Shown here one piece after another: positions 1 through 64,000 of a stretch of 64,000 nucleotides of DNA. This DNA is from Maricaulis parjimensis (GTDB taxonomy: Bacteria > Pseudomonadota > Alphaproteobacteria > Caulobacterales > Maricaulaceae), in assembly GCF_016817355.1 (NCBI RefSeq), contig NZ_JADOTT010000003.1, positions 62,001 to 126,000 of the forward strand. Reading direction: 5' to 3'. Made by a program: the position numbers and the translations under genes. The notes under the pieces are model-generated. The model made no database searches, was not told the DNA's origin, and worked only from the letters and a program-made list of their open reading frames with translations. Position 1 is the stretch's first letter. The number at the start of each line of letters is the position of its first letter.

Positions 1-1628
1 ATGTATCGACCAGTTGGGAAATCGGCCAGACACGCCTGACCCTGGGTGCCGGACTGGCCCAGAATGCGGCGCCCTCCCTGCGCAGTGAGCGCTTTGAAGA
101 CGCCGCGGGCACCCTGATCGAGACCCGCGATGAGCGGACCTCCCAGCGCTTGATGACGCCCTCGCTGAATGGGTCGGTGAACCACGTCTTCGAGGACGGG
201 TCGCGCATCAATCTCTCGCTCAATGGCAGCTATTCGGAAACCCTGGTGAATGACCGCTCCCTGGTCGATGACGCGTCCGGTGCGCCGGACCGGGTCGAGC
301 TGTTCCGCTCCGATGTTGAGGAAACGAGCTGGGAAGGCACGCTGACCTATGAGCGGCCCTTCAGCGAAAGCGTGTCCGGGCAAGTGGTCCTGCTCAACCG
401 CGACGACACCTATGAGTCTGCCGACAGCTTCCTGTTTGCGCCCTATGCCGGATCCGGCAGCACGACCTGGTTCGACAATGCGGTGGACAGTGGCGAACGG
501 GCCCTGCGCGGCACGCTGACCTGGGAGATGAGCGAGCGGCATTCCTTCGAGTTCGGGGCGGAGACCGCGCTCAACTATCTCGACAATGCCCTGGCGATCA
601 CCGAGGACACGGGCTCCGGACCCGTCGCCGTGCCCCTGCCGGTGGCCAATACGCGGGTCGAGGAACGCCGCAGCGAGCTCTTTGCCTCCCATGTCTGGCG
701 CCCGATGGACGATGTCACGGTGGAGTCCGGCTTCCGTTTTGAACGCTCCACCATCGAACAGACCGGTGATGCCAGCCGCGAGCGCTCCTTCAACTATCCC
801 AAACCGTCGATTTCGCTGACCTGGACCCCGTCCGAAGAGACTCAGTGGGAGTTCACCCTTGTGCGCTCGGTGGCCCAGCTCTCCTTTGACGAGTTCGCCA
901 GTGAGGTGAATCCGCGCGACGACCAGACCCTGATTGGCAATCCGGAACTCGTGCCGCAGAAGACCTGGCGCGGTACCGCCCGTTGGGAGCGGCGCTGGGG
1001 CGAGGATGGAACCGTCTCCGTCTCGCTCACCCATGAACGCGTCCAGGATGTCCAGGATTCCCGTCCGGTCACCCTGATCCTCGATCCCAATGCCGTGCCG
1101 GTGGCTTCGGTCACCTTCGACGCGCCGGGCAATATCGGGGATGGTCACCGCACCTATCTCATCATGGAGACCAGCTTGCCGCTGGACGGGTATGGACTGG
1201 GTGATGCCCGGCTCAACCTGACCGGTGTGCTGCGTCATACCGAAGTGACCGACCCGACCACCGGCGCCACCCGCCGCTTTGCCGGCAATGAGGACTGGCG
1301 CCTGTCCGCCGATTTCCGCCAGAACCTGCCGCAGCGGGACCTGGCCTGGGGCTGGCGCGCCTATGTCCAGGGCAATGAGGACCTGTTCCGCTATTCGGAC
1401 GGGTATGATTTCGACCGCACCGATCCCCAGCTGACCGTCTTCGTGGAAACCACGATCATCGAGGGCATGACGATCAATCTGGAATATGGCGACTTCACCG
1501 CCGCCAACCAGCGCCGTACCCGCACTTTCTATGATGGCAGCCGGGCGAATGATGTGGTTCGCGCCCGTGAAATCCAGGATCGGGATCTGGGCGGCTATGT
1601 CTCGCTCTGGGCGAGGGCGACCTTCTAG
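1..1628 (+). CDS. TonB-dependent receptor, C-terminal beta-barrel (5' end outside window)
   Basis: This is the C-terminal part of an outer-membrane beta-barrel protein. The reading frame is open from base 3, upstream of the first internal ATG at 150, so the true start lies outside the window. The visible part is dominated by alternating polar and aromatic strands with acidic turns. It contains a segment around 'NPELVPQKTWRGT' of the kind seen in the barrel of TonB-dependent receptors, and it ends in 'ARATF', the terminal aromatic residue used for BAM-mediated insertion. The plug domain and TonB box would be upstream and cannot be seen. The substrate is unknown. Related families imply TonB-energised uptake of a large ligand (siderophore, glycan or peptide). 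The downstream S9 peptidase faces the opposite way, so no operon links them. Confidence 0.8.
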   Translation, partial: VSTSWEIGQTRLTLGAGLAQNAAPSLRSERFEDAAGTLIETRDERTSQRLMTPSLNGSVNHVFEDGSRINLSLNGSYSETLVNDRSLVDDASGAPDRVELFRSDVEETSWEGTLTYERPFSESVSGQVVLLNRDDTYESADSFLFAPYAGSGSTTWFDNAVDSGERALRGTLTWEMSERHSFEFGAETALNYLDNALAITEDTGSGPVAVPLPVANTRVEERRSELFASHVWRPMDDVTVESGFRFERSTIEQTGDASRERSFNYPKPSISLTWTPSEETQWEFTLVRSVAQLSFDEFASEVNPRDDQTLIGNPELVPQKTWRGTARWERRWGEDGTVSVSLTHERVQDVQDSRPVTLILDPNAVPVASVTFDAPGNIGDGHRTYLIMETSLPLDGYGLGDARLNLTGVLRHTEVTDPTTGATRRFAGNEDWRLSADFRQNLPQRDLAWGWRAYVQGNEDLFRYSDGYDFDRTDPQLTVFVETTIIEGMTINLEYGDFTAANQRRTRTFYDGSRANDVVRAREIQDRDLGGYVSLWARATF

Positions 1629-1789
1629 GCCGATCTGCGGGTGGTGTCCGGACCGGACGCCACCCGGTCGGGCCGGCGGGGCGCAAACCGCCATATACCA
1701 ATTGCTCACGATTGCGGGCGATTCTCCCCTGAGACGCGAAAAAGACCGGGGCGCCAAGACGCCCGGCACCGCGTCGGGAGGAAATTGCC

Positions 1790-2179
1790 ATGTCGGAACC
1801 CGGTGGTTTTGATGAAACAGCCATGGCGGACGGCCGCGTGCTCGTGGCCACCCTGCGCGGCGAGACAAGTTTGAGCGGCGCGTTATCAGCCGTGACCGAC
1901 CGGGTCGAGCGAATCCGCAAGGCGGGGAATCAGGGCCTCGTCATGGATTACAGCGGCTGCACGCTCACGCATCCCATCGAGGAATATTCCCGCATTGCGG
2001 ACACGTATTGCGACGGGCTTCCGGACGGATTCCCGGTCGCCTTCGTCTATAATGAGAACCAGATCGGCCGCTGCATCTATATGACCCGCCGCCTGGAAGC
2101 TGCCCGCAAACCCTCGCGCGCCTTCCCCGACGCAGACGCGGCGGTCGAATGGGTCACAGGCGTGCTGGACGCGGGCTGA
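1790..2179 (+). CDS. Small cytoplasmic protein, STAS/SpoIIAA-like fold suspected
   Basis: A 129-aa protein of unknown function. A good ribosome binding site (GGGAGGAAA, 1777-1785) lies five bases before the ATG. There is no signal peptide or membrane segment. The pattern of short beta strands ('GRVLVATLRG', 'GLVMDYSGC', 'FPVAFVYNE') alternating with helices and ending in 'AAVEWVTG' resembles small STAS/SpoIIAA-like alpha/beta proteins. That resemblance is an inference from pattern only. It stands alone between the receptor gene and a convergent peptidase. The same fold class appears more clearly in the 62258 gene. Confidence 0.65.
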   Translation: MSEPGGFDETAMADGRVLVATLRGETSLSGALSAVTDRVERIRKAGNQGLVMDYSGCTLTHPIEEYSRIADTYCDGLPDGFPVAFVYNENQIGRCIYMTRRLEAARKPSRAFPDADAAVEWVTGVLDAG

Positions 2180-2185
2180 GTCTTT

Positions 2186-2240
2186 TACCCCCTCTCCCCC
2201 ACCGGGGAGAGGGTGGCGCGTATGCGCCGGGTGAGGGGCG
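2186..2240. repeat. Palindromic intergenic repeat (REP/BIME-like)
   Basis: CCCTCTCCCC, a short acc loop and GGGGAGAGGG form a long hairpin at about 2189-2212. A second hairpin, GGCGC-gtat-GCGCC, follows at about 2215-2228, then GGGTGAGGGG, which can pair again with the first arm. From memory, this nested design is a common extragenic palindrome in GC-rich proteobacteria. It sits between the 3' ends of two convergent genes, where it could act as a bidirectional transcription stop or mRNA stabiliser. Only this one copy is seen in the window. Confidence 0.55.
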
Positions 2241-2265
2241 TCCGCGCTAGCGGACCGGCAAAGAC

Positions 2266-4512
2266 CTAGTCCTCATTCCCCAACTGCCGATCAAAATAAT
2301 CCAGCACCATCGTCCAGAGCTGGACCGAGCGGTCCTCGCCGCGCACGCCGTGGCGCTGGCCGGGATAGGTCATCATCTCGAACTGGGCGCGTTGCTGTTG
2401 CAGTTGGGCGTAGAGGCGCACGGAATTGGCGAAGATGACATTGTCATCGGCCATGCCGTGGATCAGCAGGAGCGGGGTCTCGTAATTTTCCAGATGGGCG
2501 AAGACGGAAGAGGCCTGATAGCCCTCAAAATTCGCATCCGGATGATCCATGTAGCGCTCGGTATAGGCCGTGTCATAGAGCGTCCAGTCGGTGACCGGAG
2601 CGCCGGACACGCCCGCCGCATAGGCACCTGGCGCCTGCAGCGTGGTCATCAGGGTCATATAGCCGCCATAGGACCAGCCCCAGATGCCGACGCGGTCGGC
2701 ATCCACGAAGTCCAGGCTTTTCAGATAGTCCAGGCCGACCAGCTGGTCTTCCACCTCGACCGAGCCCATGCGGCGCTGGATATGGCTTTCAAACTCCCGG
2801 CCCCGGTTCCAGGCGCCGCGATTGTCGATGGTGAAATAGACATAGCCGCGCTGGGCAAAGAGCTGCGGGCGGAAACCCTGCCAGCCGCGATGCACCTGCT
2901 GGGAGTGCGGGCCGCCATAGAGATACTGGATCGCCGGATATTGCCGGGACGGATCGAAATCCGCCGGCAGGTAGAGCTGGTAGTGCAGCTCGGTTCCGTC
3001 CGCCGCCGTCAGCGTGCCGAATTGCGGCACGATATGGTCGTCCGCATAGTCGAAATAGGGATGCCCCTCGATAACGGCATTCTCCTCGATCCAGCGGATG
3101 CGCTCGCCATCATTGGCGTAGAGCGCCGTCTGGGACGGGGTCGCGCTGTCATTATAGGTGCCGATGAAAGCCGTCGCGCCGCGATTATAGCTGACCGACC
3201 AGCGGCCTTCGCCGGAGGTGATGCGCGTCGGTTCGGCCGACCCGTCCAGCGGCACGACATAGGCGTGGCGCTCCAGCGGGGTCTCCATCCAGCCGGTGAA
3301 ATAGACCAGCCCGTTTTCGGTATCCACGGCATCGATCTCATTGACCAGCCAGTCGCCCGACGTCACCTGGGTGATCAGACTGCCATCGGCGGCGCGGTGC
3401 TGGATATGGCGATAGCCGCCTGGCGTGTCTTCGCTGGTCCAGATCACGCTGCCATCGGGCAGGGCGCGGAAATCATTGGTCAGATTGATCCACACATCCG
3501 TGGTCTCTTCCAGCCAGACCGAGCTCTCGCCCGTGGCCGGATCGACCGCCAGGATGGTCAGTTCATTCTGCATCCGGTTGAGCACCTGGACATAGGCGGT
3601 GGCGCCATCGCGCGACCAGTTCACCCGGGCCAGATAGATGTCATCCGTGTCGGACAGCTCCACCTGCACGGCCTCGCCGGTATCGCGGTCGAGGATGAAG
3701 AGCTCGACCAGGGCATTGTCCGTGCCGGCGCGTGGATAGCGCTGGTCGACCACGGTGGCCGAACCGTCGGCAGCGATTTCCATGCGCTGGATATTGTCGA
3801 CCGGGCTTTCATCGACGCGGGCCAGGGCGATGTATTGCTCGGTCGGGGACCACCAGTATCCGGTCCGCCGGCCCAGCTCTTCCTGGGCCACGAATTCCGC
3901 CATGCCCCAGGAGATGAGGCCACCGCCGCGCGTCGTCAGGGCCCGCTCGGCCCCGGTCATCAGGCTGATCTCGTAGAGATTCTGATCGCGGATGAAGGAG
4001 ACGAAATTGCCGCGCGGGGAGATGCGGGCATTGGTTTCATATTCCGGGGTTTCCATCAGGCGCCGGGCGCGACCACCCTCCACCTCGACATGGAAGACAT
4101 CGCCGTCCAGCGGTACCAGAATGGCCTCGCCCTGGCTGTCCCACTGATAGGAGACAATGCCGGACCCGGTGACCCGGGCGCGTTCGCGCAGCTGCCGGGC
4201 GGCTTCGGAAAGCTCTCGTTCTTCCGGCGCCAGCACCCGGCTGTCGACCAGGCGATAGGGTTCACCGCCATCAATATCCATCGCCCACAGGTCGAGAACA
4301 TTGGCGTCCTCTTCCTTCGGCCGCAGGAAGGTCACCCGCGTCCCGTCCGGCGAGAAGCTCAGATTGCGCGGCGCGGATCCGGTCAGGGAAGGGCTCGCAT
4401 AGACGCGTTCCACCGTCAGTGCCGGACCGGTATCGCCCTCCGGTTCCGGCGTGGAAGCCGGCTGGCAGGCGGCAAGGGCGAGGCCGGACAGGGCCAGGAC
4501 AGCGTATTTCAT
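2266..4512 (-). CDS. S9 family dipeptidyl peptidase IV-like lipoprotein
   Basis: A 748-aa secreted peptidase that should remove N-terminal dipeptides from peptides, typically with Pro or Ala in position two. The N-terminus is a lipoprotein signal ('LSGLALAAC', Cys at about 16), so it is probably anchored in the outer or inner membrane facing the periplasm. Residues about 30-500 form the DPP-IV N-terminal beta-propeller, including 'WGMAEFVAQEELGR', which carries the Glu pair that binds the substrate amino terminus in this family. The C-terminal alpha/beta hydrolase has the nucleophile in GWSYGGY (Ser about 614), the Asp in 'HGMADDNV' and the His in 'GQRHGVR'. All catalytic residues are present and the length is normal for bacterial DPP-IV. 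It is transcribed alone and convergent with the 1790 gene. Confidence 0.92.
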   Translation of the reverse strand: MKYAVLALSGLALAACQPASTPEPEGDTGPALTVERVYASPSLTGSAPRNLSFSPDGTRVTFLRPKEEDANVLDLWAMDIDGGEPYRLVDSRVLAPEERELSEAARQLRERARVTGSGIVSYQWDSQGEAILVPLDGDVFHVEVEGGRARRLMETPEYETNARISPRGNFVSFIRDQNLYEISLMTGAERALTTRGGGLISWGMAEFVAQEELGRRTGYWWSPTEQYIALARVDESPVDNIQRMEIAADGSATVVDQRYPRAGTDNALVELFILDRDTGEAVQVELSDTDDIYLARVNWSRDGATAYVQVLNRMQNELTILAVDPATGESSVWLEETTDVWINLTNDFRALPDGSVIWTSEDTPGGYRHIQHRAADGSLITQVTSGDWLVNEIDAVDTENGLVYFTGWMETPLERHAYVVPLDGSAEPTRITSGEGRWSVSYNRGATAFIGTYNDSATPSQTALYANDGERIRWIEENAVIEGHPYFDYADDHIVPQFGTLTAADGTELHYQLYLPADFDPSRQYPAIQYLYGGPHSQQVHRGWQGFRPQLFAQRGYVYFTIDNRGAWNRGREFESHIQRRMGSVEVEDQLVGLDYLKSLDFVDADRVGIWGWSYGGYMTLMTTLQAPGAYAAGVSGAPVTDWTLYDTAYTERYMDHPDANFEGYQASSVFAHLENYETPLLLIHGMADDNVIFANSVRLYAQLQQQRAQFEMMTYPGQRHGVRGEDRSVQLWTMVLDYFDRQLGNED

Positions 4513-4601
4513 GAGAACTCCCCGAACTGTTCTGCCCGCGAAACTAGCGCCGGGCGCGCGGGAAGGGGAGAGGGCGGGGTGTGATTGAGCAAGGTGCTCA
4601 A

Positions 4602-5270
4602 CTAGCTTGCCGTCTCCAGCTCCGCCTTCAGCTCCGCAATCGCGGCGCTGAGATTGCGATAGCCCAGCACGATACGGCCGATCACATAGAGGATGGCCGC
4701 CACGACCAGGCCGCAGATCAGGCGGTAGCCCAGGGTGAAGCTGGAGAAGAGGATGTTTTCCGGATTGTTCTGGAAGGCGGAGAGCTGCAGGCCGAACACT
4801 TCGAACGCATCGCTCAGACCGCCCCGCAGGGCCTGGTCGAGGATGAAGACTCCCAGCTGGCTGACCGACTGGTCATGGGCGCTGGCGGGAACACCATCGA
4901 TCAGCAGGACGGCCTCGTTCGGGATGAACCAGGGCTGGTTCCAGGCAATCAGGGCGAGGATCAGGCCGGGCAGTCCGACACCGACCAGGATGAGGCCGGA
5001 GGTGCGCAGGGCAATCGTGCGCACGGCATGGCCAGCATAGTCCTCGAACTTGGCGATATTGCGCCGGATCGTCTTGGCGCGGATGGCCTTGGGGCCGCGC
5101 TGCTGGCGGATGAGATGGGCCTCGTCGAAATCGCGCACGACGGAGAGGAGCGACCAAACCAGGACGAGCACGCCGAGGAGCGCCAGGCCGACACCGATCC
5201 AGCTGAGCCAGTAGAGCGTGGCGTGACTGGTGAGCCAGTCCAAGAAGCCGCTGAAAATCCCCTCGATCAC
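4602..5270 (-). CDS. Multi-pass membrane protein of unknown function
   Basis: A 222-aa protein starting at a GTG preceded by GGGGGAAG. Hydrophobic segments lie at about residues 16-42, 88-110 and 180-205, with a shorter one near the N-terminus, so three or four membrane passes are likely. Between the first two is a strongly basic stretch ('RQQRGPKAIRAKTIRR') that should be cytoplasmic. The tail ('LSAAIAELKAELETAS') looks helical, possibly coiled coil. No family was recognised. It is the first of two short minus-strand genes without known function; the gap to the next one is about 90 bp, so co-transcription is possible but not shown. Confidence 0.7.
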   Translation of the reverse strand: MIEGIFSGFLDWLTSHATLYWLSWIGVGLALLGVLVLVWSLLSVVRDFDEAHLIRQQRGPKAIRAKTIRRNIAKFEDYAGHAVRTIALRTSGLILVGVGLPGLILALIAWNQPWFIPNEAVLLIDGVPASAHDQSVSQLGVFILDQALRGGLSDAFEVFGLQLSAFQNNPENILFSSFTLGYRLICGLVVAAILYVIGRIVLGYRNLSAAIAELKAELETAS

Positions 5271-5358
5271 AATGCTTCCCCCAAAGCCGTGAGCCCTTTC
5301 ATTAAAATGCGCGATCCATGCGTCAAAGTTAACTCCCCTCTGACGCGTTTCGGCGAGC

Positions 5359-5805
5359 TCAGTCCTCTGGGGCTGGATGCGCGGTCTTGTCCTTCTTCAT
5401 CCAGAAGCTTCCGCCAAAATCATTGCGCCAGGGGATGGGGATATACCACTCACCCTCGATCCGGTCCTGTGTCGGCGAAAGAATGCCGGAATAGAAAATC
5501 GTGTGGGTGGCATCGGCGACGTTCCGGTAAACCTTGGAGAATTCGATACTGTCGGCGGTCAGTACACCGTTCAGCTCGGCAATCAGATGGCTGCCGCCGG
5601 CACGGCTGAATGTGTTGGGTTCAGAACTCGTTCCCGTAAAACCCCCGCTTTCATGTGAGAGGGTGGCCACAAAAGGGACACCGGGCTCTGCGAATGGATA
5701 ATCATACTGCCCGATCCAATGCCCGCCGAGCGGTGAGGTCGTGGCTGAACGCAATTTGGTTTCAATGGAATTTTCGATCACGCGTTGCAGCATGTTATCC
5801 CCCAT
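5359..5805 (-). CDS. Conserved-looking protein of unknown function
   Basis: A 148-aa soluble protein with no signal peptide. It is rich in Gly, Trp and Tyr and has alternating beta-strand-like segments ('HWIGQYDYPF', 'PFVATLSHESGGFTGTS', 'DRIEGEWYIP'), suggesting a small beta-barrel or sandwich, perhaps lipocalin-like. A second in-frame Met at residue 5 directly follows GGGGGATAAC, so the true start may be four codons later. It is divergent from ettA. No function can be assigned. Confidence 0.6.
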   Translation of the reverse strand: MGDNMLQRVIENSIETKLRSATTSPLGGHWIGQYDYPFAEPGVPFVATLSHESGGFTGTSSEPNTFSRAGGSHLIAELNGVLTADSIEFSKVYRNVADATHTIFYSGILSPTQDRIEGEWYIPIPWRNDFGGSFWMKKDKTAHPAPED

Positions 5806-5884
5806 GCCGATTGCCCTGACGGCCTGTCTCCGCTAGACGGTGCCGTTCAGATTTCCCCCCAAGGACAAAGAGAGCCCTTCCACC

Positions 5885-7552
<1,668 letters not shown>

Positions 7553-7574
7553 TCTCAGCAAACGGTTTCAAGCA

Positions 7575-7608
7575 AAAGGCCCGGCGATTTCGCCGGGCCT
7601 TTTTTGTT
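7575..7608 (+). terminator. Rho-independent terminator of ettA
   Basis: AAGGCCCGGCG and CGCCGGGCCTT form an 11-bp perfect stem around an ATTT loop (7577-7602), followed by a run of T. It lies 23 bases after the ettA stop and also abuts the 3' end of the convergent S41 peptidase gene. Confidence 0.93.
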
Positions 7609-8940
7609 TCAGTGGGTGGATCTCAATATCCCGATCAGCGCTTCGATCTGCTCTTCTCTCGACCCGCTCAGCGGAATGTCCGGGATGATCGGATCGGCGG
7701 ACATGTCTCCGGACGCCCGAGTGAAGACATAGATCGGGGCGACGGCTTCCAGACCGGTTTCGGTCAGCGGATGAAGCTGGACCTGGCCGGTGGAATTGGC
7801 GCGGCCTTCCGTACCGGGGCCCGCCACCGGCGCGATGCCGAAATCCTGGACTGTGGCGGCCAGCACGATGGACTGGGAGTAACTGCCAGCGCCCACAAGG
7901 AAGGCGAAACGCCCGTCAAACCGGTGCGGCCAGTCGGCCGGCGGTTCGACCCATTGGGCAAACGGCATGGAGATCACCTGGCCAATCTCGGACCCCGGGA
8001 TCAGGGCCTGGTTTTCCGGCGTGATCCGCGCCGTGACGGCGGAGAGCGGCGTGTGCCGCTGTGTCGTAAGATAGTTGAGGAGATGGTCCGACAGCATGTG
8101 GGCGCCGCCGCCATTCTCGCTGATATCGATGACCAGCACATCCGTTCCGCGTTCATCGATCTCGGCGAAGGCCTCGTCGACGAAGTTATGGAAATCGGGC
8201 GTCTGGTCCGGCATGAAGGAGTTCAGGATCAGCACGGCGGCATTGCCACGGAACTCCAGGCTGGATGTGGCGTGGTCCGCGTCCGCCACGTCGCGCGACG
8301 GATCGAGCCGGATCGTGCGGCGGGAGCCGTCCGGGCAGGTCACATTCAGCACCCAGATGTCCGCGCCGCCTGTCAGCGCCCACAGATATTGCGAGAAGCG
8401 CGTCTCCAGCAAATGCCGGCGCAGCCCGTCACTGTCGCCATGGATGCGGGACAGGGCGGCTTCCATGAGGGGGGCAATTTCCTGCCCATTGATCCGGTCG
8501 ATCCGGCTGCCGGCCTCGACTTGCGCGCTTTCGGCGACGGTCGGGGCTATCTGCAAGCCCTCCGCTGAGAGCCGGACCGGCAAGGTGAATTCGGCCCCTC
8601 CTGCATCCAGATAGGCCTGATAGTCATCCCCGGGCAGGCGCAGGGTGATATGGCCATCAGCGAAAAGCGGGTTGAGCGGTGACAGGGCCAGCCAGGCCTC
8701 CCGCCGGGTATAATTGTCGTCCAGCTCGGCACGGATGGCGTCGAACCGTGCTTCGACGGCTGCGACATCCATGGAGAAGCCCGGATCGGGGTGGGTGGCG
8801 AAAAGCCAGTTTTCCCATTCCTCCAGATCCGCGGCCAGCTGGGCCGCAGTGAAGGTCTCCGGTTGGGCCGGTTGGGCCAGGCTGGCCGGACTGACTGCCA
8901 GAAGGCCGAATACGAGAGCGGAAGTGAGTGCTTTCATCAT
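7609..8940 (-). CDS. S41 family (C-terminal processing-like) serine peptidase, secreted
   Basis: A 443-aa exported protein with a cleavable signal peptide (about 1-22, ending 'SLAQ'). After an N-terminal helical region comes a PDZ-like segment ('VEAGSRIDRINGQEI', about 141-156), then the S41 core: 'VIDISENGGG' at about 270-279, and the candidate nucleophile Ser in 'GAGSYSQS' (about Ser355). Family members are periplasmic or extracellular endopeptidases or peptide-binding proteins. The spacing of the catalytic elements is normal, though the motif around the serine is not the most common one. It is divergent from a MarR regulator, with a perfect palindrome between them, so it is probably repressed by that regulator. 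The gene ends at the ettA terminator. Confidence 0.85.
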   Translation of the reverse strand: MMKALTSALVFGLLAVSPASLAQPAQPETFTAAQLAADLEEWENWLFATHPDPGFSMDVAAVEARFDAIRAELDDNYTRREAWLALSPLNPLFADGHITLRLPGDDYQAYLDAGGAEFTLPVRLSAEGLQIAPTVAESAQVEAGSRIDRINGQEIAPLMEAALSRIHGDSDGLRRHLLETRFSQYLWALTGGADIWVLNVTCPDGSRRTIRLDPSRDVADADHATSSLEFRGNAAVLILNSFMPDQTPDFHNFVDEAFAEIDERGTDVLVIDISENGGGAHMLSDHLLNYLTTQRHTPLSAVTARITPENQALIPGSEIGQVISMPFAQWVEPPADWPHRFDGRFAFLVGAGSYSQSIVLAATVQDFGIAPVAGPGTEGRANSTGQVQLHPLTETGLEAVAPIYVFTRASGDMSADPIIPDIPLSGSREEQIEALIGILRSTH

Positions 8941-8968
8941 CAGACAAACCGTGTTTTGATTATTTGTA

Positions 8969-8986
8969 ACCAGTTACGTAACTGGT
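8969..8986. promoter_or_regulatory. 18-bp perfect palindrome, likely MarR operator
   Basis: ACCAGTTACGTAACTGGT is a perfect inverted repeat; a further base pair or two matches outside it. It occupies the 53-bp gap between the S41 peptidase start and the divergent MarR gene start. Size and symmetry fit a MarR-family dimer operator, so both genes are probably controlled from it. The evidence is position and symmetry only. Confidence 0.75.
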
Positions 8987-8993
8987 AACGGAA

Positions 8994-9527
8994 GTGATGA
9001 GCCAAGGCAAGATAATGATGGCAGACACGGTGGAGCCAGGCGGAAAACAAGGCGTGGACACGCTCATCCATGATGAAATGGCGCCGGGATTTCTGGGGCT
9101 TTTGCTGGGCCAGATCGTCGATCGCCTGGTGGAAGAGGGCGGGCCGTCAGCTGAGCGGGCCGGGATTCGCGCGCCGCTGCGCGCCTTTTCCTTCATCTCT
9201 CTCCTGTCCCGCGCGGACCTCACCGTTACCGAGATCGCGCCGCGCCTGGGGGTCACCCATGCCGGTGTCATCAAGACGGAGAAAACGCTGGAGAAGCTGG
9301 GCTTTGTGGAGCGGGGTCAAAACCCGGATGACGCCCGGCGCAAACCCTTGCGCCTGACCGATGCCGGGCGTGAAGAGGCCGAGCGCATTGCCGTCTATAT
9401 GGACCGGGCCTGCGCCGTCTATCGGGAGATGTTTGCTGAAACCGGCATGGATTTGTTTGCGGCCGCGAGGGCCTTTGAAGAGGCGCTGGATCGCAAGGGT
9501 TTCGATGCCCGGATGGGCGATGGTTAG
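8994..9527 (+). CDS. MarR family transcriptional regulator
   Basis: A 177-aa regulator with a winged helix-turn-helix: 'LTVTEIAPRLGVTHAGVIKTEK' is the recognition region, followed by the wing 'GFVERGQNPDDARRKPLRLTDAG', whose DxRRK motif is typical of MarR proteins. Helices at both ends should form the dimer interface. Candidate starts are GTG 8994, ATG 8997 and ATG 9015/9018. The first two lie only a few bases from the palindromic operator and from the GGAAG, so the 9015/9018 start is equally possible. It likely represses itself and the divergent S41 peptidase until a small ligand is bound; the ligand is unknown. Confidence 0.9.
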   Translation: MMSQGKIMMADTVEPGGKQGVDTLIHDEMAPGFLGLLLGQIVDRLVEEGGPSAERAGIRAPLRAFSFISLLSRADLTVTEIAPRLGVTHAGVIKTEKTLEKLGFVERGQNPDDARRKPLRLTDAGREEAERIAVYMDRACAVYREMFAETGMDLFAAARAFEEALDRKGFDARMGDG

Positions 9528-9897
9528 TGCGGGCCTAAATCTACAATTCTGCGAGCACTTCCTCCCTATAGGTCACAGGTCGGTGGGATGAATCGAAGCC
9601 TATTCTGGTGGAAATTAGAAAGACTATGTGGGCCTTTCCTGTTGTGTGGCCGACGTGCCGAACCGCAAAAAATTCCAAGAACAAGTGCTAACGCATCAGT
9701 GCTCACCAGAACCAACTGCATCAAGCTTGCGTCACATACCTCGCTTTTGGCCAACTGAGGCCCGATTTGGGTTTCACATGCATGAACATGTTCTGAAAAA
9801 CGGATCTTCGCCCGCTAGGGTTGGGGATGATCTCGCGAGTATCCTAAAGTCACCAAATTGGGTACAACGTTAGCAATAACAAACAGGGGCCACTCGC
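9528..9897. other. AT-richer intergenic left flank of the NACHT island
   Basis: No convincing gene is seen in these 370 bases. Composition falls from the surrounding high GC to roughly half AT, and the change begins just after the MarR stop codon. One 81-codon frame (9628-9873) has no usable ribosome binding site and no recognisable sequence. A perfect 10-bp palindrome, GAACATGTTC, lies at 9784-9793, about 105 bases before the NACHT start. No tRNA, integrase remnant or flanking direct repeat was found by eye. Confidence 0.6.
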
Positions 9898-11676
9898 ATG
9901 GATGAAAACACGATTCTTGGAATTGCTATTTCCGAACTAGTCAAGTCGGCGGCGAAAACGGGATTCGACGCGATCAGCTCTCAGGTAAAGCGTGGACTGA
10001 ATTTTGGATTATCGGACTACCAAGACTACATAGATGGGCTATTTCAGCGTACACAAAAAATTCGCATTCTGGCGGCCCCAGACCAGCCGCGAAGCGTGTC
10101 CGATCTATATCAAAATGCGCGTCTGATTTCGAGCGCGCAAGAATACAACGACGATATTGTTATTGATCGTTTCATTGCAGGAGAAAGCTGCCTGATCCGC
10201 GGTGTTGCTGGCTCAGGAAAGTCCATGTTGGTGAAGTATGCTCTTCATCGAATACTAACTCAGCATAAAGACCGGTTTCCAATATTCATAGAATTGCGTA
10301 GCTATAACGATAAAGATATTCAGTTCAAGAATCATATAATAAATACGATTTCTGAGCAAATGAATAATAATGGAATTACATGGTCTCAGTTAATCAAGAT
10401 AAAGCCGCTTCTATTTCTAGATGGGTTCGATGAGCTAAATGGCGATAAGCGGCCGAAGGTGATTGAATTTTTAGATTCAGCATTGGTGGCACCGCAAAAT
10501 GTATCTGTATTCCTAACGAGTAGAGATACAAATGAAATTCAAGGTGTCGATGAGGTTCATGCATACAAACTTTCTCCATTTTCCCTCGAGGAGGTGACGT
10601 CACTGGTATCTAAAATATCTATATACTTGGAAAATGCATGCAATTTTATTAATGATTTGCCGGGTATGTACGAGAAACACAAAACTTTCTTATCCAATCC
10701 ATTGCTTGTAAACATGATGCTCATTTCATATGAAGAAAAGATGGATTTCCCGCTCAAAATTGAAGCATTTTATGATCAAGCCTTTGATGCATTATTTGAG
10801 AGGCATGATTTAAGAAAAAAGGGATATAAACGTCAGCGTTACACTTCATTTGATATTGTTGACATGTCCATCTTTTTTGAAATCTTTTGTGCCAAGAGTT
10901 ATTTCGACGGGCTCAGGGATTTCAATGTTGGACAGCTTCGTGACTGTGTTGAGTTTGTTAATAGTAAGCGTGATGACCTTAAGCAAAGGGCTAATGGGAT
11001 AGACGCCGTTGTTAAGGATTTAACTGAATCGACTTGCCTGATGCAGTATGATTCGGGGCGTTACTATTTTTCTCATAGGTCGTTCCAAGAGTATTTCTGT
11101 TCAAAATTCTTATCGAAGTTGGATAAGGATAAGTTATTATCTTCATGTGTATATTTGGAGGCTAAGTACTGGAGCGATCGAGTATTGGATCACGCTTTAC
11201 AGATTGATAGGGTCTCATTAGAGAAGTACTATATAATTCCTCGAATTGAAAAGCTACTCAAGGGAATTGAGGGTGCCCGACGCCCATGGCTCAAGGCACT
11301 GTTTGATGCTTACGGAACCATTGTTATCCATCAGGGGCATTCGGTAGGGCTTCGAGGTGGTGAATATTTAAATTTCATCAGGCTATTGAGTAATAATTAT
11401 TCAAATGTTCCGTTTTTCGACGATCTGTTTGATGCGGTGGTTGATGCTAGAGGGTCGTTGCCTGCTCTGAACGAAAGTCTTCCGCCTAGACTTAAACAAG
11501 GAAGTGGTGATAAAGGGGTGACGGTTATAAAATTTGCCCATTACAATGAAGAAATACTTGTTAGTTTGGGTGTTGATTCAATCGGGAACCAATTGTTGAA
11601 CCGATTAAAAATATTGAGAGATGAATTGATTTCTAATGTTGCCAAAATGGACATCAAAATTGATGATCTGTTTTAA
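9898..11676 (+). CDS. NACHT-domain STAND NTPase, probable anti-phage defence protein
   Basis: A 592-aa protein. A short helical N-terminal region (1-85) precedes a NACHT NTPase: Walker A GVAGSGKS at 102-109, Walker B with the NACHT-type acidic pair in 'LLFLDGFDEL' at 171-180, and sensor 'FLTSRD' at 205-210. The winged-helix end of the module shows 'FSHRSFQEYF' at 391-400, a hallmark of bacterial NACHT proteins. A C-terminal domain of about 180 aa follows, without visible leucine-rich or TPR repeats. A weak ribosome binding site (CAGGGG) precedes the ATG. AT-rich codons set it apart from every other gene in the window, indicating horizontal transfer. Known bacterial NACHT proteins act as single-gene phage sensors. 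No separate effector domain (nuclease, TIR, protease) was recognised, so the N- or C-terminal region would have to carry it. Confidence 0.88.
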   Translation: MDENTILGIAISELVKSAAKTGFDAISSQVKRGLNFGLSDYQDYIDGLFQRTQKIRILAAPDQPRSVSDLYQNARLISSAQEYNDDIVIDRFIAGESCLIRGVAGSGKSMLVKYALHRILTQHKDRFPIFIELRSYNDKDIQFKNHIINTISEQMNNNGITWSQLIKIKPLLFLDGFDELNGDKRPKVIEFLDSALVAPQNVSVFLTSRDTNEIQGVDEVHAYKLSPFSLEEVTSLVSKISIYLENACNFINDLPGMYEKHKTFLSNPLLVNMMLISYEEKMDFPLKIEAFYDQAFDALFERHDLRKKGYKRQRYTSFDIVDMSIFFEIFCAKSYFDGLRDFNVGQLRDCVEFVNSKRDDLKQRANGIDAVVKDLTESTCLMQYDSGRYYFSHRSFQEYFCSKFLSKLDKDKLLSSCVYLEAKYWSDRVLDHALQIDRVSLEKYYIIPRIEKLLKGIEGARRPWLKALFDAYGTIVIHQGHSVGLRGGEYLNFIRLLSNNYSNVPFFDDLFDAVVDARGSLPALNESLPPRLKQGSGDKGVTVIKFAHYNEEILVSLGVDSIGNQLLNRLKILRDELISNVAKMDIKIDDLF

Positions 11677-11695
11677 TCAAGGCGTTGATTTTTCC
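11675..11695 (+). terminator. Weak hairpin at NACHT stop codon
   Basis: AATCAA-GGCG-TTGATT forms a 6-bp stem followed by TTT, overlapping the TAA stop. It lies between convergent genes. The stem is short and AT-rich, so termination there is only possible. Confidence 0.3.
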
Positions 11696-11700
11696 GCCGG

Positions 11701-12984
11701 CTAGATCCGCGCGGCAGAGAAGGCCTGCGTATCAATAGCCGGTGTCTCATCACTCATCAGCGAAGCGAGGACGTCGCCGGACCCCATGGCCTGGGTCCAG
11801 CCGAGATGGCCGTGACCGGTCACCAGCCAGAGACCCTTTGCCCGTGTTTCGCCGATGAAGGGGCGTCCATCCGCCGACATGGGACGGAAGCCGCACCAGG
11901 CCTTCTCTTCTCCCGACAGCAGCGTGTCGGCGATTTGCGGATAGATCGAGCGCAGGAGATTGCGCAGATTGTCGACGCGGTCTTCGCGCAGCGTCCGGTC
12001 GAGCCCGGTGAATTCTGCTGTCCCGGCAATGCGCAGCCGGTCGCCCATCGGCGTGGCAATCGTGTGCAAGGCCTCATCCACGACGGGCAGGCCCGGACGT
12101 TCATTGAGGCCCGACATGTCCAGGGTGAGGGAATAGCCTTTTACCGGACGCACCGGCAGGTGCAGGCCGAGCGGGGCGAGGAGTTTCCAGCTGGCATGGC
12201 CGGTCGCCAGCACAACGGCCTCCACTTCGATCTCTTCATCATCCGTGCGTACGCCGATAATATGGCCGGCCCGGTCGATCAGTTCGTGAACGCGCGTCTG
12301 CCATTCGAACTTCACGCCAGCCGCTTCGGCACGCTTGGCCAGTTCGCGGGTGAAAGCGCGCGCATCGCCGGACTCATCCAGCGGGTAGAAGACAGAGCCG
12401 GCGATCTGGTCACGCACGGCTTCCAGCATGGGTTCGCGGGCCAGGGTCTGCTCGACGTCCAGAATTTCTGATGCCAGCCCCATGTCGGCGAGCGTCTTGT
12501 TGATCCCGTCCCGCACGGCTTCCGGCGGCGCCTCGCGGCAAATTTTCAACGTGCCGCGGCTGAGATTGTCATAGTCCAGCTTCTCTGCCTCGCGCACGGC
12601 CTGGGTGAGTTTCAGGGAGTGATGGGAGAGGGCGAAATTGGCCTGGCAGGCGGCTTCATAGGGTTTGCGACGGGAATTCCACAGGAAGCGCAGCCCCCAG
12701 GGCGTCAGACCGGGCACGGCTTTCAGCCGCAGCTTCATCGGCGAGTGCGGGTCGGCGAGCGATGAGAGAAGCTGCCAGTGCACGCCGGGTGCATTCCAGG
12801 GTTCCGGTTCGGACGGGGTCAGGGCCCCGGCATTGGCGAAACTGGTTTCCTCGGCCGGTCCGTCATGCGCATCGAACACGGTCACACGGTGACCGCGCTG
12901 GCGCAAAGCCCAGGCGGAGGCGATTCCGGCCAGGCCGGCGCCAATGATCAGGATTTCCTTTGCAGGCAAGGCAGCCTCCGGCAA
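11701..12984 (-). CDS. dadA: FAD-dependent D-amino acid dehydrogenase (DadA family)
   Basis: A 427-aa flavoprotein that should deaminate D-amino acids (D-alanine in the best-known members) to 2-oxo acids, passing electrons to the respiratory chain. The Rossmann FAD motif GAGLAG is at 15-20 and is followed by the acidic end of the second strand ('VFDAHDGPAEETSFANAG', including the ETSxANAG motif typical of DadA). The C-terminal 'TGHGHLGWTQAMGSG' is the second FAD contact. Length fits DadA (about 430). No alanine racemase gene is adjacent, so catabolic linkage is not visible. In a cell wall context it may recycle D-Ala released from peptidoglycan. Confidence 0.88.
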   Translation of the reverse strand: MPEAALPAKEILIIGAGLAGIASAWALRQRGHRVTVFDAHDGPAEETSFANAGALTPSEPEPWNAPGVHWQLLSSLADPHSPMKLRLKAVPGLTPWGLRFLWNSRRKPYEAACQANFALSHHSLKLTQAVREAEKLDYDNLSRGTLKICREAPPEAVRDGINKTLADMGLASEILDVEQTLAREPMLEAVRDQIAGSVFYPLDESGDARAFTRELAKRAEAAGVKFEWQTRVHELIDRAGHIIGVRTDDEEIEVEAVVLATGHASWKLLAPLGLHLPVRPVKGYSLTLDMSGLNERPGLPVVDEALHTIATPMGDRLRIAGTAEFTGLDRTLREDRVDNLRNLLRSIYPQIADTLLSGEEKAWCGFRPMSADGRPFIGETRAKGLWLVTGHGHLGWTQAMGSGDVLASLMSDETPAIDTQAFSAARI

Positions 12985-13066
12985 GCGAGATACACGGGCT
13001 GGTTTGAACTTCGTGACAATACGGATAAAAGCAAGCCGTTAGTGCGCTTCACCCGATCCGGATGTC

Positions 13067-14008
13067 ATGGATTCTCTGGTTGCCCAGCTTAAGGCGCTTG
13101 CCGAGCCGACCCGCTTGCGTATCACCGCCCTTCTGTCGCGGGGAGAGCTGACGGTCTCCGAACTGGTCCAGATCCTGGGGCAGAGCCAGCCGCGTGTGTC
13201 GCGCCATCTCAAACTCCTGACCGAAGCCGGACTGGCGGAACGCCTGCCGGAAGGCGCCTATGTCTTCTACCGGCTGACCGAGGCTGGAGGCGGGCGTCGC
13301 CTGGCCCAGATGGCCAATGATCTCCTGCCCGAGGAAGATCCGGTGATGACCCGGGACTTCTCGCGCCTGGAAGCCATCAAACAGTCGCGTGCCGATGCCG
13401 CCCAGGCCTATTTCGAGAGTGTGGCGGAAGACTGGGACCGGATCCGCTCCTTCCATCTGGCCGACCATGAGGTCGAGGCCGCGATGCGCAAGCTGGCCGG
13501 TGACGGCCCGTTTGATCTGATGATCGATGTCGGTGTCGGTACGGGCCGCGTGCTGGAGGTTTTCTCCGACCGTCTCAAGCGCGGGATCGGCGTCGACATC
13601 AACCATTCCATGCTGAACATGGCGCGCCTGAACCTGGAAAAGGCGGGCTTGCGCCATTGCTCCGTGCGCCATGCCGATGTCGGGGCGCTGCCCTTTGACA
13701 CGTCGGCGGCCGATCTGGTGACGGTTCACCAGGTACTCCACTATCTGGAAGATCCCGGCCTTGCCGTGGAGGAATGCGCCCGTGTGCTCAAGCCCGGCGG
13801 CAATCTCCTGATCGTGGATTTCGCCCCGCACCAGCTGGAGACCCTGCGCGAGGATCACTACCACCGCCGGCTCGGTTTCTCAGACGAGGAAATGCGCAGC
13901 TGGATCGAAAGTGCGGGTCTGAAACTGAGCGAACAAGTCGCGCTTCACCCGGAAGAGCCGGGTGGCCAGCTCACCATGAAAATCTGGGTCGCGGCCAAGC
14001 CTGCATAA
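13067..14008 (+). CDS. ArsR-family HTH fused to SAM-dependent methyltransferase
   Basis: A 313-aa two-domain protein. Residues 1-90 are an ArsR-type winged helix ('LAEPTRLRITALLSRGELTVSE', then 'QSQPRVSRHLKLL'). Residues about 110-310 are a class I methyltransferase with SAM motif I 'DVGVGTG' at 154-160, an acidic strand end ('GVDIN') and motif IV-like 'ADLVTVHQVLHYL'. No metal-binding Cys pair is seen in the regulator half, so metal sensing is unlikely. In several alphaproteobacteria such fusions lie beside metF and methionine genes; here no metF is adjacent. It is divergent from dadA, with an 82-bp gap. The simplest role is a SAM-responsive regulator, which is an inference. Confidence 0.85.
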   Translation: MDSLVAQLKALAEPTRLRITALLSRGELTVSELVQILGQSQPRVSRHLKLLTEAGLAERLPEGAYVFYRLTEAGGGRRLAQMANDLLPEEDPVMTRDFSRLEAIKQSRADAAQAYFESVAEDWDRIRSFHLADHEVEAAMRKLAGDGPFDLMIDVGVGTGRVLEVFSDRLKRGIGVDINHSMLNMARLNLEKAGLRHCSVRHADVGALPFDTSAADLVTVHQVLHYLEDPGLAVEECARVLKPGGNLLIVDFAPHQLETLREDHYHRRLGFSDEEMRSWIESAGLKLSEQVALHPEEPGGQLTMKIWVAAKPA

Positions 14009-14072
14009 TTTCACAGCTAGGCGGCCGGCCTTTTCAGGCTAGACTGCTCCTCGGTTTTTTGTGGGGGCAAGT

Positions 14073-14696
14073 ATGAAAGCCGTGTTGAATCTGGTGAGTC
14101 TCGCCGCGCTGGGGGCGCTGGGCGCAGGCATTTATTTCACCCAAGGTCAGGAGCCGGCCGGACCGGCACCGGATGTCACGCCGGATCCGGTCGTGATGGA
14201 AGACAGCGTGGACGAGGGGGCTGTGGCCGACGAAGGCGTTGATGCGCCGGAGGTCGATGCCGAGGCTGAACCTCAAGCAGCCCGCTATACGGTCGATGGC
14301 ACACAGCCGGGCTATTTCGTTCCGAACGTGGATATCCGCTTCGGCAATTATCTGCTGACCAGCATCATGGTCGAGCCGGCCTATAACGGGTTCGAGGAAC
14401 GCGTGATGCTGTCGCTGGAAGATACCAGCCAGGTCGCCGGCTCGAACGAGTATGGCGATTACTATCAGGGCTATCCTTTCCAGGTGGATGACTGGTCGGT
14501 CACGCCGGAGGGTGTGATGATTTCGGCCAGCCATGCCGAGCTGGGCATGCTCAGCTTCACCGCCAGCTATGATCCGGCCGGTTATGCGGCCTGGACGTCG
14601 GGCGAGGATGCCGTCGGCGAACTCCTGATCGCGGACGTTTCCCTGAATGATGTGACCCGTGAAGGCGTTAGTCTGGCCTTCTGGGTGGGTGACTGA
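14073..14696 (+). CDS. Exported or membrane-anchored protein of unknown function
   Basis: A 207-aa protein. I chose the ATG at 14073 because GGGGGCAAG lies just before it; a GTG at 14061 is in frame but lies within that ribosome binding site. Residues 1-20 form a signal peptide or anchor ('LVSLAALGALGAGIYF'). Residues 25-75 are a low-complexity acidic linker rich in Asp, Glu, Pro and Ala. The rest is a beta-rich domain with many aromatic residues ('YGDYYQGYPFQVDDW'). No family was recognised. It stands between the regulator and the rim operon. Confidence 0.65.
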   Translation: MKAVLNLVSLAALGALGAGIYFTQGQEPAGPAPDVTPDPVVMEDSVDEGAVADEGVDAPEVDAEAEPQAARYTVDGTQPGYFVPNVDIRFGNYLLTSIMVEPAYNGFEERVMLSLEDTSQVAGSNEYGDYYQGYPFQVDDWSVTPEGVMISASHAELGMLSFTASYDPAGYAAWTSGEDAVGELLIADVSLNDVTREGVSLAFWVGD

Positions 14697-14808
14697 GGCT
14701 TCACCGCTGGCACGCGCCCGGCGCATGGGCCAGTGAAGGCTTTGACTTTCCCGCTTGCTTTTGCGGAAATCCCGGTGAATGTGCGCGCGCTGAACACCGG
14801 GAGTTCCC

Positions 14809-15291
14809 TTGAGCACGAGCCGAAAGAAATCTTCCAGCAAGAGCGAACGCCGCGGCGGCGCGCCGTCCATCATTGTGGGCTGGCGTGAATGGGTTGGTTT
14901 GCCCGATCTCGGGGATTTCCGGGTCAAGGCGAAGATCGACACGGGCGCGCGGACCTCGGCGATCCATGCCTGGAAGATCCAGCCGTTCGAAAAGGATGGT
15001 GAGCCCTGGGTGCGCTTCGAGCTGCATCCGAACCAGGATGACAATCTCACCCGTATCCCCTGCGAGATGCCGGTTCTGGAGAGCCGCGAGATCCGCAGTT
15101 CAAACGGCCAGGTCCAGACGCGCTATGTCGTCTCGACCCGGTTGCGCATCGGTCCGCATGTCTGGCCGATCGAACTGACACTGACGCGCCGGGATGAAAT
15201 GGGATTCCGGATGCTGATCGGGCGCACAGCCCTGCGGCCCAATGCGCTGGTTGACCCGGCGCGCTCCTTTCTGTGCCCCGCAACCCTTTAG
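14809..15291 (+). CDS. RimB-like retropepsin-fold protease (ATP-dependent zinc protease family)
   Basis: A 160-aa protein with a TTG start; GGGAG lies six bases upstream and 'STSRKK' follows. The core shows 'AKIDTGARTSAIHA' with the aspartic-protease-like DTGA at 44-47, and 'MLIGRTAL' near the end, the flap and strand pattern of the retropepsin-like family annotated as ATP-dependent zinc protease. A basic N-terminal tail (1-18) may contact RNA or ribosomes. In Pseudomonas, RimB of this family works with RimK in modifying ribosomal protein S6. The next gene here is rimK, which supports that role. A gap of 59 bp separates them, so they are probably in one operon. Confidence 0.85.
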   Translation: MSTSRKKSSSKSERRGGAPSIIVGWREWVGLPDLGDFRVKAKIDTGARTSAIHAWKIQPFEKDGEPWVRFELHPNQDDNLTRIPCEMPVLESREIRSSNGQVQTRYVVSTRLRIGPHVWPIELTLTRRDEMGFRMLIGRTALRPNALVDPARSFLCPATL

Positions 15292-15350
15292 TTCACCCGG
15301 TTTCATTGCTATCCAACCCCCCATAGCTGTCCGGACAGGCGGAGAATGAT

Positions 15351-16256
15351 ATGCGACTGATAATGCTGGCCCGTAACGCCAATCTGTACTCCCACAAGCG
15401 ATTGGTGGAGGCCGCAGAGGCGCGGGGTCACGAGATCGATATCTACGATACGCTCAAGCTTTACATGGACATCACCTCCCACAAGCCGGAGCTGCGCTAT
15501 CAAGGGCGGGCTCTGCCGAAAGTGGATGCCGTCATCCCGCGGATCGGCGCCTCGATCACCAGTTACGGCATGGCCGTGGTGCGCCAGTTCGAGATGATGG
15601 GCGTGTGGGCGGCCAATGAAAGCGTCGCCATCGGTCGTTCTCGCGACAAGCTGCGCTCTTTGCAGCTCCTGTCCCGTGCCGGTCTCGGCCTGCCCGTGAC
15701 AGCCTTTGCCCATGACACCAGCATGACCGATGACGTGCTCGACATTGTCGGTGGCGAGCCGGTGGTGATCAAACTGCTGGAAGGTACGCAGGGCGTCGGC
15801 GTCGTGCTGGCGGAAACCCGCCGTTCGGCCAAGTCCGTGATCGAGGCCTTCCGCGGCGCCAAGGTGGACATCCTGGTCCAGGAATTCATCAAGGAAGCCG
15901 GCGGTGCGGACATCCGGACCATTGTGGTCGGCGGCAAGGTCGTGGCGGCCATGAAGCGCCAGGGTGCCGAGGGCGATTTCCGCTCCAACCTCCATCGCGG
16001 CGGTACGGCCGGCAAGATCAAGCTGACCCCGGAGGAGCGCTCCACCGCGGTGCGGGCGGCCAAGGTGATGGGGCTGAATGTCGCCGGTGTCGACATGCTG
16101 CGCTCCAATCATGGACCGGTGATCATGGAGGTGAATTCCTCTCCCGGCCTGGAAGGCATCGAGAATGCCACGGGCGTGGATGTCGCCGCGCAGATCATTG
16201 ACTTCATCGAGAAGAATGCCGTGCCGGGCAAGACCAAGACGCGCGGCAAGGGATGA
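15351..16256 (+). CDS. rimK: Ribosomal protein S6--L-glutamate ligase RimK
   Basis: A 301-aa ATP-grasp ligase that adds glutamates to the C-terminus of ribosomal protein S6. The N-terminal domain begins '[18 protein letters not shown]', the canonical RimK start. The ATP-grasp fold follows, with '[18 protein letters not shown]', '[17 protein letters not shown]' and the Mg-binding '[15 protein letters not shown]'. Length equals the E. coli protein (300 aa). The ATG overlaps nothing upstream, but the stop overlaps the start of the next gene by four bases (ATGA), so the two are translationally coupled. Confidence 0.95.
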
Positions 16257-17290
16257 GCCGCGAGCCCTTCGAGATTGCCGGCCGAAAGGTCGCAGCCGGC
16301 ACACGGGCCGTCGTCGAAATCCCGGTCTCCGTTCTTTCTGACCAGACGCCGATGTCGCTGTCGGTCCATGTCATTCATGGCCGCCGGCCCGGCCCGACCG
16401 TCTTTGTCTCCGCCTGTATCCATGGCGACGAGATCATCGGTGTCGAGATCATCCGCCGCCTGATCCGGACGCCGCAATTGCGCTCGATTGCCGGCACGCT
16501 GATCTGCATTCCGGTGGTCAACACCTACGGCTTCATCTCGCATTCGCGCTATCTGCCCGACCGCCGTGACCTCAACCGCTCCTTCCCGGGCGCGGCGAGC
16601 GGATCCCTCGCGGCCCGTCTGGCCGATATCTTCATGACGGAAGTCGTGGAGCGCTGTGATGCGGGGATCGATCTCCACTCTGCCGCCCAGAACCGCACCA
16701 ATCTGCCGCAGATCCGGGTTGATACCGGCGTGCCGGAAGCCTTCGAACTGGCGCGAGAATTTGCCAGCCCGGTCGTCGTGCATTCCAGCCTGCGGGATGG
16801 TTCCCTGCGCGGGGCCGCCCAGGCCCGGGGCAAGCCGGTGATCGTCTATGAAAGCGGAGAAGCGCTGCGCTTTGACGAGACCGCCCTGCGGCTCGGCGTG
16901 AAGGGCGTGCTGCGCGTCCTGCGCAAGCTGGACATGATCCGCGCCGACAAGGGGCTCAAGTCGAAACTCGTCTCGGAACTGTCCAAGAAGAGCACTTGGC
17001 TGCGGGCGCCGGCCGGCGGCGTTCTGCGCATGCACCGCTCGATCGGCCAGCATGTCGAGAAGGGGGAGCTGATCGGCGTGCTCAGTGATCCGCTGGGCGA
17101 GCATGACGAGGAAATTCTCTCGCCGGTTCCCGGCCTGATCATCGGCCGGACCATGCTGCCCATCGTCAATGAAGGCGATGCGATCTGCCATGTCGCGGAG
17201 ATCGTGAAACGCCGCAATGACGAACCCATGGCCCAGCTGGACGACATGCTGGGCAGTGATCCGCTTTTCGATGAAGACGAGATCATCTAG
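16253..17290 (+). CDS. Succinylglutamate desuccinylase/aspartoacylase (M14-like) family protein
   Basis: A 345-aa zinc hydrolase. Zn ligands are visible as 'CIHGDE' (His57, Glu60) and 'IDLHSAA' (His141). '[12 protein letters not shown]' (about 196-206) holds the probable catalytic Glu, and RDLNRSFPG is the substrate arginine/asparagine loop of this family. The last 80 residues form a barrel-sandwich domain of the lipoyl/biotinyl type ('[11 protein letters not shown]', then '[10 protein letters not shown]'). Family members hydrolyse N-acyl amino acids or peptide-like bonds. Because it overlaps rimK by ATGA and follows a RimB-like protease, a role in trimming or removing the glutamate tail on S6 is a reasonable guess, but this is not established. 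Confidence 0.88.
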
Positions 17291-17294
17291 GAGG

Positions 17295-17327
17295 CAAACC
17301 TGCCCCTCTTCGGGAAGGGCAGGTTGC
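17295..17327. terminator. Hairpin between convergent genes
   Basis: AACCTGCCC (17297-17305) and GGGCAGGTT (17317-17325) pair perfectly over nine bases around an 11-base loop. It sits in the 46-bp gap between the convergent rim operon and fasciclin gene. No T run follows on either strand, so it is a probable but not typical bidirectional terminator. Confidence 0.55.
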
Positions 17328-17336
17328 GCATTCGGC

Positions 17337-17873
17337 TCAGCTGGTCGGGATGATGACCCGGTCCACAATGTGGATGATGCCGTTGGCCGTACGGATATCG
17401 GCCTGGATCACTTCGGCATTGCCAACGCGGACGCCATCCGTGGCATCGATCAGGACCGTTGAACCCTCGACAGTCTCAACAGACTGGATCGATCCTGCCA
17501 GTTGGTCCGAGGTCACGGCGCCAGCGACCACATGATAGGTCAGCAGATCGACGAGTTCGTGGCGGTTGGCCGGTTCCAGCAGGCGCTCGACCTCGCCGTG
17601 CGGCAGGTTGGCAAAGGCCGAGTCCACCGGGGCGAACACCGTGAAGGGACCATCGCCTTTGAGGGTATCGACCAGGCCGGCTGCCTGGACAGCGGCGACC
17701 AGTGTGTTGAACTGGCCGGCGGCCACGGCGGTGTCGACAATGTCGGCTTGCGCCATGGCGTGACCGCCGCCGTGATGATCCATCTTGGACTTGACCGGTT
17801 CCGGCTGGTCGCTGGCCAGGGCCGGAGCGGAAATGAGGGCGGCAGACAGAACTGCCAGGGAAATGAGACGCAT
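17337..17873 (-). CDS. Fasciclin (FAS1) domain protein, secreted
   Basis: A 178-aa exported protein. The signal peptide (about 1-20, ending 'PALAS') is followed by a His/Gly-rich short segment ('[12 protein letters not shown]') and a single FAS1 domain (about 42-178). The domain's signatures are '[15 protein letters not shown]' (H1 box) and the final '[13 protein letters not shown]' (H2 box). Such proteins mediate adhesion or bind partner proteins at the cell surface; the ligand cannot be told. The His-rich stretch could bind metal, which is speculation. It is transcribed alone. Confidence 0.92.
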
Positions 17874-18028
17874 CGGGTACTCCCTTGTGCTTCATGGAGT
17901 GCCGGCGGTGGCCGCCGCCCGGCAACATTCGGTGGTCTCATGCATGGACATGACTGGGTACGGGCCTGTTGCCGGGCCGGATCAAACCTGTCCGATGATT
18001 AATGTGCGGCGCTTTGCGCGGACCGGTC

Positions 18029-21000
18029 CTAGCCGCCGAAACCGCCGCCGCCGGGCGTTTCGATCTCGACGCTGTCGCCGGTCTCTACCTCGATGCGGAA
18101 CAGGCCGGGCAATTCCTCGACCTGACCGTCCCGCCAGACGCGTTGCTGGCCGGGCAAGGCATCGCCGCCGCCCATCAGTCCGAACGGGTTCTCGTTTCGC
18201 CGGGATGAGAGGAGGGCGACTTCCATCGGCTCCAGGAATTGCAAGCGGCGCACCGAACCATCGCCACCGCGCCAGCGTCCGGTCCCGCCGGACCCGTTGC
18301 GGATACGGTGGTGGATGACGCGGACGGGATAGCGCCGTTCCAGCACTTCCGGATCAGTCATCCGCGAATTGGTCATATGGGTGTGGATGGCGCTCTCGCC
18401 GGCAAACCCGTCGCCTTCGGCATCAAGGCCGGCTCCGGCTCCGCCACAGATCGTCTCGTAATACTGGTGATTGGCATTGCCGAAGGTGAGATTGTTCATC
18501 GTGCCCTGGCAGGCGGCGAGACGCCCGGTCGCACCGAACAGCGCATCCACGACGAGCTGGCTGGTCTCCACATTGCCGGCCACGACAGCGGCGGGCGGAC
18601 GCGGATTGAGCAGGCAGCCATCCGGGATGATCAGCTCGATCGGCTTCAAACATCCCTCATTGAGCGGGATGGCATCGCCAACCAGGCAGCGGAAGACATA
18701 GAGAACGGCGGCCCGCGCCACCGAGGAGGGCGCGTTGAAATTGCTGTCGCGCTGGTGCGAAGTGCCGGTGAAGTCGACGACCGCCGTCCGGTCCTCGCGA
18801 TTGACGGCGATGCTGACACAGATTTGCGCGCCATCATCCAGCCGCACCGTATGATGGCCATCGCTCAAGGCCTCGATGACGCGGCGAACTGCGCGTTCGG
18901 CATTGTCCTGGACATGGCCCATATAGGCTTTCACCACATCCAGCCCGTTGTCGGAGACCAGGCGATGGAGCTCCTGGGCGCCGCGGGCGCAGGCGGCCAG
19001 CTGGGCCTTCATGTCGGCGATATTCTGGTCCGGCTTGCGGGCGGGATGCGCACTGGAGGCGAGAATCTCGCGCACAAGGGTTTCGTCGAATTCCCCGCCG
19101 CTCATCACTTTCACATTACGGAATTGCACGCCTTCCTCGTCGATCGTCCGCGAGAAGGGCGGCATGGAACCCGGGGCGATCCCGCCGACATCGGCATGGT
19201 GGCCGCGCGCCGCGACATAGAAGAGGCGCTCGCCGCTTTTCGCATCATGCACCGGGGTCACCAGCGTGATGTCCGGCAAATGCGTGCCGCCATCATAGGG
19301 CGCGTTGACGGCGACCGCGTCGCCGGGTCCGAGATCGGGATGGGCATCGGCGGCGGCACGGACCGAGGCGGACATGGAGCCCAGATGGACCGGCATGTGC
19401 GGGGCATTGGCGACGAGCCCGCCGTCCGCGTCGAACACGGCGCAGGAGAAGTCCAGCCGTTCCTTGATATTCACCGAGTGCGCCGTTCGCTCCAGCGCAA
19501 CACCCATCTGCTCGGCCACACTCATGAAACGCTTGTTGAAGAGTTCCAGCCGGACGGGGTCAAGCTCGGTACTTTGACCGTCGTCCTGGCGGGCACCGGT
19601 GCGTTCCAGGCTCAGCGTGCCATCGTCCAGCCGGACGGCCTCCCACCCCCGGTCGACAACAATGGTGGTGTTGGGGTCCATGATCAGGGCGGGCCCGGCG
19701 ATGCGCGCCTCCGGCCCGAACTCGTCCAGCGGATAGACGGCGATGTCCTGCCACTGTCCCTGGTCGAACAGGCGGACCTGTCCGGCAGGATCCGGTGCCG
19801 GTGTGCCCGCGGGCGGCATGTCGATCGTCCAGTCGCTGGAACCGGGCGGTTCGGCCTCGGCCTCCACACTCACCGATTCAATCACCAGATCGCCAGCGGG
19901 AATGAAGCCGAACAGGCGTTTGTGCGCCTCGGCGAACTGCGCCTCCATCGTCGCGCGATCCGCTTCAGCCACCGGGATGGAGGTGTCCGAACCGGAGACT
20001 TTCAACCGCCATTCGCGACTGACCCGGATCATGTCTTGCGGCAAGCCCTGCGCGGTCAGCGCGGCGCGGGCTTCATCGCCCAGACTGGATGTGAGGGTGC
20101 GGGCGCGTGCTTCCGCACGGCCAAGGTCTTCCTCGACGGCACCCAGCCGGGTTTCGCGGATCTCGGCCAGGCCGATGCCCAGGGCCGACAGGAGACCGCC
20201 ATAAGGGTGGATCAGCACTGTGGTCATGCCCAGCGCGTCGGCCACACGGCAGGCATGCTGCGCGCCCGCACCGCCAAACGCCGCCAGCGCATAGCGTGAC
20301 GGGTTCACCCCCTGACCGATGGAGATCTGCTTGATCGCCTGGGCCATGCTCTCAACGGCGACAGCCAGGAAACCCTCGGCGGCTTCTTCCGGGCCGGACA
20401 GGCCCATCGCCTCGGCCAGCTCGCCCAGGGCGCGGCGTGACGCCTCGACATCCAGCGGCTGGTCGGAGGTTTCGCCGAAGACGTGGGGGAACCAGTCCGG
20501 CTGGATGCGGCCCAGCACGATATTCGCGTCAGTGACGGCCGCCGGTCCGCCGCGGCCATAGCCAGCCGGTCCCGGCATGGCACCGGCACTGTCCGGGCCG
20601 ACCCGCGCGCGTTCACCGTCGAAGGTCAGGATCGAGCCGCCTCCGGCCGCCACGGTGTGCACCGCCATCATCGGTGCGCGCAGCCGGTGACCGGCGACGA
20701 GGGTTTCCTGGACCCGGTCATAGGCATCGCCGTCGAAACGGGAGACATCGGTGGACGTGCCACCCATGTCGAACCCGATCACCCGGTCATGTCCGGCGCG
20801 CTTGGCGGTCTTGGCCATGCCGACCACGCCGCCTGCTGGTCCGGACAGGACAGCGTCGCGAGCATGGAAACCACCCGCCGGTGCCAGTCCGCCGGAGGAT
20901 TGCATGAAGAAGAGCGGCGTGCCGTCCAGCCCGCGGTCCACGCGATTGACGTATTCGCGAAGGACCGGGGTGAGATAGGCATCCAGCACGCTGGTGGAGG

Positions 21001-21601
21001 CGCGGGGACCGATCTTCACCAGCGGCGAGGCGATGGAGGAGCGGATGATGGTGTTGATACCGCACTCGCGGGCGATCTCTTCCAGGCGCACTTCATGAAT
21101 GTCATTGGCATAGGCATGCATCAGGGCGATGGCGACGGTCTTGAACCCGTCAGCCTGGGCCTGTTCCAGAATCTGGCGGGCGGCCTCGGCATTCAGGCCT
21201 TCGACAATATCGCCCTGTGCGTCGAGGCGTTCCTCGATTTCCACGACCCGGTCATAGAGCGGATCGGGACGATTCAGATCGAGGGCGAAAATATCCGGGC
21301 GGGTCTGGTCTCCGATGATCAGGAGATCGGCAAAACCCTTGGTGACCAGGAAGAGGGTTTTCGTGCCCTTGCGCTCCAGAAGAGCATTGGTGGCCACGGT
21401 CGTGCCCATCTTCACGGCCTGGACTTCAGCGCCCTGTGACAGGCGGCGCACGCCTTCACTCGCGGCATCGGGGTAGTCGGGGCTTTCAGAGAGAAGCTTG
21501 AGCGCGTGCAGGCGTCCATCCGGCGCCCGGCCGATGACATCCGTGAACGTACCGCCGCGGTCGATCCAGAATTCCCATTCGCCCTGCACGTGCTCGCTCA
21601 T
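18029..21601 (-). CDS. 5-oxoprolinase / hydantoinase A-B fusion protein
   Basis: A single chain of 1190 aa that should cleave 5-oxoproline (pyroglutamate) to glutamate with ATP, or a related cyclic imide. Order of domains: HyuA N-terminal '[14 protein letters not shown]' (about 11-24), HyuA core with '[17 protein letters not shown]' (phosphate-binding actin-like fold), then HyuB from about 680 ('[27 protein letters not shown]'). The C-terminus has the Gly-rich 'GGRR'-like end ('[16 protein letters not shown]') normal for the HyuB part. Many bacteria encode A and B as separate genes; here they are fused as in eukaryotic OPLAH. The frame starts with a TTG at 21622, but ATG 21601 is the better start. 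No transport gene is adjacent. Confidence 0.92.
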
Positions 21602-21752
21602 ATCCGTCGCCCATGGCTGCAAACCGGTCGGAGGGTAAGCATGGCGCGACGCGGTTCAACAGGCTTAAGCTGGTCGAATTCGCAGTTTATGCTGTGGCAG
21701 CTCTCGCGTCTGGCGTGCGGGATACCTAAATGACGCCCCGGAGGGCGGAGAA

Positions 21753-22454
21753 ATGAGTTTCTGGCAAAGGTTGGCAGATCGGCTGAAGGGCCGCGACTGC
21801 TTCCTCGAGTGCGAGGGCTGCGATGAACGCGCCGCCCAGCACAATGTCGAGGACGCCGACTTTGCCATGGCGCTGATCGGGCTGGGGGCCAAGATGGCCA
21901 AGGCTGACGGCATTGTTTCCCGCTCGGAGGTCCGCGCCTTCTATGAAGTCTTCAAGCCGCCGCCGGAAGGGCGCGAGTCGCTGGACCGGGCCTTCCAGCT
22001 GGCGACCCAGACCACGCTGGGTTTTGACGGCTATGCCCGCCGGCTGGCGCGGCGCTTCCGCTGTTATCCGGCCATCCTGGAAGATGTGCTGGACGGCCTC
22101 TTTCATGTCGCCAAGGCCGATGGTGCCGTGACGCCGGACGAGATGAGCTATCTGGAACAGGTCGCGGACATTTTCGGCTTCAGCGAGAGTGAATTCCGCC
22201 GTATCCGCTCGGCTCATATCGAGCCGGACGCGGACGATCCCTATGTCATTCTGGGTATCGAAGCTGACATCTCCGATACCGATCTGCGCCGTGCCTATCG
22301 CCGCATCGCCTCACAGAATCACCCTGACCGGCTGATCGCCCGGGGGGCGCCGCTGGAAATCCAGAAGCTGGCGGATGAAAAAATGGCAGCAATCAACACG
22401 GCTTACGGGGCGATCCTGCAGGAGCGTGGGCTGGTGACACGGGCGGCCGGCTGA
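21753..22454 (+). CDS. TerB-DnaJ (DjlA-like) co-chaperone
   Basis: A 233-aa protein. Residues about 30-145 are a TerB-like all-helical domain containing two acidic 'KADG' loops ('MAKADGIVSRSE' and 'VAKADGAVTPDE'). Residues about 163-228 are a J domain with the obligatory HPD at 190-192, which stimulates DnaK ATPase. E. coli DjlA has the same order but an N-terminal membrane anchor; none is seen here, and in its place is a Cys-containing segment 'DCFLECEGCDE'. A ribosome binding site (GGGCGGAG) precedes the ATG. It lies alone, divergent from the oxoprolinase gene. Confidence 0.88.
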   Translation: MSFWQRLADRLKGRDCFLECEGCDERAAQHNVEDADFAMALIGLGAKMAKADGIVSRSEVRAFYEVFKPPPEGRESLDRAFQLATQTTLGFDGYARRLARRFRCYPAILEDVLDGLFHVAKADGAVTPDEMSYLEQVADIFGFSESEFRRIRSAHIEPDADDPYVILGIEADISDTDLRRAYRRIASQNHPDRLIARGAPLEIQKLADEKMAAINTAYGAILQERGLVTRAAG

Positions 22455-22469
22455 CCGGCTTGGTTCAGC

Positions 22470-22500
22470 AGGGGGGAATACAGGACCTGTCATTCCCCCT
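22470..22500. terminator. Strong hairpin after the DjlA-like gene
   Basis: GGGGGAATACAGG and CCTGTCATTCCCCC pair over 13 bases with a single bulge (22472-22499). It lies 18 bases after the stop codon. There is no T run after it, so termination may be Rho-assisted, or this may be an mRNA-stabilising stem. Confidence 0.5.
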
Positions 22501-22675
22501 CAAAATCGCGTCGGTGAATTCTTAATTCGGTATGCGGAAAATGGCGCGGCAAAAGGCAGTTAGCCCGCGGGGCTCGCGGAAAGCCCTCTTGTCGCACCGG
22601 CCATGAATTGACCTTTGCCCCAGTCATGCCAACATGGAGTGGTAGGCCAAGGGGGCAAAACGGAGAGAGACATCG

Positions 22676-22987
22676 ATGACCGAGACGCGTCATAGCCAGA
22701 CTTCGTTCTTCTCAGCCGGCTTCGCCCGTACCCGGGCCGGGCGGATCGTGCGCGACGTGCTCGCGGCGCTGATCGCCGTGGCCTTCCTGGCGCTCGTCGT
22801 CTTCCTGGCGGCCATGCTGACCGCTGCCTTCCTGGTGCTCGCCGGGATCGGTCTGCTGGCGGGCTGCGCCTATTGGCTCTGGCGCAAGCTGCGCGGCGGT
22901 CCGCGCCGCAAGGGCAGTGCCGAGGATGACATCCTGGTTGCCACGCGCGGCCCCGATGGCTGGACGGTCGAAGGCCTCGGCCGCTAG
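22676..22987 (+). CDS. Small inner-membrane protein of unknown function
   Basis: A 103-aa protein with a GGAGAGAGA ribosome binding site before the ATG. Two adjacent hydrophobic helices span about residues 30-75. They are flanked by basic segments ('RTRAGRIVRD' before, 'WRKLRGGPRRKG' after), suggesting both ends are cytoplasmic. No family was recognised. It is a single gene followed by the esterase gene about 95 bases later. Confidence 0.65.
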   Translation: MTETRHSQTSFFSAGFARTRAGRIVRDVLAALIAVAFLALVVFLAAMLTAAFLVLAGIGLLAGCAYWLWRKLRGGPRRKGSAEDDILVATRGPDGWTVEGLGR

Positions 22988-23082
22988 CGGTTTCCCGCAA
23001 TTGTGACTTTCAACCCGAAACGGCCCGGCTAGTCTGGGCCGTCTTCGTTTCTGCCTGCCCCTGACGGTCCGGGAGACTGTTC

Positions 23083-24327
23083 GTGCGTCGTTTCATACCG
23101 CTTTTCATCCTCATCCTCCTGCCGCTCATGCTGGTGGGCTGTGTTTCCATGGCGCTGCCGAAAGTCTCGGCCCGCACGCCGGACACGGCGGCTCGTCCCG
23201 CACTGGACGGTATCGACCAAGCGGATTGGGAAGCACAGCGGGCCGGCCTGTTGCAGCAATTCCAGAACGAGGTCTATGGCGCCTGGCCGGCACGCAGCGA
23301 TGTCCGCGTGGTCGCGCAGGAGGTGATCGCCACCGACGCCTATGACGGGGCCGGACGGATCGAGCAAATCCATCTGGAGATGGGCGGGCAGGACACCTAT
23401 CTCGCCGTCATCCTGCCCAATCAGGTCGAGGGCCCGGTGCCGGCGATCATCCTGCAGACCTTCTGCGGCAATGTCCCGGCCCTGGGCTGGCGCGAGGGCA
23501 TTGAAGGGCCGACCACGTCCTATTTCCAGGAATGCGGTGAGCACGGCTTTGCCAGTTTCACCGTGCGGCAGATTTTCGGCCGCCACATCATGACCCCGCC
23601 GGTCGAGGAGATTCTCGACCACGGTTATGCCCTGGTCTTCCACTATTCCGGTGACATTGTCCCCGACGCCAATGGTCCGGCCCAGGAGGCGCTGACCGAG
23701 CTGTCACCCGATGCGCAAAGCGGCGGTGTCATCGCTTGGGCCTGGGCCTATTCCCGCGTCGTGGACGTGCTGGAAGAGGATCCGCGCTTCGACCGCGACC
23801 GGATGGCAGTCTGGGGGCATTCGCGCAATGGCAAGTCGGCCCTTGTCGCGGCCGCCTTCGATGAACGGATCGATCTCGTCATCGCCCACCAGGCCGGAAC
23901 CGGCGGCACGACGCTGACCCGGTCCGATGCCGGTGAAAGCGTCGCCCAGATCACCGATACCTATCCCTATTGGTTCAGCCCGAATTACACGGGTTATGCC
24001 GGGCGCGAAGAGCTGATCCCGGTCGATCAGCACCAGCTGATCGCCCTGATGGCGCCGCGCCCGCTTCTGATCGGCGGGGCCTGGCGGGACCAATGGTCCG
24101 ATCCGGGCGGCAGCTACCGCGCCGCCCAGGGTGCCACGCCCATCTATCAGCTCTATGGCTCACAAGGTCTGGAGCAGGAGGCGCTGGGAGCGTTCGACCC
24201 GCAGGCCGATATCGCCGTCTTCATGCGCAATGGCTTGCACGGCGTGACGGCAGTGGACTGGCAGAACTTCCTCGCCTTCCTGGATGCGCATTTCTCCCCG
24301 GATGAGGGTGTCGCGACCACGGATTAG
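23083..24327 (+). CDS. CE15 glucuronoyl esterase-like alpha/beta hydrolase, lipoprotein
   Basis: A 414-aa lipoprotein (lipobox 'LVGC', Cys20) with a GTG start. The nucleophile elbow GHSRNGKS (Ser247) is the distinctive G-x-SRNGK motif of carbohydrate esterase family 15, which cleaves the ester between glucuronoxylan and lignin, or related uronic esters. 'IAHQAGTGGTTLTRSDAGES' after it matches the CE15 substrate loop. Later 'NGLHGVT' holds the likely catalytic His. In marine bacteria CE15-like enzymes may act on algal or other uronate polymers. No glycan-degradation locus surrounds it, so the substrate is unknown. Confidence 0.85.
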   Translation: MRRFIPLFILILLPLMLVGCVSMALPKVSARTPDTAARPALDGIDQADWEAQRAGLLQQFQNEVYGAWPARSDVRVVAQEVIATDAYDGAGRIEQIHLEMGGQDTYLAVILPNQVEGPVPAIILQTFCGNVPALGWREGIEGPTTSYFQECGEHGFASFTVRQIFGRHIMTPPVEEILDHGYALVFHYSGDIVPDANGPAQEALTELSPDAQSGGVIAWAWAYSRVVDVLEEDPRFDRDRMAVWGHSRNGKSALVAAAFDERIDLVIAHQAGTGGTTLTRSDAGESVAQITDTYPYWFSPNYTGYAGREELIPVDQHQLIALMAPRPLLIGGAWRDQWSDPGGSYRAAQGATPIYQLYGSQGLEQEALGAFDPQADIAVFMRNGLHGVTAVDWQNFLAFLDAHFSPDEGVATTD

Positions 24328-24365
24328 CGCTTGCCCCTTCTGGCGCAGCGGTCCATGACGGACAC

Positions 24366-25280
24366 ATGCGTTTACGGGATTTCCTCGCCCTGATGGCCGT
24401 TTGCGTGGTCTGGGGCATCAACTTCATCGTGGCGAAATTTTCCGTGACCGGTGCCCCGGGTTGGGTGCCGGGCTTTGACGGCGTGCCGCCCATCTTCTTC
24501 GCCTTCATGCGTTTTGCGCTGCTCTATGCGGTGCTGGCACCCTGGATCCGGCCCATTCCGGCCAAGCTGGGCACGATGATTGCCATCGGTCTCACCATGG
24601 GCGCCGCGCAATACGTGCTCATGTTCATGGGGCTGCGCTGGGCGACGCCGTCGGGCATGGCGATTGCCGTCCAGACCGGTGTGCCCTTCGCCACCATTCT
24701 CTCGGTCGTCTTCCTGAAGGAGAAGGTCGGGCTGACGCGTGTGATGGGCATTGTCCTGTCCTTTGTCGGTGTTGCCCTGGTGATCGCCAATCCGGCCGAG
24801 ATGGACTTGTCCATCGGTCTCCTGATCGGCATTGGCGCGGCCTTCGCTGCCGCGGTCGGCATGATCCTGGTCAAACAGATGCCGCTCGACTCGATCCGCA
24901 TGCAGGCCTGGATCGGGCTGATCTCGGCGCCGCCCCTGCTGGCGCTCTCCCTGACCTTCGAGACCGGGCAGATGCAGTCCATCGTGGATGGCGGCTGGCC
25001 GATCTTCCTCGCGGTCGCCTTCACCGTGCTGCTGGTGAATGTCTTCGGGCATGGCGTCTTCTATGACCTGCTGCAGCGTTATGACGCCACGCTGATTGCC
25101 CCGCTCACCCTGATGGCGCCCTTTATCGGGGTGATTGCCGGCCTGACCGTGACCGGTGACCCGTTCGGCTGGCGCCTGATCGCCGGTGGCGCGCTGACCC
25201 TGATCGGGGTCGGCATCATCGCGCTGCGCCCCAACAAGAAACTGCCGACCGCCGCCCTGGCCCGCGAGAAGACGCTGTGA
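24366..25280 (+). CDS. EamA/DMT-family transporter
   Basis: A 304-aa integral membrane protein with about ten hydrophobic helices in two EamA repeats (about 5-145 and 155-290). It begins 'LRDFLALMAVCVVWGINFIVAKF', typical of the family, and has the 'ATPSGMAIAVQTGVPF' segment of the EamA (O-acetylserine/cysteine exporter) subgroup. It probably exports a metabolite; the substrate cannot be deduced. Its stop overlaps the GTG start of the amidase gene (GTGA), so the two are co-translated. Confidence 0.88.
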   Translation: MRLRDFLALMAVCVVWGINFIVAKFSVTGAPGWVPGFDGVPPIFFAFMRFALLYAVLAPWIRPIPAKLGTMIAIGLTMGAAQYVLMFMGLRWATPSGMAIAVQTGVPFATILSVVFLKEKVGLTRVMGIVLSFVGVALVIANPAEMDLSIGLLIGIGAAFAAAVGMILVKQMPLDSIRMQAWIGLISAPPLLALSLTFETGQMQSIVDGGWPIFLAVAFTVLLVNVFGHGVFYDLLQRYDATLIAPLTLMAPFIGVIAGLTVTGDPFGWRLIAGGALTLIGVGIIALRPNKKLPTAALAREKTL

Positions 25281-25942
25281 GCCTGAAGCCGATTTCCGCG
25301 CCGTCGCCGAACTACAACAAGCGTCGCGGCCCGATCCGCTATGTCGTCGTCCACTATACCGGGATGAAGACGGGGCAGGCGGCACTGGAGCGTCTGCGCG
25401 ACAAGGAGGCCAGTGTCTCCTCCCACTATCTGGTGGAAGAGGATGGCCGCCTGTTCCAACTGGTCGATGAGCACCATCGTGCCTGGCATGCCGGGCGCGG
25501 CAGCTGGCGCGGGGAGGGGGATCTCAATTCTGCCTCCATCGGCATCGAGATCGTCAATCCCGGCCATGAATTCGGCTTTCCCGATTATCCGGAAGCCCAG
25601 ATCGATACCGTGATCGCGCTCGTGCGAGACATTCTGGCCCGCCACAATCTGCCGCCGGAAGCCGTGATCGGTCATTCCGACCTGGCCCCCGGCCGCAAGA
25701 TTGATCCGGGCGAGAAATTCCCCTGGGACCGTCTGGCGCGCGAGGGCTGCGCCGCGGCACTGCCAGGCGAAAAGGCCGAGGGTGAACCGGCGGCCTTGCT
25801 CAAACTGATCGGCTATACGCTCGAGCCGGGTCTGAAACCCGTCGTCGAGGCTTTCCAGCGGCGCTGGCGTCCGGCGCGTGTTGACGGGCAGATCGATGCC
25901 GAAACCCGCGCCCTGATCGAGCGTGTCGCGTCGCTGGGGTAA
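25277..25942 (+). CDS. N-acetylmuramoyl-L-alanine amidase (AmpD-like) with peptidoglycan-binding tail
   Basis: A 221-aa type 2 amidase that should cleave the bond between N-acetylmuramic acid and the stem peptide. Zn ligands are in 'YVVVHYTG' (His about 26) and 'IGHSDLAPGRKIDPG' (His about 135, with the catalytic Lys/Asp region). Residues about 175-220 look like a peptidoglycan-binding helical domain ('VVEAFQRRWRPARVDGQIDAET'). There is no signal peptide, so it likely acts in the cytoplasm on recycled anhydro-muropeptides, like AmpD. It starts at GTG 25277, overlapping the transporter by four bases. Confidence 0.9.
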   Translation: MSLKPISAPSPNYNKRRGPIRYVVVHYTGMKTGQAALERLRDKEASVSSHYLVEEDGRLFQLVDEHHRAWHAGRGSWRGEGDLNSASIGIEIVNPGHEFGFPDYPEAQIDTVIALVRDILARHNLPPEAVIGHSDLAPGRKIDPGEKFPWDRLAREGCAAALPGEKAEGEPAALLKLIGYTLEPGLKPVVEAFQRRWRPARVDGQIDAETRALIERVASLG

Positions 25943-26039
25943 GCAGTGTTTCCAGCCGGGAGACCCGGCGGTCCGCATTCCCTCCTGACCTTGGACCTTC
26001 GCTCCCTCATCATGCACGCATGCAAGGAGGAGGCGGCCA

Positions 26040-26561
26040 ATGGGTATTATCCATTCCTGGGCCGGAGGCGTGCATGCCCTGGCGGCGCTGCTGGCGCTAT
26101 GGTGGGGCTGGCAGGCATTGAGGCAACCCAAGGCAAATCGCAATCACCGGCGCATCGGCTATGCCTATAGCGGCGCGATGGGGGTGTTGCTGCTGGCGGG
26201 TATTCCAATGCTCGAAAACGGGTTCACGGCCTTCCACGCCCTGTCTGTTGTGTCTGCGATCACTTTGGCCGGCGGGATATACATGATCCGGCGGGCCCGG
26301 TCGGCAGCGACGCCAAAGGAGAGGCGCGCCCGGGTCTTTGCGCACTACAAATTCATGACCTGGTCCTATGCGGGCCTTGTCGCGGCGGGCGTTGCGCAGG
26401 TCTCCACACGCCTGCTCGTCGCCACTTTCGGTCTGCAATATTTCTGGTGGTTCGTCGTTGTGGCCTCGGTCGCTGTGTGCATCGTGGCGGCGATCTGGAT
26501 CCGGCGGTTCGAACGCAACGGTCTGGAACGCTATCTTGCTGTCGTGAACCGGGCGGCTTGA
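26040..26561 (+). CDS. DUF2306-like membrane protein
   Basis: A 173-aa protein with a strong ribosome binding site (GGAGGAGG) six bases before its ATG. Four hydrophobic helices are visible (about 5-25, 40-60, 62-85, 135-155). Conserved-looking His residues occur at 'HSWAGGVHALAA', 'NRNHRRIGYAY' and 'FAHYKFMTWSYAG', a pattern like the DUF2306/DUF2269-type heme- or quinone-related membrane proteins. The family is a tentative guess. It directly precedes the RNase P RNA gene. Confidence 0.65.
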   Translation: MGIIHSWAGGVHALAALLALWWGWQALRQPKANRNHRRIGYAYSGAMGVLLLAGIPMLENGFTAFHALSVVSAITLAGGIYMIRRARSAATPKERRARVFAHYKFMTWSYAGLVAAGVAQVSTRLLVATFGLQYFWWFVVVASVAVCIVAAIWIRRFERNGLERYLAVVNRAA

Positions 26562-26593
26562 CCTGAGCGACGACGGAAGGCATGTGCACTGCC

Positions 26594-26974
<381 letters not shown>

Positions 26975-27087
26975 CTTTCTTTCCATATCCGCATCAATGG
27001 GTGTTGCGCGACGGGCTCGGCGCCCGTCCGGTCTCGCAAAGCGACCGGTCTTGCCGGATTGGAAACAATCCACCGAAACCGGCATTT

Positions 27088-27102
27088 CCCATCCAAACCC
27101 AT
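27088..27102 (-). promoter_or_regulatory. Upstream MraZ-box pair
   Basis: CCCAT-N5-CCCAT on the plus strand reads as TGGGT-N5-TGGGA on the minus strand, two TGGGN repeats at ten-base spacing. This matches the known MraZ binding pattern (TGGGN repeats with five-base spacers). It is only two repeats and lies over 190 bases from mraZ, so it is less certain than the proximal group. Confidence 0.45.
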
Positions 27103-27225
27103 CAAGTGCACGGATGGGGCCTGTGGATATTAACTTAATGTTCTCTTCCCGTTCCGTTTTTCGTGTTGCGTGAATACTTCATGACCCGCGTTAATCCATG
27201 AAAAACGAACCTTTCGTCATTGTTT

Positions 27226-27260
27226 CCCATCAATTCCCATGTTATCCCATCGTTAACCAT
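27226..27260 (-). promoter_or_regulatory. MraZ box (three TGGGA repeats with 5-nt spacers)
   Basis: CCCAT occurs at 27226, 27236 and 27246, exactly ten bases apart, with a degenerate ACCAT at 27256. On the minus strand this is TGGGA-N5-TGGGA-N5-TGGGA, the arrangement bound by MraZ in E. coli and other bacteria. It ends 36-46 bases before the mraZ GTG, the expected place for autoregulation of the dcw operon. Confidence 0.8.
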
Positions 27261-27295
27261 GCAGGGTGGGCTGCGTGGTTTTTGGGGACAGGCAC

Positions 27296-27757
27296 GTGTT
27301 TCTTTCGACGACCATCAACGGAATTGATGCCAAGGGACGGGTTTCCGTCCCGGCCGGCTTCCGTGCGGTCGTCAAAAACGACCCCGAAGAAAAGATCTAT
27401 GTCTGGCCCTCCTTCGAGGGCGGCTATCTGGAGGGCGGCGGTCAGGCCCTGCTGGACCGCTATCTCGCCCTGCTGGAAGAGATGGATCCCTATGATGATG
27501 CCCGCGCCGCCTTCGAGCAGACGATTTTCGGTGATACGCGCGGTCTCGCCTGTGACGGCACTGGTCGTGTCACCCTGCCCAAGGATTTGATCGAGCTGGC
27601 GGGCCTGGACGGCAAGGCGGCCTTCGTCGGTCTGGGCTCGCGGTTTGAAATCTGGAATCCGGAACGCCTGGCTGAGCGCAAGGCGAGCGCCCGCAGTTTT
27701 GCCCGGGACAACAAGAAATCCCTCAAGCTTCCCCCGCGTCCGGGAGGTGGAGCATGA
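27296..27757 (+). CDS. mraZ: Transcriptional regulator MraZ
   Basis: A 153-aa AbrB-like DNA-binding protein that represses the dcw operon promoter by binding repeated TGGGN boxes. I start at GTG 27296, since '[22 protein letters not shown]' is the family's conserved N-terminus and GGGGACAGG precedes it; the frame's upstream extension is not conserved. Two SpoVT/AbrB half-domains are seen, the second with '[21 protein letters not shown]'. It is first in the dcw cluster and overlaps rsmH by four bases (ATGA). MraZ boxes lie just upstream. Confidence 0.94.
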
Positions 27758-28758
27758 GCCCCCAGCCGCACATTCCGGTGATGCTGGACGAGGTCCTGCA
27801 CGCGCTCGAGCCCCGCGACGGGGCTCTCTATATTGATGGGACATTCGGTGCAGGCGGTTATTCGCGCGCCATTCTCTCGGCGGCCGACTGCCGGCTGATC
27901 GGGATTGATCGCGACCCCAGTGTCCGTCCGGCTGCCGAAAGCCTGCAGCAGGCGGCCGGTGGCCGTTTCGTGTTCGTGGAAGCGCCTTTCTCCGCCATGG
28001 AAGAGGTTGTGCTCTCCAGCGGTGGTCGCGCTGTTGACGGCATCGTTCTGGATATCGGCGTGTCCTCCATGCAGATCGATCAGGCCGAGCGCGGTTTCTC
28101 CTTCCAGAAGGCAGGGCCGCTGGACATGCGCATGGCGGCCTCGGGTCCCACGGCGGCTGATGCGGTGAACCTGCTGAGCGAGCAGGAGTTGGCAGACATA
28201 TTTTATGTCTACGGCGAAGAGCGCCGTTCGCGCCGCGTCGCCAGCTTCATCGTGAAGGCGCGTTCGGAAGCGAAAATCGAGACCACGGATCGGCTTGCCG
28301 AGATTGTCTCCCGCGCAACCGGCGGAAAACATTCGAAAATCCACCCGGCCACGCGCGTCTTCCAGGCGCTGCGCATTTTCGTCAATGACGAGCTGGGTGA
28401 GCTGGCCCGCGCATTGGAAGCGGCCGAGCGTCTGCTGTCGCCGCTGGGGCGGCTTGTCGTGGTTACCTTCCATTCACTGGAGGACCGCATGGTTAAGACC
28501 TTCCTGCGGGCCCGTGCCGGGCTGGCAGGAGGGGGCGGCTCGCGCCATGCGCCCGTCGAGAAGGCCGGACCGGATGCGTCCTTCCGCCTGCTCCACCGCA
28601 AGGCTGTCGAAGCGAGCGCCGAAGAGGCTGCGGTCAATCCGCGTGCCCGTTCGGCCAAGCTGCGCGCCGCTGTGAGAACCGAGGCTCCCGCCATCATCGA
28701 TGGATCGGAGCTGTATCGGAGTGTTGTACCGCTTGCCCGCCTGGAGGCCGCGCTATGA
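27754..28758 (+). CDS. rsmH: 16S rRNA (cytosine1402-N4)-methyltransferase RsmH (MraW)
   Basis: A 334-aa SAM methyltransferase that modifies C1402 of 16S rRNA in the decoding centre. The start '[13 protein letters not shown]' and motif I '[14 protein letters not shown]' (about 29-42) are characteristic, as are '[18 protein letters not shown]', 'GPLDMRM' and the late '[13 protein letters not shown]'. Length is typical. ATGA overlaps at both ends (with mraZ and ftsL) show tight coupling. Confidence 0.96.
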
Positions 28759-29147
28759 TCCGCACGCTCAATGCGATCGCGTTCGTCGTCGCGGCGGCTC
28801 TCGCGGTGGCGCTCTATATCGCCAAGGCCGAGGCGAAGAGCTCGCAGGAGCGGCTCGAGGATATCCAGGCCCAGCTGGCCGAGGAGCGTCGTCAGATCAA
28901 TGTGCTCAATGTCGAGATTGCTCATCTGGAAGATCCGGAGCGCCTGCGCCATCTGGCCCGGCGCTATCTGGGCTTTGAGCCGCTGGACCCGGAGCGCGAA
29001 GTGGGCCTGAACGATCTTCCCCTTCTGGCCGATGCCGATCCGAACACGCAGGGCTCGGCCCTTCGCGAGGACGGGCTTCTTGTGCGCGAAGAGCGTGTGG
29101 AGGGTTTGGCGATGGCCGAACCGCGCCGCACGGGAGGTCCTGACTGA
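28755..29147 (+). CDS. ftsL: Cell division protein FtsL
   Basis: A 130-aa bitopic membrane protein of the divisome, expected to pair with FtsB (not in this window) and activate FtsWI. A transmembrane helix at about 6-22 ('[21 protein letters not shown]') is followed by a coiled-coil heptad region (about 25-60, '[20 protein letters not shown]'), then '[19 protein letters not shown]', the conserved end of the coiled coil. The acidic tail is variable. Identification rests on position plus this architecture. It overlaps rsmH by ATGA and ftsI by one base (TGATG). Confidence 0.88.
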
Positions 29148-30904
29148 TGCGTCTGTGGCCGTTCCGCAAACAGGTATCGGCCAAGTCTCGCAGCGTGGCC
29201 CTGCCGCCGCTTGCCGAAGCGGCGCCTGCCGACATGTCCCGCCTTCTGCGCATCGAGAGTGACGAGACCAAAGCGCTGGATGCCGCACGCTCGCGTCTGC
29301 GCGTCATGGGGCTCAGCCTCGCAGTCGGTTTCGCCCTTCTGGGCGCCCGCGCCATCGACATCGCCGTTCTGGGGGCTGCTGACGCAGCCCCGTCCCAGCG
29401 TCAGGCGCCGAACGCCACCGTGCGCGGTGATCTGTTCGACCGGACCGGCCAGGTGCTGGCGACAACGCTGGAAACCCATTCTCTCTATGCCGACCCGTCC
29501 CTGGTCTGGGATGCCCGCGAAACCGCCGAGGCGCTGGCCGGGGTGCTGCCGGACATCAATGTCGACAGCCTGACCGAGGAATTGGGCGGGCGTGGCCGTT
29601 TTGTCTGGGTGCGCCGCAATCTGACGCCGCGCCAACGCCAGGCCGTCTTCTCTCTGGGCCTGCCGGGTCTGGGTTTCCGGATGGAGCCGCGCCGTGTCTA
29701 TCCGCGCGGCCGGCTGGCTTCGCACATTGTGGGGTATACGGATCGTGACCTGAATGGTCTGGCCGGAGCCGAGCGCGCCTTTGACGGATCGCTGCTGGCG
29801 GGTGACGGGCGTCCGGTGGCCCTGTCCATCGACATGACCGTGCAATTCCATGTCGCCGAAGTCCTGGCCGCCTCGATGGCGGAATTCCAGGCTGATGCGG
29901 CGACCGGCATTGTCATGGATGTCGAGACGGGCGAAATCGTCTCCATGGTTTCCCTGCCGGACTTCGACCCCAATCGTCCCAGCGATGCCAGCTCGGCCGG
30001 CCGGCTGAACCGCGCTGCCCAGTCCGTCTATGAGATGGGCTCGACCTTCAAGGCCTTCACGGTCGCCATGGCGCTGGAAACCGGGACGGCCACGCTGGAC
30101 AGCGGCTATGACGCGACCGGCCCGCTGCAAATCGGCGGCTATCAGATCAATGACTTCCATGCGGAGAACCGTCGGCTCAGCCTGACCGAGGTCTTCACCC
30201 ACTCCTCCAATATCGGGTCCAGCCTGATCGCGCTGGATGTGGGGGCGGAATCCCAGCGTGGCTTCCTGGGGGATCTGCGCTTGCTTGAACGGGCACCCAT
30301 CGAACTGGCCGAGAGTGCCGACCCTCTTCTGCCGCGCAATTGGGGGCCGACGGAAACGGCAACGATTTCATATGGTCACGGCATTGCCGTCAGCCCGATC
30401 GCGACCATTGCCGCCTTTGCGGCCATCGCCAATGACGGCGTCTATGTCAGGCCCACCCTGCTGCCGGTGGCAGCTGATGAGACGATTGTGGGTGAGCGCG
30501 TCATGTCCTCGGAGACGGCCCAGACCGTGCTCGACCTGATGCGCGAGAATGTGCTGGACGGATCCGGCGGCTATGCCGACGCGCCGGGCTTCCTGGTCGC
30601 GGGCAAGACCGGGACTGCCGAAAAGCCGACCCGCGGTGGCTATGACAGCAGCCGGCTGATTTCCTCCTTCTCCGCGGTCTTCCCCTACAATGATCCGCAA
30701 TATGCAGTCCTTGTGCTGCTGGACGAGCCGCACGGCACTGAATCGACCTATGGCTACGCCACCGGGGGATGGACCGCAGCACCGGCTGTCGGCGAAATCG
30801 TCTCCCGTATCGCCCCCATTCTCGGCGTTGCGCGCGCCGAAGAAGCGCCGGGTGAACGTGCCGCCCTCGTTCGCGCTGCCCTGATGCCGGAGACCATCCC
30901 GTGA
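29147..30904 (+). CDS. ftsI: Peptidoglycan D,D-transpeptidase FtsI (PBP3)
   Basis: A 585-aa class B penicillin-binding protein that crosslinks septal peptidoglycan with FtsW. A cytoplasmic N-terminal tail of about 50 residues leads to one membrane helix (about 53-75). The pedestal begins at 'NATVRGDLFDRTGQVLATT'. Transpeptidase motifs are STFK (Ser299-Lys302, nucleophile), SSN (353-355) and KTGT (487-490). All are intact, so it is expected to bind beta-lactams. It overlaps ftsL by one base and murE by four (GTGA). Confidence 0.96.
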   Translation: MRLWPFRKQVSAKSRSVALPPLAEAAPADMSRLLRIESDETKALDAARSRLRVMGLSLAVGFALLGARAIDIAVLGAADAAPSQRQAPNATVRGDLFDRTGQVLATTLETHSLYADPSLVWDARETAEALAGVLPDINVDSLTEELGGRGRFVWVRRNLTPRQRQAVFSLGLPGLGFRMEPRRVYPRGRLASHIVGYTDRDLNGLAGAERAFDGSLLAGDGRPVALSIDMTVQFHVAEVLAASMAEFQADAATGIVMDVETGEIVSMVSLPDFDPNRPSDASSAGRLNRAAQSVYEMGSTFKAFTVAMALETGTATLDSGYDATGPLQIGGYQINDFHAENRRLSLTEVFTHSSNIGSSLIALDVGAESQRGFLGDLRLLERAPIELAESADPLLPRNWGPTETATISYGHGIAVSPIATIAAFAAIANDGVYVRPTLLPVAADETIVGERVMSSETAQTVLDLMRENVLDGSGGYADAPGFLVAGKTGTAEKPTRGGYDSSRLISSFSAVFPYNDPQYAVLVLLDEPHGTESTYGYATGGWTAAPAVGEIVSRIAPILGVARAEEAPGERAALVRAALMPETIP

Positions 30905-32355
30905 AACTCGCCGAGCTGATGCCCGAAGACGAATTCGATGCGGAAGATGGTGCGATCGAGATCACCGGGCTGACATTGGACAGCCGGGCGGTGAAGCCGG
31001 GCTTCCTGTTCGCGGCGCTCCCGGGTGTGAAACAGCATGGCAGTGCCTTCATTCCCCAGGCGCTGGAGCAGGGCGCGGCGGTCATCCTGACCGATATTCC
31101 GGTCGAGGGTCTTCCGGTTCCGGTTCTGGTGTCCGAGCTTCCTGCGGCCGAGCTGGCCGAACTGGCCGCGCGTTTCTATCCGCGCCAGCCGCAGCATATC
31201 GTCGCCATTACCGGAACGAACGGGAAAAGCTCAAGCGTGGAATTCCTGCGCCAGATCTGGGCCGCAGCCGGTTTCGATGCGGCGTGTCTGGGCACGCTCG
31301 GTGTCACTCGCGGCGATAGTCTGGAAAGCCTTGGCTATACCACGCCGGACGCGGTGGCCCTGCATCGGGCATTGGACCAGCTGGCCGCTGATGGTGTTAC
31401 CCATCTGGCGATGGAGGCCTCTTCCCATGGCCTCAAACAGCACCGCATGGATGGCGCGCGCCTCAGCGTGGGCGCCTTCACCAATCTCACCCAGGATCAT
31501 CTGGATTATCACCCGGATTTCGCGGATTACTTCGCATCCAAAGAATTGCTGTTCACGGAGCGTCTGCCGGATGATGGCCGCGCGGTGATCAATGTCGATA
31601 GCGAGTGGGGCCGCAAAATGGCCGACACGGCGCGCGCGCGGGGTCTGGAAACCCTGACCGTGGGCTGGCGCGGTGAAGACATGGTGATCCGTGAGATCAC
31701 GCCCCGCCCGGCGAGCCAGGATGTGTCCTTCACCTGGCAGGGAACCGACGTCCATCTGGACATCCCCCTGGTGGGCGAGTTCCAGATTCTCAACGCGCTC
31801 GGCGCGGCCGCCATTGCCTTGGCTGAAGGCGTGCCCATGGAGACGGTCTGCAAGACGCTGGAAAGCCTGGGTGGTGTCCCCGGCCGGCTCGACAAGGTGG
31901 GAGAGACCGGGGAGGGCGCGCCTGTTCTTGTCGACTATGCCCACACGCCGGACGGTCTGGACAAGCTGCTGCGCTCCGCCCGCCCGCACACGGAAGGCGA
32001 CATCCTCGTCGTGTTCGGCTGCGGCGGTGATCGGGACGCGTCCAAGCGCGCCAAGATGGGCGCCATTGCCCATTCACTGGCCGACACGGTGATCGTCACC
32101 GATGACAATCCGCGTTCCGAGGACCCGGCCGCGATCCGCGCCGCTGTGCTGAAGGGCTGCCCCGGCGCCATCGAGATTCCCGACCGGGCCGAAGCCATCC
32201 GCCGCGGGGTTGCCGCGCTGAAGGCCGGAGACTGCCTCCTGATTGCCGGTAAGGGCCATGAAACCGGCCAGATCATCGGTGACACAGTATTGCCCTTTGA
32301 TGATCGTGAAGAGGCGCGCAAGGCGCTGCAAGACCGGGAGGCGGCCCATGTCTGA
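30901..32355 (+). CDS. murE: UDP-MurNAc-L-Ala-D-Glu:meso-diaminopimelate ligase MurE
   Basis: A 484-aa Mur ligase adding the third stem residue. ATP-binding GTNGKSS lies at 105-111. 'DDNPR' (401-405) is the motif that marks meso-diaminopimelate specificity, as opposed to lysine, as expected for a Gram-negative wall. 'EASSHGLKQHR' and 'VDYAHTPDGLDKLL' are further family hallmarks. It starts at GTG 30901 and overlaps murF by eight bases. Confidence 0.96.
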   Translation: MKLAELMPEDEFDAEDGAIEITGLTLDSRAVKPGFLFAALPGVKQHGSAFIPQALEQGAAVILTDIPVEGLPVPVLVSELPAAELAELAARFYPRQPQHIVAITGTNGKSSSVEFLRQIWAAAGFDAACLGTLGVTRGDSLESLGYTTPDAVALHRALDQLAADGVTHLAMEASSHGLKQHRMDGARLSVGAFTNLTQDHLDYHPDFADYFASKELLFTERLPDDGRAVINVDSEWGRKMADTARARGLETLTVGWRGEDMVIREITPRPASQDVSFTWQGTDVHLDIPLVGEFQILNALGAAAIALAEGVPMETVCKTLESLGGVPGRLDKVGETGEGAPVLVDYAHTPDGLDKLLRSARPHTEGDILVVFGCGGDRDASKRAKMGAIAHSLADTVIVTDDNPRSEDPAAIRAAVLKGCPGAIEIPDRAEAIRRGVAALKAGDCLLIAGKGHETGQIIGDTVLPFDDREEARKALQDREAAHV

Positions 32356-33760
32356 TCCGCTCTGGACCTCCGGCCAGGCGCTTGCGGCCACGGGTGGCAT
32401 GCTGCTCGGCGATACGGACTGGACCTGTACCGGCGTTTCGATCGATACGCGGACGCTGGAAAAGGGTGACCTCTTCGTAGCGCTCAAGGATGTGCGCGAC
32501 GGCCATGAATTCGCGGCCGCGGCCATGGAAAAAGGGGCCGCCGCCTGCCTGGTTTCCCGCGGTGATCTGGGGCTGGAACCGGCCCTGCAAGTGCCCGACG
32601 TGCTGGATGCGCTGCGTGCGCTGGGCGTGGCCGCCCGCGACCGTTCCGACGCGATCCGCGTTGCCGTGACGGGCAGTGTCGGCAAAACCTCTGTAAAAGA
32701 AGCGCTGGCTGCGGTTTTTCGCGCGCATGGTCCGGCCCATTGGAGCGTGAAGTCCTACAATAATCATTGGGGCGTGCCGCTGACCTTGTCGCGCATGCCG
32801 CGCGAGACGCAGCGGGCCGTGTTCGAAATGGGCATGAACCATGCCGGTGAGATCCGTGATCTTTCCAGCTTGGTTCGTCCGCATGTTGCCCTGATCACCC
32901 GGATCGCACCGGCGCATCTGGAACATCTCGGCACGATCGAGGCGATTGCTGACGCCAAGTCGGAAATCTTCGAGGGTCTGGCTGATGATGGCGTGGCCAT
33001 CTATCCGGCCGATGACGCCCATGCCGACCGCCTGGCCCGCCATGCCAAGCGGTCCTGTGCGGCCTTCATGCTGGATTTCGGTTGCGCCAAGGATGCCGCC
33101 ATCCGGATCGAGGATTTCGAGACCGGGCTGGACGGCTCGACGGGTCTGGTGAACGTGCTGGGCATCCGCACGCGCTTCCATCTCAAGGCGTCCGGTGAGC
33201 ACTGGGCCTGGAATATCGCCGCTATTTTCGCAGCCGCTGCAGCCTCAGGATTGGACGCGCATGCCGTGGCCGACGCCCTGGCCGGTGTCGATGCCGCGGC
33301 CGGCCGAGGCCGTGCCCTGACGATCAAACTCCCCGGCGGCGGAGAATTCACGCTGCTGGACGACGCCTACAACGCCAATCCGGTCTCCATGGCCGCCGCG
33401 ATCTCTGCACTCGGTGCAGCGAAACCGGCCGGGCAGGGGCGGCGGATCGCGGTCTTGGGCGACATGTTCGAGCTGGGCCCCGACGAGGCGAAGCTGCACG
33501 CGGCCCTCGCGGCACCGCTGGAAGCGGCGGACGTGGATGCTGTCCTGCCCTGTGGGGAACGCATGAAGCACTTGCATGACGCCTTGCCCGCCGCCCGGCG
33601 CGCAGGCTATGCGAAGACGGCGGGCGACGCGCTGGAGATGATCCTGTCGGCGGTCCGGCCGGGCGATGTGGTGCTTCTCAAAGGATCCAATGCCTCCGGC
33701 CTCCACAGGATTGCCACACGTCTGGCTGATGGTTCCGCTTTCGGACTGACGGAGGCCTGA
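32348..33760 (+). CDS. murF: UDP-MurNAc-tripeptide--D-Ala-D-Ala ligase MurF
   Basis: A 470-aa Mur ligase that adds the D-Ala-D-Ala dipeptide to complete the pentapeptide. The ATG at 32348 ('[16 protein letters not shown]') is chosen because it gives the family N-terminus; an open extension into murE is not conserved. Motifs are '[14 protein letters not shown]' (ATP), '[12 protein letters not shown]' and '[13 protein letters not shown]', all typical of MurF. It lies eight bases inside murE's end and seven bases before mraY. Confidence 0.95.
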
Positions 33761-33767
33761 CCGGCTC

Positions 33768-34871
33768 ATGCTCTATCTTCTTCTCGCCCCGCTTGCTGAA
33801 GACCTGCAGCTGGCCAATCTCTTCCGCTACATCACCTTCCGCACGGGCATGGCCCTGTTCACCGCGATGGTGATCGCCTTTGTCTTCGGCAAGCCGATGA
33901 TTGCCTGGCTGCGCAAGAAGCAGGGCAAGGGCCAGCCGATCCGCACCGAAGGCATTGAGCGCCATGTCGTGGAGAAGGCCGGTACGCCGACCATGGGTGG
34001 CTTCCTCATCCTGATCGGGGTTATGGCGGGCACGCTGCTCTGGGCCGACCTGACCAATCCCTATGTCTGGATCGTGATCTTCGTGACCGCGGGTTTCGGC
34101 CTGATCGGTTTCGTCGACGATTATATGAAGGTCACCAAGCAATCGACGGCGGGTTTCGGCGGCAAATTCAAGCTGGCCGGTGAATTCATCATCGCCCTGA
34201 TTGCGGTTTTCTGGGCCTCCTACACAGCGCGCAGCCTGGGCACCGAGCCGGGCATGGAAACTTCCATCGCCTTTCCCTTCTTCAAGGATTTCGTCCTCAA
34301 TCTGGGCCCGCTCTTCTTCGTCTTCGGCTGTATCGTGGTCGTTGGCGCCGGCAATGCGGTGAACATGACGGACGGTCTGGACGGGCTGGCCATTGTGCCC
34401 GTGATGATCGCCGCCGCGACCTTCGGCGCCATCGCCTATGTCGTCGGCCGGGTCGATTTCGCGGAATATCTGCAGGTCCATTACACGGCGGGAACCGGTG
34501 AACTCCTGGTCTTCTGTGGTGCCCTTCTGGGGGCTGGCCTGGGCTTCCTCTGGTGGAATGCGCCACCGGCCATGATCTTCATGGGCGATACCGGTTCGCT
34601 TTCCCTGGGGGGCGCGCTGGGCACGATTGCCGTCGCCGTGAAGCACGAGATCGTACTGGCCATTGTTGGCGGCCTTTTCGTGCTGGAAATGGTGTCCGTC
34701 ATGGTCCAGGTCGCCAGTTTCAAACTCACCGGCAAGCGCGTCTTCAAGATGGCGCCGATCCACCACCATTTCGAAAAGCAGGGCTGGGCCGAGCCGACCA
34801 TCGTGATCCGTTTCTGGATTATCGCCGTCATCCTCGCCTTGATTGGACTTGCCACGCTGAAGCTGAGATAA
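33768..34871 (+). CDS. mraY: Phospho-N-acetylmuramoyl-pentapeptide transferase MraY
   Basis: A 367-aa ten-helix inner-membrane enzyme that moves phospho-MurNAc-pentapeptide onto undecaprenyl phosphate, making lipid I. Diagnostic sequences are '[14 protein letters not shown]', '[12 protein letters not shown]' (the catalytic Asp-Asp), '[13 protein letters not shown]' and '[13 protein letters not shown]' (the His cluster at the active site). Length is standard. It follows murF by seven bases and precedes murD by nine. Confidence 0.97.
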
Positions 34872-34880
34872 ACGTCACCA

Positions 34881-36305
34881 ATGATCCCGATCCATCAATA
34901 TGAAGGCCGCCGTGTGGCTGTGTTCGGATTGGGGCGCACAGGCATAGCCACGGCAAGGGCCTTGGAGGCCGGAGGCGCCAAAGTGTCGTGCTGGGACGAC
35001 ACTGAAGCCGCCCGCGTGCGTGCCGAGGCGGAAGGCCTGACCCTCGACGATCTCAACCGGCGCGACTGGGGGGATATCGCAGCGCTCATCCTTTCGCCAG
35101 GCATTCCCCTGACCCATCCCAAACCGCACCGCGTGGTCGAACTGGCCCAGGCTGTCGGCGCGCCGGTGATCGGGGATATCGAACTTTTCGCCGAGGCGAT
35201 GAATGCCCTGCCGGCCACGCGCCGGCCGAAAATCGTCGGCATTACCGGCACGAATGGCAAATCGACAACGACGGCGCTGATCGGGCACATCCTGCGCGAG
35301 ACCGGCCGCAAAGTGGTGGTCGGAGGCAATATCGGTGATGCGATCCTGGCCCAGGACATGCCGCGGCCGGGCACGATCTATGTCATCGAGCTGTCTTCCT
35401 ACCAGATCGATTTGACCCACTCGCTCAATTGCGATGTCGCCGTCCTGCTCAACATCTCGCCGGACCATATCGACCGGCATGGTGATTTCGCGAACTACTT
35501 CCGGGTCAAACAGCATTTGTTCGAGATGCAGGGCGCCAACAGCTTTGCCGTCATCGGCATCGATGATGACGAGACCAATGGCTATTACTCGCGCCTGCGC
35601 CATACGCGCCGCGAGGACCGGGTCGTCCCGATCTCTGCGGGCCGTGTCTTTGCACGCGGCGTCTATGCGCTGGGTGACCGGGTCTATGATGCGCTGGACA
35701 GTGCGTCGCATCCGGCCATCGATCTGGCGCGCGCCCGCGCCCTGCCGGGCCGGCACAATGCGCAGAATGCAGCGGCGGCCCTGGCCGCAGTGCGCCTTCT
35801 GGGTGTCGCGGCCAAGGCCGCGGCCGACGCGACCTACACCTTCCCCGGCCTGCCGCACCGCCAGGAAATCGTCGGCGAGATCCGCGGTGTGCGTTTCGTC
35901 AATGACAGCAAGGCCACCAATGCCGAAGCCGCGGTCCAGGCTCTGACCTGTTATGACAGCGTCCGCTGGATCATTGGTGGCGTCGCCAAGGCGGGCGGGT
36001 TGAAGCCGGCCATGATTGCCAAGGACCGGATCGCCAAGGCCTATCTCATCGGCGAGGCGGAGGAGCGGTTCGCCCAGGAGCTGGACGGCGTCCTGCCCTA
36101 TGAACGGTGCGGGGATCTGGAAACCGCGCTCAAGGCAGCAGCCCGAGATGCCTGGGATTCCGAGCTTCCCGAAGAGGTCGTTCTCCTGTCGCCGGCCTGT
36201 GCCTCCTTTGATCAGTATCAATCCTACGAGGCCCGGGGCGATTCCTTCCGGGACCTGGTTCACGCCCTGACCGCCGAAATGGCGGAACCGGAGGCGGCCA
36301 AGTGA
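34881..36305 (+). CDS. murD: UDP-MurNAc-L-alanine--D-glutamate ligase MurD
   Basis: A 474-aa Mur ligase adding D-glutamate. An N-terminal Rossmann-like domain ('VAVFGLGRTGIATARALEAGG') binds the UDP part. The ATP site 'GITGTNGKSTTTALIGH' follows at about residue 120. 'NISPDHIDRHG' and 'VNDSKATNAEAAVQAL' are family motifs. It overlaps the GTG start of ftsW by four bases. Confidence 0.96.
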   Translation: MIPIHQYEGRRVAVFGLGRTGIATARALEAGGAKVSCWDDTEAARVRAEAEGLTLDDLNRRDWGDIAALILSPGIPLTHPKPHRVVELAQAVGAPVIGDIELFAEAMNALPATRRPKIVGITGTNGKSTTTALIGHILRETGRKVVVGGNIGDAILAQDMPRPGTIYVIELSSYQIDLTHSLNCDVAVLLNISPDHIDRHGDFANYFRVKQHLFEMQGANSFAVIGIDDDETNGYYSRLRHTRREDRVVPISAGRVFARGVYALGDRVYDALDSASHPAIDLARARALPGRHNAQNAAAALAAVRLLGVAAKAAADATYTFPGLPHRQEIVGEIRGVRFVNDSKATNAEAAVQALTCYDSVRWIIGGVAKAGGLKPAMIAKDRIAKAYLIGEAEERFAQELDGVLPYERCGDLETALKAAARDAWDSELPEEVVLLSPACASFDQYQSYEARGDSFRDLVHALTAEMAEPEAAK

Positions 36306-37429
36306 TCCAGAATGTATCGCGCGGCCTGATCACCTGGTGGCGGGGCATGGACCGGACATTGCTGGTCATCATCATCGCCCTGATCTCCATCGGCCTGGTG
36401 TTGGCCATGGCGGCGAGCCCGGCCATGACGGACCGCCTGGGCATTGATGACCCGTTTTATTTTCTCTACCGCCAGAGCGCCTTTGCCATTCTGGGTGTGG
36501 TTGGCATGCTCGGGATCTCCTCGCTCAATCCGAAGGGCGCGCGCCGTCTGGCCGTGCTGGCCCTGTTCGGGGCGCTGGGCCTGATGGTGCTGTTGCCGCT
36601 GATTGGCTATGAGGTGAAGGGCGCGACCCGCTGGATCCGGATTGGCTCCTTCGGCCTGCAGCCGTCGGAATTTCTCAAACCGGCCCTTATCGTGACCGCG
36701 GCCTGGCTGTTCGCGGAAGAACAGCGCGGGGCCCCCATTCCGGGGCGGGTGATTGCCTTCGGCCTCTACATCATCTCGATCGGCCTCTTGATGATCCAGC
36801 CGGATTTCGGCCAGTCCGTCCTGCTCACCCTGTGTTTCGGCGGTGTCTTCTTTGCCTCCGGCCTGTCCTGGATCTGGGTGGCGGTGCTCTCCAGCCTCGC
36901 GGCGGCGGGGTCAACCCTGGCCTATTTCACCTTCCCGCATGTCGCCAGCCGCGTGCAGCGATTCATCGATCCGGAAAGTGGTGACACCTACCAGATCGAC
37001 CGCGCCATGGAGGCGATCGCCAATGGCGGGATCACCGGGGCCGGGCCGGGCGAGGGGGAGGTGAAGAACTTCCTGCCCGACGCCCATACCGATTTCATCT
37101 TCGCCGTTGCCGCCGAGGAATTCGGCCTGATGGCTTCGCTGGCCATTATTGGCCTGTTTGCCCTCCTGGTCGCCCGCGCCTGGACACAGGCCATGCGCCT
37201 GCAGGACAGTTTCGCGCAGCTGGCCGTGACCGGTCTGGCACTTCAGTTTGCGCTTCAGGCGCTCGTCAACATCGGTGTGAACTTGAACCTCATCCCGCCC
37301 AAGGGCATGACTTTGCCCTTCGTGTCCTACGGAGGGTCCTCCATGCTTGCGCTTACCTTCGGCGCCGGTCTCTTGCTGGCTTTCACGCGCCGCCGTCCCG
37401 GCGCCTATGCCCTGCGGCATTCTTCATGA
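36302..37429 (+). CDS. ftsW: Septal peptidoglycan glycosyltransferase FtsW
   Basis: A 375-aa SEDS-family polymerase with about ten membrane helices, working with FtsI at the septum. The conserved 'GATRWIRIGSFGLQPSEFLKP' follows the catalytic-side loop region, and 'PPKGMTLPFVSYGGSS' near the end is the SEDS signature. 'AHTDFIFAVAAEEFGL' is also typical. The start is GTG in a GTGA overlap with murD, and the stop overlaps murG by four bases (ATGA). Confidence 0.95.
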   Translation: MIQNVSRGLITWWRGMDRTLLVIIIALISIGLVLAMAASPAMTDRLGIDDPFYFLYRQSAFAILGVVGMLGISSLNPKGARRLAVLALFGALGLMVLLPLIGYEVKGATRWIRIGSFGLQPSEFLKPALIVTAAWLFAEEQRGAPIPGRVIAFGLYIISIGLLMIQPDFGQSVLLTLCFGGVFFASGLSWIWVAVLSSLAAAGSTLAYFTFPHVASRVQRFIDPESGDTYQIDRAMEAIANGGITGAGPGEGEVKNFLPDAHTDFIFAVAAEEFGLMASLAIIGLFALLVARAWTQAMRLQDSFAQLAVTGLALQFALQALVNIGVNLNLIPPKGMTLPFVSYGGSSMLALTFGAGLLLAFTRRRPGAYALRHSS

Positions 37430-38532
37430 CGCCGCGCCGTTGTCTGATCGCCGCCGGGGGAACCGGCGGACACATGTTTCCTGCGCGCGCGGCTGCGGAA
37501 GCCTTGATCGCGCGTGGCTGGCAGGTGCGCCTCGTCACCGATGCCCGCGGACTGAAACACACGGAGGGGTTCCCGGCCGTGGCGATCGACGAGATCCATG
37601 CTGCCAGCCCGTCCACGAAGAATCCGATCAAATTGGCCAAGGCCGCCCTGGAACTGACTCAGGGCTTCGCCCAGGCCCGCGCTATCGTGAAAAGCTGGAA
37701 GCCGGACGTGGTCGCCGGTTTCGGCGGCTATCCCGCTTTCCCGGCCCTGGCCGTTGCCCAGTCGCAGAAAATTCCGTTCGCGATCCACGAACAGAATGCT
37801 GTTCTGGGACGGGTCAATCGCGTCTTCGCGGCCAAGGCGGGTTTTGTCGCGTCGGGTTTTGAGCGCCTTGACCGTCTGCCGGAAAAAGCGCGCAAGCATC
37901 ACATCCTCACCGGCAATCCCCTCCGGTCTCCGATCCTGCAGGCCCGCAAGGCCGGCTATTCGGCGCTGGAAGAGGGCGGGCGGATCAATCTTCTGGTCCT
38001 GGGTGGTTCCCTCGGCGCGCGAATTTTGTCGGAAACCGTGCCGCAGGCGGTGGCAAAACTCCCGGAATTGCTGCGATCTCGCCTTGATGTCGTCCAACAG
38101 ACCCGGGAGGAATCCCTCCCCATGGCACGCGAGATCTACCGGCAGGCTGGCGTCAGCGCGACGTGTGAGCCCTTCTTCGAAGATGTGGGATCGCTCTATG
38201 CGGCGGCACACCTCGTGATCGGCCGGGCCGGGGCGTCCACCGTGTCCGAAGTGGCCGGTGTCGGCCGTCCGGCGATTTTCTGCCCGCTCGGCATTGCCGC
38301 CGATGACCACCAGACCGCCAATGTGGACGGGCTGGTGAATGCACTGGCTGCAGATCGTGTGCCGGAAGCCGATTTCACAATCGACCATCTCGCGACCTTG
38401 CTCGAAACCCGTTTGTCCAATCCCCAGGACCTGGCTGAACGCGCCGCTGCGGCGCGCTCGCTGGGACGTCCGGATGCCGCCGAAACCCTGGCGAAATCCG
38501 TCGATGGCCTGGTTACCGGAGCCCTCCTATGA
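37426..38532 (+). CDS. murG: UDP-GlcNAc--lipid I GlcNAc transferase MurG
   Basis: A 368-aa peripheral membrane glycosyltransferase that converts lipid I to lipid II. The N-terminal '[20 protein letters not shown]' is the lipid-side Gly-rich loop; '[14 protein letters not shown]' and '[14 protein letters not shown]' complete the acceptor domain; '[22 protein letters not shown]' is the UDP-GlcNAc site. ATGA overlaps bind it to ftsW and murC. Confidence 0.96.
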
Positions 38533-39935
38533 AGTTTTCTGCCCTGCCATTCCCGGTCGGCCCTGTCCATTTCGTCGGTATCGGCGGGATCGGCATGAGC
38601 GGCATTGCCGAGGTGATGCTCAATCTGGGCTATCAGGTGCAGGGGTCCGACATCCGCGCCAATCCGAATGTGGAGCGTCTGGAAGGCCTCGGCGCGACCA
38701 TCCACATCGGCCATGCCGGCGAGAATGTTGCCGGTGCCGGCGCCATCGTCGTCTCTTCCGCCATCAAGCCGGACAATCCGGAACTGGTCGCCGCCCGGGC
38801 CGCCAAGATCCCGGTCGTGCGCCGCGCGGAAATGCTGGCCGAGCTGATGCGTTTGAAATTCGCGGTCGCTGTCGGCGGCACTCACGGCAAGACCACGACG
38901 ACTTCGCTGGTGGCAGTGTTGATGGATGCGGCGGGCGTCGATCCGACCGTGATCAATGGCGGCATCATTTCCGCCTATGGCTCGAACGCCAAGGTCGGGC
39001 TGGGTGACTGGATGGCCGTGGAAGCGGATGAGAGCGATGGCTCCTTCCTGAAACTGCGCTCCACCGTCGCAATCGTCACCAATATCGACCCGGAGCACAT
39101 GGAGCATTACGGGGATTTCGACACGCTGCGGAAAGCCTTCGTCCAGTTCGTCGAGAACCTGCCCTTCTACGGGTTCGCCGTCCTGTGCACGGATCATCCG
39201 GAGGTCCAGTCCCTGGCCAGCCGGATCGATGATCGCCGCGTCATCACCTATGGTGCCAACCCGCAGGCCGATGTGCGCCTGTCCAATGTGCGCATGGAAC
39301 CGTCCGGCTCGACCTTCGACATCACTTTCCGCCTGCGCGGGCAGGATGTCGTCACCTGGACCGACATCGTCCTGCCGATGATGGGCGAGCACAATGTGCT
39401 CAATGCCGTCGCCGCTCTGGCCACCGCCCGCGAATTGGGCCTGACCGAAGATGCAGCCAAGACCGCGCTGGCCAGTTTCGGCGGCGTGAAGCGGCGCTTC
39501 ACCCAGACCGGTACCTGGAAGGGTGCGACCATTATCGATGATTACGGTCACCACCCGGTCGAGATCGCAGCCGTGCTCAAGGCCGCGCGCCAGGCCTCCA
39601 CGGGCAAGGTGATCGCCGTCATGCAGCCGCACCGCTATTCGCGTCTGCACGATCTGTTCGATGATTTCTCCACCTGTTTCAACGATGCCGACAGCGTTCT
39701 GGTCGCTCCGGTCTATACGGCTGGTGAAGACCCGATCGAGGGCGCAGACCGCGACCATCTGGTCGAGAGCCTCATATCCCACGGCCATCGCGATGCGGCG
39801 CCGGTCTCCCGCGCGTCCGTCGCTCCGGAAGTCGCCAAGCGCGCCGAGGCCGGCGATGTCATCGTCTGCCTGGGTGCCGGCGACATCACCCAATGGGCCT
39901 ACGCCCTGCCGGGTGAACTGGAGGCGCTGGGGTGA
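38529..39935 (+). CDS. murC: UDP-N-acetylmuramate--L-alanine ligase MurC
   Basis: A 468-aa Mur ligase that adds the first stem residue. It begins with '[19 protein letters not shown]', the MurC UDP-binding signature, and has ATP motif [10 protein letters not shown] at 117-126. '[12 protein letters not shown]', '[11 protein letters not shown]' and '[16 protein letters not shown]' are family-specific. A 59-bp gap with a hairpin separates it from murB, the largest gap in this stretch of mur genes. Confidence 0.96.
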
Positions 39936-39957
39936 TGATGGAAACGCACCGCTTCCT

Positions 39958-39984
39958 TATCCTTCCCCATCAAGGGGGAGGATA
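39958..39984 (+). repeat. Hairpin upstream of murB covering its Shine-Dalgarno region
   Basis: TATCCTTCCCC and GGGGGAGGATA pair over 11 bases (one G-U) around ATCAA. The right arm contains GGGGGAGG, the only strong Shine-Dalgarno-like sequence before the murB ATG, 13 bases away. It may be a palindromic repeat inserted in the murC-murB gap, or an RNA element that dampens murB translation. Confidence 0.55.
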
Positions 39985-39994
39985 GCTGACCGCC

Positions 39995-40918
39995 ATGACT
40001 CTTCTCGAAAAACTCCCCCCTGTCCGCGGCAAATACATCGAAGCCGCGCCGCTCAAGGACATCACCTGGCTGCGGGTGGGCGGGCCGGCGGACGTGCTTT
40101 TCATTCCCGCCGATGAGGCGGATCTGGCGCGCTTTCTGGCCGAGACACCGGATGAGATTCCGGTCCATGTCCTCGGCGCCGGGTCCAACACGCTGGTGCG
40201 TGATGGCGGGGTGCGCGGCGTGGTGATCCGGCTGGGGCCGGGTTTTGCCAAGACCGAGGCGCTTGAGGGTCATCGGCTGCGTGCCGGGGCCGGGGCGCTG
40301 GACAAGATGGTCGCCAAGGCGGCGGCCAAGGCCGGCTTGGCCGGGATGGAATACCTGGTCGGCGTGCCCGGCACGATCGGTGGTGCGCTGCGCATGAATG
40401 CCGGCTGCTACGATCAGGAGACGTCCGACGTCCTCGTCGAAGCCGTGGCGCTGGACCGTTCCGGCCGCCGTATTGTCGTGTCGCCGGACGAGCTGGCCTA
40501 TGCCTACCGTCATTGCTCCGCGCCGGAGGACTGGATTTTCACCGAGGCCGTCTTCCAGGGCACGCCGGACGCGCCTGCCGCGATCACCGAACGCATGGAT
40601 GCCATAACAGCCCGGCGCGAGACCACGCAGCCGATCCGCGAGAAAACCTCCGGCTCCACCTTCGCCAATCCCGATCCGCCCGGAACGCCAAACCAGCGCA
40701 AATCCTGGGAGCTGATCGACAGTGTCGGAGGGCGGGGCCTCACCGTGGGCGGCGCGCATTTTTCCGAGCAACACTGCAATTTCCTGATCAATGACGGTTC
40801 CGCCAGCGCGGCTGATCTGGAAGAGGTGGGAGAGACTGTGCGGGCCCGGGTCCGCGAGCAATACGGCATCGATCTGCGCTGGGAAGTGCGGCGCATCGGT
40901 GTGCCGGCAGAGGAGTAG
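39995..40918 (+). CDS. murB: UDP-N-acetylenolpyruvoylglucosamine reductase MurB
   Basis: A 307-aa FAD enzyme reducing UDP-GlcNAc-enolpyruvate to UDP-MurNAc with NADPH. FAD contacts are 'VLGAGSNTLVRDGGVRG' and 'GVPGTIGGALRMNAGCY'. The type II MurB features are seen, including the late catalytic segment 'SGSTFANP' with its serine, and 'HCNFLINDGSASAADL'. It is preceded by the hairpin described separately, and followed after four bases by the unknown dcw gene. Confidence 0.95.
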   Translation: MTLLEKLPPVRGKYIEAAPLKDITWLRVGGPADVLFIPADEADLARFLAETPDEIPVHVLGAGSNTLVRDGGVRGVVIRLGPGFAKTEALEGHRLRAGAGALDKMVAKAAAKAGLAGMEYLVGVPGTIGGALRMNAGCYDQETSDVLVEAVALDRSGRRIVVSPDELAYAYRHCSAPEDWIFTEAVFQGTPDAPAAITERMDAITARRETTQPIREKTSGSTFANPDPPGTPNQRKSWELIDSVGGRGLTVGGAHFSEQHCNFLINDGSASAADLEEVGETVRARVREQYGIDLRWEVRRIGVPAEE

Positions 40919-40922
40919 TTCC

Positions 40923-41516
40923 ATGTCCCAGGATTTCCTGGCCCTGATCGACCGCGTGCGCACGCCGCATGTCGAGGCCTATGCGAAATGGCTGAAAGAG
41001 CAGATCAAGGAAAACCCGCTGGGCGCGGGTGAGCATTTGTTCGAGATCCAGGCCGAGACGAATTTCGCGCGCAAGCTCTGCCGCGTCGATTTCGTGCTGA
41101 TGAGCGGCGACAATGCCGCCCGCAAGGAATTCTCCACCGGCAAGATTGTCGGTTTCCCGCCGATGGAAGGCGAGGTCGAGGGGATCCGCGTTCAGCTCCA
41201 ACCCTTCCGCTGGGACAATATGATCGTGGAGATCCCGGATGCGATCTGGGACAAAGATCTGACCATTGCCTGGTTCAATAAATGGTTCGGCTTCCGCAAT
41301 GACTCACCGGTGCGCTCGCCCAAGGACAAGCCGGGCGAGCACATCCATATCTGTGCCTGGGTGGAACCGGGCCAGCTGCGCCTCGATCTGGGCAGCGCGC
41401 CGTCCTTGGCGCTGCTGGAACTGATCAAGGTCGGCCAGCAGAGCGGTGCTTCTCATGTCGTCATCCGCGACGTCGCCTATACGCCGCCGCCGGGCGACAC
41501 GAGCCCGCTGGGATAA
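40923..41516 (+). CDS. Unknown protein embedded in the dcw cluster
   Basis: A 197-aa soluble protein that I do not recognise. The ATG at 40923 is chosen because it falls four bases after the murB stop ('SQDFLALIDRVRTPHVEAYAKW'); the open frame upstream lies inside murB and is a shadow. It has no signal peptide or membrane helix and a mixed alpha/beta pattern, with a Trp-rich central part ('DKDLTIAWFNKWFGF'), a His/Cys-containing strand 'GEHIHICAWVEPGQLRLDLG', and a C-terminal 'SGASHVVIRDVAYTPPPGD'. It is followed by ddl after three bases, so it must be translated with the wall genes. No catalytic motif is evident. A role in peptidoglycan precursor supply or division is inferred only from location. 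Confidence 0.82.
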   Translation: MSQDFLALIDRVRTPHVEAYAKWLKEQIKENPLGAGEHLFEIQAETNFARKLCRVDFVLMSGDNAARKEFSTGKIVGFPPMEGEVEGIRVQLQPFRWDNMIVEIPDAIWDKDLTIAWFNKWFGFRNDSPVRSPKDKPGEHIHICAWVEPGQLRLDLGSAPSLALLELIKVGQQSGASHVVIRDVAYTPPPGDTSPLG

Positions 41517-41519
41517 GCC

Positions 41520-42434
41520 ATGACCAAGCGTATTGCCCTGCTTCTGGGAGGCCTGTCTCCCGAACGTGATGTTTCCCTCGTCTCCGGCGCGGCCTGTGCC
41601 AAGGGGCTGCGCGAAAAGGGGTATGAGGTCGTCGAGATCGATGCCGCGGCCAATCTCTACGAACAGCTGGTCGAGGCGGATCCGGATATCGTCTTCAACG
41701 CGCTGCATGGCGAGTGGGGCGAGGATGGTCTGGTCCAGGGTGTGCTGGAGCATTTTGGCAAGCCCTACACCCATTCCGGCGTTCTGGCTTCGGCGCTGGC
41801 GATGAACAAGCAGATGGCAAAATCCGTGCTGCAGGATGCCGGCGTGCCTTGTCCGGAAGGCCTGATCGCCAACCGGTTCGAGGCCGCCAAGGCGCATGCC
41901 ATGGCGCCGCCCTATGTCGCCAAGCCGAATGACCAGGGCTCGTCTGTCGGCGTGCATATAGTGCTGGAAGGAGCCAACCGTCCGCCGGCCGAGCTGGGTT
42001 CGACGGCCTGGGCGCTGGGCGATGAGGTCCTCATCGAGCGCTATATCCCCGGCCGCGAGCTGACCGTGGCGGTGATGGAAGACAAGCCGCTCTGCGTCAC
42101 CGAGATCGTGCCCAACACGAAATTCTATGACTATGAGGCGAAATATTCCGCAGGCGGATCGGATCATATTTTACCCGCGGATATTCCGGCAGAGATCGCT
42201 GAAATGGCGATGGATCTGGCCGTGAAAGCCCACAAGGCCTTGGGATGCCGCGGTCTGACGCGCTCGGATTTCCGTTACGATCCGACAAACGCCACGCCGC
42301 TATGGTTACTCGAAATTAACACCCAACCGGGCATGACTCCGACATCACTGGCGCCGGAACAGGCGCAGTATTGCGGGATCGGGTTTGCCGATCTCGTTCA
42401 ATGGATGGCGGAGAATGCGTCGTGTCGAAGGTGA
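41520..42434 (+). CDS. ddl: D-alanine--D-alanine ligase Ddl
   Basis: A 304-aa ATP-grasp enzyme joining two D-alanines for MurF. '[16 protein letters not shown]' is the first D-Ala binding loop, '[15 protein letters not shown]' follows, and '[15 protein letters not shown]' near the end binds Mg-ATP. '[13 protein letters not shown]' is the omega loop. Length is that of the DdlB type found in dcw clusters. It overlaps ftsQ. Confidence 0.95.
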
Positions 42435-43333
42435 GGCGTGGCGGGTCGCGTAAAGCGGTCCGGCGCAAGTCCCAATCCCGATCCGCCGCGGTGTCCGCAC
42501 CGCGGCGTTTGCGTAACTGGGCCTCGGCCCAGGTCCGGGGTGTCAGATACCGTATGGCGAATGCCGCCCGGATGGGCGGACTGGCCGTGGCTGGCCTGCT
42601 GACTTTGGCTGTCGGCGGTCTGGCCCTGTTCGGCCAGCTCGATGACGTGATCGCTGAAATCGGTGAAAGCACTGGCCATCAGCTCGCCCGCGCCGGTTTC
42701 GCCGTCGAGGCCGTTGACGTCACCGGCGCCTGGGGCCCGGCAGCCCATGCCATTGTTGCGGCCACGGAATTGCGGGTCGGCGATCCGATCTTCACGGTGG
42801 ACCCGTCCGATATCCGCGATCGTGTCGAAGCGCTCCCCGGTGTGCGCACGGCCCGTGTCGCCCGTCTTCTGCCCAATCGTGTCGCAGTCGTGGTGGAAAC
42901 CCGCGAAGCCTATGCCCTGTGGCAGGTCGAGGGTGATCTGCATGTCATCGATCGCGATGGTGTCATCCTCGCCCAGGCCGATCCCATGGATCCGCCGGCC
43001 CTGCCGCTCGTTGTCGCTGCCGGTGCCAATGAGCGCGTGACCGAGATCGTCGAGGCCCTCGCGCACTATCCGCTGGTTCGCGACCGTGTCGTCGGCGCTG
43101 TCCGTGTGGGGGAACGCCGCTGGAATCTGCGCCTGGACAGCGGTGCCGATGTGAAATTGCCCGAGGGTGAAGTGACGGCGTCAATCGCTGTTCTCGCCCG
43201 TCTGCAGGCCGAGCGCGGTGTGCTGCGCCTGGCCGCGGAAAGTTTCGACCTTCGTGGCAGCGAGGGTGAGTTGATCTTGAGAATACGCCCAGAACGGGCG
43301 GCAGCAGTTGGTCTGCAGGAGCGAGAAGCGTGA
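42422..43333 (+). CDS. ftsQ: Cell division protein FtsQ
   Basis: A 303-aa bitopic divisome protein linking FtsA/FtsK-side and FtsBL components. I choose GTG 42422, since GGCGGAG lies eight bases upstream; GTG 42431 (a GTGA overlap with ddl) is the alternative. A very basic cytoplasmic tail of about 50 residues precedes one membrane helix (about 52-74). The POTRA domain follows ('[25 protein letters not shown]', '[22 protein letters not shown]'), then the beta domain ending near residue 295. It overlaps ftsA by GTGA. Confidence 0.92.
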
Positions 43334-44661
43334 GTGTGTTCAATTTTCTGCGCCCGCGTCAGTCCACCGGTGTGACCGGCGGCAAGGCGTCCGGCGGTGT
43401 CTGTGCGGCCCTCGATGTGGGCTCCTCCAAGATTGCCTGCTTCATTGCCAAGACCGACCAGACCATTGCCGGCCCGCGCCCGCGTGTTGTCGGTGTCGGC
43501 CACCAGTCCTCCCGCGGCGTCCGCGCCGGAGCTGTCGTCGACATGGACGGCGCTGCCGACGCCATCCGCACGGCGGTTGAACAGGCCGAGCGCATGGCCG
43601 GTCTGGCCGTCAATTCTGTCACTGTGACCCTGTCTTCCGGTCAGCCGACCTCGACCCGTATCGCGGCCGAGATCGACCTGCCGCAGCGCGAGGTCACCGA
43701 GCGTGAACTGCGCCGCCTGCTCAATGGCGCGCTGGGTGAATTCGATGCGGAGGACCGCGTCGTCCTGCACGCCATCCCGCTGGCCTGGTCGGTGGATGAC
43801 CATCGCGGCATCCGCGATCCGCGCGGCATGTTCGGCCGCACGCTGGGCGTGGAAGTCCATGTCATCACAGCCGCCATCGGCCCGCTGCGCAATCTGCTGA
43901 CCTGTGTCGAGCGCTGCCATTTCGATCTCAAGGGCGTGGTTGCGACACCCTATGCGTCGGGCCTGTCGGCCCTGCATGATGACGAGGTTCAGCTGGGCGC
44001 AACCCTTATCGATATGGGGGCCGGTGCAACCACAGCCGCCGTCTTCGCGGAAGGTGCGCTTCTGCACATTGATTCCGTGCCGGTCGGTGGATCCCATGTG
44101 ACGTCCGATGTCGCGCGCGGCCTGTCCACGCCGATCGCGGCGGCGGAACGTCTGAAGACCCTTTACGGATCTGTCCTGGATAGTCCGGAAGATGATCAGC
44201 AGATGATCGAGGTTCCCTCGGTCACCGGTGAAAATGGTGCCGCCTATGACAGCGCGCCGCGTTCCCTGCTCAACTCCATCATCCGTCCGCGCCTGGAAGA
44301 AACCTTCGAGCTAATCCGCGATCGTCTCGATGCCGCCGGTGTCGAGAAATCCTCCGGCCGCCGCCTGGTGCTGACCGGGGGCGGTGCCCAATTGCCCGGT
44401 ACGGCGGAACTCGCCGGCCGCGTCTTTGGCAAACAGGTCCGTATTGCCGGCCCTTCCGGTGTGACCGGTCTGGGTGATGCCGTGTCCGGCCCGGCCTTCT
44501 CGGCCGCTGCTGGCATTGTCCGCCGCGAAACCCGCGGTGCCGCCGAAGCCATTGCCGGTCCGCCGCGCATGGGCGGGTTTGCGGCCCAGGGCCGCCGGTC
44601 CCGCGAGGACAAGGGGCAGGGCGGTGGCTCCATGTGGCGCTGGTTCGCTGAAAGCTTCTGA
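43330..44661 (+). CDS. ftsA: Cell division protein FtsA
   Basis: A 443-aa actin-like ATPase anchoring FtsZ to the membrane. 'CAALDVGSSKIACFIAK' is the phosphate-1 motif, 'GATLIDMGAGATTAAVF' the phosphate-2 motif, and 'LVLTGGGAQLPGTAELAGRVFG' the adenosine motif. The last residues 'GSMWRWFAESF' form an amphipathic membrane-binding helix. It starts at GTG 43330, overlapping ftsQ by four bases. The 140-bp gap after it holds the ftsZ promoter. Confidence 0.95.
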   Translation: MSVFNFLRPRQSTGVTGGKASGGVCAALDVGSSKIACFIAKTDQTIAGPRPRVVGVGHQSSRGVRAGAVVDMDGAADAIRTAVEQAERMAGLAVNSVTVTLSSGQPTSTRIAAEIDLPQREVTERELRRLLNGALGEFDAEDRVVLHAIPLAWSVDDHRGIRDPRGMFGRTLGVEVHVITAAIGPLRNLLTCVERCHFDLKGVVATPYASGLSALHDDEVQLGATLIDMGAGATTAAVFAEGALLHIDSVPVGGSHVTSDVARGLSTPIAAAERLKTLYGSVLDSPEDDQQMIEVPSVTGENGAAYDSAPRSLLNSIIRPRLEETFELIRDRLDAAGVEKSSGRRLVLTGGGAQLPGTAELAGRVFGKQVRIAGPSGVTGLGDAVSGPAFSAAAGIVRRETRGAAEAIAGPPRMGGFAAQGRRSREDKGQGGGSMWRWFAESF

Positions 44662-44721
44662 GCGGGTGACTGCAGTTCGCGCTGCAGAGGTAAACCTAAG
44701 CTTGCTGAATATCTGATGAGT

Positions 44722-44736
44722 TTAACGCCTGATTAA
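44722..44736. promoter_or_regulatory. CtrA box before ftsZ
   Basis: TTAACGCCTGATTAA is TTAA-N7-TTAA, the complete CtrA consensus. It lies about 65 bases before the ftsZ ATG in the ftsA-ftsZ gap. In Caulobacter, CtrA represses ftsZ until division time, so the same control is expected here. Confidence 0.82.
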
Positions 44737-44761
44737 GCGTCTCGGAGCGACACTGCATGGT

Positions 44762-44766
44762 GAATC
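44762..44766. promoter_or_regulatory. GANTC (CcrM) site before ftsZ
   Basis: GAATC at 44762 is a CcrM methylation site. It lies 26 bases after the CtrA box and 35 bases before the ftsZ ATG. In Caulobacter a GANTC in the ftsZ promoter links transcription to methylation state and GcrA. Short sites occur by chance, so it matters mainly with the CtrA box. Confidence 0.5.
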
Positions 44767-44801
44767 GGCGTTAACCCATTGTCCCGTGCACGAGGTCTGT
44801 G

Positions 44802-46409
44802 ATGACACTCAACCTTTCCATCCCTGAAACCACTGAGCTGCGTCCGCGCATTGTCGTCTTTGGGGTGGGCGGAGCCGGCGGCAATGCGGTCAACAACATG
44901 ATCGAGGCCAATCTGGAAGGTGTCGATTTTGTCGTCGCCAACACGGATGCCCAGGCCCTGCAGCGGTCTTCAGCTGAAAAGCGCGTCCAGATGGGCGCCG
45001 CCATTACCGAAGGTCTGGGCGCCGGGGCCCGTCCGGAAGTGGGTGAGCAGTCCGCCGAAGATTCCATCGAGGAAATCCGCGAGCACCTGGGCGGTGCACA
45101 CATGGTCTTCATCACGGCCGGCATGGGCGGTGGCACCGGCACGGGTGCAGCACCGGTCGTGGCCCGCGCTGCGCGTGAAATGGGTATCCTGACCGTTGGC
45201 GTCGTCACCAAGCCTTTCCACTTTGAAGGCTCGCGCCGCATGAAACTGGCCGATAGCGGTATCGAACAGCTCCAGGAGCATGTCGACACGCTGATCGTGA
45301 TCCCGAACCAGAATCTGTTCCGCATCGCCACGGAAAAAACGACCTTTGCCGAAGCCTTCTCCATGGCTGACCAGGTCCTGCATTCCGGCGTTCGCGGCAT
45401 TACCGATCTCATGGTCATGCCGGGCCTGATCAATCTCGACTTCGCCGACGTTCGCGCCGTGATGAACGAGATGGGCAAGGCGATGATGGGTACGGGCGAA
45501 GCCGGCGGCGAGAAGCGCGCCGTGGAAGCCGCCCAGGCCGCCATTTCCAATCCGCTGCTGGACGATGTCTCGATGAAGGGCGCCACCGGCGTGCTGATCA
45601 ACATAACCGGCGGTTATGACATGACCCTCTACGAGGTCGACGAAGCCGCGAATGAAATCCGCGCCGAGGTCGACCCGGAAGCCAATATCATTGTCGGTTC
45701 CACCTTCGACGAGACCATGGAAGGTTCCATGCGTGTCTCCGTCGTCGCCACCGGGATCGATGCGGAAGCCCATGTCCAGGCCGACCCGCGCCAGCGCCAG
45801 CGTGCGCAAGCCCAGCCGGCCCAGGCCTCCAGCCCGAATGATGCCATCCTGCCCTGGAAGCGCACCAATTCGGATCGTCCGGGCCGCGTGATGGCGGAAA
45901 CGCCGCGCGCACCGCTGGTCCGCCGTGCCGAGCCGGAAGCCGAGGCCCCGCAGACCGAGGTTGAGGCCGAGCCGATGAAGCGCGCCGTGGGAGCCGAGGA
46001 CCTGTCCGACGCCGTGTCCACGACCCGGATCGAGACCGAGATCGAGCATGATCCCTATGTTGCCGAAGTGCGGGCGGAAATGCCGGCACCGGCCGAGACA
46101 CCCCGCGTGGTCCAGGACCAGGCCCGTCTCGCCGAGCAGGCTGCCCAGCTGAATGCGCGCTATGAAGAGCGCCGTTCCCAGGTTCCGGCCCGTGAGGAAA
46201 AAGTTGAAGACGAGCCGAAGCGGGGCGGTTTCTCGCTCTTTGGCCGCCGTCGCAAACCCGCCGAGCCGGCACCGAAAGCCGCTCCGGTGACGAAGACGGC
46301 ACCGGTCCAGACGTCCGCGCCGCGTCCTCAATCGGGCGATCTGTTCGGTGACAGCCTGGAAGAGGGTGATCTGGAAATCCCGGCCTTCCTGCGTCGTCAG
46401 GCCAACTAG
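44802..46409 (+). CDS. ftsZ: Cell division protein FtsZ
   Basis: A 535-aa tubulin-like GTPase forming the Z ring. I choose ATG 44802, with CGAGG six bases upstream, over the adjacent GTG 44799. The GTP-binding tubulin signature [10 protein letters not shown] lies at 109-118, and the T7 loop '[12 protein letters not shown]' at about 208-219. After the core (to about 320) comes a long intrinsically disordered, Glu/Ala/Pro-rich linker of about 195 residues, far longer than in E. coli and more like Caulobacter. The C-terminal peptide '[11 protein letters not shown]' binds FtsA and other partners. It has its own promoter region with CtrA and GANTC sites, and a strong terminator. Confidence 0.97.
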
Positions 46410-46431
46410 GTCCAAGTCATTGATTTTACGG

Positions 46432-46470
46432 CAAGGTCCGTCCGGTTCGTCCGGGCGGGCCTTGTCTTAT
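46432..46470 (+). terminator. ftsZ terminator
   Basis: CAAGGTCCGTCCGG and CCGGGCGGGCCTTG form a 14-bp stem (two G-U pairs) around TTCGT, ending at 46464 and followed by TCTTAT. It lies 23 bases after the ftsZ stop, so lpxC is probably expressed from its own promoter. Confidence 0.75.
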
Positions 46471-46606
46471 GCCGCTATGCTGCAAACGCGTAACAAACGG
46501 CAACAATGCTTTAATTGAATGCAGACAGCGCCTGGTGTTGTGTGCAGATGTGGATTGGCGTCCTCGCCGGTCCGTTAGGGTAAACAGAAGCAGACGGCGC
46601 GTAACA

Positions 46607-47506
46607 GTGATTAACCGGCACACATTGGCGGCCCCCGTGGTTTGCGCAGGCATTGGTCTCCACTCTGGTGAACGTGTCCGCATGGTGCTCCAACCGGCTT
46701 CCGCCGGCGCCGGGGTCAGCTTCGTCCGCACGGATATCTCCGACATCGACAACCGGATCGCTGCCAAGGCAGACGCTGTTTGCGAACTGCGCCTGGGCAC
46801 GACGATCGGCAATGCGGCCGGCGCGACCATCGCGACGATCGAGCATTTGATGGCGGCCCTGTCCGGCCTGGGTGTCGACGACGCCATTATCGAGGTCGAT
46901 GGCCCGGAAATCCCGGTGATGGACGGTTCGTCTGCGCCCTTCGTGAAACTCATCCGCCAGGTTGGCCTGAAAGCGCATGCGGTGCCGCGCCGTGCGATCC
47001 AGGTCCTCAAGCCGGTGACTGTCGAAATGGACGAGCGCCGCGCCAGCTTCCTGCCGGCTCTCAAGCCGATGATCGAGGTCGAGATCGCTTTCGAGCATGC
47101 TGCGGTTGGCCGTCAGGCCTGCGTGTTCGATGTGACGCCGGATATCTTCTCTGACGATATCGCTGGTGCCCGCACTTTCGGCTTCCAGAAGGATTATGAT
47201 GCGCTGCTCGCGGCCGGTCTGGCCCGCGGTGGTTCGATGGACAATGCGGTCGTGCTCGATGATGAGGGCGTCGCGAATCCGGAAGGCCTGCGCTTCAAGG
47301 ACGAGTTCGTTCGCCACAAGGCGCTCGATGCGCTGGGCGATCTCAGCCTGGCCGGTGCGCCGATCATTGGCCGCTATTCGGCCGAGCGTCCGGGCCATGC
47401 CATCAATAATCTGGCCCTGCGTAGCCTGCTGGAGGATTCGTCCAGCTGGAAATGGGTCAATATGCGCGATGACGCGCATCAGGACGTTGCTCTGGCTCAC
47501 TCCTGA
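46607..47506 (+). CDS. lpxC: UDP-3-O-acyl-N-acetylglucosamine deacetylase LpxC
   Basis: A 299-aa zinc enzyme, the committed step of lipid A synthesis. 'VVCAGIGLHSGERVRM' is its N-terminal signature. Zn ligands are in 'TIEHLMAALSG' (His) and 'FVRHKALDALGD' (His and Asp), and 'SARTFGF'-like 'AGARTFGFQKDYD' holds the acyl-passage region. The frame runs back to 46469, but GTG 46607 is preferred because 'INRHTLAAPVV' starts the conserved domain. The ribosome binding site is weak. Its position after ftsZ is the classic one. Confidence 0.93.
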   Translation: MINRHTLAAPVVCAGIGLHSGERVRMVLQPASAGAGVSFVRTDISDIDNRIAAKADAVCELRLGTTIGNAAGATIATIEHLMAALSGLGVDDAIIEVDGPEIPVMDGSSAPFVKLIRQVGLKAHAVPRRAIQVLKPVTVEMDERRASFLPALKPMIEVEIAFEHAAVGRQACVFDVTPDIFSDDIAGARTFGFQKDYDALLAAGLARGGSMDNAVVLDDEGVANPEGLRFKDEFVRHKALDALGDLSLAGAPIIGRYSAERPGHAINNLALRSLLEDSSSWKWVNMRDDAHQDVALAHS

Positions 47507-47620
47507 GCCTCGGATTTTCACGCACTGCTGACGCGGCACTTTTGCCTTGGCAAATCATCCGCTACAACGTTGGCGAACGGGTGGCCGTCGGGCCGCCACA
47601 GCTGTTGAGCCCCGTGTGCC

Positions 47621-48457
47621 ATGACCCTTCCGTTGCGTTCCCTGTTTTCGCTTGTCCTGTCGACCGCTGTCCTGGCGGGTTGTGCAGGAAACAGACCCGA
47701 TGCGGCTGTGGCCTATGTCGAGCGTCCGGCAGAGACAATCTACGCAACCGCGATCCAGCGCATGGACCGCCGGGACTATCGCTCCGCGGCGCAGCTCTTC
47801 GATGAAGTCGAGCGCCAGCACCCGTATTCGGAATGGGCCCGCCGTTCCATGCTGATGGCCGCTTTCGCGAACTATCAGTCTGCCAATTACGAGGAAGCGA
47901 TCTCGGACGCCGAGCGTTTCATCTCCCTGCACCCGGGCAATCGCAACGCGGCCTACGCCTATTATCTCGTCGCGATCTGCTATTTCGAACAGATCATGGA
48001 TGTCGGCCGGGACCAGGGTGCCACGGAGCAAGCGCTGGAGGCGCTGCAGCAGGTTGTGCGCCGCTATCCGGAAAGCCGGTACGCGACCGATGCCCGCCTG
48101 AAGATCGACATGACGCGTGACCATCTGGCCGGCAAGGAAATGACGGTCGGCCGCTGGTATCTGCGCCGCAATTATCATCTCGCTGCGATCAACCGCTTCC
48201 AAAATGTGATCGAGAATTACGGCACCACCTCGCACGTGCCGGAGGCCCTGCACCGCCTGGTGGAAGCCTATGTCGCTCTCGGCATTGACGAGGAAGCGCG
48301 CCAGGTCGCGGCTGTCCTCGGCTACAATTTCCCGGGCAGCGATTGGTACCAGAACAGCTATGACCTGCTGACCCGTGAGGGGATCGCCATCGACGAGGCG
48401 ATCGACCAGGCCGATCCGACCTATTTCGAACGCGCCTGGCGGCGTCTCTTCGGCTAA
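47621..48457 (+). CDS. bamD: Outer membrane assembly lipoprotein BamD
   Basis: A 278-aa essential component of the BAM complex that inserts outer-membrane beta-barrels. The lipobox 'AVLAGC' (Cys21) anchors it to the inner leaflet of the outer membrane. Five TPR-like helical repeats cover about 35-250, with 'AAQLFDEVERQHPYSEWARRS' and 'AISDAERFISLHPGN' as family hallmarks. It follows lpxC by 114 bp and precedes recN by 24, and probably shares a transcript with recN. Confidence 0.94.
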   Translation: MTLPLRSLFSLVLSTAVLAGCAGNRPDAAVAYVERPAETIYATAIQRMDRRDYRSAAQLFDEVERQHPYSEWARRSMLMAAFANYQSANYEEAISDAERFISLHPGNRNAAYAYYLVAICYFEQIMDVGRDQGATEQALEALQQVVRRYPESRYATDARLKIDMTRDHLAGKEMTVGRWYLRRNYHLAAINRFQNVIENYGTTSHVPEALHRLVEAYVALGIDEEARQVAAVLGYNFPGSDWYQNSYDLLTREGIAIDEAIDQADPTYFERAWRRLFG

Positions 48458-48481
48458 GCGGACGGGGGTGCGAACGGCTGC

Positions 48482-52323
<3,842 letters not shown>

Positions 52324-52324
52324 C

Positions 52325-52356
52325 CAAAAAAAAGGCCGTCACGCGTGGTGACGGCC
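52325..52356 (-). terminator. Terminator of the flgFGAH operon
   Basis: On the minus strand GGCCGTCAC and GTGACGGCC form a 9-bp perfect stem with a five-base loop (52334-52356), followed by eight T (52326-52333 on the plus strand are all A). It lies 36 bases after flgH's stop. The plus-strand ligA ends at its other side and lacks a T run there, so it works best for flgH. Confidence 0.92.
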
Positions 52357-52391
52357 CAGGTGTACCCGATGGTGGTGGGGTGTTTCGTGTC

Positions 52392-53135
52392 CTAGAAGGG
52401 CATCAGGAGGTCATAGAGCTCCTGGCCGTAACGCGGGCGCTGCATGTCGGTCAGATGACCGCGGCCGCCATAGGAAATCCGGGCTTCGGCGATCTGCGTG
52501 TGGGCGATCGTATTGTCCGAAGCAATGTCTTGCGGGCGGGCGATCCCGGTGATCAGGAGTTCGCGCACCTCATTGTTCACGCGCACTTCCTGACGGCCGG
52601 CAATCACCAGATTGCCATTCGGCAGAACCTGGGTGACCAGGGCGGCCACCGTCAGAGAGATGCTCTCATTGCGGTTCACCGTACCCGTTCCCGTCTGGGA
52701 GGAGTTGGAGCCGAAATCGGTCAGATTGTCCGGGTCGATGGCGTCATTGAAGAAGCCGGTCAGATCGGCACCCAGGAAGTTGGCCAGATTGCTGTCTTCC
52801 GCCGAAGCGCGCGAGCGGGCCGTGGAATTCTGCAGCTGGGCGCGGTCGGAAATGTCGATATTGACGGTCAGGATGTCGCCGATACGAGCCGCCCGCGGAT
52901 CACCGAAGAAGGTGGGCGAATTGGCGTTCCACAGCGAGTTGGATGCGGCGACGCGGGTTTGCGGCATGGCGTAGGTCGGCATCGGGATCTGCGACGGACC
53001 CGTGCCGGCCAGCGGTGCTGGGCTTTCGATCGGGGTCATGGGCGGGGTCTGGCCGACATAGGAGAGACGGTCCGTGGCCGCGCAGGCCTGCAGGGTGGCC
53101 GCGCCGATGATGAGAATTGCGAGTTTGCGGATCAT
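52392..53135 (-). CDS. flgH: Flagellar L-ring protein FlgH
   Basis: A 247-aa lipoprotein (lipobox 'TLQAC', Cys18) forming the L ring in the outer membrane around the rod. 'SLWNANSPTFFGDPRAARIGDILTVNI' and 'VNNEVRELLITGIARPQDI' are family signatures, and it ends in 'LMPF'. Length is near the usual 230. It is last in flgF-flgG-flgA-flgH, 18 bases after flgA. Confidence 0.95.
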   Translation of the reverse strand: MIRKLAILIIGAATLQACAATDRLSYVGQTPPMTPIESPAPLAGTGPSQIPMPTYAMPQTRVAASNSLWNANSPTFFGDPRAARIGDILTVNIDISDRAQLQNSTARSRASAEDSNLANFLGADLTGFFNDAIDPDNLTDFGSNSSQTGTGTVNRNESISLTVAALVTQVLPNGNLVIAGRQEVRVNNEVRELLITGIARPQDIASDNTIAHTQIAEARISYGGRGHLTDMQRPRYGQELYDLLMPF

Positions 53136-53153
53136 GGTGGGTCTCCCTGGGGA

Positions 53154-54101
53154 TCAGAAGCTGGTGGCAGACGGCGAGAAGCCGACGCGGGCGCGGCCCG
53201 GCCCGTCGACGAGGGCCTCAACCGTGCGATTGGATTGAAGATTGACGAAGCGGGCCATTTCACCGTCGGCCGCGTCTTCCAGGGCGCGGGCGCGGACGGA
53301 GAGCTGGATGCCCGGCGCTTCGAACAGGAGGGTGATGAGCTCACCGCGTTCCACTGCGACCGGACGCTGCAGGTCATAGCTGCGCAGCGGCTCGCCGGGG
53401 CGAAGGGTGCGGCGGGTCTCGAAGCCGATCAGGTCCGACGGATCCAGGATGGCATCGGGACGCAGACGATCAGCGCGGTGGGATACCCATTCCACATCAC
53501 TGCCCGTGATTTCGGTCCCGGCCGGAATGGCGCGGGCCAGCACCGGAACATCGACCGTGGCATAGGCGCGGCCGGTGAGGCGGACCGTGTCGGCCCCGTC
53601 ATAGGGCGCGACTTCCGCCGACAGCAGGCCGGAGCGGATGTCATAGTTCAGCGACACGATCTGCGGACCGCCGACGCTTTCTACCGGTGCGTGAAGCACC
53701 AGGCCGGAATTGGCCAGCTGAACATCATGGACACTGCCTTCGCGGGCGAAGAGCTCGCCTTCCAGCATGTCCGTCAGCATGTCGGCATCGACCGTGCGGC
53801 TGGCGCGGGCGACCGTGACGCGGCGGACACCGGCCGCATTGGCCCAGTCCAGATCATGCTCGGCGGCAATGTGCTGGACATAGGACACGTCCAGGGAAGT
53901 GCGGCTGCCCGGTGCCGGAGCGCGGGCGACCACGACGTCGGCGCTGGCGCCGGCGCTGGTGAAGAGATCGCCCAGCGTGATGTGCGAACCCTCGGCGGAG
54001 GGGTTCTCGCGCAGGACGACCGTCTCGCCGGCCACGGCCGGAGCCGTGACCAGAGCCGTGGTGAGGCAGGCGAGAGCGAAGAAGGATTGGCGGGTCATCA
54101 A
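53154..54101 (-). CDS. flgA: Flagellar P-ring formation chaperone FlgA
   Basis: A 315-aa periplasmic protein that assists P-ring assembly. A signal peptide is seen (about 1-25, 'LACLTTALVTAPAVAGE'). The C-terminal half holds the SAF-type domain, starting around 'VDVPVLARAIPAGTEITGSDVEWV', with 'DLIGFETRRTLRPGEPLRSYDL' and the conserved 'RGELITLLFEAPGIQLSVRA'. It is longer than E. coli FlgA (about 220) owing to an extra N-terminal domain, as in Caulobacter relatives. It is separated from flgG by 11 bases. Confidence 0.92.
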   Translation of the reverse strand: MMTRQSFFALACLTTALVTAPAVAGETVVLRENPSAEGSHITLGDLFTSAGASADVVVARAPAPGSRTSLDVSYVQHIAAEHDLDWANAAGVRRVTVARASRTVDADMLTDMLEGELFAREGSVHDVQLANSGLVLHAPVESVGGPQIVSLNYDIRSGLLSAEVAPYDGADTVRLTGRAYATVDVPVLARAIPAGTEITGSDVEWVSHRADRLRPDAILDPSDLIGFETRRTLRPGEPLRSYDLQRPVAVERGELITLLFEAPGIQLSVRARALEDAADGEMARFVNLQSNRTVEALVDGPGRARVGFSPSATSF

Positions 54102-54112
54102 TCAGCCCCCCG

Positions 54113-54898
54113 TTAGCGCAGGTTCGAGGAGGCGGCGAGCATCTCGTCGGAGGCCGTGATCACGCGGGCATTCATCTCATAGGCCCGCTGGGCCTGGATG
54201 AGTGCGGTGATTTCGGAGACCGCGTTGACGTTCGCGCTTTCGACATAGCCCTGCATGACAGCGCCATAGCCGGGGCTGTCCGGCGTGCCGACATTGGCGG
54301 CACCGGAGGCGGCGCTTTCCAGGTAGAGGTTGTCGCCGACAGCTTCCAGACCGGCCTCATTGAAGAAGGTCGCCAGTTCCAGCTGACCCACGGTCTGCGG
54401 TTCGGTCTGGCCGTCGATAAGCGCCTGGACCTGGCCCTGCGAGTTGATCGAGACTTCGCGGCTGTCCTGCGGGATGGCGATGCCCGGGGCGACCGGATAG
54501 CCGTCCGGGGTAACGATCTGGCCTTCCGCACTGATCGCGAAATTGCCGGCGCGGGTATAGGCATCGGAACCGTCCGGCATCTGGATGCGGAAATAGCCGC
54601 GGCCGGAGATCGCCAGGTCAAACGGGTTGCCCGTATTGTTCAGCGAGCCCTGCTCGGTGATCCGGTAGATCGAGGACGCCTGGACACCCAGACCGACCTG
54701 GACACCGGTGGGAACGATCGTGCCGGCGTCGGACGAGTTCATGCCCATGGCCTGGACGTTCTGGTAGAGGAGGTCCTGGAACTCGGCCCGCTGGCGCTTG
54801 AACCCCGTGGTGTTCATGTTGGCCAGGTTGTTCGAGATCACTTCGACATTCATCTGCTGGGCTTGCATGCCCGAGGCGGCGGTGGTGAGTGCACGCAT
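54113..54898 (-). CDS. flgG: Flagellar distal rod protein FlgG
   Basis: A 261-aa rod subunit. It begins 'MRALTTAASGMQAQQMNVEVISNN', with the 'ISNNLANMNTTGFKR' motif common to rod and hook proteins. The middle 'NPFDLAISGRGYFRIQMPDG' is the FlgG D1 loop, and the C-terminal 'YVESANVNAVSEITALIQAQRAYEMNARVI' is the conserved end. Length is standard (about 260). It follows flgF by 14 bases. Confidence 0.97.
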   Translation of the reverse strand: MRALTTAASGMQAQQMNVEVISNNLANMNTTGFKRQRAEFQDLLYQNVQAMGMNSSDAGTIVPTGVQVGLGVQASSIYRITEQGSLNNTGNPFDLAISGRGYFRIQMPDGSDAYTRAGNFAISAEGQIVTPDGYPVAPGIAIPQDSREVSINSQGQVQALIDGQTEPQTVGQLELATFFNEAGLEAVGDNLYLESAASGAANVGTPDSPGYGAVMQGYVESANVNAVSEITALIQAQRAYEMNARVITASDEMLAASSNLR

Positions 54899-54912
54899 GG
54901 TTCAACTCCTCC

Positions 54913-55665
54913 TTAGCTGACGCGACCGAGGCGCTCGATGGCGCGCTGGTTCAGGTCTTCGGCGTCTTTCAGGAATTTCGAGACGGATTGGTAGGACCGC
55001 ATGATCGACATCATGTCGGTGAGTTCGATGATGGACTGGACGTTGGAGCTTTCGACATAGCCCTGGCGGACGTCCGGATCGAACATGGCCTGGGGCAGGT
55101 CGTCCGGATTGTCCGAGGCCGGGATCGTGTAGCGGCCATTGCCCTCTTTGGTCATCTCGGACCGGTTGGCGATTTCAAACACGCCAATCCGGCCGACCTG
55201 GACACCATCCTGGATGACCGCGCCGCCATCGACGATGGTCGTGGTGGCAGCGTTCGGATCCAGAAGGATCGGGCCGCGCGTATCCGCATCCAGCACGATC
55301 GCGCCGTCGGACGTGGTCAGTTCGCCCAGCTCATTGGTGTGGAAGCGGCCGTCGCGGGTGTATTGCTCGGTGCCATTGGCCTCGACCGCGAAAAACCCGT
55401 CGCCTTCAATGGCGAGGTCCAAAGTGCGGCCGGTGTATTCCATCGCGCCCTGCGAGAAGTCGCGGCCCATGCCCCACGTATTCACATACTGCAGGTCGGA
55501 GGGGCCGTCCGTGCTTTCGGCGGTACGGGCGGGCTGATTCTCCAGGAGGAGCGACTCGGCCTTGAAGCCTGCCGTTTCAGCGTTGGCGATGTTGTTGGCG
55601 ATCACGTCCATGCCCCGTCGAAGGGTCATCTGGCGCGTGAGGCCGATCATGATTGCGTTGTCCAT
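54913..55665 (-). CDS. flgF: Flagellar proximal rod protein FlgF
   Basis: A 250-aa rod subunit. The ATG at 55665 ('DNAIMIGLTRQMTLRRGMDV') is chosen, with AAAGGAAAC before it; the longer frame upstream runs through the promoter. Motifs are 'IANNIANAETAGFKAES', 'DLAIEGDGFFAVEANG' and the C-terminal 'GYVESSNVQSIIELTDMMSIMRSYQS'. It is first in flgF-flgG-flgA-flgH, and a sigma-54 type promoter lies about 65 bases upstream. Confidence 0.95.
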   Translation of the reverse strand: MDNAIMIGLTRQMTLRRGMDVIANNIANAETAGFKAESLLLENQPARTAESTDGPSDLQYVNTWGMGRDFSQGAMEYTGRTLDLAIEGDGFFAVEANGTEQYTRDGRFHTNELGELTTSDGAIVLDADTRGPILLDPNAATTTIVDGGAVIQDGVQVGRIGVFEIANRSEMTKEGNGRYTIPASDNPDDLPQAMFDPDVRQGYVESSNVQSIIELTDMMSIMRSYQSVSKFLKDAEDLNQRAIERLGRVS

Positions 55666-55729
55666 CGGGCGGTTTCCTTTCTGGATACCTCGGGGTCCGC
55701 CGTCATATCGCAGCGGTTGCCCGACAAGT

Positions 55730-55745
55730 TGCACGCAGCGTGCCA
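55730..55745 (-). promoter_or_regulatory. Sigma-54 (-24/-12) promoter for flgF operon
   Basis: Read on the minus strand: TGGCACG-CTGC-GTGCA. It matches the sigma-54 consensus TGGCACG-N4-TTGCA at all positions but one, with the essential GG and GC at the correct distance. Transcription would start near 55718, giving a leader of about 50 bases before flgF. Confidence 0.85.
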
Positions 55746-55809
55746 AGGTTAATTTTGATGGTTATCAATAACTTGGCGGGGAGGGGGCGGTCGGAAGGGG
55801 TTTCCCTTG

Positions 55810-55848
55810 CGGCAAAGGAGTCCGGGCAGGTGGGAACAAATTGCCGGG
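55810..55848. promoter_or_regulatory. CGGCAA...TTGCCG inverted pair, possible FlbD (ftr) enhancer
   Basis: CGGCAA at 55810-55815 and TTGCCG at 55841-55846 form an inverted pair 25 bases apart. They resemble halves of the Caulobacter ftr elements bound by the sigma-54 activator FlbD. It lies about 65-115 bases upstream of the sigma-54 promoter, the usual enhancer distance, but the spacing between halves is unusual, so this is tentative. Confidence 0.35.
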
Positions 55849-55927
55849 TTCGCGCCGATCACTACGAAACGTTAACCGCGTCCGCCGTTAATGGTTTCAG
55901 ACGATTCTTCCGTTTGGAGCTGGCGGC

Positions 55928-56494
55928 ATGGCCGACGAAAACGACGACATCGAAGACGAGACCGAAGGCGAGGAAAAGCCGAAGAAGAGCCCGATAAAGC
56001 TGGCTCTTTTCATAGGCTTGCCCGTCCTCATCCTGCTGCTGGCAGGTGTGGGTGGCTTCCTGCTGTTCTCGGGCGGTGGCGATGACGAGACTGAACACGC
56101 CGAAGCAGGCCATGGCGAAAGCGATGGTCATGCGGTCGCGGAATCACACGATACGCACGGTGACCAGGTCTTTTATTATGACCTGACGGAAGGTGAGGGT
56201 GAGGCGGAAACGATCACCACGAACATCCGCTCCACCGACGGTCGTCCCGTGATCCTGCAGCTGCAGGTCTCCTTTGAATCATCCAATCCGGAACTCGGTG
56301 CCATCCTGGAAGCGAATGTCGATTCCATCATGGACCAGTTCATCATGTTCCTGCGTGAACTGCGCGAGGATGACCTGTACGGCTCCGCCGGCATGCACCG
56401 GGTCCGCCTGGAATTGCTGCGCCGTGTGAACCTGGCCATTGAACCGGCCCAGGTCGATGCCGTGCTCATCCAGCAGTTCATGATTGTCGACTAA
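55928..56494 (+). CDS. fliL: Flagellar basal body-associated protein FliL
   Basis: A 188-aa single-pass inner-membrane protein that surrounds the stators and supports their function. A charged acidic N-terminus (1-22) precedes one membrane helix (about 24-47). A His/Asp/Glu-rich stretch follows ('EHAEAGHGESDGHAVAES'), then the periplasmic FliL domain ('FYYDLTEGEGEAETITTNI', 'AILEANVDSIMDQFIMFLREL'). It ends 'VLIQQFMIVD', as usual. It is divergent from flgF and is followed after 21 bases by fliM. Confidence 0.93.
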   Translation: MADENDDIEDETEGEEKPKKSPIKLALFIGLPVLILLLAGVGGFLLFSGGGDDETEHAEAGHGESDGHAVAESHDTHGDQVFYYDLTEGEGEAETITTNIRSTDGRPVILQLQVSFESSNPELGAILEANVDSIMDQFIMFLRELREDDLYGSAGMHRVRLELLRRVNLAIEPAQVDAVLIQQFMIVD

Positions 56495-56515
56495 CCCCCA
56501 AGGATCGAGAGCTTC

Positions 56516-57649
56516 ATGTCCGACGATTTGGATCAAGATGCCCTGGCAGCCGAATGGGAGGCGATGGCCGAGGACGGTGACGACCTCGACCTGGCTTCCG
56601 AATGGGAGGCCATGGTCGGCGGTGGTGACGATGACGACCAGGAATTGCCGACCGTTGGCGGTGGCCCCGAGCGCATCCTCAACCAGGACGAGATCGACAG
56701 CCTGCTGGGCTTCTCGCTTTCTGATGACGACGCGGCCGACAAGTCGGGCATCCGCGCCATCATCAATTCCGCGCTGGTCTCCTATGAGCGTCTGCCGATG
56801 CTGGAGATCGTCTTCGACCGCCTCGTGCGCCTGATGACGACCTCGCTGCGGAACTTCACCTCCGACAATGTCGAAGTCTCGCTCGACAACATCTCTTCGA
56901 TCCGTTTCGGCGATTATTTGAACTCGATCCCGCTGCCGGCCATCCTGGCTGTCTTCCGGGCACAGCAGCTGGACAATTACGGCCTGCTGACCGTCGACTC
57001 CAACCTGATCTACTCGATCGTGGACGTCCTGCTCGGCGGTCGCCGGGGCACGTCGGCCATGCGCATCGAGGGCCGTCCCTACACCACGATCGAACGCATG
57101 CTGGTACAGCGGATGATCGAAGTGGTTCTGGGCGATGCGAAACAGGCTTTCGCGCCGCTGACCGAAGTCGATTTCGATCTGGAACGCGTCGAGACCAACC
57201 CGCGCTTTGCGGCGATCGCCCGCCCGGCGAACGCGGCCATCCTGGTCAAGCTGCGCATCGACATGGAAGACCGTGGCGGCCGCATCGAACTGCTGCTGCC
57301 CTACGCGACGCTGGAACCCATCCGGAAAATGCTGCTGCAGCAATTCATGGGTGAGAAGTTCGGCCGCGACAATATCTGGGAAGGCCACCTGGCGACCGAA
57401 TTGTGGTCGACCAATATGGAAGTGCACGCCGTGCTCGACGAGCAGCGCCTGCCGCTGGGCAAGGTCGCGGACCTCAAGGTCGGTGACACGCTCTTCCTCG
57501 ACGCCACGCCCCATAGTGAAGTTGAACTGCGTTGCGGGCAGGTGCCCCTGACGCGCGGCCGTATGGGCCGCATTGGACATAACGTAGCCCTGCGCCTGAA
57601 CGGACCGCTGTCCCCGGGTGCCAAGAAAGCGATGATGAGGTTCGCATGA
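56516..57649 (+). CDS. fliM: Flagellar motor switch protein FliM
   Basis: A 377-aa C-ring component. The CheY-P binding peptide appears as 'LNQDEIDSLLGF' at 55-66, not at the N-terminus as in E. coli. Ahead of it is an acidic extension with two copies of EWEAM (13-17 and 29-33). The middle domain ('INSALVSYERLPMLEIVFDRLVR') binds FliG and is followed by the C-terminal FliN-like domain ('LPLGKVADLKVGDTLFLDA'). The stop overlaps the next gene by four bases. Confidence 0.95.
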   Translation: MSDDLDQDALAAEWEAMAEDGDDLDLASEWEAMVGGGDDDDQELPTVGGGPERILNQDEIDSLLGFSLSDDDAADKSGIRAIINSALVSYERLPMLEIVFDRLVRLMTTSLRNFTSDNVEVSLDNISSIRFGDYLNSIPLPAILAVFRAQQLDNYGLLTVDSNLIYSIVDVLLGGRRGTSAMRIEGRPYTTIERMLVQRMIEVVLGDAKQAFAPLTEVDFDLERVETNPRFAAIARPANAAILVKLRIDMEDRGGRIELLLPYATLEPIRKMLLQQFMGEKFGRDNIWEGHLATELWSTNMEVHAVLDEQRLPLGKVADLKVGDTLFLDATPHSEVELRCGQVPLTRGRMGRIGHNVALRLNGPLSPGAKKAMMRFA

Positions 57650-58044
57650 CGCTCGCAGCCCTGGTTTTCGAAGGCCTGGTGGCCGCCCTTCTTCTGGTCG
57701 CCGTTGTCATGTGCTGGCGCGTGGATCGCCGTCTCAATGCTCTCAAGAAGGGGCAGGACGGCGTGCAGTCCTCGGTTATCGCGCTCAATGAAGCGACGGA
57801 CCGTGCCCGGGCCAGCCTTGCCGCACTGGAGCGCGCTACGACCCTGTCCGGCAAGGAGCTTGAGACGCGCGTTGCCGAAGCCCGCAAGCTGACCGACGAG
57901 CTGAGCCTGATCACCGGCAAGGCCGACCGCGCCGCTGACAGCCTGGCCAATCGTTCGCGCCCGGCGCCGCGCCGCCGCGCTGCCGATTTCTTTCCGGAAG
58001 GCGCCGGTTCGCGCGTCATCAATGATCTGAAGGACGTCCGCTAG
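57646..58044 (+). CDS. DUF6468 protein in flagellar operon
   Basis: A 132-aa protein with an N-terminal membrane helix (about 3-24), then a coiled-coil-like helical region (about 30-100, 'LNEATDRARASLAALERATT'), and a basic Arg/Pro-rich tail. This arrangement and its place between fliM and motE match the DUF6468 family of alphaproteobacterial flagellar operons. Its function is not established. Translation is coupled to fliM by an ATGA overlap. Confidence 0.82.
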   Translation: MTLAALVFEGLVAALLLVAVVMCWRVDRRLNALKKGQDGVQSSVIALNEATDRARASLAALERATTLSGKELETRVAEARKLTDELSLITGKADRAADSLANRSRPAPRRRAADFFPEGAGSRVINDLKDVR

Positions 58045-58048
58045 ACCC

Positions 58049-58792
58049 ATGCGTGATTCCGTTCGCCTCCTCTCCGTTCTCGCCGTCCTGATGGGCGGCC
58101 TGTTCGGCCTCAAAGCCCTGTCTGTCGCCAATGGCGCCGCCGATTGGTGGAGTGCCCATGCGGCCACGCTCGCCACCTCAGAAGCGGAAGCCCAGGACAG
58201 CCATGGCGAGTCCGAGGCGGCGCAGGAGGATCATGCCGAGGACGGCCATGCAGCGGACGAATCCCAGCCGGCTCCGGCCCGCACGACGCCGCCACCGGCC
58301 GGTGAAGTGTCGGCTGCTTTTGCTGAGCGCATCGCCAATGGCGTGCGTACGGCCGAGGAAGAGCGCGTCATCTACCGTCTGCGTGAGCGTTCGGCTGAAC
58401 TGGATGCCCGCGAGACGCAGCTAGAAACGCGTGAAGCCCTGATGCTGGCCATGGAACAGCGCGTCGATGGCAAGATCGACGAGCTCAATGATCTGCGTGA
58501 CCAGATCATGGACCTGACCAATTCCCTGTCCGAGCGTGAGAATGAGGACATGCAGGTCATCGTGGCCTGGTATGCCGCCATGGATGCGCGCGATGCCGCC
58601 GAGCGGATCGCAACGCTGGACATGGATACCCAGATCCAGATCGCGGCCCGCATGTCGAACCGACAGTTCGGTCCCATCCTGGCAGAGATGACGCCGGCGG
58701 ATGCCGCTCAGCTGACCCAGCGCATGGCGGCCCGCAGTGATCTGCCGGAAACCGTGGCGGAGCTGGAGGCGCGGCTTGCCGACGAGGGCTAG
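58049..58792 (+). CDS. MotE family flagellar protein
   Basis: A 247-aa protein. An N-terminal hydrophobic helix (about 5-30) serves as signal or anchor. A His/Glu/Asp/Gln-rich linker (about 40-80) precedes a coiled coil (about 100-155, 'ERSAELDARETQLETREALML') and an MgtE-N-like helical domain (about 165-245, 'MDTQIQIAARMSNRQFGPILAEMTPADAAQL'). Family members in rhizobia are chaperones or partners of periplasmic motor proteins. It lies five bases after DUF6468 and overlaps the TPR gene by 17 bases. Confidence 0.85.
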   Translation: MRDSVRLLSVLAVLMGGLFGLKALSVANGAADWWSAHAATLATSEAEAQDSHGESEAAQEDHAEDGHAADESQPAPARTTPPPAGEVSAAFAERIANGVRTAEEERVIYRLRERSAELDARETQLETREALMLAMEQRVDGKIDELNDLRDQIMDLTNSLSERENEDMQVIVAWYAAMDARDAAERIATLDMDTQIQIAARMSNRQFGPILAEMTPADAAQLTQRMAARSDLPETVAELEARLADEG

Positions 58793-61700
58793 TCATATCC
58801 TGCATCTGACAGGCCAGGCCGTCGCGCTGGCCCTGCTTGGATCGACAGCCCTGGCCCAATCGGCCGGGGTGTTTGTCGTTGAGCGGTCGCCTTCGGGCGC
58901 GCGCATCCTGATTGATTATGATGATGCCGTGGGCAATTCCCGCCCGACGGCAGACGCGTCCGTGGAGCACACGGTTCTGATCGCCCGCCTCAGCGAGCCG
59001 CTGGATGCGGATGCGAATGATCTGGCCTCCCAGCTCGGTGATTTGGCCGCTCGGGCCCGTCTGGATCCGGATGGCCGCACGCTTCGTGTGGCACTGAACC
59101 GTCCTGCCGATGCGCATGTTTCCGCCAGCTATGACCAGGTCGCGATCGACCTCGTCGCGCCGGGCGGTGCGGCACCGGAGCCTGTTGTGTCCCCGCGCGA
59201 GGCGCGTGAGCGTGAAGAGGCCCGCCGGGCCGCCGAACTGGCAGCCCTGCCGCCTCCGCCTCCGCCGCCGGCGGATCCGCTGCCGGTCCGCTATCGCGTC
59301 GGCCAGGCGACGGAATATACGCGCATTGAATTTCTCTGGCCGCGCGAGGTGGACTTCACACTCAGCCAGGACGGCAATGAGGCAGAAATCCGGTTCGCAG
59401 AACCGGCGGAGATCGACATCAACCGGCTAGCCGGTTCCCCGCCGCGTTTCCTGGAAACCCTGCGCGCGACCCGCGAGGGTGATGAATGGGTGCTGCGCCT
59501 GACCGTGGACCCGGGCGTCCAGGTCCGCGCCTGGGGTGAGGATGGCCGGGTTGTCGTCGACTTGCCGGATCCCGATTTCGCCGATGCCGCCACCTTGCTG
59601 GCCGAACTGGGCGACCAGCTCGACCGAGTCGAAGCCGAGGTGGCCGAGCCGGTCGAGGAGATTCATGACGAGCCTCCGGTCCCTGTCGAACAGGCCGAGA
59701 CGTCGCACGCGCCAGCTACGCATGAGCCGGAAACCCATGAACCGGTGAGCCCGCCGGCCTGGCTGGAAGCCAATGCCGAGCCGGAAGACGCGCCGGGTCC
59801 GGTGGACCTGCGTGCCGATCCGGTGCCCGAGAGCGGTGTTGTCCGCGCCAACATGTCCGAATTCAACGGCGATCTGCGCATCGAATTCGACTGGGCTGCG
59901 GCACCGGGAGCGGCTGTCTTCCGCCGCGGCGAAGCGATCTGGATCGTGTTTGACGCCGCTGCCCGCCTCGACCTGCGCGAACTGGACACGACCAATCGCC
60001 GCCATGTCCGCAATTTCTCTTCGGCCCAGGGCGAGGACTGGACGGCGGCCCGGATTGTTGTTCCGGCAGCGTCCCAGGCGGAAGCCCGGGTCGATGGCAG
60101 CCGCTGGACAGTGGTTTTTTCCGAGAGCATTGATGCGCCGCCGCGCCCGATCCAGGTACGCCGTGATGCCCGTCGTGCCCGTCCGGGCCGGATTCTGCTG
60201 GATATGGCGGAGCCGCGCGAGATCCGCTGGGTTGAAGACCCGGTGGTGGGTGACCAGATCGCCGTGATCACGGCGGCGGCCCCGGTCCAGGGCGTCACCG
60301 CCCGCAGCGAATTTGTCGGCGGTACAATCCTGCCCAGTGCGCAAGGTGCGGCTGTCGAGGTGCTGGCGGATGACATCCAGGTCCAGCTGGTTGCCTCCGG
60401 TGCCGTGATTTCACGCCCCGGCGGCCTCAACCTGACCCCGGCGGGTGGTGATAGCGGCCGCCCGGACACGTCGGTCCTGGCCAATATTTCTTCGCCCGCC
60501 CTGATGTATTTCGATGCCTGGGATGGCGATGGTTATTTCCCGGAAGAATGGCGCGCCCGCCTGCGCCGCGCGTCTCTTGAGGACGGCACGGACGGTCTGA
60601 TCGCCCTGGCGCGTTTCCTTTTGGCCAACGAACTGGCGCCGGAAACCTTGGGCATGATCGATCTGGCCCTGGAAGTGGATCCGGCCCTGGCCAATGATCC
60701 TCATGTCCGCGCCATGCAGGGCGTCGCCAGCTATATGCTCAACCGTCTCGATGATGCCGAGGCCTATCTCTCGCACGCCTCCCTGGCCCAGGACCCGGCT
60801 GCCGATCTGTGGCGCGCCATGGCCGCTGTGGGAGAAGAGCGTTGGCAGGATGCGCGCCGCCGCTTCTCCACGGGCGGTTCGACCATCTACTACTACCCGC
60901 CGCATTGGCAGGCGCGCTTCCATGCCGGACACGCCCGCGCCGCTCTGGAACTGGGCGATTTCGCTGCCGCGCAGGACCATCTCTATCTGCTGGAAGGTGG
61001 CGAGCCTGATCATCAGAGCCGGATGGAAGCGGATTATATCCAGGCCCGCCTTGCCGAAGCCGAGGGCGATCTGGAAACCGCGATTGCCAGCCTGCAGACC
61101 TTGGCCGAGGCCGGCGATGGCCGGATGGAAGCCCAGGCGCTGTTTGATCTCTACCGCCTGCAGCTCGCCGTCGGGCAGATCAGCCGGGAATCGGCGATCG
61201 AGAATCTGGAAAATCTGCGTTTCCGCTGGCGTGGCGACACGATCGAGCTGGAAACCGTTCGCATGCTGGGCGAGCTCTATGTCGGTTCCGGAGAGTATGC
61301 CCGCGGACTGGACACGATGGACACCGCCCAGGCGCGCTTCCCCAATACCGAAGCCGGTCGCCGCATCGGCGAGGACATGACCACGATCTTCCGCCGTCTC
61401 TTCCTGGAGGGCGAGGCGGACCGGATGGATCCGGTCGAGGCCGTGGCGATCTTCTACCAATACCAGCATCTTGCCCCGATCGGTGCCGATGGCGACCGCA
61501 TGATCCGCCGCCTCGCAGACCGGCTCATCGCCTTCGACTTGCTCGACCCGGCGGCTGAACTTCTGCAGCACCAGGTCGATTCCCGCCTGCGGGAACCGCT
61601 CGCCCGCGCCCGTGTAGCGACCGATCTGGCCATCGTCTACCTGATGGACCGGCGCTATGAGGATGCGCTTAACGCGATCCGCTCTTCCCGCGTGGCGGGC

Positions 61701-62192
61701 CTGCCCGAGGCCGTGGTTGACGAGCGCTATCTGCTGGAAGCGCGCGCCCTGTCGGAACTGGGCCGGCATGATCAGGCCCTGGAGTTGATCTCTACCGACC
61801 AGTCTGAGGCCGCCAACCGGCTGCGGGCTGATGTTGCCTGGACCCGCCGGGACTGGGCGACAGCCGGCCGCCGCCTCGAAGCGCTTCTGGGTAATCGCTA
61901 CATGCGCGACGAAGCCCTGGATCTGTCTGAGCAGGCCGATGTGATGCGGGCGGCGATCGGTTATTCCCTGGCCCGGGACATGGCCGGTGCCCGCCGTCTG
62001 GGCCAGCGCTATGGACCGGCCATGGAACAGACGGACCAGGCCGCTGCCTTTGCTCTGCTGACCGATGAAGATGCTCGGGCCGGCAATGCCCGCTTCTCCG
62101 ATCTGGCGACCCGGATCGCCAGCATCGACACGCTGGAAGCCTTCATCGAGCCCTTCCGCGACCGTTTCAACAATGGTGGCGGCCCGAGTTGA
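58776..62192 (+). CDS. Large secreted TPR protein with AMIN-like repeats, flagellar operon
   Basis: A 1138-aa protein that I start at TTG 58776: GGAGG lies exactly six bases upstream, and it yields a signal peptide ending 'GSTALAQS' at about 29. The frame opens earlier at GTG 58737, inside motE. Three beta-rich repeats of AMIN-like character follow (near 30-115, 165-270 and 350-470), separated by a six-proline stretch and a Glu/Pro linker. The C-terminal 600 residues are TPR-like helices ('ALEVDPALANDPHVRAMQGVASYML', 'ALELGDFAAAQDHLYLLEGG'). It should be periplasmic. Coupling to motE suggests motor or stator work, for which no direct evidence exists here. Confidence 0.82.
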   Translation: MPTRASHILHLTGQAVALALLGSTALAQSAGVFVVERSPSGARILIDYDDAVGNSRPTADASVEHTVLIARLSEPLDADANDLASQLGDLAARARLDPDGRTLRVALNRPADAHVSASYDQVAIDLVAPGGAAPEPVVSPREAREREEARRAAELAALPPPPPPPADPLPVRYRVGQATEYTRIEFLWPREVDFTLSQDGNEAEIRFAEPAEIDINRLAGSPPRFLETLRATREGDEWVLRLTVDPGVQVRAWGEDGRVVVDLPDPDFADAATLLAELGDQLDRVEAEVAEPVEEIHDEPPVPVEQAETSHAPATHEPETHEPVSPPAWLEANAEPEDAPGPVDLRADPVPESGVVRANMSEFNGDLRIEFDWAAAPGAAVFRRGEAIWIVFDAAARLDLRELDTTNRRHVRNFSSAQGEDWTAARIVVPAASQAEARVDGSRWTVVFSESIDAPPRPIQVRRDARRARPGRILLDMAEPREIRWVEDPVVGDQIAVITAAAPVQGVTARSEFVGGTILPSAQGAAVEVLADDIQVQLVASGAVISRPGGLNLTPAGGDSGRPDTSVLANISSPALMYFDAWDGDGYFPEEWRARLRRASLEDGTDGLIALARFLLANELAPETLGMIDLALEVDPALANDPHVRAMQGVASYMLNRLDDAEAYLSHASLAQDPAADLWRAMAAVGEERWQDARRRFSTGGSTIYYYPPHWQARFHAGHARAALELGDFAAAQDHLYLLEGGEPDHQSRMEADYIQARLAEAEGDLETAIASLQTLAEAGDGRMEAQALFDLYRLQLAVGQISRESAIENLENLRFRWRGDTIELETVRMLGELYVGSGEYARGLDTMDTAQARFPNTEAGRRIGEDMTTIFRRLFLEGEADRMDPVEAVAIFYQYQHLAPIGADGDRMIRRLADRLIAFDLLDPAAELLQHQVDSRLREPLARARVATDLAIVYLMDRRYEDALNAIRSSRVAGLPEAVVDERYLLEARALSELGRHDQALELISTDQSEAANRLRADVAWTRRDWATAGRRLEALLGNRYMRDEALDLSEQADVMRAAIGYSLARDMAGARRLGQRYGPAMEQTDQAAAFALLTDEDARAGNARFSDLATRIASIDTLEAFIEPFRDRFNNGGGPS

Positions 62193-62257
62193 TTCGTCGC
62201 TTTGCCTGCGAATGACGACCGGCGCACACTGGTGTTTCCCTTGAAGGAGGCACCCGC

Positions 62258-62626
62258 ATGATCCTCGTTGATATTGATGCTGAAACCGGACTGGTCGTTG
62301 CCAAGGCCGTCGGTGAGGTCACCGCTTCGGACTATGAACAGGCGCTGGTTCCCGGGCTCGAGGCCGCGATCGGTGATCATGGCCCGGTCCGCATGCTCTA
62401 CTGGTTCGGACCGGAGTTCGAAGGCTTCTCACCAGGGGCTGTTTGGGCCGATGCCCGCCTGGGGCTCGATCACATGAAGGACATCGCGCGGATCGCCGTG
62501 GTCACGGACAATGCAGTGATCTCGGCCATGGTCGCGGGTGTGGGGATTTTCATGCCCATGCCCGTGCGTGTGTTCGATGAGGCACGGATCGGTGAAGCCA
62601 ATCGCTGGCTGCTGGCGGCGGACTGA
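62258..62626 (+). CDS. SpoIIAA/STAS-like protein
   Basis: A 122-aa soluble protein with a strong ribosome binding site (GAAGGAGG). The strand/helix pattern and sequences such as 'VTASDYEQALVPGLEAAIGDHG', 'LYWFGPEFEGFSPGAVWADARLGLDHM' and 'RIAVVTDNAVISAMV' closely follow the SpoIIAA-like family (PF11964 type). Function is unknown in most bacteria; such domains usually bind partner proteins or lipids. It sits between the TPR gene and convergent fliP; a flagellar role is not implied. Confidence 0.85.
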   Translation: MILVDIDAETGLVVAKAVGEVTASDYEQALVPGLEAAIGDHGPVRMLYWFGPEFEGFSPGAVWADARLGLDHMKDIARIAVVTDNAVISAMVAGVGIFMPMPVRVFDEARIGEANRWLLAAD

Positions 62627-62628
62627 AC

Positions 62629-63390
62629 TCAGCCGCCCGCTGGCCCGATGGTCCCGAAGCTCTGCATCAGCGATCCCGTCACCAGGCGCCAGCCGTCGAT
62701 CAGGACAAAGAAGATCAGCTTGAAGGGCAGGGAGATCACGATCGGTGGCAGCATCATCATGCCCATGGACATGAGGATGGAGGCCACGACCAGATCGATG
62801 ATCAGGAAGGGGATGAAGAGAAGGAAGCCGATCTCGAAGGCGCGGCGCAGCTCCGAGATCATGAAGGCCGGCGCGACGATCCAGAACGAGGTGGCTTCCG
62901 GGCTTTCCGGCAGGGGCTGCTCCGACATCTCCACGAACAGGCCCAGATCATCCTCGCGCGTGTGTGCCAGCATGAAGGTCTTCAGCGGCGCAGTGGAGAG
63001 GTCGAAGGCTTCGGTCAGCTCGATCTCTTCGGCCAGCAGGGGCTGGATCCCGTCATTGTAGGACTGGGTGAAGACCGGGGCCATGATGAAGCCGGTCAGG
63101 AAGATGGCGAGCGAGATCAGCACCGCGTTGGGCGGGCTTTGCTGCAGGCCCAGACCGGTCCGCAGCAGGGACAGGACCACGATGATGCGCACGAAGCTCG
63201 TCGTCATGATGATGATGGACGGGGCCAGCGACAGCACGGTCAGCAGGGCGACCAGCTGCAGCACCCGTTCGGTCAGATCGCCCTCGGTTCCCGTGTCGAT
63301 CGTGATGCTTTGGGCATCGGCGCCGGCACCCACCAGTGTCACAAGGCCCAGGACGAATAGCAGGGCGTAGGCCCAGAAACCCTTTTTCAT
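62629..63390 (-). CDS. fliP: Flagellar export protein FliP
   Basis: A 253-aa core channel component of the flagellar type III export gate. A signal peptide (about 1-26, ending 'GADAQS') precedes four membrane helices. Hallmarks are 'SFVRIIVVLSLLRTGLGLQQSPPNAVLISLAIFLT', and the final 'GMMMLPPIVISLPFKLIFFVLIDGW'. Length is normal. The start overlaps the fliO stop by four bases. Confidence 0.96.
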   Translation of the reverse strand: MKKGFWAYALLFVLGLVTLVGAGADAQSITIDTGTEGDLTERVLQLVALLTVLSLAPSIIIMTTSFVRIIVVLSLLRTGLGLQQSPPNAVLISLAIFLTGFIMAPVFTQSYNDGIQPLLAEEIELTEAFDLSTAPLKTFMLAHTREDDLGLFVEMSEQPLPESPEATSFWIVAPAFMISELRRAFEIGFLLFIPFLIIDLVVASILMSMGMMMLPPIVISLPFKLIFFVLIDGWRLVTGSLMQSFGTIGPAGG

Positions 63391-63707
63391 GACGCCGTCT
63401 CCTGTAATTCGACGGGTTCGGCAGGGGCGGGCTGGCTGGACAGGACGGTCTCGGCTTCCGCGCCCAGAAGGACGACATGTTCGGTTCCGTCTGCCTGGAG
63501 AATCACCAAACGGCGGCGCGGATCGATGACGAGGGTTTCCTTCAGCATCAGCCGGCGGCGATGGCCCTGGGTGAGGGCACGCAGCCCGGTCATGTTCTGC
63601 AACACCCAGCCCTTGCGGACCGCGTAGGAGAACAGGCCCAGCGCGCCGAGCAGCATGGCCAGAACGGCGATGGCGAAGAAATAGTGCGTCCAGTCGATCT
63701 CGGTCAT
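63387..63707 (-). CDS. fliO: Flagellar biosynthetic protein FliO
   Basis: A 106-aa small membrane protein that helps assemble FliP rings. One membrane helix (about 8-30) is followed by a basic cytoplasmic domain ('RRRLMLKETLVIDPRRRLVILQADGTEHVVLLG'), which fits the FliO/FliZ domain. Identification relies on this pattern and the tight linkage to fliP (four-base overlap). Confidence 0.88.
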   Translation of the reverse strand: MTEIDWTHYFFAIAVLAMLLGALGLFSYAVRKGWVLQNMTGLRALTQGHRRRLMLKETLVIDPRRRLVILQADGTEHVVLLGAEAETVLSSQPAPAEPVELQETAS

Positions 63708-63754
63708 GGAAGACCCTGCCTCATAAGAGATTACAGAGGTGTGGGGTGATGCGG

Positions 63755-63769
63755 TTAAGGGCGCATTAA
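63755..63769. promoter_or_regulatory. CtrA box between fliO and flgB
   Basis: TTAAGGGCGCATTAA is TTAA-N7-TTAA, a perfect CtrA consensus. It lies midway in the 108-bp gap between divergent fliOP and flgB. It could control either or both; in Caulobacter, early class II flagellar promoters including flgBC use such boxes. A GATTC CcrM site at 63807-63811 is near the flgB start. Confidence 0.82.
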
Positions 63770-63815
63770 CCGTGCGAGCGCAGGTTCGTTAAGACGTAGA
63801 AAAGGGGATTCGCGC

Positions 63816-64000
63816 ATGCGACCCGATGACGTGTCCGTCCTGGCCATGCTTCGCCAATCGATGAGCTTCAATGCCGAGCGCCAGCGCGTGATCTCGGAAA
63901 ATGTCGCTCATGCGAATACGCCGGGCTATGCCGCGAAGGACCTCGACGTCGCCGACTTCCAGAGCGCGCTGCAGCGTCAGCTGCGCGGCCAGGGTGTCAC
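63816..64000 (+). CDS. flgB: Flagellar basal body rod protein FlgB (3' end outside window)
   Basis: The first 61 codons of a rod protein. The N-terminus 'LRQSMSFNAERQRVISENVAHANTPGYAAKDL' carries the rod-protein motif (ENVAHANTPGY) and the FlgB start. GGGGATT lies just before the ATG. The remainder continues past the window; flgC and fliE are expected next by analogy. Confidence 0.9.
   Translation, partial: MRPDDVSVLAMLRQSMSFNAERQRVISENVAHANTPGYAAKDLDVADFQSALQRQLRGQGV

Follow-up and report, generated by a model that had tools for sequence, protein, structure and literature searches.

STAND proteins, which include regulators, rest as ADP-bound monomers; sensing by the C-terminal part is followed by nucleotide exchange and oligomerisation, whereby the N-terminal part is activated. 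Among the bNACHT proteins, bacterial relatives of the animal NLR receptors whose clade definitions reportedly come from Kibby et al. 2023, bNACHT12 is the described member most closely compared here. According to its published account (PMC12169576), this protein, accession WP_021519735.1, belongs to clade 14 and protects against both DNA and RNA phages; as that account describes the clade, all members carry SNaCT C-terminal domains, and readily discernible effectors are absent. WP_021519735.1 is also the plasmid gene in one of the loci that we recovered (L097).

The gene described here lies in a 64,000-nucleotide stretch of DNA from Maricaulis parjimensis, referred to as the window. Sequence comparison places its product, P0001, as a divergent bNACHT (bacterial NLR-related) protein that belongs to a known family and represents no new kind of system. 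P0001 aligns with bNACHT12 over residues 6-412 at 23.4% identity (E 8e-24, a value from a very small search).

A NACHT gene at the MarR-DadA junction

The features of the locus, in window positions, are the following.

8994..9527, forward strand: MarR-family regulator, left flank (Pfam MarR_2, 1.7e-8; synteny)
9528..11700, no strand: the complete 2,173-bp insert, which G012 and other congeners lack at their junction
9528..9897, forward strand: 370-bp leader with which the insert begins (GC 0.48-0.51)
9885..9889, forward strand: AGGGG, a probable ribosome-binding site that precedes the ATG by 8 nt, as read from the sequence
9898..11676, forward strand: NACHT NTPase gene (P0001), 592 aa, ATG start
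9898..9993, forward strand: N-terminal helix, residues 1-32, from a low-confidence structure model; possible effector, a putative function
10189..10614, forward strand: NACHT NTPase core, residues 98-239 (Pfam PF05729)
10201..10224, forward strand: Walker A, GVAGSGKS, residues 102-109
10408..10437, forward strand: Walker B, LLFLDGFDEL, residues 171-180
11068..11097, forward strand: end of the NACHT module, FSHRSFQEYF, residues 391-400
11155..11673, forward strand: C-terminal region (residues 420-592), profile-matched only at its start (about 424-450), with a long terminal helix ending KIDDLF
11701..12984, reverse strand: DadA-like FAD-dependent oxidoreductase, right flank, convergent (Pfam DAO, 1.2e-72; synteny)

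The open reading frame at 9898-11676 is an intact NACHT gene, alone on its insert, and its product is a NACHT/STAND NTPase with Walker A, an acidic Walker B and a sensor-type arginine (R209). Pfam NACHT (PF05729) matches P0001 at E 1.1e-11 (45.2 bits, where 26.7 would suffice); beyond NACHT, only generic P-loop matches appear in Pfam (E up to 1), with weak matches to generic AAA families, and Pfam gives no DNA-binding domain. A phmmer search of P0001 against the PDB reached a best E of 0.59, and the modelled fold is predicted to be NLR-like, with NTPase, helical and winged-helix parts. The motifs that an earlier note had read from the letters (Walker A, Walker B, sensor and FxHxxFQEYF-type end) are all present and lie in invariant or nearly invariant columns: G105, G107, K108, D175, D178, E179, R209 and H393 are invariant whether 10 or 63 sequences are aligned, with P0001 among them in either case. 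At P210 and A402, columns nearly invariant in the 63-sequence alignment, P0001 carries D and S, respectively.

We searched 18 congeners, among which G007 is 69% and G012 65% complete, and P0001 had no match in any of them at E 0.001. The earlier note had held that its reading would be refuted by the same gene, of matching base composition, at this locus in all close relatives; this was looked for and not found. Orthologous DadA (at least 62% identity) was found in 15 of the 18, with only short weak matches in G006, G008 and G017, and the MarR-DadA junction is present in 9 of those 15: MarR adjoins the DadA-like gene in eight, and G012 retains the MarR 3′ end only. No MarR match was found beside DadA in the stretch fetched from G018, G015, G009, G004, G001 or G010. 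G012, the closest congener by DadA identity (92%), has a contig that stops 45 bases beyond the DadA coding end, within MarR; there the MarR and DadA stop codons overlap as CTAG, a clean empty site, and the window holds 2,173 extra bases between the MarR TAG and the DadA CTA. Other congeners have few bases between the aligned MarR and DadA ends (about 11 in G003, 20 in G016, 23 in G002 and 44 in G014), or they carry other material of native GC at the junction: a GNAT gene within 500 bases in G011, 1.5 kb with two ORFs (247 and 213 aa) lacking a Pfam match in G005, and 2.5 kb with one GDSL-autotransporter gene in G007 and G013. The junction holds varied single genes or almost nothing, so it takes up single genes. 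A gain in the Maricaulis lineage of the window, to which the empty site points, best explains the NACHT gene, and the insertion is unusually clean: it separates the stop codons of two convergent genes, which in a sister species overlap. The island drawn earlier at 9528..11695 keeps its start, but its end moves to 11700 on the evidence of the G012 empty site.

This varied content of the junction was noted in congeners L063, L064, L065, L066 and L077, the last being that of G012. Within the genus, NACHT matches above the Pfam cut-off occur in 2 of 19 genomes, the window's own included; the other lies at G008:C27:67157-67576, in a 322-aa open frame.

The leader was searched for traces of its origin. 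Its two open frames gave no Pfam match at E up to 0.001, the interval 9400-11800 holds no Rfam match, and the leader matched nothing in the plasmid records; with none of these three, a gene remnant, an RNA or a mobile-element end was dropped as its identity. Matches of 49 bp (G000, at a locus with what is presumably a miaA-like frame) and 32 bp (G012), at E 0.01, were taken as chance. In the insert we saw no integrase, transposase, replication or other mobile-element gene, and the stretches 9500-9639 and 11640-11759 have no 7-12 bp repeat in common. Promoter and terminator scans gave no excess over shuffled sequences, with no promoter-like sites in the leader.

Relatives, base composition and neighbouring genes

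Relatives of P0001 are sporadic and distant, the best identity among those found being about 33% (L180). They occur in 1 of 60 other related genomes and, in a wider sample of the class, in 5 of 384 further genomes, in 169 of 72,556 plasmid records (123 of the 169 typed conjugative), in 2 of 50,697 phage records, both from Vibrio phages, and at 78 or more viral-contig loci, from a list of 600 candidates. In the genome contigs, 278 of 369 candidate stretches were confirmed and 80 kept; scanning these contigs with P0001 alone as query gave weak or empty results. The relative in G422 holds an in-frame stop, so decay does occur in the bNACHT family.

Several individual relatives were recorded in passing. 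PQ189336.1, one of the two phage records, annotates its relative as NLR_like_bNACHT01. Near the right end of a 14.8-kb Vibrio phage of the Vinavirales lies an AT-rich (GC 0.36) NACHT gene with the annotation NLR_like_bNACHT01 (L082 12520-14310). In Klebsiella pneumoniae, a ColRNAI plasmid of 4.2 kb has a NACHT frame reaching the end of the circular record (L080 3001-4197); this frame is missing from the L080 gene table, which omits genes spanning the record start. The relative of Bartonella sp. HY038 (L098 2884-4781) consists of two separate open pieces.

To place P0001, we built a FastTree phylogeny from 349 NACHT columns of 168 sequences, after 12 duplicate or oversized sequences had been dropped; the tree does not include bNACHT02, 11, 25 or 32, nor the alignment that was published for the clades. 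With a support of 0.72, P0001 groups with L238, L195 and L210, from Paracoccus and other Rhodobacteraceae, and with G422. Its branch is long, the nearest distance being 2.6, and lies inside a cluster of 127 sequences (support 0.975). bNACHT12 falls in a separate cluster of 31 sequences (0.951), and the node that joins the two has a support of 0.195 in what is a weakly resolved tree.

The insert stands out in composition, as the earlier note had described. The NACHT gene has a GC of 0.397 and a GC3 of 0.396, against a GC3 of 0.74-0.81 in seven neighbouring genes, and GC falls directly after the MarR stop, from 0.627 in MarR to 0.48-0.51 in the blocks of 9528-9897. The interval 9525-11703 has a GC of 0.416, whereas 575 overlapping windows of equal length from the rest of the 64 kb have a mean of 0.640 (sd 0.0155) and go no lower than 0.594, and no 1-kb window with GC below 0.58 occurs outside the insert. 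The same pattern recurs across the family: among the 80 relatives kept from named genomes (L180-L259), 70 loci were usable, and the bNACHT gene has a lower GC than its own flanks in 69 of them (mean difference -0.142), as compared with a mean of +0.039 for 342 other ORFs of those loci, a control that may hold spurious ORFs. Given this recurrence, composition alone cannot date the transfer, and AT-richness was dropped as proof of a recent one; the earlier suggestion of recent transfer therefore survives as a gain within the genus, supported by the empty site, but loses low GC as its evidence. The lesson for the bNACHT family is that AT-richness by itself is no sign of recent arrival.

We also asked what surrounds the gene. 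A PADLOC scan of 43 of the 44 window ORFs of 150-1,500 aa (the NACHT gene left out) matched mad2, mad3, mad8, two Csa3, AriA, PDC-S06 and PDC-S48 at 1e-10, and these eight models trace to four proteins (5840-7549, 48482-50176, 13067-14005 and 50218-52320), which we take to resemble ABC-F, RecN, an ArsR-methyltransferase and DNA ligase, respectively. Because these look like housekeeping proteins, the matches were taken as generic domain matches; no defence system was found by PADLOC among the 43 other window proteins, and a defence island was dropped as a description of the window. Around the relatives, 72 of 140 listed neighbouring proteins were scanned and 68 left out. Twenty PADLOC models, mostly helicase-type, were matched by few proteins, a count that stands without a matched control, and the 72 scanned proteins include no clear defence neighbours or islands.

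The two ends of the protein

Several SNaCT families exist in Pfam. In the 63-member alignment of P0001 and 62 viral-contig relatives, SNaCT14 was found 29 times, SNaCT13 and SNaCT7 three times each, and SNaCT1, 5, 9 and 11 once each. P0001 itself matches no Pfam SNaCT model (E up to 1), and neither does bNACHT12 (E up to 0.1), so a missing Pfam match tells little.

We turned to a profile whose seed was the C-terminal regions of seven proteins with SNaCT13; weak matches to P0001 had first drawn attention to three of the seven (L198, L209 and L180). It was iterated, with P0001 held out, over 161 C-terminal regions, from which relatives without the H-R/K-S/T-x-Q-E motif had been excluded. Residues 420-592 of P0001 scored 17.4 bits with the seed profile; one iteration raised this to 34.5, and the converged profile gave 31.1 (E 1.5e-7 for 10,000 sequences; best of 2,000 shuffles 6.7), with a reported alignment of residues 424-507. 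When P0001 was cut at residue 436, where SNaCT13 starts, 24.2 bits remained (E 2e-5, best shuffle 6.1), and 23.1 bits remained from 440; the score then dropped to 5.1 from 450 (E 14) and 3.3 from 460. This drop confines the supported homology to residues 424-450 or so, and some of these may still lie within the NACHT module, in its last helical portion. Residues 451-592 have no sequence match besides a short tail motif (a hydrophobic residue, two polar or small residues and two hydrophobic ones) that occurs in the last 16 residues of P0001 and of 72 of 157 relatives, against a shuffled expectation with mean 16 and maximum 25. With the C-terminal region alone as query, phmmer reached a best E of 0.0019 among 179 proteins, and the profile gave the bNACHT12 C-terminus E 22, or 0.8 bits in its cut form.

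By sequence, then, the C-terminal domain of P0001 is partly placed: it occupies the SNaCT position and is of fitting length, and its start appears closer to those of SNaCT13 carriers than to that of bNACHT12. The earlier description of a domain that cannot be placed remains apt for residues 451-592 but no longer for about 424-450, the short stretch to which the signal behind the 31.1 bits is confined. The further suggestion of a new sensor or effector type stays a conjecture.

At the other end, P0001 was compared with longer relatives. In ten of these, with start codons taken as they stand, Walker A lies at residues 224-370, versus 102 in P0001, and where P0001 has one helix, predicted at residues 3-32 with low confidence, they carry an extra N-terminal part of about 120-270 residues that has no Pfam name at E 1e-4. 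By eye, the region just before Walker A (equivalent to P0001 residues 40-85) is kept in the long relatives. Because the helix sits where the long relatives carry this larger part, it is the best candidate effector of P0001. Its best 18-residue hydrophobic moment, 0.51 at residues 19-36, is marginal (p 0.049 against shuffles), and 3 of 86 other windows of P0001 reach the same amphipathic moment; a membrane role for the helix is hypothetical. The comparison of short and long forms suggests a testable answer to the question of how effectorless short bNACHT proteins stop phage.

The long relatives with SNaCT14 domains are L105, L111, L115, L116, L118, L129, L131, L133, L137 and L140. Several long relatives also have, by eye, a recurring CGGTFL- or CFGTFA-like motif near the start.

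Proposed function and comparison with known systems

We consider it likely that the gene is a single-protein anti-phage defence, a short-form bNACHT with a divergent C-terminal domain at the SNaCT place. The putative defence function is well supported by homology, including that of the NACHT module to the tested bNACHT12; homology and the lone insert likewise bear out the single-gene NACHT NTPase of the bNACHT kind that the earlier note had proposed. By analogy with other STAND proteins, P0001 would be, at rest, a monomer with ADP bound that its winged-helix part and C-terminal part restrain, and the C-terminal region would detect a phage product or a phage effect on the cell. Nucleotide exchange would then allow a ring of NACHT modules to form, in which the N-terminal helices (residues 1-32) would be clustered as the best candidate for killing or stopping the cell. 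The clustered helices perhaps act on the membrane, which is the weakest step of this scheme. A bolder version, which we regard as unlikely, would make P0001 an undescribed short bNACHT branch in which residues 451-592 form a new phage sensor and the lone amphipathic N-terminal helix builds an effector ring that breaks the membrane, with plant resistosomes as the model; on this reading, a helix of this kind would supply the effector that the effectorless short bNACHT proteins as a group seem to lack.

Other explanations assign the protein a different beneficiary or no defensive role at all. As a NACHT/STAND protein, it might work for a mobile element, in superinfection exclusion or upkeep, and have been left over here as lone cargo, its target being competing elements and not lytic phages. 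The conjugative-typed plasmids, viral-contig loci and two Vibrio phage records that carry relatives fit this view, but the insert lacks any integrase, transposase or replication gene and any 7-12 bp end repeat in the stretches compared, and we give it little credence; it differs from a defence role in beneficiary more than in mechanism. That the protein has no part in defence and acts in signalling or transcription, as a STAND regulator or a housekeeping NTPase, is highly improbable: STAND proteins do include regulators and P0001 has weak generic AAA matches, yet none of the 18 congeners has a match, no DNA-binding domain is found, the gene is sporadic in the class, and bNACHT12, the relative that has been tested, acts in defence. 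We likewise see very little chance that a former defence gene is decaying here and no longer works. The lone gene and its long branch, the changes of P210 to D and A402 to S, promoter-like sites no commoner than in shuffles and absent from the leader, and the in-frame stop of the G422 relative would all suit such decay; against it stand the full-length frame with its ribosome-binding site and the preserved Walker A and Walker B motifs and R209.

The proposed single-protein defence of the bNACHT short form can finally be set beside the systems already described, among which neither PADLOC nor NCBIfam assigns P0001 to a defence family and no PADLOC Avs (AVAST) model is among its matches (E up to 1). 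With the model of the EruA antiphage protein (NF058535) it reaches 22 bits, far below the cut-off of 1000, and its 592 aa compare with a model of 1318. Clade 6 bNACHT proteins (bNACHT25 and 32) bear an N-terminal PD-(D/E)XK nuclease, whereas P0001 has fewer than 100 residues before its NACHT core and no nuclease match. The animal NLRs NLRC4, NOD2 and NLRP3 differ in their leucine-rich repeats, CARD or PYD, none of which Pfam finds in P0001.

Resemblances are closer among short bNACHT proteins. XLL20330.1 of Vibrio phage 10N.286.49.B11_PE003 (L082) is likewise a single short NACHT protein encoded by an AT-rich gene, but it is phage-borne, shares 26% identity, and its C-terminal region is unmatched by the profile (E 3). 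Two Hellea MAG proteins (L252 and L259) and that of G036, which is in the same family as the window's genome, are also short NACHT proteins, with a DDMFF tail resembling the DDLF of P0001, and the P0001-matching profile matches the C-terminal regions of G036 and L259 at E 2e-21 each; the three are only 26-27% identical to P0001, over about residues 25-456. The SNaCT13 (PF22718) carriers L184, L102, L198, L209 and L180 share the short form (591-600 aa) and a C-terminal domain placed as in P0001, starting at the equivalent of residue 436, and they are among the seeds of the profile that matches the start of the P0001 C-terminal region, although P0001 has no Pfam SNaCT match and its profile match is absent from residue 450 on. 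Like P0001, bNACHT12 is a single gene (612 versus 592 aa) of low GC (0.310), with a homologous NACHT module, a short C-terminal domain and no recognisable effector domain; unlike P0001, it belongs to another cluster of the NACHT tree and has a C-terminal region unmatched by the profile that matches P0001. P0001 thus appears as a distant single-gene addition to the bacterial relatives of the animal NLR receptors.
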